From positions 1-31,514 of IMG/VR virus record IMGVR_UViG_3300028027_000010: DNA of 31,514 nt, one strand, 5' to 3'. The stretch is from a virus. Below, one piece after another: positions 1 through 31,514 of the stretch. The notes below the pieces were generated by a model that did not search any database, was not told where the DNA came from, and was given only the letters and a program-made list of their open reading frames with translations. Each line of letters opens with the position of its first letter. Position 1 is the first letter of the stretch. A program made the translations under genes and the position numbers.

Positions 1-127
1 GTTTCGCTTAAGGTCAACCTAACAAGGAATCCTATAATAAATGCCAATACTACAATAAACCAATTGATTTTTGTCTTAGTTATGTATTTATTTTGGTATT
101 TTACCTTCTGAGCTTCCGCTTTTATGT
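1..127. repeat. Left copy of 127-bp terminal overlap (circular contig closure)
   Basis: The first 127 bases are identical to the last 127 bases of the window. A perfect end overlap of this size is what a de Bruijn assembler run at k=127 leaves on a closed circle, and an open reading frame continues through the join, so the repeat is best read as one piece of sequence counted twice. The unique genome is then 31,387 bp. A genuine short terminal repeat cannot be excluded from sequence alone. Confidence 0.95.
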
Positions 128-416
128 ATTTTGTTTTGTACTTGTAAAGAATACGTGTCTGAAATCTCGTTTGAGGCACTTTATAAGCCTTGTAACGAAC
201 GATTGTATCTTTCTGAACGATTACCTTCTCCCAATAAATTGAGTCTCTTAAAACGTAAGGAATTGAATCTATCGTTGAAATAGTAATTGTATCTGCGGTA
301 TCACCACAAGTATATCCTTTTTTGATTGCACGTTGAACGTGATAATTAGCAGAACACGAACCTAAAATAATTAAGGTCGAAATGTAAAGCGATAATCGTT
401 TAGCCTGTTTAACCAT
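1..416 (-). CDS. Unimolecular spanin (N-terminal 138 codons; continues across the circular join)
   Basis: Lysis protein expected to link and fuse inner and outer membranes after the endolysin has acted. Reading from 416 down to 1 and on from 31387 to 31351 gives 150 residues and a TAA stop. Residues 1-21 form a lipoprotein signal ending in the lipobox LGSC (Cys21). A charged middle (about 60-115, rich in Lys, Arg, Tyr and Gln) could be an extended or coiled periplasmic rod. Residues 117-134 (NWFIVVLAFIIGFLV) form a C-terminal transmembrane segment. An outer-membrane lipid anchor plus an inner-membrane helix in one chain is the architecture of T1 gp11-type u-spanins. The start overlaps the upstream stop as TGATG. 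It lies downstream of holin and endolysin, separated from them by the homing endonuclease insertion. The architecture is seen; the function is inferred from it and from context. Confidence 0.8.
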   Translation of the reverse strand, partial: MVKQAKRLSLYISTLIILGSCSANYHVQRAIKKGYTCGDTADTITISTIDSIPYVLRDSIYWEKVIVQKDTIVRYKAYKVPQTRFQTRILYKYKTKYIKAEAQKVKYQNKYITKTKINWFIVVLAFIIGFLVRLTLSE

Positions 417-604
417 CACACTCTAATTAAGTTTGATTTATTTGTTGATTTTCCTGAAATCATTGCGGTTAATGTTGATTTTGAATATGAATTATATTTA
501 GCTGCATCAGAAATACTATTGTAATAAATTCCATTTACAACATTTAATAACATATATCCGCCAATTGATTTATCTTTTCTTGTTTTTGACATTTTTTCAC
601 GAGA
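416..604 (-). pseudogene. Severed C-terminal DNA-binding part of the GIY-YIG homing endonuclease
   Basis: This stretch is in the same frame as the GIY-YIG gene just upstream and follows its TAA stop (605-607) without a shift; translation reads SREKMSKTRKDKS next, the usual continuation of a NUMOD3 motif. An ATG at 592 would give a free 58-residue peptide. Residues such as GIYYNSISDAAKYNS and MISGKSTNKSNL look like the NUMOD1-type helix-turn-helix that ends many phage homing endonucleases. The stop is one base change from GAA (Glu to stop). The remnant ends with TGA overlapping the spanin ATG. It could still be made as a separate peptide, but a recent nonsense mutation is the simplest reading. 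Confidence 0.7.
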
Positions 605-1135
605 TTAAATTGTATGTTTTTTATTAAACATAGGATTTTTATCTCCAATCATTTTTATTCTAAGTTTATCTATATGTTCTCTACTATGTATTGACTTTCC
701 TTTAAATGATTCTGATAATTTTTTACGAGATGAATCTTTCCAAATTCTATTTTTATTTGCCAATGAAACCATTTGTTTAGTTTCATTACTATGTTTTTTA
801 CCGTAGAAACCATTTTTTTCCCCATACTTTCTTTGCTCAATTGGAATGATTCTTCCCGATATCCCATCTCCACCATCAGTTAAATTAACTAAATATCCTT
901 TATGTAAATCTCTCCTGCCTATCCTACTTATCCAATATTTTTCAATTTCACACGCCATTTCATCAGATAGGTTTGTTTCTAAAATATAATAATCAAAATC
1001 ATATTTATTAACCGTGTTGTGCCAAAACTTATTTCTATTACGAGAAGATTTGTATCTATTCGTATTACATTTTCCTTTGCCTACATAAAAAGGTTCTCCA
1101 TTTGTTTTCTTAATGTGTAAATAAACGTAATACAT
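605..1135 (-). CDS. GIY-YIG homing endonuclease, truncated by an in-frame stop
   Basis: Free-standing homing endonuclease of the GIY-YIG class, a selfish nuclease that cuts cognate alleles lacking it. The nuclease domain occupies about residues 1-95: VYL (4-6) and FYVGKG (16-21) are the GIY and YIG strands, a Glu in EIEKYWI (about 63-65) fits the metal ligand, and LVNLTDGGDG closes the domain. NUMOD3-type DNA-binding motifs follow (about 105-120, GEKNGFYGKKHS, and again at 164-175, GDKNPMFNKKH). The protein then stops at TAA while the same frame continues into a recognisable DNA-binding tail. It lies 3 nt after the endolysin stop, splitting the lysis cassette. Identity is secure; whether the shortened protein still cuts is unknown. 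Confidence 0.88.
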   Translation of the reverse strand: MYYVYLHIKKTNGEPFYVGKGKCNTNRYKSSRNRNKFWHNTVNKYDFDYYILETNLSDEMACEIEKYWISRIGRRDLHKGYLVNLTDGGDGISGRIIPIEQRKYGEKNGFYGKKHSNETKQMVSLANKNRIWKDSSRKKLSESFKGKSIHSREHIDKLRIKMIGDKNPMFNKKHTI

Positions 1136-1138
1136 AAG

Positions 1139-1702
1139 TTACGGTCTAAAAGTAATTTTATAATCTTCTAATCTTCGCAACCATCCTGTCAAAAATTTAG
1201 CGTTTTTACCTGTTCCTATTGCGTAAAAGAATCTTTCTCTCTCAGCAGTTAATGCGTCAAATAACTTACGAGGTTCAATTGAATTAGCAAGTAGTATTGT
1301 TTTAGGTCCTATTAATCCGTCTACATCGCATTGTAATCCGCAATGATTGATAGCTACCTGTAAACTTTTAACTGCTTGTCTTGCTCCTGAACCCCACGCC
1401 ATACCTGTTACAAATACTGCAATGTTTTGAGAGTTGTAAGCATCACCTCTAACGCCATCCCAATATCCTTTTTTGAATATCTTAAACCAATCTTCTGCGT
1501 TCATTAAATAAAATCTTGCATCATTATCAGTTCCGAAAAAAGACGCCCAAGTTTTATAAGTTACTCCTGCGTTTGTATGATATCCCGTTTTTCCCTTGTA
1601 AGGAGTTGGACAAGGAAAGCTAGAAGCTGAGTCTGATTTATCTCTACTTAAACCGCCTTCCCACTTCTTAGTGAACTTAACGTACTTTTCTATTATTGTC
1701 AT
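1139..1702 (-). CDS. Endolysin, glycoside hydrolase 108-type muramidase with peptidoglycan-binding tail
   Basis: Degrades host peptidoglycan at the end of infection. At 187 residues it has the usual GH108 layout. The N-terminal catalytic segment carries KWEGGLS with the likely catalytic Glu15, and TNAGVTYKTW at 43-52 matches the family TxxGIT block. A C-terminal PG_binding_3 region carries DVDGLIGPKT at about 126-135 and the ERFF...KFLTGWLRRL ending typical of the family. No signal peptide is seen, so access to the cell wall should depend on the holin encoded just upstream. The gap to the holin stop is 31 nt, and a homing endonuclease follows immediately. Family assignment is by recalled motifs. 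Confidence 0.9.
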   Translation of the reverse strand: MTIIEKYVKFTKKWEGGLSRDKSDSASSFPCPTPYKGKTGYHTNAGVTYKTWASFFGTDNDARFYLMNAEDWFKIFKKGYWDGVRGDAYNSQNIAVFVTGMAWGSGARQAVKSLQVAINHCGLQCDVDGLIGPKTILLANSIEPRKLFDALTAERERFFYAIGTGKNAKFLTGWLRRLEDYKITFRP

Positions 1703-1733
1703 AAATTGTTTTGTTTTAGAACAATCGAATGTT

Positions 1734-2159
1734 CTATTTTAAATCATCTAAGGTTTCTTTACCTCTTTTGGCAAACTTAACAAACTTATCCCATACATTA
1801 ACTCCTGTAACTGAAAAGTAACTTTCGTTGATACTTTTTACTTCCGTGTAAACGCAGAATGTAGTAAACGCTTTTGTCATCAATAAATCAATAGCAATGA
1901 AGTGTCCTAAAATATCCGCTACAACGTATTTTTCTAGCAAGAAGATAAACACAATAGCACCACTATACAAAAGGCTCTTAGAAATGGTGTGAGATAGTCT
2001 ACGAGAGCGAATTGATTTCCATCCGCTTTTTTTAACTGAACGCCAAATGCCGAAACCTGTGTCAAGTATGATTGCAAAGACTGCGATTAGAACTAGTGGC
2101 TTTACAGGTGTTAGAATCGTAAGCACCGAAAACACGAAGAGAGAGAGTTTAGTTTTCAT
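1734..2159 (-). CDS. Holin
   Basis: Small inner-membrane protein of 141 residues with several hydrophobic segments (about 5-38, probably two helices around Pro18-Pro21; 62-78; 81-104) and a charged C-terminus, KFAKRGKETLDDLK. The segment ILDTGFGIWRS resembles the Asp-containing motif of the toxin-secretion/phage-lysis (Phage_holin_4-like) holins common in Bacteroidetes phages. It sits directly upstream of the endolysin, and its ATG overlaps the stop of the preceding 34-residue ORF as ATGA, so translation is probably coupled. It should time lysis by opening the inner membrane for the leaderless endolysin. Confidence 0.82.
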   Translation of the reverse strand: MKTKLSLFVFSVLTILTPVKPLVLIAVFAIILDTGFGIWRSVKKSGWKSIRSRRLSHTISKSLLYSGAIVFIFLLEKYVVADILGHFIAIDLLMTKAFTTFCVYTEVKSINESYFSVTGVNVWDKFVKFAKRGKETLDDLK

Positions 2160-2260
2160 TTTACTTGTTCGTGTTTGTTTAGTTTAGCTAGAAAAACACG
2201 AAGCTTCTCAACATTAGTTTCTTTAGGTTTGTAAGCACCTAGTTTAATCCGTTTTTTCAT
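2156..2260 (-). CDS. 34-residue basic peptide between connector and holin
   Basis: A tiny ORF that fills the gap between the connector gene and the holin. Its ATG (2260) overlaps the connector stop as ATGA, and its TGA overlaps the holin ATG in the same way. The peptide starts MKKRIKLGAYKPKETNVEKL and is strongly basic with no membrane segment. Tight coupling at both ends argues that it is translated. The function is unknown; it could be a holin regulator, a head-completion peptide, or mainly a translational relay. Confidence 0.55.
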   Translation of the reverse strand: MKKRIKLGAYKPKETNVEKLRVFLAKLNKHEQVK

Positions 2261-2757
2261 ATGTACCAACCTGTATAGTTATTCATTGAATCAGGGAAGA
2301 TATCATTGTTCTTGTTAGAACGATACTCAGGAAACAACTGCTGATTGAAAGACATATAGTCAATAAACCTTTGTGTGTAGTTCTGAGCAATACTTCTTTC
2401 CTTTTCAAGTAAATAGTCCACTTCGTTTTTATCTACGTTCTCAGAGTTCTCAGACGAGTGTTTGTAAACTCCTTTGTTTGCAATCGTGTAAGCTGCAAAA
2501 GGCAAATATTCTACCATTCCCCAATGAATCAACATAGGCTTAACAAATGAAACCACCAAGTTTAAATAGTTACCTGCAAGAGTTCCTGCAATAATATCCG
2601 CTTGTAGCTTTTGGAATAGTTTTGTACCTAAGTAATTCTGAATATGAATGTCTTGAGCAATCTTGATAAATTGTATAAACTTGTCCGTATCTACATTGCC
2701 ATTTAAAGCCGTGTACTTAACGATATCTTCTCTAGTTATAAATAGTGCTTCTGCCAT
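2257..2757 (-). CDS. Head-tail connector/adaptor protein (DUF6712-like)
   Basis: 166 residues beginning MAEALFITREDIVKYTALNG, with IAQDIHIQNYLGTKLFQKLQ around 52-71. This mostly helical pattern is typical of the adaptor family that attaches under the portal in Bacteroidetes phages (recalled as DUF6712, related in role to HK97 gp6). The aromatic, polar C-terminus ends NNYTGWYI. It is directly downstream of the portal gene, whose stop overlaps its start by one base, and this agrees with assembly onto the portal ring. The family is recalled with moderate certainty. Confidence 0.72.
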   Translation of the reverse strand: MAEALFITREDIVKYTALNGNVDTDKFIQFIKIAQDIHIQNYLGTKLFQKLQADIIAGTLAGNYLNLVVSFVKPMLIHWGMVEYLPFAAYTIANKGVYKHSSENSENVDKNEVDYLLEKERSIAQNYTQRFIDYMSFNQQLFPEYRSNKNNDIFPDSMNNYTGWYI

Positions 2758-4541
2758 TAGTTAAATCGTTTGTTAGTTGGTAAAAATCCTTGATTTGGCA
2801 TATCTACGGGACGCATCGCAACTTGCTGAGGATTTCTCACTCGGTAACCTGCTTTCTCTGCTTTGTTAGTGCTTATTGTTTTTGCATTAGGACTTAACGG
2901 GTCAATTCCACGTCCTTCTTCAAAGGCAACGAATGTTTGACGCATCCATTTATGATGACAAGCACCTCCACCTTTGTAAAGGAAAATATCATAGGTATCT
3001 GCACCTCTTGCTCCCCAACCTGCGTTAACTACTTCTCTGCTCATTCTTTGGATATCCTCTTTGCGATAAACTTTATTTGCAGCTACCATTTTTTTGCAGA
3101 ACTCACGAGTATTGTCTTTTACTCCTCCATCGTATCGGTAACGTGTAATGAACTTGAATCCATCAACAGTTTTATCTTGTTCTGATTTTGCTCTAGGATT
3201 AGCAGTACCTGTGCTTACAAAATTGTAAACTTTAGACAATAAAGATTGGCTAGGATTGTTAGCATTTTCAATCTCTAAATCTATTGCGTCCTCTTGGTCG
3301 TAGTCAACTTCAAATTCATCAATTAAAACCCAATCCTCACTTGGTTCTTCACCACATTCAATAAGAGCATTAGCAATTTCTTTATCCATTTTGCTTAACT
3401 GCGTTCCATCTGTTCCTGTTTCCTCAGCAACTTGCTCTGCAGTTTGCGTGTTCTCTAAGTCCACGAACTCCAACGGTTGTAATGTACGGAAGAATAGTTT
3501 TAAACTGATTCCGTTAAATGCTAATATTTTATCAATTGATTCTAAGATTTCCTCTTGGAATGGACGAATAACCATATTGTCAAACAAGATAGCAGAGTTT
3601 TTAAGCTCGTCTGCGTTGGAACTGAATCCATTTGAACTAGCAACCCCAAATAATAGCGGAGAAGTAACGTTATGACCTAACATAATCTTGCGTAAACACT
3701 CCTCAGATAAGTAAGTATAATGTTCAGGAGCATCGTTTAAAGGAATGTCATCTACGGTAGTTTTAGATTCTGCATTGTCATTAAATGCTACGATTACTTT
3801 TTGCCCTCTTGAACCTGTTAGCTTGTTCATTACTTTAGAAGTAATCATTGACTGCTGCTCTTCAGTAGGCACTCCGTTGTTAAAATTAACTACTTTAGTT
3901 CCTGAGAATCCGTTTTGAACTTCATTGATTAAGTAATCAGCTATTTCCTCCTCAAGTAATGCATATGGAAGCGAACCTTGATAGTCAACATAACTATAAT
4001 ACTTCATCCCTACTGAATAAGGTTTGAAATAAACAATTTCTATTTTTTCTTTTGACGTTCCGTAAGCAGGTATTCTTTTAGGTGGGTATTTTTTAACGTC
4101 TGTCCAATCATCAGAATAGTAATATCCTTCGATTTCTCCGTCTTTATTACATTTCTCAGCACGAAGTAAGTTTACAGGAATATGATATGACTTTAAAATC
4201 TTGTCGTGTTTGTCGTTGTAATGAACTTGCCAAGCGTATTGACCTAACATTTTTCTGTCAATAATAATTTTACGCACATCTTCGGCACTAAATAACGCCA
4301 TCATTTGAGCATACTCAGCAGGTTTTTTATTTGCGTCTAAAGCAGATAGTCCTTTTCCGTAAATAAGACGTGCAATGTTGTTTATAATTGCCGAATTCGT
4401 AGTTGAGTTCGTATATCTATCTATCAAAAACGAATAGTAGTTATTGTCCTCACCGTATTCCACCCAATTATCACGTTTGGATTCTTGGATTACAGGCGTT
4501 GTGTAAGCACTTAGGCTTAAGATATGTAAGTTATCACTCAT
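2757..4541 (-). CDS. Portal protein with C-terminal MuF-like extension
   Basis: Forms the dodecameric ring at the capsid vertex through which DNA is packaged and ejected. Of 594 residues, about 1-400 look like a phage portal: an N-terminal clip/wing region, then LGHNVTSPLLFGVASSNGFS (289-308) with NSAILFDNMVIRPFQEEI (315-332), the stem-like stretch conserved in Bacteroidetes portals. Residues about 400-450 are acidic and linker-like. Residues about 455-545 (DNTREFCKKM, then a GGGACHHKWMR block at 525-535) resemble the D-T-x-C plus CxH pattern of Mu gpF-type head morphogenesis domains. It is unusual in lying downstream of tail and capsid genes. The start overlaps the preceding gene by 8 nt. 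The portal call is strong; the MuF-like domain is an inference. Confidence 0.85.
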   Translation of the reverse strand: MSDNLHILSLSAYTTPVIQESKRDNWVEYGEDNNYYSFLIDRYTNSTTNSAIINNIARLIYGKGLSALDANKKPAEYAQMMALFSAEDVRKIIIDRKMLGQYAWQVHYNDKHDKILKSYHIPVNLLRAEKCNKDGEIEGYYYSDDWTDVKKYPPKRIPAYGTSKEKIEIVYFKPYSVGMKYYSYVDYQGSLPYALLEEEIADYLINEVQNGFSGTKVVNFNNGVPTEEQQSMITSKVMNKLTGSRGQKVIVAFNDNAESKTTVDDIPLNDAPEHYTYLSEECLRKIMLGHNVTSPLLFGVASSNGFSSNADELKNSAILFDNMVIRPFQEEILESIDKILAFNGISLKLFFRTLQPLEFVDLENTQTAEQVAEETGTDGTQLSKMDKEIANALIECGEEPSEDWVLIDEFEVDYDQEDAIDLEIENANNPSQSLLSKVYNFVSTGTANPRAKSEQDKTVDGFKFITRYRYDGGVKDNTREFCKKMVAANKVYRKEDIQRMSREVVNAGWGARGADTYDIFLYKGGGACHHKWMRQTFVAFEEGRGIDPLSPNAKTISTNKAEKAGYRVRNPQQVAMRPVDMPNQGFLPTNKRFN

Positions 4542-4866
4542 AAACTATGAAAGTGTTTGTTGTGGCATTAGAAGTATATGTTCCGTTATTTACGGAGAAT
4601 GTTGCAATAGATTGATTAGTACAGAAAACTTTATCCTTGTGACAGATAGTTGCACCGTTTGAAAGCAATAACGTGTAAGTGTGATTATCTACTAAAGCAA
4701 ATGTTGCAGTAATCGTGTTTACATAGCCACCTTGAGTTGAACTTGTAATGCCAACCGTAATAGTTACATTTGTTTGTTCGTCCGTAATTGACATCGTAGT
4801 ATAATTCTCAAAGCGAGGAATAAAACTAAAGGTCTGAGCTGATGTAGAAGGCGTTAATACTATCAT
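4534..4866 (-). CDS. Small beta-rich structural protein upstream of portal
   Basis: 110 residues, rich in Thr, Ser, Asn and Val, with no membrane segment. The alternating pattern (NVTITVGITSS, TYTLLLSNGATICH, YTSNATTNTFIVYE) suggests a beta sandwich, as in head decoration or neck/adaptor proteins. It is the first gene after a terminator and is preceded by a copy of the TGCAACA-N16-GTTTATA element ending 4 nt before its ATG, so it opens the portal-connector-lysis transcription unit. It overlaps the portal by 8 nt. No family is recognised; a head-associated role is inferred from position. Confidence 0.7.
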   Translation of the reverse strand: MIVLTPSTSAQTFSFIPRFENYTTMSITDEQTNVTITVGITSSTQGGYVNTITATFALVDNHTYTLLLSNGATICHKDKVFCTNQSIATFSVNNGTYTSNATTNTFIVYE

Positions 4867-4870
4867 AGTA

Positions 4871-4900
4871 TATAAACCTTAATATTTGAATTTTGTTGCA
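4871..4900 (-). promoter_or_regulatory. Late element TGCAACA-N16-GTTTATA (copy 1)
   Basis: On the minus strand TGCAACA lies at 4900-4894 and GTTTATA at 4877-4871, exactly 16 nt apart, with the ATG 4 nt further on. It follows directly after a terminator (4904-4927), where transcription would have to restart. The sequence GTTTATATACTATG is identical before the gene at 17479. It is inferred to be a phage late promoter or regulator site. Confidence 0.6.
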
Positions 4901-4903
4901 AAT

Positions 4904-4927
4904 AAAAAAGGGTAGCCTAAGCCACCC
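4904..4927 (-). terminator. Intrinsic terminator after the 185-residue structural gene
   Basis: Minus-strand hairpin GGGTGGC-TTAG-GCTACCC (7 bp, one G-U) followed by six T. It lies 25 nt after the stop of the gene ending at 4952 and just before late element copy 1. Confidence 0.85.
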
Positions 4928-4951
4928 TCTTAAAATCTAGAGATTAGAATA

Positions 4952-5509
4952 CTATGAGTTAACGATAGTTGTAGTTGCTCCGAATACTCCCGTAGAACCA
5001 ATTAAACCTGCTTCTGTTGTAGCGTCTAATAGATTAGCAAGGATTTTCTCAGTTCCAACGAATGTCAAAGTGTAACCAACTAGGTCACCCATTGCAGTTC
5101 CGTTTGTTACGTTTGCAGTAGTTAACTCCATTCCGTGCTCAATACCTGCAAGGAAGAATTGGTTGTTACGTGTTTTGATTACTACGTTAGGACGTCCGTA
5201 AGACAATAACTTAACTGTTTTGTGTGTAGCAGCGTCTTGTTTTTTCAAAGTAACTGACAAAGTTTGCTCTACAAATGATGTTCCGTTTTCACGTGAAGTT
5301 GTGATTACTTGGTCAAATGTATTAGTTCCTTTCAATTGGTATTTGTAAAGTGAAGTTACGTTAGCAATTGAATCAATCGTGTCTGTTGATGTAACATAAG
5401 TTACGTCTGCAGGAAAAGAGTAATCTCCGAAATTGATGAAATAAATTGCGTCAATTCCGCCTACTACATCTTTACATACTTCGAGTCTACCTGTTGTTAT
5501 TTCGCACAT
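4952..5509 (-). CDS. Major structural protein, probable major tail (tube) protein
   Basis: 185 residues beginning MCEITTGRLEVCKDVVGGID, with Thr- and Val-rich beta strands (VTYVTSTDTIDSIANVTS, FVEQTLSVTLKKQDAA, MGDLVGYTLTFVGTEK). Proteins starting GRLExCKDVVGG are frequent in Bacteroidetes phages and prophages; from memory they are structural without a firm name. The size and fold pattern suit a tail tube protein. Terminators on both sides (5535-5562 upstream, 4904-4927 downstream) isolate it as a single-gene unit, as often found for proteins needed in many copies. The alternative is a capsid decoration protein, because it sits directly after the major capsid gene. Confidence 0.6.
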   Translation of the reverse strand: MCEITTGRLEVCKDVVGGIDAIYFINFGDYSFPADVTYVTSTDTIDSIANVTSLYKYQLKGTNTFDQVITTSRENGTSFVEQTLSVTLKKQDAATHKTVKLLSYGRPNVVIKTRNNQFFLAGIEHGMELTTANVTNGTAMGDLVGYTLTFVGTEKILANLLDATTEAGLIGSTGVFGATTTIVNS

Positions 5510-5534
5510 ATTTTGTTGAAAATTAAGGGTTTAT

Positions 5535-5562
5535 AAAAAAGGGAGGAGCGTTAACCCCTCCC
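5535..5562 (-). terminator. Intrinsic terminator after the major capsid gene
   Basis: Minus-strand GGGAGG ... CCTCCC stem (6 bp, 5557-5562 with 5541-5546) with a 10-nt loop, followed by six T at 5540-5535. It lies 25 nt after the capsid stop codon. Confidence 0.8.
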
Positions 5563-5587
5563 TAAATTGTTTTTTTATTAGCTAATT

Positions 5588-6538
5588 TTAGTTAGCAGAG
5601 TTTGTGATTCCGTAAGTAACTACGTCTGATGCAAAACCGTATTTAGCATCTGCAGTGAAACGCATAATTACACGTACATTTTGTGAACCATCCAAATCTC
5701 CCATATCTAAAACTTTCACTTCATTCATATCGTTCAATAATCCTGTTGCAAAGTACAAGTTAGATTTTTGAGCAAGTAAAGCAGTATTAGAGTTCAATCC
5801 GTTAGCCATAAATACACGAACACCGTCAAAGAATACATCACCTAAAGTTTGGTTTGTTCCTTTGTTGTCGTAACCATTAGCACCAACTCCTGAAGCAGCA
5901 AATCCACCCAAAGCACGTACATAAGCACGGTAGATGTTATTTGATACATACAATGTCAAATCTTCTTTTCCGTAGATAGCAGAAGGAGCAGCATCAACGA
6001 TTTTACCTAACTCAGCAATAACGTTAGCAGCAGTAACCGTAGTACCTGCAACTTCTTGAGCAGATGGCAAAGTAGCATCAGTTGTAAGTTGTGTCATAAT
6101 ACCTGCGAATTGACCTGCAGTTGCGTTAACACCTCTCCAAATAGATACTTCCATTGCAGCAGCAACTTTCTCAGCAGCGTGTGCCAATAAGAAGTCTGTA
6201 AAGTTTTTCGGCATTACTTCAAATGCTGAATAACCCATTGCGATAGCTTCCCAATCGGAAACGAAATCTTTTTTACACAATTGTAAGTTAACTTGGAACT
6301 CCTCAGGTTGAAGGATTTTCTCAGTTAAAGTAATTGTAGATGTAGCATCAAAATCACACGTTGCGTTAGCGATGATGTCATCCGTAGCAACACGTTTGAT
6401 AACTTGTTTGAATTTAACATTAGGAACGATAGTGATTCCACCTTTGTCCAATGTTGGTGCAGACAACAACGCTGCTGCGATGTATTTTCCTGCGAACTCA
6501 CCTGCGTAAGTTGTAGTAATGCTAGTTGTAGTAGCCAT
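5588..6538 (-). CDS. Major capsid protein
   Basis: Builds the icosahedral shell. 316 residues, starting MATTTSITTTYAGEFAGKYI, with an Ala/Thr-rich composition, no membrane segment, and an HK97-like progression: an N-terminal arm, then KILQPEEFQVNLQLCKKDFV, helical EVMPKNFTDFLLAHAAEKVA, and LYVSNNIYRAYVRALGG followed by a DVFFDGVRVFMANGL strand. The DGV(R/K)VF-type strand and the terminal RFTADAKYGFASDVV are common in Bacteroidetes phage capsids. It follows the protease and probable scaffold genes, the normal order for head assembly, and ends at its own terminator. The N-terminal arm may be cleaved by the prohead protease. Confidence 0.87.
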   Translation of the reverse strand: MATTTSITTTYAGEFAGKYIAAALLSAPTLDKGGITIVPNVKFKQVIKRVATDDIIANATCDFDATSTITLTEKILQPEEFQVNLQLCKKDFVSDWEAIAMGYSAFEVMPKNFTDFLLAHAAEKVAAAMEVSIWRGVNATAGQFAGIMTQLTTDATLPSAQEVAGTTVTAANVIAELGKIVDAAPSAIYGKEDLTLYVSNNIYRAYVRALGGFAASGVGANGYDNKGTNQTLGDVFFDGVRVFMANGLNSNTALLAQKSNLYFATGLLNDMNEVKVLDMGDLDGSQNVRVIMRFTADAKYGFASDVVTYGITNSAN

Positions 6539-6564
6539 TTTGTTTAAATTTTAAATTGTTAATA

Positions 6565-7152
6565 TTATTTGTTTAATTTTTCAAAGATTGAGTCAATTGT
6601 TGAACGTTGTTTGTTTTTTGCAAAACGGTAAGGCTCAACTTGATTCGTGTTTTCAGGATTAAAACTAATTGGTTTAGGGTCTTCCATAAGTTCGGTTACT
6701 TCAGGTGCAACTTCGTCAACTTTGGAAAGCAATTCCAATTTAGCTTTCAATTCATTATTTTCATTTTGTAATGCTTCGATTTCTGAAAAGAAAGTTTCTT
6801 TAACTACTGATTCGATAGTTTTCTTTGCAGTCGGTGCAGGTGCTGCTTCCGCTTCAACTTCAACTTCAACTTCAGGAGTTTCTACTTCGGGAGCAACTTC
6901 CTCAACTACTGCTTCTTTAACTTCTTTGATGATACCTTCAACTTCTACTACTAGAATCATTCCGTTCTCTAGTTCGTATTCACCAATCGGTAAAGGAATC
7001 TTTTGCTCGTCAGGAGTAACAATAAATACTTCGTTGTCCATTTCAAATGCGTCTGCTTCTAAAACCGTAGTTCCGTCGATTAACATCATTTGCTCCAATT
7101 TCACTTCCATTCCTAAAAGTGCTTTGATTTTGTTAATTGTGCTATTTTTCAT
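6565..7152 (-). CDS. Probable capsid scaffold protein
   Basis: 195 acidic residues. After a short N-terminal beta-rich part (about 15-75) comes a low-complexity acidic stretch at about 78-112 made of EV, EVE and AP repeats, then a helical/coiled-coil segment, VKETFFSEIEALQNENNELK (about 116-135), and a basic end, NKQRSTIDSIFEKLNK. Acidic linker, coiled coil and basic tail, together with a position immediately before the major capsid gene and after the protease, match phage scaffolds that are degraded on maturation. No database family is recognised. Confidence 0.65.
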   Translation of the reverse strand: MKNSTINKIKALLGMEVKLEQMMLIDGTTVLEADAFEMDNEVFIVTPDEQKIPLPIGEYELENGMILVVEVEGIIKEVKEAVVEEVAPEVETPEVEVEVEAEAAPAPTAKKTIESVVKETFFSEIEALQNENNELKAKLELLSKVDEVAPEVTELMEDPKPISFNPENTNQVEPYRFAKNKQRSTIDSIFEKLNK

Positions 7153-7165
7153 TTTTCGTTTTTAT

Positions 7166-7552
7166 TTAGATTGATTTTAATTTTTTAATTAAATCATTTA
7201 CTTGTGATTGTATTTTTCTGATTTTTTCTTGATTCTTTTTAAATTCAGGCGGTTCAGGTAATCCTAAATCTTTTATTGCTTTTTGCAATGGAGCTTCTAA
7301 CGCTATTGTTTTATTTATTTCTTTTACTGCTCCTTCTCCTACATACAATCCACCGTCAATACGTGTTTCTAATTGTTTTTTCAAATCATTACTTTTAGTA
7401 ACAAAATCAGTTAATTCTGTAACCCAAGTTTCATCTCCAAAAACTGCACGATTATATTGGTCTAATGTAGCCAGCTGAATTTTGTGAAATGCTAACTCTA
7501 CAGATTCAGATTTAATGTCTGCTACTTTCTTAAATACTTCGTTTAATCCCAT
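7166..7552 (-). CDS. Helical head-module protein of unknown function
   Basis: 128 residues, mostly helical and charged, beginning MGLNEVFKKVADIKSESVEL and ending in a Lys-rich helix, KIRKIQSQVNDLIKKLKSI. A proline-containing turn (LGLPEPPEFKKN) splits the two helical halves. It has no signal peptide or membrane helix. It follows a TGCAACA-N16-GTTTATA element with a 14-nt leader and lies between the Cys-rich 65-residue protein and the probable scaffold. A scaffold partner or internal head protein is plausible from position; no family is recognised. Confidence 0.65.
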   Translation of the reverse strand: MGLNEVFKKVADIKSESVELAFHKIQLATLDQYNRAVFGDETWVTELTDFVTKSNDLKKQLETRIDGGLYVGEGAVKEINKTIALEAPLQKAIKDLGLPEPPEFKKNQEKIRKIQSQVNDLIKKLKSI

Positions 7553-7566
7553 TGTTCTATTTTTTA

Positions 7567-7596
7567 TATAAACTTGTTAATACTTACTTTGTTGCA
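7567..7596 (-). promoter_or_regulatory. Late element TGCAACA-N16-GTTTATA (copy 2)
   Basis: TGCAACA at 7596-7590 and GTTTATA at 7573-7567 on the minus strand, 16 nt apart, in the 47-nt gap before the 128-residue gene. The ATG at 7552 is 14 nt downstream, a longer gap than at the other copies. Confidence 0.6.
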
Positions 7597-7599
7597 TTT

Positions 7600-7797
7600 T
7601 TATCCGTTCTGACGAACTATCGTTGTTACTCCTGAACTGATTGTTACAGAAACATTTTCAGTGCCTGTAATAGCTCCTATGCCTTGTGCTTGTAAACTTC
7701 CATCGCAACATTTAGTTGAGTATGTTCCGTTTTCGCATAGACATCCTCTACGTCCTCCTTTTGGACTTGAATAACTTGGTGTTTTAGTTTTTGCCAT
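7600..7797 (-). CDS. Small Cys-rich head-module protein
   Basis: 65 residues starting MAKTKTPSYSSPKGGRRGCL. A Cys cluster, CLCENGTYSTKCCDG (19-33), contains four cysteines (19, 21, 30, 31) and could bind a metal or form cross-links. The C-terminal third (VSVTISSGVTTIVRQNG) looks beta-stranded. Similar small proteins recur beside protease and capsid genes of flavobacterial phages, from memory and without a known role. The start overlaps the end of the protease gene by 14 nt. Possibly a capsid-associated or cement peptide. Confidence 0.65.
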   Translation of the reverse strand: MAKTKTPSYSSPKGGRRGCLCENGTYSTKCCDGSLQAQGIGAITGTENVSVTISSGVTTIVRQNG

Positions 7798-8377
7798 CTT
7801 GTATGATTATTTGTTTGATTTTTTCTAATAAAATATCTTCTTCACTCATCATTGACATTTCTAACTTGTCAGCGAAGTAACCTTCAATGCTAAAGCCTTT
7901 TACTTTACCTGCTTTAACGTCACTCCAAACTTGCTCGTTGTTTACCTTCATTGATATCATCCAAGTTCCTTTTGGTAAATCAAATCCGTATTTAGCTGAC
8001 TTGTCTAGTTTAGAATCTTCAATGATCCAACTTTCTACAACACTCATTCCTTCTAGTTTTTTGTCGTGTTCGTAAGTTGCGTTGTTTTGGTTTGCGTTCA
8101 TTAAGAATAACTCTGATGCTTGACGAACCGTATGCTCTGAAAAGTATATGTAGTATTCTTCTTTCGTCTTTTCGTTTACTCGGTAGATTTGTTTGTTAGG
8201 AACTAATGCAGCTCCCATAAGAATCTTTTTCTCCTCATCAATTTCTTTTAACTCAACTTCGTGTTTAGATAGATAAATAAAGTTTTCCTCTATGGCAGGA
8301 GATTTTACCACAGAAACCGCGTCAATTCCGCTTAATGAATCCTTAGAGTCAATTACTAATTCTACAATTTTATGCAT
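7784..8377 (-). CDS. Prohead maturation protease (XkdF-like serine peptidase)
   Basis: Cleaves scaffold and capsid precursors inside the prohead. Of 197 residues, GAALVPNKQIYR (55-66) and YYIYFSEHTVRQASELF (75-91) match the XkdF-type prohead protease fold. His104 in TYEHD and Ser116 in VVESWI are spaced as the catalytic His and Ser of this family, and GFSIEGYF (161-168) is the usual C-terminal strand. It starts the head module and is preceded by late element copy 3, four nt before its ATG. It lies before the scaffold and capsid genes, as expected for its substrates. Confidence 0.87.
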   Translation of the reverse strand: MHKIVELVIDSKDSLSGIDAVSVVKSPAIEENFIYLSKHEVELKEIDEEKKILMGAALVPNKQIYRVNEKTKEEYYIYFSEHTVRQASELFLMNANQNNATYEHDKKLEGMSVVESWIIEDSKLDKSAKYGFDLPKGTWMISMKVNNEQVWSDVKAGKVKGFSIEGYFADKLEMSMMSEEDILLEKIKQIIIQDGKN

Positions 8378-8381
8378 AATT

Positions 8382-8411
8382 TATAAACTTAATTATTGTA
8401 CTAATGTTGCA
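8382..8411 (-). promoter_or_regulatory. Late element TGCAACA-N16-GTTTATA (copy 3)
   Basis: TGCAACA at 8411-8405 (inside the last codons of the tape measure gene) and GTTTATA at 8388-8382, 16 nt apart. The protease ATG begins 4 nt downstream. It marks the tail-to-head module boundary. Confidence 0.6.
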
Positions 8412-10354
8412 TTTTCAATTCTGTTTCTGTCTAGTGATTGTCCTGATGTTACATCACTTGAAACAACGTATGCCTTTGCAGGTTGTTGTTGAAGTTGTGC
8501 TAACTGATTGATTCCTGAGTTACCTACAACATTAAAGTTTGGAGATATTATAGAACCACCACCTCCGCCACCTGAAGGAACGCTTCCGCCACCTCCTCCA
8601 TCGTTTGGAACTTTAACCGCATTGATTGCTTTAATATTTTTAATACCTGCTGCGATTGCTAAACCTGCGTTTATAGGTGCTAATACAGGACCAACAATTG
8701 GAATACCAACTGTACTTGAATATGCCTTTTGTGCTGATAAGAACATTTGAATGGTTGCTTCTGCAATTGCTGCTGCTTTACCTGCTTTAGTTTGCTTACC
8801 GAATAGCTCGGATATTTGTCCTAATGTGTTTGCAGTTGCAGTTAATGCGTCTTCTTGATTCTTCTTTTTGTCATCCGCAATTTTTTGCTCAGCGTCTGAT
8901 AATCTTTTTCTAACTTCACCAACTCCAACTAATCCTGCTTTTTCTTGCTCTTGGAATTGTTTAGTTTGAGATAAAGCACCTGCTCTTAGCGTAACAAGTT
9001 TTTCAGTTCCGTCAAATAAATCCTTTGCTTGTTTATCTTCTAGGTCTTGTAATTCTTTTTTTCTTGCCTTCTCTAAATCAACAGTATCTTTATTGTACTT
9101 TTTAGCCAATGCAATCTCCGCATCGTACTTTTCTGTAATGGCACGAACTTGTAACTCGTATTCGCTTTTAAATACATCAGTAGCTTCCTTTTGATTTTCT
9201 TTTATTGCATCTAATGCTTCTTTTTGTTTAGCTGCCGCTGCTTCGTTAATTGATTTAGCGTTGTCTGCTGCTGCTTTTGCTGCGTCTGTTTGTTCTTGCC
9301 TAACTTCAACTTGATTTTGTTGAGCTACTAATTGTCTGTTTTTGTACGCTTCTCTTAAATCCGTGTACTCCTCTTTTAATGCTTCTCTTGACTTGGTAAC
9401 TAACTCACTTTGCTTTTCAATTACCTCATCGCTTACGCCTAAGTTTTTATAATTAGCTAACGTGTTTTTTTCCTTTTCGTAAGTGTTTCTAGCAGTTGCT
9501 AACGTAGCTTTCTCTAATGCTATTTCCTCATCTGCGTGTTTTAAAGCTAACTTGCGTATTGCCTCGGCACTTGCCCCTGAGGCTTTAGCCATATTCAGCT
9601 CCTGAGTATTTTTATTCTTTAGGGATTCACTTGCTCTGTTACTTGCTGCTATTTGTGCGTTTAGTGCGTTCGTGTTTCTCTTGGTTGCTGCTGCTGCTTC
9701 GTCGTTTGCTTCAGCAGATTCTTGAAACATTGTGATTAACTTGTAACCGATTGCAATTAATGCTGCGATACCTGCCACAATAGCCATAACAGGATTGGCT
9801 GCCATTATTGCATTGTACGCTAAAGTAACTCCGTTAACTATTTTTTGTACTACTGAGTTAGCTTTTAATACTGCACCTAATGACTTAAAACTATTAATAC
9901 TTTCACGGACACCTTGTATTCCTTGTTGAACAGCCATTGCTGCTTGAACCTTTAATAAAGATTCTTCTACTAATGCGGATTCAGCTCCAAAAGAACCCAT
10001 TACTCCTTGAGCAATACTAAAACCTGATGTAATACCACCTAAAGCACCACCGAGCTTTTGACCCATTGTCGTAGCAGCGGCATCAACTGCCATATCGGTT
10101 TTAATCTGAACTTTTCGATAGTCTCCTACCGTCTTTAATAAGTCTTGGTATTCTTTGGTTGTAGTCTTTCCTGCGTTCGCTAATTCATATAACCTATCCT
10201 CAGCTTCACCCATACGAGTAGTGAGAGGTTGTAAATCTCCGTAGACTTCCTGAAATGATTTGCTTACATCGTTTGTTGCATTAGACAAATTGTCCATTGC
10301 TTTAACGGCATCTTTAGTATTTACATCTATCTCAATTACTTTCTTTTCTGCCAT
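8393..10354 (-). CDS. Tape measure protein
   Basis: Sets tail length and is ejected with the DNA. 653 residues, Ala- and Lys-rich and mostly coiled-coil. A hydrophobic transmembrane-like segment at about 186-206 (AANPVMAIVAGIAALIAIGY) and a second hydrophobic stretch near 560-590 (VGIPIVGPVLAPINAGLAIA) are the channel-forming kind seen in tape measures. A Gly-rich low-complexity linker follows (GGGGGSVPSGGGGGG). At the usual 0.15 nm per residue the tail would be about 98 nm long. It lies at the end of the tail module, overlapping the 51-residue ORF upstream by one base (TGATG). Confidence 0.9.
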   Translation of the reverse strand: MAEKKVIEIDVNTKDAVKAMDNLSNATNDVSKSFQEVYGDLQPLTTRMGEAEDRLYELANAGKTTTKEYQDLLKTVGDYRKVQIKTDMAVDAAATTMGQKLGGALGGITSGFSIAQGVMGSFGAESALVEESLLKVQAAMAVQQGIQGVRESINSFKSLGAVLKANSVVQKIVNGVTLAYNAIMAANPVMAIVAGIAALIAIGYKLITMFQESAEANDEAAAATKRNTNALNAQIAASNRASESLKNKNTQELNMAKASGASAEAIRKLALKHADEEIALEKATLATARNTYEKEKNTLANYKNLGVSDEVIEKQSELVTKSREALKEEYTDLREAYKNRQLVAQQNQVEVRQEQTDAAKAAADNAKSINEAAAAKQKEALDAIKENQKEATDVFKSEYELQVRAITEKYDAEIALAKKYNKDTVDLEKARKKELQDLEDKQAKDLFDGTEKLVTLRAGALSQTKQFQEQEKAGLVGVGEVRKRLSDAEQKIADDKKKNQEDALTATANTLGQISELFGKQTKAGKAAAIAEATIQMFLSAQKAYSSTVGIPIVGPVLAPINAGLAIAAGIKNIKAINAVKVPNDGGGGGSVPSGGGGGGSIISPNFNVVGNSGINQLAQLQQQPAKAYVVSSDVTSGQSLDRNRIENATLVQ

Positions 10355-10509
10355 CAGTTGATTTTTTTACGTGCGTTTTTTCTTATCTCTTGTCTTGTCA
10401 TTTTACGGAAGGAATGTGTCAATACATATTTACCTTTTGCGATGTCGATGTTCTCTGATACTCCGTAGAAATTATCTATTGTAAGCATTGCGATTATGTT
10501 CTTTATCAT
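10354..10509 (-). CDS. 51-residue basic protein between tail hub gene and tape measure
   Basis: A short ORF starting MIKNIIAMLTIDNFYGVSEN and ending RKMTRQEIRKNARKKIN. Its ATG overlaps the stop of the 753-residue tail gene as ATGA, and its TGA overlaps the tape measure ATG, so it is coupled at both ends. The C-terminal 20 residues are very basic. It has no membrane segment and no recognised family. The position next to the tape measure suggests a tail-assembly role. Confidence 0.6.
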   Translation of the reverse strand: MIKNIIAMLTIDNFYGVSENIDIAKGKYVLTHSFRKMTRQEIRKNARKKIN

Positions 10510-12767
10510 TTCTGTATAATGTTTATGGTTTGTATTTCTGTATCTCCGTTTTTTAGTGTGTACTCAACATCTAAAGGGTAGACATCTCCGTCTTTACCTG
10601 CAGGTATCGTAACGTCAACAAATTGGCTTGTAGTAGTAGTGCTAGGAGAAACTGTTACTCCCGCAACTGTACTTCCTATTTTAGTAGATACTGCATCGTT
10701 AATAAAATTGATTGCTACTTGTATTGTTCCACCTGCAACTCCAACATAAGGAATTTGAGTCAAGTTTAGTATTGGTCTAAAATCTAATATCAACTGAAAG
10801 TTTACCTCGCCTGTTGTAAGATTAGATTGCATTGAGTTTATGATATAGCGTTTATCTCTGATTACTAATCTATCGTTTAAACGTAAACCTGTAAGCAAAC
10901 TAATTGGAAGGATAGTTTTTAAACTTATTAGTCGTTGTTTTAGGTTGTAAAGATTGTATAAGTAAGAAAAGTAATAAGTTCCAAATAAAGTTTGTTGCAC
11001 AGGCACGTTCAACATCGTGCTAATATCAGGTGCGAAGTTTAACGTGTAGTTTGTTAAGTTCGTTAATAAGTCTTGCCCGAATGGTGTATAGTTAGTTATG
11101 TTAGTAGTTGACGTTCCATCGTTGAAGTGAAAATCTACCGTCTTATTATTGTATTGATAAAGTAAAACAGGTTTAGGAACGTACGGAGCAAACTCATTGT
11201 TTAAAGAATACCCTACTTGTAAATCCGTGCCTGTGAATTTAGTCTGTAACAAATTCTCGAAAGGAACGTCTAAAGTAAACTCATCTCCATCATAAGAATA
11301 TTGGTAAGTTGTATCTCCGTACTCACGCATAAATAATTGACTGAACTGCTTGTTTAAGAATGATTCTGATGCTTGATACTTCATCGTAATCTTCTTGTAT
11401 AGTTTCATTCTATCAATATCAATAGAATCTACGTCTGTATATTTACTAATGTTAACTATTGCTCCTGCTGAATACCAATCGTCTAATGGTTCTATTTGAA
11501 AGTTATTCTCCGTGATTGCATAGCAAGTCATATTAAATATCTTACATATCCCACTAAAGAAATCGCTTATCTTCATTACAGGTGACATCGAAGCTAAATC
11601 AGTAATAGCAGTTAAAGTTACCGCATTACAACTTACCGCTCCATAATCAATAGTTACTGATGGAGGAGTAGGATAAACTATTGTGTAGTTAATTGTAAAA
11701 TCAACAGTTGCTGCCAAATTAGATTTAACTTTAAAGGTATATGTATCATCTAATCCTGTTACATTAGAAACAGATGCAGCAGTTAAGTTTCCTGTTGTAG
11801 TAAATGGAATAGTTTGATATAGGTTTCCGTTTTGATATACATCCAAAGTGTAATCAACACTACTCGTTAAACTAATAACATTAACAATAATTGTGTGAGC
11901 AGACGCAAGAGTTTGATGTTGTACTCTTATTGAATCATCTGTTAAATTGAATGAATCAGTAGCAGGATTTGAAGAAGTTGTTAGTGCATCAAATGTAATT
12001 GTTTGCGCTTCAGTTAAAAAGTTAAACTCGTTTCGGTTTTTATACCACAAGAAAAGTTTAGTAAATCTTTCATCACTTAAAAAAGTACCCGAAAAACCTA
12101 CGTTGTATTTATTGGAAATTGCTTCAAATATATTTTTAACTCTAACTGCAGGAAACAACTCTGTATAGTGAATGTGTCCTGCGGTTTTTTGAATGTCATT
12201 AGCCGCAGCTATTGATATCGTTAACCAACTAGGAGTAATTGTAGTGGGTGCTTCTCCTGTCCAAGTCCAAATTCTTTTTGAACTTATCAATGGGTATTTT
12301 ACATCGTAAGTATTTGTAGAGTTTGTTATTCGTGTTTTGACTTCTGCACCTGTATAAGAATGGTTTAAACTTGTATAATCCAAGTTAGAAAGTAAGTCCT
12401 CTCCAAAATAATCTAATAACGTTTTACCTTCTCCGTAAAATGATAGTGTGTAGCTTTCTGCTGCTCCGTTTTTTAGTTGTGCTTTATCAATCTGAATTTT
12501 ACCACGTCTAAAGAAAGTTAAGTCAATTTCTATAAATGCGTTTCTTCTTAGGTTGTGGTCAATACTCGCATCTACATCACTCTGATAGAAGTGTTGTAAG
12601 ATTGCATTGTTGTAAGGCGAAGCAGGAATAGTAAAGCTCTGTGAAAAGTCCGTGTAAGTCTTTGAAATGTCCGCTACGTTCTGTTGCGTTGATGTTACCT
12701 GAATCTGTTCGTCGTTGAATAGTTCGAGTCTTTGTCCTTCGATGTATACTTGTACTTTTCTATTCAT
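10506..12767 (-). CDS. Large tail tip/baseplate protein, probable tail hub
   Basis: 753 residues beginning MNRKVQVYIEGQRLELFNDE, with DISKTYTDFSQSFTIPASPY (33-52), a block I recall from large Bacteroidetes phage tail proteins. The middle is beta-rich (Thr/Asn/Ser repeats around 260-400). A hub-like segment follows (SPVMKISDFFSGICKIFNMT, about 394-413, then NNFQIEPLDDWYSAG), reminiscent of gp27/Tal-type hubs where a domain maps onto a local fold. The C-terminal about 80 residues resemble an Ig-like add-on. It sits between the 348-residue tail protein and the tape measure. The hub role is inferred; a tail structural role is firm. Confidence 0.7.
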   Translation of the reverse strand: MNRKVQVYIEGQRLELFNDEQIQVTSTQQNVADISKTYTDFSQSFTIPASPYNNAILQHFYQSDVDASIDHNLRRNAFIEIDLTFFRRGKIQIDKAQLKNGAAESYTLSFYGEGKTLLDYFGEDLLSNLDYTSLNHSYTGAEVKTRITNSTNTYDVKYPLISSKRIWTWTGEAPTTITPSWLTISIAAANDIQKTAGHIHYTELFPAVRVKNIFEAISNKYNVGFSGTFLSDERFTKLFLWYKNRNEFNFLTEAQTITFDALTTSSNPATDSFNLTDDSIRVQHQTLASAHTIIVNVISLTSSVDYTLDVYQNGNLYQTIPFTTTGNLTAASVSNVTGLDDTYTFKVKSNLAATVDFTINYTIVYPTPPSVTIDYGAVSCNAVTLTAITDLASMSPVMKISDFFSGICKIFNMTCYAITENNFQIEPLDDWYSAGAIVNISKYTDVDSIDIDRMKLYKKITMKYQASESFLNKQFSQLFMREYGDTTYQYSYDGDEFTLDVPFENLLQTKFTGTDLQVGYSLNNEFAPYVPKPVLLYQYNNKTVDFHFNDGTSTTNITNYTPFGQDLLTNLTNYTLNFAPDISTMLNVPVQQTLFGTYYFSYLYNLYNLKQRLISLKTILPISLLTGLRLNDRLVIRDKRYIINSMQSNLTTGEVNFQLILDFRPILNLTQIPYVGVAGGTIQVAINFINDAVSTKIGSTVAGVTVSPSTTTTSQFVDVTIPAGKDGDVYPLDVEYTLKNGDTEIQTINIIQK

Positions 12768-13813
12768 TACACTACTGAGTTAATTGTGTCGTATGCGTAT
12801 TCAAAGTCTAGTTGGTAGTTAATCATATGCGTGTTGATGCTTTTGAATAACTCAGTTGATTTTGTATTTATCTTAACAGGTGATTTGTCTAGTAAGATTC
12901 TTTCGCTTAGCATTAGTTGTTTAATTACTTCTGAGTAGCTTTCGTTTACCCAATCGGTATTTACTTTAATCTGTTCTTTTCCGTTCGTGTTAAAGACTTT
13001 TCTTTGACCTTCTAATACATCGTAAGAAGGATAAGTTGCAGGCATTAAATTATACTCCGTGTTTTCAACGCTGATAGATTTACTACTAGCTTTAAAGAAC
13101 CACTCAGTTTGCCAAGCTCCGTATTTATTTACAAAGTCGCATCTTACAGGCGTGTATTTACATTCTCCTTTTGGTTGGAAAGTTGCAGTCCATACCGTAG
13201 TTCCTGCATTGATGATTTCTACTTTGTTTCCTGCAGTTAAATACGATGAGAATACTCTAGGATAGTCAAGCACGTTTAATGCCCCTAAAGACGAAGTATT
13301 GGTTGCACCCGTAACTAAGTTAGTATACTTAATTGTATCTCCTGAGATGTTTTCTATTGTTAAATGTCCGTAGCTTCCTGTTCCGTCTAAATAATAATTG
13401 TAAGTCCCTTGGTCAAGGTGAACTCTGAATAAGTTAGGATTAGCTCCGTCCGTATAATTTCCGTACCCTTCGTATGCTCTGTAAGTTAATGTAGAACCAA
13501 ACTGAACGAAAGCTCCTGTTGTTTTCTTGTATGTTTTGACACCTACCCAACACCATTGAGCTGATGGATTCGCAGCACTCGTTGTTGTGATATTCTGTAA
13601 AGCATTGTGATTAATAAACTCACGAATGTAAGGGGATAAATCGTAGTAAGTTGCAGGAGCAGTTGATGAAGGTATTTGCTTACTTAATGTATAAGCAGGA
13701 GAAGCAGGCATTGACGTACTGTTTCCGTTCCAAAGAAAGATTTGAATTTGCGTAGCAGTTTGTGATGCTTCGTTTATTGTTAAAATGTAAGGTGAACGTG
13801 CGAAAATTGCCAT
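12767..13813 (-). CDS. Tail structural protein, probable distal-tail/baseplate component
   Basis: 348 residues starting MAIFARSPYILTINEASQTA, which continues into an IQIFLWNG strand. It is beta-rich with many aromatic residues. YYDLSPYIREFINHNALQ (57-74) and the C-terminal NTNGKEQIKVNTDWVNESYS are a pattern I associate with conserved Bacteroidetes phage tail proteins of unassigned role. It overlaps the hub-like gene by one base and abuts the gp10-like tail completion gene. Position between the completion protein and hub fits a distal tail protein. No enzymatic motif is seen. Confidence 0.65.
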   Translation of the reverse strand: MAIFARSPYILTINEASQTATQIQIFLWNGNSTSMPASPAYTLSKQIPSSTAPATYYDLSPYIREFINHNALQNITTTSAANPSAQWCWVGVKTYKKTTGAFVQFGSTLTYRAYEGYGNYTDGANPNLFRVHLDQGTYNYYLDGTGSYGHLTIENISGDTIKYTNLVTGATNTSSLGALNVLDYPRVFSSYLTAGNKVEIINAGTTVWTATFQPKGECKYTPVRCDFVNKYGAWQTEWFFKASSKSISVENTEYNLMPATYPSYDVLEGQRKVFNTNGKEQIKVNTDWVNESYSEVIKQLMLSERILLDKSPVKINTKSTELFKSINTHMINYQLDFEYAYDTINSVV

Positions 13814-14323
13814 CTATTTTTGTTTAGGAAATACTGTGTTGTTAAATAATTTTATTGCGTCTACTCCAAATGCTTCTACTAAGTCTTGAGGTAAACGTTT
13901 GATTGCTTTCTCAAATGGTTTAGTAAAGAACAAACTAGGTTTGATTCCATTAAAGTAAACTGAACGTGCAATAGCAAAAGACAAAGACTTTCTGTTTTTA
14001 AACTTTCCTTTTTCTCTTGGTGCTAATCCTTTACGAACTACCCACTTGTCAAATGCTTTTGCTGGAGGCATTTTGTTCGTGTATTTGTAGTCCGTGTTGT
14101 ACTTCTTTTTAATACCTGAAACTCCTTTGTCCTGATAGAATCCGTACTCCTCCATTGAGAAGTCCATCTCAAATGAATTAGGATTAGCTTTGACATTACC
14201 TTTAATAGAGTTATACAAACTCTTAGAGGAGTTCTTTCCACCCCTCGTAAGATTTGCTTTAGACTGACTAACTACATAATCTCTAAACTTGTTTAACTCT
14301 ATTTGTAACTCACTCTGCTTCAT
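13814..14323 (-). CDS. Tail completion/neck protein (HK97 gp10-like)
   Basis: 169 basic residues with the layout of the HK97 gp10/tail-completion family: an N-terminal helix (LQIELNKFRDYVVSQSKANL), SKSLYNSIKGNV, a strand with EYGFYQDKGVSGIKKKY (59-75), the PPAKAFDKWVV helix, AFAIARS-like LSFAIARSVYFNGIKPSLFF (113-132), and a closing amphipathic helix, VEAFGVDAIKLF. The YGxYQDxG segment is diagnostic in my experience of the family. It should seal the head-tail joint or tail end. It overlaps the upstream 45-residue ORF by 14 nt. Confidence 0.72.
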   Translation of the reverse strand: MKQSELQIELNKFRDYVVSQSKANLTRGGKNSSKSLYNSIKGNVKANPNSFEMDFSMEEYGFYQDKGVSGIKKKYNTDYKYTNKMPPAKAFDKWVVRKGLAPREKGKFKNRKSLSFAIARSVYFNGIKPSLFFTKPFEKAIKRLPQDLVEAFGVDAIKLFNNTVFPKQK

Positions 14324-14447
14324 CCGTGTTTTCAGTAGGCTTCGCAGCTTCGTTTAAGATGTTTAAAATTGGAACTCCAAACTTCATCGGTAGTTCACTT
14401 AAGATTTGCTCCAATTGCTTTACTTGCTCTTCGTTTAATGTTAACAT
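14310..14447 (-). CDS. 45-residue acidic protein
   Basis: A short ORF reading MLTLNEEQVKQLEQILSELP and then an apolar patch, MKFGVPILNILNE, and an acidic end. Two amphipathic helices seem likely. It fills the gap between the 89-residue tail ORF and the tail completion gene, overlapping the latter by 14 nt in another frame, and has an A-rich leader (AAAACACGAAGT) like its neighbours. No family is recognised; a tail assembly accessory is possible. Confidence 0.55.
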   Translation of the reverse strand: MLTLNEEQVKQLEQILSELPMKFGVPILNILNEAAKPTENTDEAE

Positions 14448-14457
14448 ACTTCGTGTT

Positions 14458-14727
14458 TTAGATTAATACTACTCCGATAGCATCAGCAACGTATTCGTTG
14501 ACTACTGAGTTATCAGTCCCCCAAGTTAAGAATTGTTCCTCAGTTAACGTATAATTCCCTTGAGATAATTGCTTTCCATCTTCAGTTAGCAATTGCCAAT
14601 AGGTTGTGCAAGTCGTTGCAGTCGTTTCAAAGTTCAATACAAGTACGCTTAATCGTGTTGCCGTACCTTCGTTAAGTGGGTATACGATAGGTTGAATCGC
14701 TACTCCGTTTGTGTTTGTTGTTTCCAT
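14458..14727 (-). CDS. 89-residue protein downstream of the fiber gene
   Basis: A short acidic, Thr-rich, beta-predicted protein beginning METTNTNGVAIQPIVYPLNE, with TYWQLLTEDGKQLSQGNYTL (42-61) and EQFLTWGTD (64-72). The pattern (state or property word, then a Trp-containing strand, then an N/D-rich turn) is familiar from small proteins coded next to fiber-like genes in Bacteroidetes phages, but no function is known to me. It is 16 nt after the fiber stop. It could be a fiber-associated subunit or assembly factor. Confidence 0.6.
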   Translation of the reverse strand: METTNTNGVAIQPIVYPLNEGTATRLSVLVLNFETTATTCTTYWQLLTEDGKQLSQGNYTLTEEQFLTWGTDNSVVNEYVADAIGVVLI

Positions 14728-14743
14728 TATTTATGTTTAAAGT

Positions 14744-16066
14744 TTAAAGTGATACCCAAATAGTACCGTTATAAAAATGCGGTAAGTTTAAAGTTGTGTC
14801 GTATACGATTAAGCCCGTTGCGGGTGATGCGATAGCGTTGCGTTGTGTTGTTGTCATTCTTGGAGGTAGGAAGCCCTTTGTGGTGGAAGTTACATTTAGT
14901 AAAGCACTTGCAACGTCAGTAGTAGAACCTATAATAACATTGTTAGTATTTCCTTTTATGAACAATGCATCTGATGTTAATGCGTCATTGTAAAAAGTAA
15001 AATCTGAAGTTGTTCCATAAGATGCTAAACTCCATTTAGATGTTGTACCCGAAACTAAAGCAAACCCCGTATTAAAACTTGCACCGCTTGCAGTAGAAGT
15101 TAAATACATTCTTGTTATTCCATTTGTTGTAGCACTTAATGCTACTTTGTGATTTTGTGCATTCACGGATAAACCATCACCATTTAATAATAATGCATTA
15201 CTTCCCGTTCCAATATACCTACCGCTCCCGTTAACGTCTAACTTGAAACCTGCATCGGTTGTTGTGTTGATAGCAAAGTTTCCCGTGCTGAATAGTGTTG
15301 CTTGAGCGGTAGAAGAAGCACCTGCACCAAACTTAATTCGACCCGAAGCGAAGTCGTTTATTATTGCTATGTCGCCAATAGTTGCACTATATAAATACGA
15401 ATCGCTTGAAGCAATAAATTTATAGCTATTTGTTGATGCTGAATACTTTCCTAATCCTATAAAACCACCTCCTGTTGTTGCTCTTAGTTCAGCAGTAGAT
15501 GCAGTTCCACTTGTGGTGTTGGAGGCATTTATTAAAGTTACTCCGTTCTGATTTAGCGAAATAGTCGTATTCCCCTGCACCCTCGCAGTACCTACCACAT
15601 CTAAATTGAATGTTGAAGGCGTTCCACCTATCCCCAACCTTCCATTCGTATTATCCCAAAACAATCCCGCCGACTCCTGAACTACATTCCCCGTTCCCTC
15701 GAATAACACACGTCCAACAGTACCCGAAGTAATCGCAGTAGTTCCGATTGTGATACCCGTACTTACCGTAAATGTTCTATCTGCTGATAGGTCTTGTGTA
15801 GTTCCGTTGATTGTTAGGGTGCGAGTCGTTGGGACTTTACCACTCAATGCAGTATTCAAATCCGTTTGTGCGGATAGCGTTCCTGTGATTGCTCCCCACG
15901 CAGTTGCTTGACTTGCTGAAATCTCAACATATGCAGAACCTGTCCAACGATAAGTCTTGTTAGTGTCTTCTGCTATGAAGATTGTTTTTAAACTACCTGT
16001 TGCAGGGAATCCCGCTAGGTTAGCGTAGGTCTTTATTTGTGATGGTATGTTAATATCTATTGCCAT
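14744..16066 (-). CDS. Fiber-like receptor-binding structural protein
   Basis: 440 residues, Ser/Thr/Gly-rich and repetitive. The N-terminal IKTYANLAGFPATGSLKTIF with IAEDTNKTYRWTGSAYVEIS (about 11-50) is a known attachment segment of phage fibers. Repeated beta modules follow, e.g. DNTNGRLGIGGTPSTFNLDV and GNFAINTTTDAGFKLDVNGS, alike in the G-I-G/N-x-D-V pattern of trimeric fibers. The C-terminus LPPRMTTTQRNAIASPATGL with FYNGTIWVS is the classic fiber tail-end block. Parts of the gene use visibly more C and G on the plus strand than neighbours, so it may be a swapped module. It probably binds the host surface. Confidence 0.8.
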   Translation of the reverse strand: MAIDINIPSQIKTYANLAGFPATGSLKTIFIAEDTNKTYRWTGSAYVEISASQATAWGAITGTLSAQTDLNTALSGKVPTTRTLTINGTTQDLSADRTFTVSTGITIGTTAITSGTVGRVLFEGTGNVVQESAGLFWDNTNGRLGIGGTPSTFNLDVVGTARVQGNTTISLNQNGVTLINASNTTSGTASTAELRATTGGGFIGLGKYSASTNSYKFIASSDSYLYSATIGDIAIINDFASGRIKFGAGASSTAQATLFSTGNFAINTTTDAGFKLDVNGSGRYIGTGSNALLLNGDGLSVNAQNHKVALSATTNGITRMYLTSTASGASFNTGFALVSGTTSKWSLASYGTTSDFTFYNDALTSDALFIKGNTNNVIIGSTTDVASALLNVTSTTKGFLPPRMTTTQRNAIASPATGLIVYDTTLNLPHFYNGTIWVSL

Positions 16067-16707
16067 ACTAAATTTATTATTTGATTGCTTAAAGTTGCGA
16101 ATGTTGATGTAGCTACTTGTGTTCCGTCTATTTGTAGGTTTAAAGTAGTATCAGGTAATGTTAAGGTACTTCCACTTGCTACGCTTGTTGAGTAACTTCC
16201 GTTCGTGTTTACGACAAATGCAGGTGAACAGAAAGGTGCATAGCTATCAGTATCACAAATAGTCATATCATTAGGAACAACTACATCGAATGTCATTGTC
16301 CATCCTGCTAGTAAATTCTCGAATCGTTCTGTAAATGGTTCTAAACTAGGGTCTGTTTCAATTACAAACTGAGCATCCCACAAATTGCCGTGAAGCATCT
16401 GTTGGTAACACCTGTTTAAAACGTGATGTTGAGTATTTAGTACGTCTAGTTCGTTGTTGTTCTCTTGAAATTGGTCTGTTACTTCCGTTTTAGAAATGTC
16501 AACTATATCCATCGCAATTAACGACACGTTAAACGTCTGTGTGTTGTCTTGAAGTGTAGAACTATTAACCATTATGTGAGTCAATGGAAAGATAGTCTGT
16601 TTGTTTAAATCTACCTGAAAGATATCACCTTGCGTAACCGTGTTTACAATCTCGTCATTATCGAAATGCCACTTTAGTTTGTTTAGTATGTCGTAGAATC
16701 CTGTCAT
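16057..16707 (-). CDS. Tail terminator/neck-type structural protein
   Basis: 216 residues. The N-terminal half begins MTGFYDILNKLKWHFDNDEI, then FPLTHIMVNSSTLQDNTQTF and NVSLIAMDIVDISKTEVT (to about residue 75), then NNELDVLNTQHHVLNRCYQQ and SLEPFTERFENLLAGWTMTF (about 120-140). This is a recurrent flavobacterial phage family that I recall without a named role; its alpha/beta layout and length resemble tail terminators. The C-terminal about 50 residues are a Ser/Thr-rich beta extension. Its ATG overlaps the stop of the frameshifted chaperone frame as ATGA. The role is inferred. Confidence 0.62.
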   Translation of the reverse strand: MTGFYDILNKLKWHFDNDEIVNTVTQGDIFQVDLNKQTIFPLTHIMVNSSTLQDNTQTFNVSLIAMDIVDISKTEVTDQFQENNNELDVLNTQHHVLNRCYQQMLHGNLWDAQFVIETDPSLEPFTERFENLLAGWTMTFDVVVPNDMTICDTDSYAPFCSPAFVVNTNGSYSTSVASGSTLTLPDTTLNLQIDGTQVATSTFATLSNQIINLVWQ

Positions 16708-16979
16708 CGTTTTAAATTGCGTTCAAATTGTCTGCGTTCAATTTCGTTTTTTTGCTTTTCAAAGACGAGATAGGTAAGACATTTAGTAAGTCTGTAATTG
16801 GTAACGTCATCGAACTTTGTAAGTTCTCCTTTAGCGAGAGCATATACTGATTGATACCATCCCCATCGCTTGGCAAATTGAGTTGTTTCTGAAAAGTCGT
16901 TGATAGAGTCTTGTTCTTCTTCATCTCCTTCTCCAAATAGTTCAGGGTAGCCTGCAATAACTCGTTTCCTAAAGTCCAA
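16704..16979 (-). CDS. Tail assembly chaperone, -1 frame extension (T-like)
   Basis: An open frame of 91 codons without any ATG; its first codon is the TTG formed by slipping at the T9 run. It contains RWGWYQSVYALAKGELTKFD and TNYRLTKCLTYLVFEKQKNE, a pattern of tail assembly chaperone T-type domains (WYxxxYxLAxGDxTKFDxVT). Reading residues 1-167 of the upstream frame and then this frame gives a 258-residue fusion (Phe167 followed by LDFRKR). Its TGA overlaps the next gene's ATG as ATGA, which supports translation. Almost all of it (268 nt) overlaps the zero-frame C-terminus. A TTG-initiated separate protein is the less likely alternative. Confidence 0.82.
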   Translation of the reverse strand: MDFRKRVIAGYPELFGEGDEEEQDSINDFSETTQFAKRWGWYQSVYALAKGELTKFDDVTNYRLTKCLTYLVFEKQKNEIERRQFERNLKR

Positions 16980-17479
16980 AAAAAAACAGATGATGCTAAC
17001 ACTACATCTAGTGGAGCAAACTTCATTAGTTCTTGGAAGTCTTTGTTTGGTTCGTAAGGCATTATGTCGTATTTATCCTTTCGTGTTTTCACAATCGGAC
17101 GATACATAACTGCCATAGCTTTATGGTAAGTGTCCCAGTTAGTAATGTGATTTTCTAGATCCACATACTCGCCAAAACTTATCTCCTCAAGTTCGGGAAT
17201 AAAGCCAAACTCAATCTCTCCTTCTGCTGTTGATATTTTAAACGTGCGTTGGAAGGTTGGTTTCTCTGAGAATAGTTTAGTAAAGTGTTGTATAAGCTCA
17301 TTTAAGCTCGTTAGCTTCATTTTAACGACATCTTTGAGGGATATACCACAAAAGATTTCAATCATCTTCTGAGCGACAAATTCCTCATCGTTGGAATCTG
17401 CCTGAACTTTTAGGAAGTCTTGGTAATGTTTAAGTGGAATTTCACTTAGGCTTGAAGGTACGTTGATTTCTAGCTTCAT
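16712..17479 (-). CDS. Tail assembly chaperone, zero-frame product (G-like)
   Basis: 255 residues beginning MKLEINVPSSLSEIPLKHYQ. The body is alpha/beta (EFGFIPELEEISFGEYVDLE at 90-109, VMYRPIV at 124-130) and LMKFAPLDVVLASSVFFWTL (151-170) leads into an amphipathic C-terminus. It is the zero-frame partner of the 91-codon frame, in the position of lambda G or G/T before the tail genes. It should bind the tape measure and tail tube subunits during assembly rather than enter the virion. Late element copy 4 stands 4 nt before its ATG. The zero-frame tail after residue 167 (LLQATLNYLEKEM and on) reads like a real protein too, so both ends are probably used. Confidence 0.8.
   Translation of the reverse strand: MKLEINVPSSLSEIPLKHYQDFLKVQADSNDEEFVAQKMIEIFCGISLKDVVKMKLTSLNELIQHFTKLFSEKPTFQRTFKISTAEGEIEFGFIPELEEISFGEYVDLENHITNWDTYHKAMAVMYRPIVKTRKDKYDIMPYEPNKDFQELMKFAPLDVVLASSVFFWTLGNELLQATLNYLEKEMKKNKTLSTTFQKQLNLPSDGDGINQYMLSLKENLQSSMTLPITDLLNVLPISSLKSKKTKLNADNLNAI
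16979..16985 (-). other. Programmed -1 ribosomal frameshift site (T TTT TTT)
   Basis: Minus-strand bases GTT TTT TTT TGG in the zero frame (Val165-Phe-Phe-Trp168) form the heptamer T TTT TTT, perfectly phased for a simultaneous two-tRNA slip of -1. The run is nine T (16986-16978). After slipping, the next codon is TTG, entering the T-like frame. No stimulatory structure was worked out. Confidence 0.8.
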
Positions 17480-17483
17480 AGTA

Positions 17484-17513
17484 TATAAACTTATTTATTC
17501 TTGTTTTGTTGCA
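17484..17513 (-). promoter_or_regulatory. Late element TGCAACA-N16-GTTTATA (copy 4)
   Basis: TGCAACA at 17513-17507 and GTTTATA at 17490-17484, 16 nt apart, with the chaperone ATG 4 nt downstream. Most of it lies over the last codons of the 60-residue gene, so the spacing is kept despite coding constraint. It opens the tail module. Confidence 0.6.
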
Positions 17514-17673
17514 CTGTAATAATGTCGAATGCTGCCGTTAACATTTGGAAGTGTCTGCGTATTTGCATTACGTCATCAAATACTATTGTGATTCGTTTTC
17601 CTGTACGCTGATAGATGTAGTCCTCAACTATTCTTTTCATCATCGGTAAATCATCTGATGTTGTATTGTCCAT
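17491..17673 (-). CDS. 60-residue protein after TerL
   Basis: Starts MDNTTSDDLPMMKRIVEDYI and continues with YQRTGKRITIVFDDV and IRRHFQMLTAAFDIITVQQN, an alternating helix-strand-helix pattern with no membrane segment. It overlaps the TerL C-terminus by 23 nt in another frame. Small proteins of this kind between TerL and the tail genes are common in related phages but are unnamed to me. It may be a head-tail or packaging accessory; no function can be read from the sequence. Confidence 0.65.
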   Translation of the reverse strand: MDNTTSDDLPMMKRIVEDYIYQRTGKRITIVFDDVMQIRRHFQMLTAAFDIITVQQNKNK

Positions 17674-18811
17674 AGTTCTTTTTTAGTCCTAGTGTTTCCA
17701 TCTCGTGATATCTTAGTGCATCAATAGCGTGGTTATAATGGTCAATAGGTACGTTTGTTTTCTCTCCGTCTTTCTTTACACTCCAACAATAGCTTCTCAG
17801 CTCCTTAATTAGATTCGTGCTTGAACTGGTAACTAAGTATTCTTGTCGTTGCATTACATCAATTCCAAACTTGATTGAATCAACTCCCTTTGTTACGCCT
17901 TTAATCATTTTTCCAAAGCGTCTAATCTCTTCTATTGATTTAGGTTCTGATGAGTCTGCGTAAATAGTAACGTGATTCGGTAGTATGTTTGCAATGTCTG
18001 AGTTTACCATTCCTGTACGATAAACTAATTCGTTGATTATTCTTTGTCCGTTGTAATTATAAATCTCTATTGCCGATGTAGGGTCGTTCGTATAACCAAA
18101 GTCTAATCCGATTCCGATTAACTTAGCTTCTACAGGTATCTTATCAATCGTTTTCCAATTGTCAAAGATTACTCCTTCTAAACTACCTATCTCTCCTAGT
18201 CCGTAAACTCGCCACCAATTCGCCCAATAAGAACTTGTTGCTGCTTTATCTCGGTTCTTTTCTATTTGACTTACTATTGCATCATCAAGAGCTTCGTTGT
18301 CTTTGTAGGTTAAGATAATAAAGTCTGAGTCTGCTTCGTCTTTTAGTTCCTTGTGTACCCAAAACTCATTAGCAGGATTAAAGTCTAAGAACACTTCTCT
18401 TTTTGTACGGATTGAAAGCTCGTTGTATGATTCAAAGCTGACGTTGTTGCACTCGTTGATGTATAAGATATCACGCCTTGCTCCTCTGAGTTTAGATGCA
18501 TCATCTGCTGAGAAAAACTCCATTACAGAACCGTTTCCAAATTCGTATCTTAAAAGCGTCTTGTTGAATCGGTCATCATTGTATCTACCTGTCCAACGCA
18601 TTATCTTTACGAAGTCTTTTAATGCACCCCTTCTTAAATGTGGTATGGATTCAGCTACAACCGAAACTTCTAATCCTGCATCTTTAGCACACTTGTCTAT
18701 AAGTACAGGCAAGATACCAAACGTCTTACCTGCTGATGTACCTCCTTGAATTATCTTGATTCGTTTTTTTAACGCTAAGATTTTATTTATAGCAGTTGTT
18801 CTTTTAAACAT
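17651..18811 (-). CDS. terL: Terminase large subunit
   Basis: ATP-driven motor and nuclease that packages DNA into the prohead through the portal. 386 residues. Walker A is GGTSAGKTF (23-31) and the Walker B region is DILYINECNNV (about 114-124). The C-terminal RNase H-like nuclease has GLDFGYTNDPTSAIE (first Asp; about 225-239), YADSSEPKSIEEI (second Asp) and DHYNHAIDALRY (third Asp), the three metal-binding blocks of the XtmB-type terminases. It is a little short at the N-terminus for the family but complete in motifs. It begins 2 nt after TerS. Packaging type (cos or pac) cannot be read from this; the circular contig is compatible with circular permutation. Confidence 0.95.
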   Translation of the reverse strand: MFKRTTAINKILALKKRIKIIQGGTSAGKTFGILPVLIDKCAKDAGLEVSVVAESIPHLRRGALKDFVKIMRWTGRYNDDRFNKTLLRYEFGNGSVMEFFSADDASKLRGARRDILYINECNNVSFESYNELSIRTKREVFLDFNPANEFWVHKELKDEADSDFIILTYKDNEALDDAIVSQIEKNRDKAATSSYWANWWRVYGLGEIGSLEGVIFDNWKTIDKIPVEAKLIGIGLDFGYTNDPTSAIEIYNYNGQRIINELVYRTGMVNSDIANILPNHVTIYADSSEPKSIEEIRRFGKMIKGVTKGVDSIKFGIDVMQRQEYLVTSSSTNLIKELRSYCWSVKKDGEKTNVPIDHYNHAIDALRYHEMETLGLKKNYGQYNIR

Positions 18812-18813
18812 AC

Positions 18814-19224
18814 TTACTCCTCAGGGAACAATGGTTGCTCTGTTATAATCGTGCTTTCAACTCTTTCTGTAAGTCCGTTTAAACGTGCAGTTAAACTCGC
18901 ATTGTACTGTCCTACCATACCTCCTGAGATTTGGTCTTGACGTATTTCTCGCTTTATATGTGTAGAGATAGTACAGAAATCTTCGTATGCTTTATTAGTA
19001 TTCTCTAAATAATGACTTACAGTACACTCAAACTTATTAAAACAGTACACTTCAAAACCGTCTATGCTTAGTGGACATTCTAGCGGTTCTGCTACCATAT
19101 CTCCACTTCTTTGATTCATTACATACTTGTATCTTGGGTTTTCCTTAACGTATGTTCTGTATGCGTGAAACATCTCTAGTAGTTGTTGTGGAGTGTCTAT
19201 CTTTTTTGGCCTTCCTCTTTTCAT
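18814..19224 (-). CDS. terS: Terminase small subunit
   Basis: DNA-recognition subunit that delivers phage DNA to TerL. 136 residues. The N-terminal KRGRPKKIDTPQQLLEMFHA contains an AT-hook-like basic patch and a helical HTH segment; ECPLSIDGFEVYCF (49-62) and YEDFCTISTHIKREIRQDQI (80-99), followed by SGGMVGQYNASLTARLNGLT, is the recurrent body of Bacteroidetes phage small terminases. It sits directly before TerL with a 2-nt gap. It probably forms an oligomeric ring. Confidence 0.87.
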   Translation of the reverse strand: MKRGRPKKIDTPQQLLEMFHAYRTYVKENPRYKYVMNQRSGDMVAEPLECPLSIDGFEVYCFNKFECTVSHYLENTNKAYEDFCTISTHIKREIRQDQISGGMVGQYNASLTARLNGLTERVESTIITEQPLFPEE

Positions 19225-19227
19225 GTG

Positions 19228-19416
19228 TTATTTCGTTTTTTGGTTCTTTTTAAAATGGTCTAAAAATTCGTTCTCGCTTATTTCTTCTACGCACATTAAT
19301 CCGTCTGCGTCTGTTAAGTAAACCACATAATGACATCCTTGCTTTGTGAGTAGGTCTGTTACTGCATTAGCAGCTTCTAGCATTTCTTTTCCGTGGTCAA
19401 CTAAGTAATATCTCAT
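19228..19416 (-). CDS. 62-residue protein upstream of TerS
   Basis: Starts MRYYLVDHGKEMLEAANAVT and continues with a beta-alpha pattern (CHYVVYLTDADGLMCVEEIS, ENEFLDHFKKN). It is a small soluble protein with no membrane helix. It belongs to the sigma-to-terminase string: the leader AAACACGA is like those of its neighbours, and it is 3 nt from TerS. No family is recognised and no function is proposed. Confidence 0.65.
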   Translation of the reverse strand: MRYYLVDHGKEMLEAANAVTDLLTKQGCHYVVYLTDADGLMCVEEISENEFLDHFKKNQKTK

Positions 19417-19423
19417 TTCGTGT

Positions 19424-19792
19424 TTATATAGCGTACTCGTTAAATACTTTCTTCATCTTTTGGATGATTTCTAACCAACAAGTAGCACACGATGTAGGTT
19501 CTCTGCTGATTCCAAAGATTCTGTTGTATACTTTTAAGATTGCATCCTGCTCACTTGGTTTTAATGTCTGCTTATTTAAAACCTGTGATTCGTTTAGGTA
19601 CGTGTATTCATCCTCTGTTAAACATTGAGGAGTTCTGTACGGGAATAACTCGTTTAGCTTTTTTTTACGTTCATCGCATCCGCAATCTTCACCTGCAATA
19701 AATTTAACTAGTTTATCAATACCTGTAGCTTCTGTAATTTTAGCTACCGTATCTCCTAGTCCTTCTGATTTTTTAATTACTCGTTTTGCCAT
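19424..19792 (-). CDS. Cys-containing conserved phage protein (unknown function)
   Basis: 122 residues. The N-terminus KSEGLGDTVAKITEATGIDK, then FIAGEDCGCDERKKKLN (33-49), is a motif I recall as conserved in Bacteroidetes phages; a second cysteine pair, SCATCWLE (101-108), lies near the end. Two CxC/CxxC pairs could form a zinc site. The body is helical (EYTYLNESQVLNKQTLKPSE). It is the first gene after the sigma-like protein, ahead of TerS, so it could act in late transcription or packaging. Function is not known to me. Confidence 0.7.
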   Translation of the reverse strand: MAKRVIKKSEGLGDTVAKITEATGIDKLVKFIAGEDCGCDERKKKLNELFPYRTPQCLTEDEYTYLNESQVLNKQTLKPSEQDAILKVYNRIFGISREPTSCATCWLEIIQKMKKVFNEYAI

Positions 19793-19795
19793 TGT

Positions 19796-20326
19796 TTATT
19801 TTATTAGTTCAAAATCTTGGTTTAAATAATCTTTGTAGTCATCTCCTACTGCTTCTTGCAATCTTTTCTTACATCTTTTTAATGTATGGAATATTGATCC
19901 GTGATGTATTTTTGTAGCTTTAGACATTTCTCTCATTGATAAACCTGTTTTACGGTATAAATCAAATAACATTTTATCGTAATGATGCCAAGTTTTTGTT
20001 TCTTTATCAATTAAATCTTCTATTATGTTAAATGCTTCTTCTTTACATAAATTGTTTTCTTCATACTTTAAATTGTATAAAGTTTCTAATGATATAAACT
20101 CTATTTTATTCATTTTGTTCGTGTCACCACAAACGTTTCTTAAAATACTCCAAATATAAAATAAGTTTACTTGGCCAGATTCGTTTAGTATTTTTTCCTT
20201 TTGTCCATACTTATGTACTCGCAAATACATTTCTTGAACAATGTCCTCAGGATATTCACAACCAAATGTAGTAGCTATTTTTACCCATTCATTATGTTGC
20301 TTTGATACTTTTTCTAATAGTTCCAT
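19796..20326 (-). CDS. Sigma-factor-like transcription regulator (ECF-type, phage)
   Basis: 176 residues. Residues 27-66, with EDIVQEMYLRVHKYGQKEKI, resemble sigma region 2 (the VQExFLRx helix that contacts the -10 element). Residues 113-157, LSMREMSKATKIHHGSIFHT then LKRCKKRLQEAV, resemble region 4, a DNA-binding HTH. It has no region 1 or 3, like an ECF sigma. It starts the late block just after the 20.4-kb terminator and has its own TAAATTTG -10-like element plus a TGCAACG box. The late genes carry a repeated TGCAACA-N16-GTTTATA motif, so this protein is the obvious candidate reader. Assignment as sigma-like is good; the target link is inference. Confidence 0.75.
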   Translation of the reverse strand: MELLEKVSKQHNEWVKIATTFGCEYPEDIVQEMYLRVHKYGQKEKILNESGQVNLFYIWSILRNVCGDTNKMNKIEFISLETLYNLKYEENNLCKEEAFNIIEDLIDKETKTWHHYDKMLFDLYRKTGLSMREMSKATKIHHGSIFHTLKRCKKRLQEAVGDDYKDYLNQDFELIK

Positions 20327-20341
20327 TGATTAATTTCTAAT

Positions 20342-20371
20342 CAAATTTATGCTTAAATATTAATCGTTGCA
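20342..20371 (-). promoter_or_regulatory. Promoter of the sigma-like gene (TAAATTTG with upstream TGCAACG)
   Basis: TAAATTTG at 20349-20342 matches the Bacteroidetes -7 consensus TAnnTTTG. No TTG stands at the usual -33 distance; instead TGCAACG (20371-20365) lies so that 16 nt separate it from the last seven bases of the -7 box, the same spacing as in the late elements. It sits just after a terminator. Confidence 0.6.
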
Positions 20372-20390
20372 TAAAAAGTTATTAACATAT

Positions 20391-20414
20391 AAAAAGCCAC
20401 TAATTAAAGTGGCT
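20391..20414 (-). terminator. Intrinsic terminator closing the early/middle block
   Basis: Minus-strand AGCCAC-N8-GTGGCT (20414-20409 with 20400-20395), 6 bp, followed by five T. The loop contains the stop codon of the 73-residue gene. The sigma-like gene's promoter lies 20 nt downstream. Confidence 0.8.
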
Positions 20415-20625
20415 CTAAATTGTTTAAGTAAATCTCTCTGCTGACGTAATTGTCTAGCTTGATGACAGTGCAAAGTGTTACATCCTTTCCTTGTAGAAAC
20501 TTGTCTATTTGGTATTGATGGAATCTTCCCGTGTTTGACTTTATCTCTTGCACAATTTGGTTTCGTGTTTTGTTACGAAGCAAAATCTCTAATTGCTTTC
20601 GCAATCCTCCCTCATCAATGTACAT
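20404..20625 (-). CDS. Small HTH-like DNA-binding protein
   Basis: 73 residues: MYIDEGGLRKQLEILLRNKT, then RNQIVQEIKSNTGRFHQYQI, DKFLQGKDVTLCTVIKLDNY and VSREIYLN. The order RNQIVQEI ... FHQYQIDKFLQGKD ... TVIKLDNYVS resembles a compact XRE/Cro-type helix-turn-helix with a recognition helix around 34-45. It is last in the early/middle string, next to the sigma-like gene, and its start overlaps the SSB-tip-protein stop by one base. It could repress early promoters or switch to late transcription; neither is shown. Confidence 0.6.
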   Translation of the reverse strand: MYIDEGGLRKQLEILLRNKTRNQIVQEIKSNTGRFHQYQIDKFLQGKDVTLCTVIKLDNYVSREIYLNNLEPL

Positions 20626-20864
20626 TAGAAAGGCAAATCATCGTCCATTGAATCACTAATTGGTTTACGCTCCATTGTCGCTGGTGCAACGTATGGTTCT
20701 GAGAACGCTGCAGAAAAGAAACTACCTGCTTTACCTTGCTTAACCCATAACGCTACTTCCATCTCTTTGCCGTTTACGTTTACTTTTCCTTTGTAGTCAG
20801 GATGATTCTCAGCTTTCTTGTTCGTGTTTTTAAAAATTGCTCCTGTGTTTAACTTGTTTTCCAT
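20625..20864 (-). CDS. Small OB-like protein with SSB-type DDDLPF tip
   Basis: 79 residues. The body (TGAIFKNTNKKAENHPDYKG, then KVNVNGKEMEVALWVKQGKA and GSFFSAAFSEP) has the NHPDYKGxVxVxGxExxVxxW pattern of small single-domain phage proteins (DUF736-like) that I associate with SSB-like roles. The last residues, SDSMDDDLPF, copy the acidic C-terminal tip by which bacterial SSB recruits replication and repair proteins. It probably binds single-stranded DNA or taps the host SSB interactome. A small hairpin precedes it in the leader. Confidence 0.7.
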   Translation of the reverse strand: MENKLNTGAIFKNTNKKAENHPDYKGKVNVNGKEMEVALWVKQGKAGSFFSAAFSEPYVAPATMERKPISDSMDDDLPF

Positions 20865-20893
20865 TGTATTTGTTTTTATTGTTACTAAAATAT

Positions 20894-20909
20894 GCTCGTC
20901 TTTCCGAGC
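20894..20909 (-). other. Small hairpin in leader of the SSB-tip gene
   Basis: Minus-strand GCTCG-GAAAGA-CGAGC (5 bp, 6-nt loop) in the 93-nt gap before the gene at 20864. No T-run follows, so a terminator is unlikely; it could be an mRNA structure or a processing site. Confidence 0.35.
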
Positions 20910-20957
20910 TGTCAGCGTTCTATATCTATGAGAAGTTCCGCCTATACTCTTTTTTTT

Positions 20958-21062
20958 TTAAAAAGTTCCTCGTAAAAGATACCCGCAAAACTTCGAAGCT
21001 ATAATAATAAGGCATGCAAGCGAGATTAAATAAATAATAATTATTAATGTTTTCTCTTTCAT
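20958..21062 (-). CDS. 34-residue single-span membrane peptide
   Basis: MKEKTLIIIIYLISLACLII (1-20), then IASKFCGYLLRGTF. Residues 5-22 form one transmembrane helix with basic residues on both sides. It uses a variant of the repeated start cassette (ACAAGAACAATG) found at the other small genes here, which supports translation. The role is unknown; an inner-membrane accessory such as a superinfection or host-interaction peptide is possible. Confidence 0.5.
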   Translation of the reverse strand: MKEKTLIIIIYLISLACLIIIASKFCGYLLRGTF

Positions 21063-21084
21063 TGTTCTTGTTTTTTAAATTGGT

Positions 21085-21213
21085 TTAAAAACATATTTCA
21101 AATGTAAATTTTAAGAAATGGAATGTTAATATTTTCCATTCTTTATGGTAACAAAATGTTGGAAGAATATACCAATTATCTTTGCCCCATTTATCAATGT
21201 TTATTTCTTTCAT
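21085..21213 (-). CDS. 42-residue protein using the repeated start cassette
   Basis: MKEINIDKWGKDNWYILPTF, then CYHKEWKILTFHFLKFTFEI and CF. It is aromatic-rich and shows no domain. Its ATG is the ATGA overlap at the end of the neighbouring 69-residue gene, within an exact copy of the shared start cassette. No known family. It may be decaying or a real micro-protein. Confidence 0.45.
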   Translation of the reverse strand: MKEINIDKWGKDNWYILPTFCYHKEWKILTFHFLKFTFEICF

Positions 21214-21230
21214 TGTTCTTGTTGTTTAAA
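21210..21230 (-). repeat. Start cassette repeat, copy 1
   Basis: A 21-bp unit, TTTAAACAACAAGAACAATG followed by A on the minus strand, identical at 22171-22191. It encodes the FKQQEQ-stop end of the gene upstream and supplies the start of the next gene through ATGA. Confidence 0.85.
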
Positions 21231-21419
21231 TGTTCCGTCATTGTTTGGAATAAAGTTTACAGTTAATGTGACTATCTGTGTATCTTCTTGCTCAACCCAT
21301 TCTACTGAGTCAACACTTACTAAATTTATTCCCATATAATTAGGAAATACATCTACGGGAATTGGACAATAAGCATTGTTCTTTACCACTTCTTCAATTG
21401 TTACTTTTTTTGTATTCAT
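21210..21419 (-). CDS. 69-residue small accessory protein
   Basis: MNTKKVTIEEVVKNNAYCPI, then PVDVFPNYMGINLVSVDSVE and QIVTLTVNFIPNNDGTFKQQ. An alpha start is followed by a beta-rich body. The final FKQQEQ is coded by the repeat cassette and is shared with the 82-residue protein at 22171, so the C-termini are fused copies of one leader sequence. It is soluble and of unknown function. Confidence 0.6.
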   Translation of the reverse strand: MNTKKVTIEEVVKNNAYCPIPVDVFPNYMGINLVSVDSVEWVEQEDTQIVTLTVNFIPNNDGTFKQQEQ

Positions 21420-21442
21420 TTTATTTTGTTTTAATTGTTACT

Positions 21443-21459
21443 ATTGTTCTTGTTGTTTA
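21443..21459 (-). repeat. Start cassette repeat, orphan copy
   Basis: TAAACAACAAGAACAAT on the minus strand is followed by AG instead of GA, so the ATG is lost (ACAATAG). The gene at 21419 starts 24 nt further on. It looks like a remnant of a lost or replaced gene start. Confidence 0.7.
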
Positions 21460-21481
21460 GTTAATAATCAAACATTTGCCA

Positions 21482-21679
21482 CTATTTTGATTTATTGTCT
21501 TTTGTAATTGATAATTTAGCTGTTATTTCCCAATACTTTTTATATATCTTATAGTCTTCAATAAATTTATTCTCCATTTCTTTGGCTTGTTGTGCTATTC
21601 CATCAATATCAAAGCCTCTTAATCTCAAATTTGGGTCTTTTTTTATTTGTTCTACCAACCATTCTACTGCTGTTTTCAT
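21482..21679 (-). CDS. 65-residue MKTAVE-type small phage protein
   Basis: MKTAVEWLVEQIKKDPNLRL, then RGFDIDGIAQQAKEMENKFI and EDYKIYKKYWEITAKLS. It is all-helical and charged. Proteins starting MKTAVEW with an AKEME segment are a frequent small-protein type in Flavobacterium phages and prophages, of unknown role. Its first 17 nt are nearly identical to those of the gene starting at 22419, which also begins MKTAVE, so the two share an origin at least at the 5' end. Confidence 0.65.
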   Translation of the reverse strand: MKTAVEWLVEQIKKDPNLRLRGFDIDGIAQQAKEMENKFIEDYKIYKKYWEITAKLSITKDNKSK

Positions 21680-21680
21680 T

Positions 21681-21989
21681 TTATTTTAGTTTAAAGTTTG
21701 ACTTTGTTTTTACACAACTACTGTTACTATGTATTTCATAACTATTTAATTGTTCGGGTTGTTTAGTTAGTTCATCTTTTACCTCATACCAATATTTTAA
21801 ATTAGGATTTAACTCACCCATCCCATTTGCTATGTAGGCGTGAATGTATTTCCATTGGTCAATTATCTCATCAACTGCAATAACTGCACATTGCTTGGCT
21901 TTAAAATCGTTTAAACCACTACCTTCATAATCTACTACATTTAGTCTAAACTTATCAATTAATTCTTGTGCTTTTTCTTCTGCTGTCAT
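21681..21989 (-). CDS. 102-residue small helical protein
   Basis: MTAEEKAQELIDKFRLNVVD, then NDFKAKQCAVIAVDEIIDQW and KYIHAYIANGMGELNPNLKY. The EEKAQELIDKF...KQCAVIAVDEII pattern is a familiar small phage-protein type (helical, possibly a regulator of unknown target). The start lies in a copy of the repeat cassette. The C-terminus, SSCVKTKSNFKLK, is basic. No function is assigned. Confidence 0.65.
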   Translation of the reverse strand: MTAEEKAQELIDKFRLNVVDYEGSGLNDFKAKQCAVIAVDEIIDQWKYIHAYIANGMGELNPNLKYWYEVKDELTKQPEQLNSYEIHSNSSCVKTKSNFKLK

Positions 21990-22005
21990 TGTTCTTGTTG
22001 TTTAA
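21986..22005 (-). repeat. Start cassette repeat, copy 2
   Basis: TTAAACAACAAGAACAATGA on the minus strand, 20 nt identical to the copy at 21210. It supplies the ATG of the 102-residue gene. Confidence 0.85.
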
Positions 22006-22006
22006 G

Positions 22007-22174
22007 TTATTCAACATCTACTTTAGCATCTGCACACCATCCATCATATACTAACTCACCATTCTCTTCATAAAAGAAATGTTCTGTATTGTTAGCATCT
22101 GTAATTACATAGCCTTTATCAGCAGTTGATGGTTCAATACTAATAGGCATTTTTAATGTTAAAATTGTTTTCAT
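22007..22174 (-). CDS. 55-residue acidic protein
   Basis: MKTILTLKMPISIEPSTADK, then GYVITDANNTEHFFYEENGE and LVYDGWCADAKVDVE. An acidic body with a Trp/Cys turn resembles small single-domain phage proteins; no family is recognised. The start is in the exact cassette copy at 22171-22191 (ATGA overlap with the 82-residue gene), a strong sign of translation. Confidence 0.5.
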   Translation of the reverse strand: MKTILTLKMPISIEPSTADKGYVITDANNTEHFFYEENGELVYDGWCADAKVDVE

Positions 22175-22191
22175 TGTTCTTGTTGTTTAAA
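22171..22191 (-). repeat. Start cassette repeat, copy 3
   Basis: A 21-bp unit identical to copy 1. It forms the C-terminal FKQQEQ codons of the 82-residue gene and the start of the 55-residue gene. Confidence 0.85.
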
Positions 22192-22419
22192 GGTTTCGTT
22201 GTAGTATTGTTCTGCATCGTGTATATCAATATTAAACTCTCTGCACCCAATATCTACTGCTGTATTTATTATTTGCATTTCTTCATCGCTTTTAGCTTTT
22301 TGAATAAGTTTTTCAAAATCTTCCTCTGAAATTGTCCATTTATGTTTCTCTGAAAAACCATTGTAAGGCTCTGCATAGTCATAAAAACTTTCTCTAAATT
22401 TTTCTACTGCTGTTTTCAT
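22171..22419 (-). CDS. 82-residue MKTAVE-type small phage protein
   Basis: I take the start at 22419 (MKTAVEKFRESFYDYAEPYN) rather than an in-frame ATG 36 nt upstream, because it matches the leader and MKTAVE start of its paralog at 21679 and avoids overlap with the 64-residue gene. The body is helical: WTISEEDFEKLIQKAKSDEE, then NTAVDIGCREFNIDIHDAEQ and YYNETFKQQEQ. The same gene type as the 65-residue ORF, often multicopy in these phages. Function unknown. Confidence 0.65.
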   Translation of the reverse strand: MKTAVEKFRESFYDYAEPYNGFSEKHKWTISEEDFEKLIQKAKSDEEMQIINTAVDIGCREFNIDIHDAEQYYNETFKQQEQ

Positions 22420-22435
22420 TGTTCTTATTTTAAAA

Positions 22436-22630
22436 TTAATCTCTAAACACTGCAATCAATCTACCTTTATCTTCTACATCATCGTCAACTATGTCAAGGT
22501 TTCCGCTAAACACATAGCCAGTTGCTTTTAATAGTCGTTCGAGTATTTCTAGCATTTCTTCCATACTTACGTCATTGTGTGGAACTTCGTACGTTATCTT
22601 ATGGTCGTATTGTTCTATTACTATTTTCAT
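22436..22630 (-). CDS. 64-residue acidic protein
   Basis: MKIVIEQYDHKITYEVPHND, then VSMEEMLEILERLLKATGYV and FSGNLDIVDDDVEDKGRLIA. A beta strand-strand-helix-strand pattern, acidic. Similar MKIxIxxYxxxxxYExxxxD..MEExxExxxxLLxxxGY proteins occur widely in phages with unknown role. It is separated by 6 nt from the 75-residue gene, with an AAAAACGG leader. Confidence 0.65.
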   Translation of the reverse strand: MKIVIEQYDHKITYEVPHNDVSMEEMLEILERLLKATGYVFSGNLDIVDDDVEDKGRLIAVFRD

Positions 22631-22636
22631 CCGTTT

Positions 22637-22864
22637 TTATTTAGGCATTGTTCTACTTAAATCTTTGCTTTTGTATTCGTCTTTTAGTCGTTCCAAGTAA
22701 AGTACAAAGTCCATAGCTTCCTCTTGTGCGTGTGTAAGCCATTCCAACGTGCTTAAATCAGTTCTTTCTAGCGTTGTGTTGTACTTGGCTATTCCTACTT
22801 GCGAACGTTCACTAAAACGGCTAAGAACTCGCAGTACAATCTTATCTTCTATTTGTTGGTTCAT
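22637..22864 (-). CDS. 75-residue phage protein with MazG-like helix pair
   Basis: MNQQIEDKIVLRVLSRFSER, then SQVGIAKYNTTLERTDLSTL and EWLTHAQEEAMDFVLYLERL. The G-x-x-KY-x-TL-x-R-x-DL...EWLxHAQEEAMDxxLYLExL block is a very common small phage family that resembles the all-alpha NTP-pyrophosphohydrolase core (EExxD), but is too short to be a full MazG. It overlaps the exonuclease stop by 4 nt. Function unproven. Confidence 0.68.
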   Translation of the reverse strand: MNQQIEDKIVLRVLSRFSERSQVGIAKYNTTLERTDLSTLEWLTHAQEEAMDFVLYLERLKDEYKSKDLSRTMPK

Positions 22865-23532
22865 AAGAAATTAATTAAGGTGTTGTAATACTCTCGGCAA
22901 AGCTCTACCTGTTCTTTTATGCGTTCAATCACTGTTTCGTCTTTCTGTACATAGAATACTTTAACTCTGCGATTCTTTGGAATGTGTGAAAAGATATGCT
23001 TTTTCTGTATTTCATCGCGAAGTTCTAAACTCTCCTCCATTAGATTTAGTTTCCAATGCGTTCTGCGAATTTCATCCTCAACCATTAACTCAGGAGTATC
23101 AACTAAGCAATAACATAACATTGACTGTTGTTTACCTGTTAGCCACATATACCCTTGTAGTTGGTAGTAGTAATCCTTTGTAGGTATCTCAGTCTCAAAG
23201 AATGGAAAGGTAGAACCATCCCAAGAGCTTTTAACGTCTAACAATACTTGCTCCGTGTTTACATCGGGTGTTCCTGTAATCCAATCATTCTCAAAATACT
23301 CCTCGTTTTTGTAAATAAATCCAACGTCTAAAACTTGGTTAACTAAGTTGATTGATTCGTTTTCTACTTCGTTACCTTTGTCTGTGTAACGTGAACTGAA
23401 CTCTTTTCTGATTCCGTATTTATCCTGCAATACCATTTCGTGAATGTAAGTCTTTGCAGTCTGTGAAAGCACCTCCGATTTATTACGAGGTGCTGACATA
23501 ATTTTTCCTATAGCAGAGCATCTAACTTTCAT
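22861..23532 (-). CDS. YqaJ/RecE-type recombination exonuclease
   Basis: 5'-3' exonuclease partner of the Erf annealing protein in phage single-strand-annealing recombination. 223 residues with a PD-(D/E)XK core: an E-rich helix at about 52-60 (GNEVENES), GTPD with Asp90 (87-90), then LLDVKSS with Asp99-Val-Lys101, and a Gln-rich helix (YYYQLQGYMWLTGK, about 121-134) typical of YqaJ-like viral exonucleases. The C-terminus is a basic/coiled segment. It starts 4 nt into the Erf stop (ATGA). Confidence 0.85.
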   Translation of the reverse strand: MKVRCSAIGKIMSAPRNKSEVLSQTAKTYIHEMVLQDKYGIRKEFSSRYTDKGNEVENESINLVNQVLDVGFIYKNEEYFENDWITGTPDVNTEQVLLDVKSSWDGSTFPFFETEIPTKDYYYQLQGYMWLTGKQQSMLCYCLVDTPELMVEDEIRRTHWKLNLMEESLELRDEIQKKHIFSHIPKNRRVKVFYVQKDETVIERIKEQVELCREYYNTLINFL

Positions 23533-24038
23533 AGTGCGTTCAGTATATCAATTTGACCATCTGTTAACGTGAATGATTCTTTTAATCTTTCAATGCTATA
23601 TGTTCCTTCTAAAATTGTTTTAATAGCTGCTTGAAATCTTTTTTCATCTATAACAGGTAGTTTTTTTAACTGCTCTCCACCTGCATCAGTATCTTTGTCG
23701 GTAACTAATCCTAGCATCGAGCTGATAGCATATCTACGGATGTAAGTAATTGCAGAACCTAGAACTTGGAAGTCGTTCATACCTTTCAGTTGTACGTTTT
23801 GAGGTATAGGCGTAGTGCTTTGTATTGATTCACCACTTTCTACGTGGAATAAAATAGTGTTTACACCATTGTCGTTAATTAACTGAGTAAATCCTAACCC
23901 GTGTTTTTTTAGTAACGGATTGATTACACTAAATATTTTAGGTAAATCCGAGTAGGAATATCCATAGCCTTGAGTTGCTTTGTGGATTACTGGCACTTCT
24001 TGTTGGAACGCAGCCAACGATTTAAATAAATTTTTCAT
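23529..24038 (-). CDS. erf: Erf-family single-strand annealing protein
   Basis: Anneals complementary single strands in phage recombination, here paired with the downstream exonuclease. 169 residues. The family core is plain: YSDLPKIFSVINPLLKKHGL (29-48), FTQLINDNG, TILFHVESGESI (61-72), FQVLGSAITYIRRYAISSML (89-108), GLVTDKDTDAGGEQ. The C-terminal about 40 residues are helical. A TATATTTG promoter box precedes it in the only sizeable gap of this region, so the recombination genes may have a promoter of their own. Confidence 0.88.
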   Translation of the reverse strand: MKNLFKSLAAFQQEVPVIHKATQGYGYSYSDLPKIFSVINPLLKKHGLGFTQLINDNGVNTILFHVESGESIQSTTPIPQNVQLKGMNDFQVLGSAITYIRRYAISSMLGLVTDKDTDAGGEQLKKLPVIDEKRFQAAIKTILEGTYSIERLKESFTLTDGQIDILNAL

Positions 24039-24060
24039 AATAAATTGGTTTTTGTTTATA

Positions 24061-24068
24061 CAAATATA
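24061..24068 (-). promoter_or_regulatory. Possible promoter -7 box for the Erf/exonuclease genes
   Basis: TATATTTG on the minus strand, 22 nt before the Erf ATG, matches TAnnTTTG. No good TTG stands 17-23 nt upstream, so it may be weak or activator-dependent. Confidence 0.5.
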
Positions 24069-24073
24069 TGAAT

Positions 24074-24592
24074 TTATTTCATATCTCGCACTAATTCTTT
24101 ATATTTTTTTATAATTTCTTTCAGTTCGTCTACACTCCAGCGTTTCTCAATATGTGCTTTACCTTGCAATTCAATTAGTTTTTCTGCTCCAATTCGCTTT
24201 TCTATGCCTATTTGATAGTTTAGTAAGTTGCCTGATAAATAAGTATTGCAGTGTTCGCATTGTAAATGGCAATTATCTTCATTAAATCTTATGTTTGAAT
24301 GTCCTCCCTGTGAATAGTAGTGTCCACAATTTTTTTTGAGAGGTGGTTTTCCACAAGAAATACAATTTAAACCTTTATCCCTTAATCGTATGTACTTATT
24401 AAATATTGTCTGAGCTTCCTTTAACCAATCTTGTGTAGTTTTTAACTCTGTTTTCATCCGTGTTTTTGTCTCCTTCCAAGTCTTCTCTTTTACCTCAGCT
24501 ACAAATGCTTTGATGCATTCATCATCTAAGCAGTATTTGTGATTAAATCTGATAGGCTCAAACTTTTGTTTGCAATGCTTACATCTTGGCAT
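24074..24592 (-). CDS. ninG: NinG/Rap-like recombination nuclease
   Basis: Structure-specific endonuclease family (lambda NinG/Rap) acting on recombination intermediates. 172 residues. An N-terminal zinc-ribbon-like part (CKHCKQKF, then HKYCLDDEC; 4-26), a basic coiled linker, then CISCGKPPLKKNCGHYYSQG (77-96), SNIRFNEDNCHLQCEHCNTY and LSGNLLNYQIGIEKRIG, the HNH-like Cys/His cluster diagnostic of NinG. It belongs with Erf and exonuclease in a recombination module. It overlaps the 84-residue ORF by one base. Confidence 0.9.
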   Translation of the reverse strand: MPRCKHCKQKFEPIRFNHKYCLDDECIKAFVAEVKEKTWKETKTRMKTELKTTQDWLKEAQTIFNKYIRLRDKGLNCISCGKPPLKKNCGHYYSQGGHSNIRFNEDNCHLQCEHCNTYLSGNLLNYQIGIEKRIGAEKLIELQGKAHIEKRWSVDELKEIIKKYKELVRDMK

Positions 24593-24846
24593 TAGTCTAC
24601 AATTATAGATTCTACAAATTGACGAAACTTAATCTGCAAGTCTACTTGCTGCTCGTAGATTTGCTCTCGGTTCTCTCCGTAAATCCTTAAAACTTTATCA
24701 TCTACTCGTCTAATTTCTTGCATAAACATATTTGCTTTACGCTTTAGGTCTTGTTTAAATACTGATTGGTCGTTTAAATCTTCAATCCAATCTGCTAATA
24801 CTGGTAATACTGCACATAGTGCAACTAGTTTGTGCTCTTTTCTCAT
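24592..24846 (-). CDS. 84-residue helical protein
   Basis: MRKEHKLVALCAVLPVLADW, then IEDLNDQSVFKQDLKRKANM and FMQEIRRVDDKVLRIYGENR. It is fully helical with an apolar patch near the start but is not a clear transmembrane segment. Similar short helical proteins are common between replication and recombination genes of Bacteroidetes phages; no function is known to me. Both ends overlap neighbours by 1-4 nt, consistent with coupled translation. Confidence 0.65.
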   Translation of the reverse strand: MRKEHKLVALCAVLPVLADWIEDLNDQSVFKQDLKRKANMFMQEIRRVDDKVLRIYGENREQIYEQQVDLQIKFRQFVESIIVD

Positions 24847-25109
24847 TTGTTAAATTTTTTTAAATAATTAGGAATTTCATTTGTGTATTTTTCAAGATAA
24901 TAATCTTGAGCTTCTATTGACCTATTCATACTATAATATCTTTCTCTATGCAAACAAGCATCTTTAAAAATATTTACAATTTGTCTTTTGTCTCTTTTTT
25001 TAGCTTTTTCAATTAAATCTTTAATCCAAATGTCAAGTTCTGAATTAGTTTCAAACCTAACTTGTTTTTTAAATTCAGTTAAAAACCACTCTGTTGATGT
25101 TTTTCTCAT
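24843..25109 (-). CDS. 88-residue helical protein
   Basis: MRKTSTEWFLTEFKKQVRFE, then SELDIWIKDLIEKAKKRDKR and QIVNIFKDACLHRERYYSMN. It is basic and helical. Residues STEWFLTEFKKQV at the start are like those of the MKTAVEW-type small proteins, so it may be a distant member of that group. Overlaps of 4 nt at both ends indicate coupling. Unknown function. Confidence 0.65.
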   Translation of the reverse strand: MRKTSTEWFLTEFKKQVRFETNSELDIWIKDLIEKAKKRDKRQIVNIFKDACLHRERYYSMNRSIEAQDYYLEKYTNEIPNYLKKFNK

Positions 25110-25402
25110 AATTCTACGTTTTTAAATTTAAGTTCGTGTTCTAATTCCTCTATTCTTTTCTTTAATTCTCCGTTTATATGCAGACATCTGTTGATTTCTC
25201 GTCCGTGTAAGCGTAGTTCTGTCTCAAGTTCAACTATTGCTAACTGCACCTGCTTTAAATCGTTCTCAGTTTGCTTAGCTCCGTTTATGTAAGCTGCAGC
25301 TTCAGGTCTTTTTTCCTGTAGTTCTTCTCTTGTTAGCTTTACTTTCCAAATGTTCTTTTGTATAAGTCCTTTGATGTAAAGTAGTTTTAATCCTATGTCC
25401 AT
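25106..25402 (-). CDS. 98-residue coiled-coil protein
   Basis: MDIGLKLLYIKGLIQKNIWK at the start, then a basic stretch and a long helix: NDLKQVQLAIVELETELRLH (46-65), then REINRCLHINGELKKRIEEL and EHELKFK. Heptad-like leucines and charges suggest a coiled coil. It overlaps the ATPase gene by 10 nt upstream. A helper of the replicative ATPase is conceivable from position only. Confidence 0.65.
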   Translation of the reverse strand: MDIGLKLLYIKGLIQKNIWKVKLTREELQEKRPEAAAYINGAKQTENDLKQVQLAIVELETELRLHGREINRCLHINGELKKRIEELEHELKFKNVEL

Positions 25403-26325
25403 TGTGTATTTGCTTTTATTGCGTTTAACTTTTGTTCAATCATTGTCATTTGTATTGGTGCTTTAGGTCTTAATTGTTTTAAAGGATCAACTCCATTAAT
25501 TGTAAATCCCAAACCATTATTAAAATCACACATAATAAAATCATCTAATGCAGTAATTTTTCCTCCTGTGTCTGTGTCTTTAACTTTTTCTACAGATATT
25601 AAAGTTACAAATCTCATTGTATCATGTTTTACTAATCTATGAATAACAAACATATCATCACAACGATTTAAAAAAGCTTTTCCTCCTTCTATGTGATCCT
25701 TCATCGGAGGTTTTAAATGACCTTTCCACATATGTTGATCTGGATATAAGTTTCCTGATCTTCCAGATTCAGTATTTGGATGCGTATTTATGTAAATTGA
25801 TTTCCCTGTTTCGTTTACAAATTGCCTTGCTGCATTCAAAAACTTGTAGTTACCTTCATATCCCATTTCTCTATCAAGTCCAGTGTAAGGGTCAATCAAA
25901 CAAACTTGAGCATCTGACTTACGAAATATATCAAATAATTCAGCGGGTTTGTAAAGTTTTGAATTATCAACAAAATCAAAAAACTGTTCTATGTAAGTTG
26001 AGTAAGATAAAATTTGTTGTTCGTTTAATTCTTTGTAAGGTTTACCTGAATAAATCTGAATCATATCTCGCAATATCTGACCGTATTGATTTTCGCCTGA
26101 CCATAAAATAAATTTAATATCATGCTTTAAAGCAAGAGAAAGAAAGTACCAATTAATCCAATAAGTTTTTCCTACATTATCGTGACCAAGTATTATGTTT
26201 AATTGCTTTGGCTTGTATCTAAGATTATCATCTAATGAACATTGTAATCCTAAACCTTGTTTAATGCGTCCTGCTTTGTAGTCTAGCAAATATTGCTGCG
26301 TACTACCTTTACTTAATATATCCAT
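25393..26325 (-). CDS. DnaB/RecA-type ATPase, probable replicative helicase
   Basis: Motor of phage DNA replication, likely unwinding DNA. 310 residues containing essentially one RecA fold: Walker A GHDNVGKT (47-54), Walker B VCLIDPY (141-147) with Asp145, a Gln/His sensor block, YINTHPNTESGRS (178-190), and SVEKVKDTDTGGK (about 258-270), the DnaB-like hairpin before the C-terminus. It lacks the DnaB N-terminal primase-binding domain, so it is shorter than DnaB. It is preceded directly by the replisome organizer, whose gene overlaps it by 17 nt. A RecA/KaiC-type accessory ATPase is the alternative. Confidence 0.8.
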   Translation of the reverse strand: MDILSKGSTQQYLLDYKAGRIKQGLGLQCSLDDNLRYKPKQLNIILGHDNVGKTYWINWYFLSLALKHDIKFILWSGENQYGQILRDMIQIYSGKPYKELNEQQILSYSTYIEQFFDFVDNSKLYKPAELFDIFRKSDAQVCLIDPYTGLDREMGYEGNYKFLNAARQFVNETGKSIYINTHPNTESGRSGNLYPDQHMWKGHLKPPMKDHIEGGKAFLNRCDDMFVIHRLVKHDTMRFVTLISVEKVKDTDTGGKITALDDFIMCDFNNGLGFTINGVDPLKQLRPKAPIQMTMIEQKLNAIKANTQWT

Positions 26326-26926
26326 TTTGTCTTGCTTTTTCCACTAAAGGATCGTAAATCATTTCTTGTTGCGTAGGCTTACTCCAGTTTCTAATTGCAG
26401 CTTTCCAATCTTTCATTTTGTTTTTACCAACCATCCATCCTTTTGATTCATAAAAGTTAATAAATTTATTAGCGTCCACTTCAACATTATTTTGTGAACA
26501 ATACTCAAGAATTTCTGTAAAATTAGGAGGTATAAATATACTTCTTTCTTTCTTATCCTTCTTGTTACTGGTCACTTGTTGGTCAATCGCTGGTCCTTCG
26601 TTGGTCATTTCGCTGGACTGTAGTTGATATTTCTCATAGTTAACTACTTCAATTACAGTACCTTGCGAGTTAGTTTTGATGGTCAATTCGTTGGTCATTT
26701 TTAGCTTGTTTAGTGCTGTTCTCACTTGACGTACTGTTAAACCTGTTTGATTAGCTAGAATATCGCGGGAAGTAATTACACTACCCGCTTTAAGTTCTAT
26801 TCCTTTATAACGTTTTTCCTTATGGTTAGCCGTTAAAATAAGATGCATAAAAACACGAAACGAATTATTATCAGAATACCATTCCCAATCTAAAATCTGT
26901 CTATGTATTTTTATCCAGCCACTCAT
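26309..26926 (-). CDS. Replisome organizer / helicase-loader-type replication protein
   Basis: Initiator or loader for phage replication, partner of the ATPase downstream. 205 residues: an N-terminal winged-helix part (SGWIKIHRQILDWEWYSDNN, about 2-21, then FRVFMHLILTANHKEKRYKG and GSVITSRDILANQTGLTVRQ to about 67), a polar linker, then FYESKGWMVGKNKMKDWKAA then IRNW (about 159-182), a block typical of phage replisome organizers. The C-terminal end meets the ATPase gene with a 17-nt overlap. No primase or polymerase gene is seen, so host enzymes are probably recruited. Confidence 0.8.
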   Translation of the reverse strand: MSGWIKIHRQILDWEWYSDNNSFRVFMHLILTANHKEKRYKGIELKAGSVITSRDILANQTGLTVRQVRTALNKLKMTNELTIKTNSQGTVIEVVNYEKYQLQSSEMTNEGPAIDQQVTSNKKDKKERSIFIPPNFTEILEYCSQNNVEVDANKFINFYESKGWMVGKNKMKDWKAAIRNWSKPTQQEMIYDPLVEKARQNGYIK

Positions 26927-27342
26927 ATAAATAATTTTTGTTGAAAAAGTTCGCTAATATACAAGAAACATTTTTTGTCCTCAATAAAAGATTTTTTAAG
27001 TTTAATTAAAACTTCTTGTTTTGTGCATATAGGTTCAATATAAGCATACTCTTCCTCTAGTTGAATAAAAACGTATAACTCACTGTTTAAGTATTCTCCA
27101 GCGCTCTCTAAATCACAATTAAACGTATATGTCTTAGCTTTAGTTGCTTTGACTTGGTAAGTATATCCTTTGTGATCAGCAAAATCTATTTTTTGAAAGT
27201 CTCTATCTGCTGACTGTTTAAACAATGGCTCATCTGCAAAGTTGTATTTAAACCATAATTCAAATATTTTCTCACCTATTGATCCTGTTGATTCATTTTT
27301 AATTTCTTTAGGTATTCTAACCTTTGCTAAATACGTTCTCAT
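26923..27342 (-). CDS. PD-(D/E)XK nuclease-like protein (QxK variant)
   Basis: 139 residues. GSIGEKIFELWF (20-31) has the leading Glu24 helix, and DFQKIDFADHKGYTYQVKAT has Asp53 and Gln63-Val-Lys65, the strand-turn-strand with Q in place of E, as in several VRR-NUC and restriction-type folds. The remaining half is a mixed alpha/beta (ESAGEYLNSELYVFIQLEEE). It sits between MazG and the replisome organizer. It could resolve replication structures or degrade host DNA; a restriction-like role is also open. The fold is inferred from motifs. Confidence 0.68.
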   Translation of the reverse strand: MRTYLAKVRIPKEIKNESTGSIGEKIFELWFKYNFADEPLFKQSADRDFQKIDFADHKGYTYQVKATKAKTYTFNCDLESAGEYLNSELYVFIQLEEEYAYIEPICTKQEVLIKLKKSFIEDKKCFLYISELFQQKLFI

Positions 27343-27343
27343 C

Positions 27344-27646
27344 TTATTTGTTTTTTATAAAGCTTCCATTAACCATTGATCCTTTTCTAGCAGCAATAAC
27401 ATTGTATGCACTATTAATACATTGTTCAATGTCTGTTCCGTTAAATCTTGCAATTGACGTTAATACAACAATACAATCACCTATAGCATCAATTATTTCT
27501 GCATCATCATTATTAATAATTGCTTTTGCTAGTTCTCCAGCCTCTTCTTGAAATTTAACATATTGCGTTTTGATATCGCCTTTTGATAAAATTCCTTTTT
27601 CTGTTGCCCAAATTCTAATTGGTTCAAATTCGTTTGTTAGTTTCAT
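27344..27646 (-). CDS. MazG-like nucleotide pyrophosphohydrolase
   Basis: 100 residues. KFQEEAGELAKAIINNDDAE and IIDAIGDCIVVLTSIAR (31-67) give the E-E-x-x-E ... E-x-x-D metal-binding pattern of the all-alpha NTP pyrophosphatases. It hydrolyses (d)NTPs to monophosphates and often removes non-canonical or regulatory nucleotides. It stands next to the thymidylate synthase-family gene (4-nt overlap) and one gene from the DUF6378-like protein, forming a nucleotide-handling set. Substrate is not predictable from sequence. Confidence 0.85.
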   Translation of the reverse strand: MKLTNEFEPIRIWATEKGILSKGDIKTQYVKFQEEAGELAKAIINNDDAEIIDAIGDCIVVLTSIARFNGTDIEQCINSAYNVIAARKGSMVNGSFIKNK

Positions 27647-28284
27647 TTGTTTTTATTTAAAAAGTTATTGTATAAATGCATGTTAGAAGTAAAATGATAA
27701 TACCAACCTACTGTGATACCTAATTTATCTGCTACCATTTCTTGAAGTTTGCTAAAACAATATTGATCATTGCAAAAGCCAAACCATAAATCATTTGATC
27801 TCATATTAACTGTCATACATAGTAAGTTATTTACTATTTGAAAGTGAATTGAAAGAGTACACGGAGTATCGTTTTTATACGAATCTATTTCTTTGCCATC
27901 ATAAATTGAAATAACTGCTTGTCTAGTGCTAGGGTCTTTAATTAATTTATCAATAATTAAGTTTAATTGATTTTTTCTTAACCATTGCCAACCGTAATTT
28001 GATCTTACTAAACCATTTTCATCCATATGATTTAACCAAATTGGTGCACGCTTTGCTATTTCAGTTGCATCTGGATCTCCGCTTAAGTACCATTGCCATT
28101 CAAAATCTGCATAAGTTTTATTCCATTTTCTGTAAGTAGAAGTAATTTCATTATCAGCAGGATTTTCTAAGTAAAAACCTATGTTAAACAAAACCAACGA
28201 GTTTTTGTAAATCAAACCTTCATTTGATATTTCTGTATAATAATAATCAAATGCTTCCTGCGCATTAATAAATTTATTTTTCAT
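27643..28284 (-). CDS. Thymidylate synthase-family enzyme, possible dCMP (hydroxy)methylase
   Basis: Transfers a one-carbon unit to a pyrimidine nucleotide using a folate. 213 residues against about 264 for E. coli ThyA. The catalytic Cys is Cys142 (DTPCTLSIHFQI), RSND is at 162-165, and HLY at 203-205 closes the pocket; all three are offset by exactly 4 from E. coli Cys146, Arg166 and His207/Tyr209. At the position of Asn177, which reads the base of dUMP, there is Asp173. Asp there is typical of dCMP hydroxymethylases such as T4 gp42. It lies beside MazG. Family membership is strong; substrate is inferred. Confidence 0.82.
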   Translation of the reverse strand: MKNKFINAQEAFDYYYTEISNEGLIYKNSLVLFNIGFYLENPADNEITSTYRKWNKTYADFEWQWYLSGDPDATEIAKRAPIWLNHMDENGLVRSNYGWQWLRKNQLNLIIDKLIKDPSTRQAVISIYDGKEIDSYKNDTPCTLSIHFQIVNNLLCMTVNMRSNDLWFGFCNDQYCFSKLQEMVADKLGITVGWYYHFTSNMHLYNNFLNKNK

Positions 28285-28537
28285 TGTAATAATTGTTTAA
28301 ACTTCCTAAATACGCAACAGCATCCAATAAATTATCTTCTTTATGATTATAAGATTCTCTAGACAACTTTAAAGCTATTAAAGCTTTGTACATAAACACT
28401 GCGTCTACATTTGTTCCTGTCATTCCACTTAAAATTTGTGCTGATCTTTCCATACCTTCAACAAAAGGACCATACTCTCTTGCTTTTTCTTCTGATCGAA
28501 GATTCACAATTTCATTTGCTTTTTCTAAAATATTCAT
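28274..28537 (-). CDS. DUF6378-like phage protein (MazG-like helical fold)
   Basis: 87 residues: MNILEKANEIVNLRSEEKAR, then EYGPFVEGMERSAQILSGMT and VFMYKALIALKLSRESYNHK, EDNLLDAVAYLGSLNNYYNE. The YG...F...A......K..L.....KLSRE...HK.DNL.D...Y pattern is the widespread phage DUF6378 family, a helical group usually near nucleotide genes. The start is downstream of the interlocking RNA structure at 28.55-28.64 kb, so its expression may be controlled there. It overlaps the ThyA-family gene by 11 nt. Confidence 0.75.
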   Translation of the reverse strand: MNILEKANEIVNLRSEEKAREYGPFVEGMERSAQILSGMTGTNVDAVFMYKALIALKLSRESYNHKEDNLLDAVAYLGSLNNYYNEK

Positions 28538-28551
28538 ATAAATTAATTTAA

Positions 28552-28641
28552 ATAAAAAACCCCTGCATATCCACGAGGCTCGACTTTCGTTTCAATACAA
28601 GGGTTAATAATACCTTTTGAGTTTATGGTGTCGAGCCAACT
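28552..28641 (-). ncRNA. Candidate structured RNA with interlocking helices and terminator
   Basis: Lies in the 122-nt gap between coding genes. Hairpin 1: GAGTT/AACTC (28642-28638 with 28623-28619) enclosing GGCTCGAC. Hairpin 2: AACCCTTG (28605-28598) with CAGGGGTT (28565-28558), 8 pairs including one G-U that works only for the minus-strand RNA, enclosing GTCGAGCC and followed by TTTTTT. The two loop octamers GGCTCGAC (28637-28630) and GTCGAGCC (28584-28577) are perfectly complementary, giving a kissing-loop or pseudoknot fold. A promoter box lies just upstream. It could be a small RNA, an attenuator or a riboswitch-like leader for the nucleotide genes. Known RNA families were not recognised. 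Confidence 0.65.
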
Positions 28642-28647
28642 CATTTA

Positions 28648-28679
28648 CAAATATAATAATTATTCTGTTACACTTTCAA
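28648..28679 (-). promoter_or_regulatory. Promoter TTG-N21-TATATTTG before the structured RNA
   Basis: -33 TTG at 28679-28677, -7 TATATTTG at 28655-28648, 21 nt apart, matching the Bacteroidetes consensus. The predicted transcript starts near 28641, at the first base of the RNA structure. It overlaps the last codons of the 136-residue gene. Confidence 0.7.
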
Positions 28680-29070
28680 TTTCATTTAATTTTTTATATC
28701 TACCTTCTGCAATCCATCTTTTGACACGTAGTAACTTGTAAAGACTTGTGCAGTTGTTTACATCGTCAATAATGTTTCTAGGCTTGTGAATGTACTTAGA
28801 ATCAATCAGGAACACCATATACTCTCTTATCACATCCAAGTATTCGTCTTTGTTGTACTCTAGAAGATTCTTGTGAGTGTTTATATTATGGATTACACTA
28901 GCGTGATGCTGATTAAAGTAAGAACCTATTTCGTTAAATGTTAGTTCCTCTTTTCGTAGTTGATTCATAAGAAAACACTTCTTGTAAATGTGCTGCTTCT
29001 TTCTGCATCGTTTGTTTAGTTCGTCCCTTTCAATAAGGTAAGTTACTCGTTCTATTAAATCGTTTTTCAT
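28660..29070 (-). CDS. DnaA domain IV-like helical DNA-binding protein
   Basis: 136 residues, basic. The middle, KCFLMNQLRKEELTFNEIGS then YFNQHHASVIHNINTHKNLL (32-71), resembles the DnaA domain IV DNA-binding signature (a helix, then GxxxxxxxHxSVxxxxxxxx); the HHASVIHNI core is close to the DHSTVxxA motif. No ATPase domain is present, so it is not a full DnaA. It may bind the phage origin or a promoter, or recruit host DnaA. It is followed by the interlocking RNA and the nucleotide genes. Confidence 0.72.
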   Translation of the reverse strand: MKNDLIERVTYLIERDELNKRCRKKQHIYKKCFLMNQLRKEELTFNEIGSYFNQHHASVIHNINTHKNLLEYNKDEYLDVIREYMVFLIDSKYIHKPRNIIDDVNNCTSLYKLLRVKRWIAEGRYKKLNEIESVTE

Positions 29071-29074
29071 TAGG

Positions 29075-29227
29075 TTAAAATTTAAATTCTTGTATGTGAA
29101 AACTACCCATATTGAATCTGCCTGATTCTATTAAGTCCATCTTTTTCCAATAGCATAAACTCTTAGATGTGAATATCCACTCCTGTACTGTTGCTAATCC
29201 TATTTTGTATGTTAGTTTGTATTTCAT
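29075..29227 (-). CDS. 50-residue protein
   Basis: MKYKLTYKIGLATVQEWIFT, then SKSLCYWKKMDLIESGRFNM and GSFHIQEFKF. A beta-helix-beta pattern with a basic Trp/Cys turn, similar to small phage proteins of the KYKVxYKxGxxxVxEWxFTSKxxCxWKK type I recall from flavobacterial phages, with unknown role. Its ATG overlaps the previous stop as ATGA, and the gap to the next gene is 4 nt. Confidence 0.6.
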   Translation of the reverse strand: MKYKLTYKIGLATVQEWIFTSKSLCYWKKMDLIESGRFNMGSFHIQEFKF

Positions 29228-29643
29228 AATTTCTCGTTAAATTTAATTTCACATATTCTCTTGTACAATTCCTCATTGAATGTACCTCTAATGTATTCGT
29301 GTGATGTACCATAGTAACTCCAATCTTGTTCGTTTCTATCTAAATATCTTTGTTTTTCTAGTGCTTCTTCGTAAAGCCACAAAGTGTTGTTTCTAAATTC
29401 AATGGCTTTTTCTTGTAACCATTCGCAGTAAGATTCTGTAATCTCAATAGTTCCTGATTCATCTTCCGTTTCGTGGAAATAAGTACCACGCAAAGGCTTT
29501 AAAGTAAAGTCTAAAACTACACCACTGTACTCATCCTCTAGCCAATCAAAGTCACATATAACATTGTAGTAGTATTCGCCGTAAACGTAGTCTAGTTCCA
29601 TTTTATATGGAGTCAATTTGTGTTCTGTTATTTCAAAAAACAT
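29224..29643 (-). CDS. 139-residue acidic protein of unknown function
   Basis: MFFEITEHKLTPYKMELDYV, then YGEYYYNVICDFDWLEDEYS, GVVLDFTLKPLRGTYFHETE and ESYCEWLQEKAIEFRNNTLW. It is rich in Glu, Asp, Tyr and Trp, with a beta-rich N-half and a helical C-half. Acidic early phage proteins sometimes mimic DNA, but no such function can be shown here. An ATGA overlap links it to the 50-residue gene. Confidence 0.65.
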   Translation of the reverse strand: MFFEITEHKLTPYKMELDYVYGEYYYNVICDFDWLEDEYSGVVLDFTLKPLRGTYFHETEDESGTIEITESYCEWLQEKAIEFRNNTLWLYEEALEKQRYLDRNEQDWSYYGTSHEYIRGTFNEELYKRICEIKFNEKL

Positions 29644-29644
29644 A

Positions 29645-29842
29645 TTATTTATTTTTAGTGATTAGTTCTCCGTATTTCTCTAGTACAGGTGATTGAACGT
29701 GTACAGGAATATCTTGTATTACTTTGTCTTGTTTAATGTGGTTTGGAGCAGTGCTTAAAAAAAAGTACATTACTACCCAAAATAAAGCGACAGGAATTAA
29801 CGTGTCCATTGCATCTCTTTGTAATTCTGTTAAATTTTTCAT
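29645..29842 (-). CDS. 65-residue single-span membrane protein
   Basis: MKNLTELQRDAMDTLIPVAL, then FWVVMYFFLSTAPNHIKQDK. Residues 15-31 form one transmembrane helix; the tail (about 34 residues) is soluble and mixed in charge. The start overlaps the 54-residue gene as ATGA. It is early in the transcription order and could act at the host inner membrane, for example in superinfection exclusion; nothing shows this directly. Confidence 0.65.
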   Translation of the reverse strand: MKNLTELQRDAMDTLIPVALFWVVMYFFLSTAPNHIKQDKVIQDIPVHVQSPVLEKYGELITKNK

Positions 29843-30003
29843 AGTTCAAGTTTTTTAATTAATTGTGATATTGTTGCTAATCGTGTTCCTGCAGCTTCTG
29901 TTCCTGAGTGGTCAATTCCAAAAGCATCGTACATTTCCATATACTCATTAAATAATACTTCGTGTTCTTGTAGTATTAAGTCAATCATTTGTTGTTTTTT
30001 CAT
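29839..30003 (-). CDS. 54-residue helical early protein
   Basis: MKKQQMIDLILQEHEVLFNE, then YMEMYDAFGIDHSGTEAAGT and RLATISQLIKKLEL. It is all helical and acidic. The LILQEHExLFNEYMEMxDxFGIDHxxT pattern, with an ending like the MKxxLxKxIxxL tail, is known to me from many phages without a function. It is the first gene after the main early promoter (30037-30069), with a short AT-rich leader. Confidence 0.65.
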   Translation of the reverse strand: MKKQQMIDLILQEHEVLFNEYMEMYDAFGIDHSGTEAAGTRLATISQLIKKLEL

Positions 30004-30036
30004 AGCGTTTTAATTAGTTTGTGAATTAATTATATG

Positions 30037-30069
30037 CAAATATAAAAATAAGGTTTCAATTATGAACAA
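30037..30069 (-). promoter_or_regulatory. Main early promoter TTG-N22-TATATTTG
   Basis: -33 TTG at 30069-30067 and -7 TATATTTG at 30044-30037, spacing 22, followed by C as in the flavobacterial TAnnTTTGY form. An A-rich tract lies directly upstream. The first gene starts at 30003, so the leader is about 25-30 nt. It probably drives the early genes. Confidence 0.75.
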
Positions 30070-30130
30070 TTTTTTTTAATTATTTTACATTTATTTTTAA
30101 AATGCTTGATTTTATTGGGAAAAATTATAC

Positions 30131-30170
30131 GTGAAAACTACTTAATTTAGGTGAAATTGACTTAATTATA
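30131..30170. repeat. Tandem 20-bp imperfect repeats in the control region
   Basis: Two adjacent units, GTGAAAACTACTTAATTTAG and GTGAAATTGACTTAATTATA (14 of 20 identical), both with GTGAAA and ACTTAATT. The 20-bp period is about two helical turns, as expected for paired binding sites on one DNA face. Confidence 0.6.
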
Positions 30171-30188
30171 CATTATAGCATATAAAAA

Positions 30189-30217
30189 TGTCGCAAATAT
30201 CTGCTAAATATGCGACA
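30189..30217. repeat. Inverted repeat TGTCGCA-N15-TGCGACA
   Basis: A perfect 7-bp dyad (30189-30195 with 30211-30217) with a 15-nt AT-rich spacer, followed on the minus strand by T5. It could be an operator for a dimeric regulator or a weak second terminator; the long spacer favours an operator. Confidence 0.55.
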
Positions 30218-30248
30218 CAATTATTTGTAGAACTGTGAAGGGTGCTAT

Positions 30249-30276
30249 AAAAAAAAGGGATGCCTTTCGACACCCC
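30249..30276 (-). terminator. Strong intrinsic terminator with GNRA tetraloop
   Basis: Minus-strand GGGGTGTC-GAAA-GGCATCCC (8 bp including two G-U), then eight T. It ends the late transcript after the metallophosphoesterase. Confidence 0.9.
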
Positions 30277-30304
30277 TCAACTAAAACCAAATAACTATGA
30301 GTTG

Positions 30305-30337
30305 CAAATATACTAAAATATGTGGGATATCCTACAA
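30305..30337 (-). promoter_or_regulatory. Promoter TTG-N22-TATATTTG at the end of the metallophosphoesterase gene
   Basis: TTTG at 30338-30335 and TATATTTG at 30312-30305, the TTG-to-box spacing 22, the same as in the main early promoter. Transcription from it would meet the terminator at 30276-30249 after about 50 nt. Confidence 0.65.
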
Positions 30338-31347
30338 ACTTGTCCAAATTCTTTATGATGCAGGAATCCTTCAACTGCTTTTGGGGCGTGAACGTATCCC
30401 GATTTGTGATGCCAAGAGTCTGTCCCTGAGGGACTTCTAAGTGATTCTACACACACAGACATTATATCTTTACTTGTTTTGTGGTGAACGTGGTGAGTAT
30501 AAATGTAACGATGTTTAGATAAGCTCCATTCGTGAGGAAACTCGGTTGCCAACAATAAAGGCAAGTCTGCTTGTTTAGCTCCGTCCCCGTGAGTAGTTCC
30601 AATTAGATTCTTTCCATATAAAAATCCTTTGCGATGAGCAATGCTACAATCAAAAGTAATATTATCACAATTTCTAAACCACGTTTGTATGCAATCCGCA
30701 AGGAAGAAGCCGTGTGTATAGTCGTGATTAGATGGATTAAAGGTAAAATGCACATCAGCAATAGATAGCAAAGTTTCCAAGATGTCAACATATAAGCGTT
30801 TTGCGATTAGAAAATTAGAATACCACATTCCGTCTGTGTCTTGTGGCGTTCCTCCCGTTGTAGTTCTTTTAGGAGTATCAATATGAAGTATATCGTTTCC
30901 TCCAATAAATAAAATCTTGTCAATGTTAAACCCTGCACACTTGTCAAGTATTCCTTGAACACCTTCTTTAACACGTTTAACTGCTATTTGATTATTATAC
31001 TCCTCACCTGTTTCAAATGCTTCGCAGAGCTTTCCGATATGGATGTCAGCAGGGTCAACCACAAGTAAGTGTCCGTCTGTTGATGGATTTCTAAAAATAG
31101 TAGGGTACTCAGGCTTAAAATCTCTAATGTCTTGTAAGACTTGTTCTTGTAATTGCTTGTAGTTTGTTTCTTCTGATTCTTTAAAGTTCGGATTTTTAAA
31201 GAACAATGATGCGTTTTTAGACTTTAACCATCCGTGTTTTACATCTGAATCATCTAAACCAAGTTCGTTGGATTCACGCTTAATTGCTCTGTATTGTTTA
31301 ACTACTTCAAATTCATCGTGACTTATTCTTGGTCTAAAGTTACCCAT
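30313..31347 (-). CDS. Calcineurin-like metallophosphoesterase
   Basis: 344 residues with the full metallophosphoesterase series: VVDPADIHIGK (DxH; about 96-106), FIGGNDILHID (GGND), FNPSNHDYTHG (NHD), GTTHGDGAKQ and YTHHVHHKTS (GHxH-like). These residues bind two metals that hydrolyse phosphoesters, possibly of DNA, RNA or nucleotides. The N-terminal about 90 residues look like an added helical/basic part (MGNFRPRISHDEFEVVKQYR). Phages of Bacteroidetes often carry this gene near the late-early boundary. It is last in the late transcript, 3 nt after the spanin, and is followed by a terminator. Substrate unknown. Confidence 0.85.
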   Translation of the reverse strand: MGNFRPRISHDEFEVVKQYRAIKRESNELGLDDSDVKHGWLKSKNASLFFKNPNFKESEETNYKQLQEQVLQDIRDFKPEYPTIFRNPSTDGHLLVVDPADIHIGKLCEAFETGEEYNNQIAVKRVKEGVQGILDKCAGFNIDKILFIGGNDILHIDTPKRTTTGGTPQDTDGMWYSNFLIAKRLYVDILETLLSIADVHFTFNPSNHDYTHGFFLADCIQTWFRNCDNITFDCSIAHRKGFLYGKNLIGTTHGDGAKQADLPLLLATEFPHEWSLSKHRYIYTHHVHHKTSKDIMSVCVESLRSPSGTDSWHHKSGYVHAPKAVEGFLHHKEFGQVCRISHIF

Positions 31348-31350
31348 ATA

Positions 31351-31514
31351 TTAAAGTTTAGTGAGAAGTTTTATCCTACTTCTAAAGGTTTCGCTTAAGG
31401 TCAACCTAACAAGGAATCCTATAATAAATGCCAATACTACAATAAACCAATTGATTTTTGTCTTAGTTATGTATTTATTTTGGTATTTTACCTTCTGAGC
31501 TTCCGCTTTTATGT
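31351..31514 (-). CDS. Unimolecular spanin (C-terminal end across the circular join)
   Basis: The end of the gene whose start is at 416. On the circle, codons run from 416 to 1 and then from 31387 to the TAA at 31353-31351 (416 + 37 = 453 nt, 151 codons). The region 31388-31514 repeats positions 1-127. It encodes the transmembrane helix and the short basic tail, ending FRSRIKLLTKL. The stop is 3 nt from the metallophosphoesterase ATG. Confidence 0.8.
   Translation of the reverse strand, partial: IKAEAQKVKYQNKYITKTKINWFIVVLAFIIGFLVRLTLSETFRSRIKLLTKL
31388..31514. repeat. Right copy of 127-bp terminal overlap
   Basis: Base-for-base identical to positions 1-127. It shows that the molecule is circular or circularly permuted as assembled. 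Confidence 0.95.

Follow-up and report, generated by a model that had tools for sequence, protein, structure and literature searches.

A self-complementary putative leader RNA pointing to an undescribed replication switch in viruses of Flavobacterium-type bacteria

A unit of roughly 90 nucleotides (nt), found in more than 100 IMG/VR loci as well as in isolated Flavobacterium and Cellulophaga phages, points to an undescribed RNA switch for replication in viruses of Flavobacterium-type bacteria. We analysed one carrier over its whole length of 31,514 nt (IMG/VR record IMGVR_UViG_3300028027_000010; hereafter the window). The best explanation, to which we assign a probability of about 0.6, is that the unit serves as a promoter-attenuator leader and at the same time produces a terminated small RNA; a terminator loop (B) would act on an upstream seed (A), and on a third copy (C) where present, setting expression of the replication operon. 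This agrees with two of the possibilities raised in an earlier sequence-only reading of the window, an attenuator or a small RNA. That the element is a structured RNA unit is close to certain, and that it controls the replication operon is quite probable.

All parts of the promoter-RNA-terminator unit described in the sequence-only reading were located on the minus strand between positions 28679 and 28554 (Table 1), which is also the strand from which it had proposed that the RNA is made. The −7 box begins 5 nt past the stop codon of a DnaA-like gene. Both this box (TAnnTTTG) and the terminator U-run were requirements of our scans, and both are also seen in relatives collected without them. 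The promoter stands as first read, but transcription more likely starts at 28645–28643 than at the 28641 originally given, because the latter would remove part of the 5′ arm of hairpin H1. Likewise, G-U pairing is present as claimed, but the terminator stem holds two such pairs rather than one. The A and B octamers are perfect complements placed in crossed order between the two hairpins. Nested folding of the window element gives a modest signal (z = −1.7), because ordinary folding cannot score crossed pairs.

Table 1 Features of the element and its neighbouring genes in the window
Feature	Position	Strand	Description	Basis
Bacteroidota-type promoter	28648–28679	−	−33-like TTG 28679–28677, N21, TATATTTG −7 box 28655–28648	Sequence
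Hairpin H1	28618–28643	−	GAGTT 28642–28638 with AACTC 28623–28619, plus U-A pair; loop carries seed A	
Seed A, GGCTCGAC	28630–28637	−	Octamer in H1 loop; complement of B	
Linker AAAGGUAUUAUU	28606–28617	−	A/U-rich	Alignments A4–A6
Hairpin H2, intrinsic terminator	28558–28605	−	AACCCTTGTAT 28605–28595 with ATGCAGGGGTT 28568–28558	
Parts of H2			B in the apical loop, above upper stem ACGA/UCGU, internal loop UGAA/GGAU and lower stem AACCCUUGUAU/AUGCAGGGGUU	
Anti-seed B, GTCGAGCC	28577–28584	−	Terminator apical loop	
Terminator U-run	28554–28559	−	Six T	Sequence
Upstream gene, DnaA C-terminal-domain-like protein	28660–29070	−	136 amino acids	Pfam Bac_DnaA_C, E = 4e-6, below curated cut-off
First downstream gene, DUF6378	28274–28537	−	ATG 16 nt past U-run; gap without promoter	
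DnaD-like helicase loader	26309–26926	−		PHROG 2514, E = 2e-26
Replicative helicase-like ATPase	25393–26325	−		PHROG 18375/239

The crossed pairing, which had been proposed as a kissing loop or pseudoknot, is borne out by covariation among relatives. We aligned 16 sequences of class 1 and included the pseudoknot in the annotated structure; this alignment omits elements of the GAGTCTCA type and two more, the majority of which are out of register in a larger alignment (A4). Standard pairs occupy 98.4% of its cells, and 22 of 28 pairs have changed on both sides. Compensatory double changes fill 119 cells, compared with 34 (s.d. 4.8) in shuffles, and pairing drops to 48.5% or less when the partners are slid by one column. 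All four helices covary: the H1 stem carries compensated changes, as do the 11-base-pair (bp) and 4-bp stems of H2, and in the A:B helix 99.2% of cells are paired, with double changes in six of eight pairs. The covariation that the sequence-only reading had suggested looking for in homologous regions is therefore present, A:B included. That reading had also named loss of octamer complementarity in relatives as evidence against the unit, and the opposite is observed: the octamer is wholly replaced and its complement follows. Outside the A:B pairs, AGUA and GAA lie on the two arms of the B hairpin in all 26 class-2 elements, a combination that we take to be the loop-E (sarcin-ricin) consensus. 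In class 1, most elements carry a UGAA/GGAU purine loop at this position, and the AUUAUU of the linker is found again in both classes (alignments A4–A6).

About 26 distinct A words are known once sub-words among 32 seed strings are merged, and each has its complement in B. Across a set of 82 distinct elements, which still includes two likely spurious members (L207(−) and L239(−)), the longest A:B complement for the 32 strings averages 7.1 nt within a type, where values of at least 6 are imposed by selection, and 3.6 nt between types; an A of one type thus rarely fits a B of another. A search with the DnaA-C-like neighbour protein gave 41 IMG/VR loci, nearly all with the element layout 3′ of that gene. 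Many of these loci have an alternative octamer, namely CATCCGAC, GAGTCTCA, CCTTCGAC, GGTCTCAC, CATCTCAC, GTTGCAG, GAGCAG or AAGCAG, with a matching complement in H2. One locus (L006), with a 90% identical neighbour protein, has a different seed; another (L038), at 64% identity, has the same seed. Such swaps in close relatives and sharing by distant ones would follow from exchange of the unit as a cassette. A further locus (L033, 3420–3530) joins H1 of one type to H2 of another, keeping seven of eight pairs with one mismatch and one G-U, and looks like a natural recombinant between two seed types.

Genomes usually carry one unit, ahead of replication-initiation genes either directly or after a few genes. 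A promoter-anchored scan that demanded the promoter, the U-run and A:B pairing was applied to 25 genomes or long contigs, most of which yielded one element in the same place, the replication module; snork6-1 and G027 each yielded two elements with different seeds. The snork6-1 units (12880–12980 and 13915–14030) lie 1 kb apart, the first preceding a NUMOD4-type endonuclease gene. A 2.2-Mb Markov control sequence produced 11 matches, one of them with at least 8 seed bases. Among the scanned loci, matches in L158, L166(−), L215(−) and L240(−), together with the two named above, are likely spurious. The scan found no element in the P12024S stretch and failed on G010 and G018 (one a recombinant, one a promoter variant), both of which were recovered by a model (R1) built without the A:B pairs.

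Isolates carrying the unit are Cellulophaga phages phi19:3 and phi13:2, Lillamyvirus snork6-1, Elemovirus elemoC and Flavobacterium phage 11b. These were reached through the downstream protein; searching INPHARED at the DNA level with the element gave no match, probably because seeds and stems vary. Among 299 Flavobacteriaceae genomes, R1 uncovered a new, out-of-sample element (L284) in a single genome. It lies on a contig of 3.5 kb, its A and B match perfectly over 10 nt, and the adjoining gene is by eye replication-initiator-like. A second model (R2) recovers phage 11b, again out of sample (E = 0.004), and gave no match in 299 Flavobacteriaceae genomes, a set that holds no positive control. 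The DnaA-like protein has no relative in GTDB genomes, the element is absent from the DUF6291 loci of five Bacteroidota genomes, and none was seen at Riemerella and Vibrio phage loci encoding a DUF6291 protein. Among open-licence PMC articles, no papers on such an RNA in Bacteroidetes phages were found.

Downstream of the window element, the gene order is DUF6378, ThyA-like, MazG and one unassigned gene, followed by the DnaD-like loader, which is probably the replication gene of this operon, and the helicase. Over the 82 elements the median gap from terminator to ATG is 23 nt and a promoter box occurs in one; with so short a gap and no promoter, the downstream genes must depend on read-through. 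The first gene varies, and several of those tested are replication initiators (DnaD-like, O-like, primosomal and DUF6291); in many further contigs the unit precedes the gene for the DUF6291 replication protein. The recurrent neighbour is a replication-initiation module (DnaD-like, DUF6291 or O-like), which in the window comes four genes further on. Because the loader and helicase follow the nucleotide genes here and the first genes differ elsewhere, the nucleotide genes are probably incidental neighbours. That the leader senses a ligand and belongs with nucleotide or folate genes, an idea raised from the window alone, is not supported, since the element precedes many unrelated first genes while the replication-initiation module recurs. 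The upstream protein of the window resembles only the DNA-binding C-terminal domain of DnaA, with no ATPase part, and phi19:3 and phi13:2 likewise have a DnaA-annotated gene close to the unit. Elsewhere in the window (19796–20326), a phage protein with a weak match to a sigma-factor PHROG (phrog_1740, E = 2e-6) might drive late promoters.

In 23 of the 82 elements the A word occurs again as C, with a length of at least 6 nt, compared with a mean of 0.64 and a maximum of 5 elements in 2000 seed reassignments, a statistic that ignores kinship of the elements. C sits a few nucleotides past the terminator stem, immediately 5′ of the start codon of the next gene. C copies are found for seeds including AAGCAG, GAGCAG, AGGCAG, GGGCAG, GTTGCAG, GTCGCAG and CCTTCGAC, as well as GTGCAG in L196, and at DUF6291-gene loci the leader differs according to element type. 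The window contains no sense-strand copy of its octamer of 7 nt or longer outside the element. Given that most elements, that of the window among them, lack C, a translational step cannot be general.

The loci L219–L222 (about 1360–1485 in L219) read GGACTGAT/ATCAGTCC/GGACTGAT for A/B/C, with C overlapping the ATG of a DUF6291-like gene; they have a TTGACA-type, sigma-70-like promoter and no U-run. A GC-richer phage unit lies ahead of an HNH-endonuclease-like gene (L149, 3240–3370; L151, 2650–2775; L153; L155), and between L149 and L151 the A/B pair changes in a compensatory manner from GTGAGACC/GGTCTCAC to GTCAGACC/GGTCTGAC. The A-B-C architecture may extend beyond Bacteroidota phages.

We propose that the element is at once the leader of the replication-initiation operon and a small-RNA gene. 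Its promoter would yield an RNA of about 90 nt that mostly ends at H2, and downstream genes would be fed by read-through of H2, or of transcription arriving from further upstream. Loop B would recognise seed A through a kissing helix of 6–10 bp, the pairing established by covariation, either with both partners in a single molecule (cis) or with a completed small RNA contacting a leader still being transcribed (trans). Where C is present at the start codon, the complementary B loop could cover that copy and block translation of the read-through mRNA. With more genome copies and more small RNA, less replication protein would be made; such negative feedback in trans we hold tentatively, at somewhat less than even odds. 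The variable seed would keep each regulator self-specific. Since A:B pairing does not overlap the terminator stem, the helices are not mutually exclusive, as they would be in a classical attenuator. A bolder and on balance doubtful proposal is that in this large, undescribed phage RNA family a hypervariable seed represented three times (loop A, complement in B and start codon C) gives each phage an orthogonal replication thermostat of its own, the seed serving as an incompatibility type between co-infecting phages. As regards immunity, the poor recovery from host-family genomes (the one R1 match in 299, on a 3.5-kb contig) argues against a mainly prophage role, but phi19:3 encodes a tyrosine recombinase, so that such a role may still apply.

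Other readings of the unit account for parts of these data. Its own promoter and terminator, the two differently seeded elements in snork6-1 and in G027, and the seed swaps among close relatives would all suit a free-standing small RNA that uses its A or B loop to target RNAs of the host or of a rival phage in trans, with location reflecting timing only. This is unlikely, however, given that the start-codon copies and the short promoterless gap link the element to its own operon and that the window offers no further sense-strand copy of the octamer. The kissing fold could instead be a pocket or binding site through which a ligand or protein sets termination, as the AUUAUU linker and the internal loops might suggest, both being conserved (class 1 has UGAA/GGAU; in class 2, all 26 elements have the AGUA/GAA loop E). 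Yet downstream genes are widely varied, the variable A and B together with the C copies favour base-pairing as the signal, and the two classes have no large invariant unpaired core in common, making a sensor quite unlikely. A riboswitch would combine a conserved aptamer with a metabolic gene class, whereas these elements have hypervariable seeds and varied first genes.

Simple covariation of all helices, and the lack of C in most elements, could also be expected of a merely well-built terminator or stable small RNA that kissing protects or strengthens while its seeds drift neutrally with compensation. The promoter directly 5′ of the element, the C copies that follow seed changes and the usual restriction to one unit per genome, within the replication module, render this improbable. 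A function at the level of DNA, for example as an origin of replication or a site of recombination, would fit the adjoining DnaA C-domain and replication genes and the cassette exchange among relatives, but the G-U pairs, oriented promoter, U-run and RNA-like stem covariation leave it very little credence. Least credible of all is that the unit encodes a short protein: in the window the type A frame is open (SWLDTINSK...ETKVEPRG) and has an ATG, but an ATG-started frame runs through B in only 10 of 82 elements, one-base indels shift it and the helices covary, and we rejected it.

Control of phage genes by a self-complementary leader RNA is known from a few enterobacterial phages. If the promoter-attenuator reading is true, Bacteroidota phages hold a widespread and apparently independent version, perhaps used during lytic growth. 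The natural library of about 26 seed pairs would allow direct tests of loop-loop specificity, of phage incompatibility and of how such regulators evolve, and might supply orthogonal RNA switches ready for use in hosts that have few genetic tools.

Among known families, Rfam 15 gives no match in the window at the gathering threshold; a permissive scan of the element scores best with drum RNA (13.1 bits versus 43 needed), and 13 related loci contain tRNA only. Membership of the C4 antisense RNA family (RF01695) was rejected, with no gathering-score match in the window or the 13 loci and none in the permissive element scan. Plasmid copy-number RNAs of the ColE1/pT181 type share loop-loop recognition, variable seeds, replication control and incompatibility-like specificity. 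Those systems use counter-transcribed RNAs, whereas here both partners lie on one strand, in one transcript. C4 of phages P1 and P7 is a leader-encoded small RNA whose specificity loops cover the ribosome-binding site of its own operon, and variation in these loops gives different target specificity (PMC5320573). The present element would likewise give a small leader RNA with variable specificity loops, but its fold is different and no antirepressor gene was seen. IsrK of Gifsy-1 also combines a short, self-terminated RNA with a read-through mRNA on which that RNA acts in trans; it activates an antirepressor operon, and the account consulted describes no kissing A:B terminator for it (PMC4825925).

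Closest in layout is phage P4, in which pairing in the order seqA, CI RNA (seqB) and seqC controls the phage's own replication genes (PMC4825925). Both systems run from a promoter through A and a complementary B, and in part of our set also through a downstream second copy, C, to replication genes. Here B is complementary to an upstream A, a second copy follows B in 23 of 82 elements (absent from the window), and the element is positioned before replication initiators. In P4, CI arises by processing of a longer transcript and functions in lysogeny, whereas in our element B occupies an intrinsic terminator loop that kisses H1, and C lies at a start codon and is often absent; the element is missing from five Bacteroidota-genome loci that carry the downstream gene, and it has no Rfam match. 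By analogy, we hypothesize that the Bacteroidota phage unit resembles P4 CI in function.
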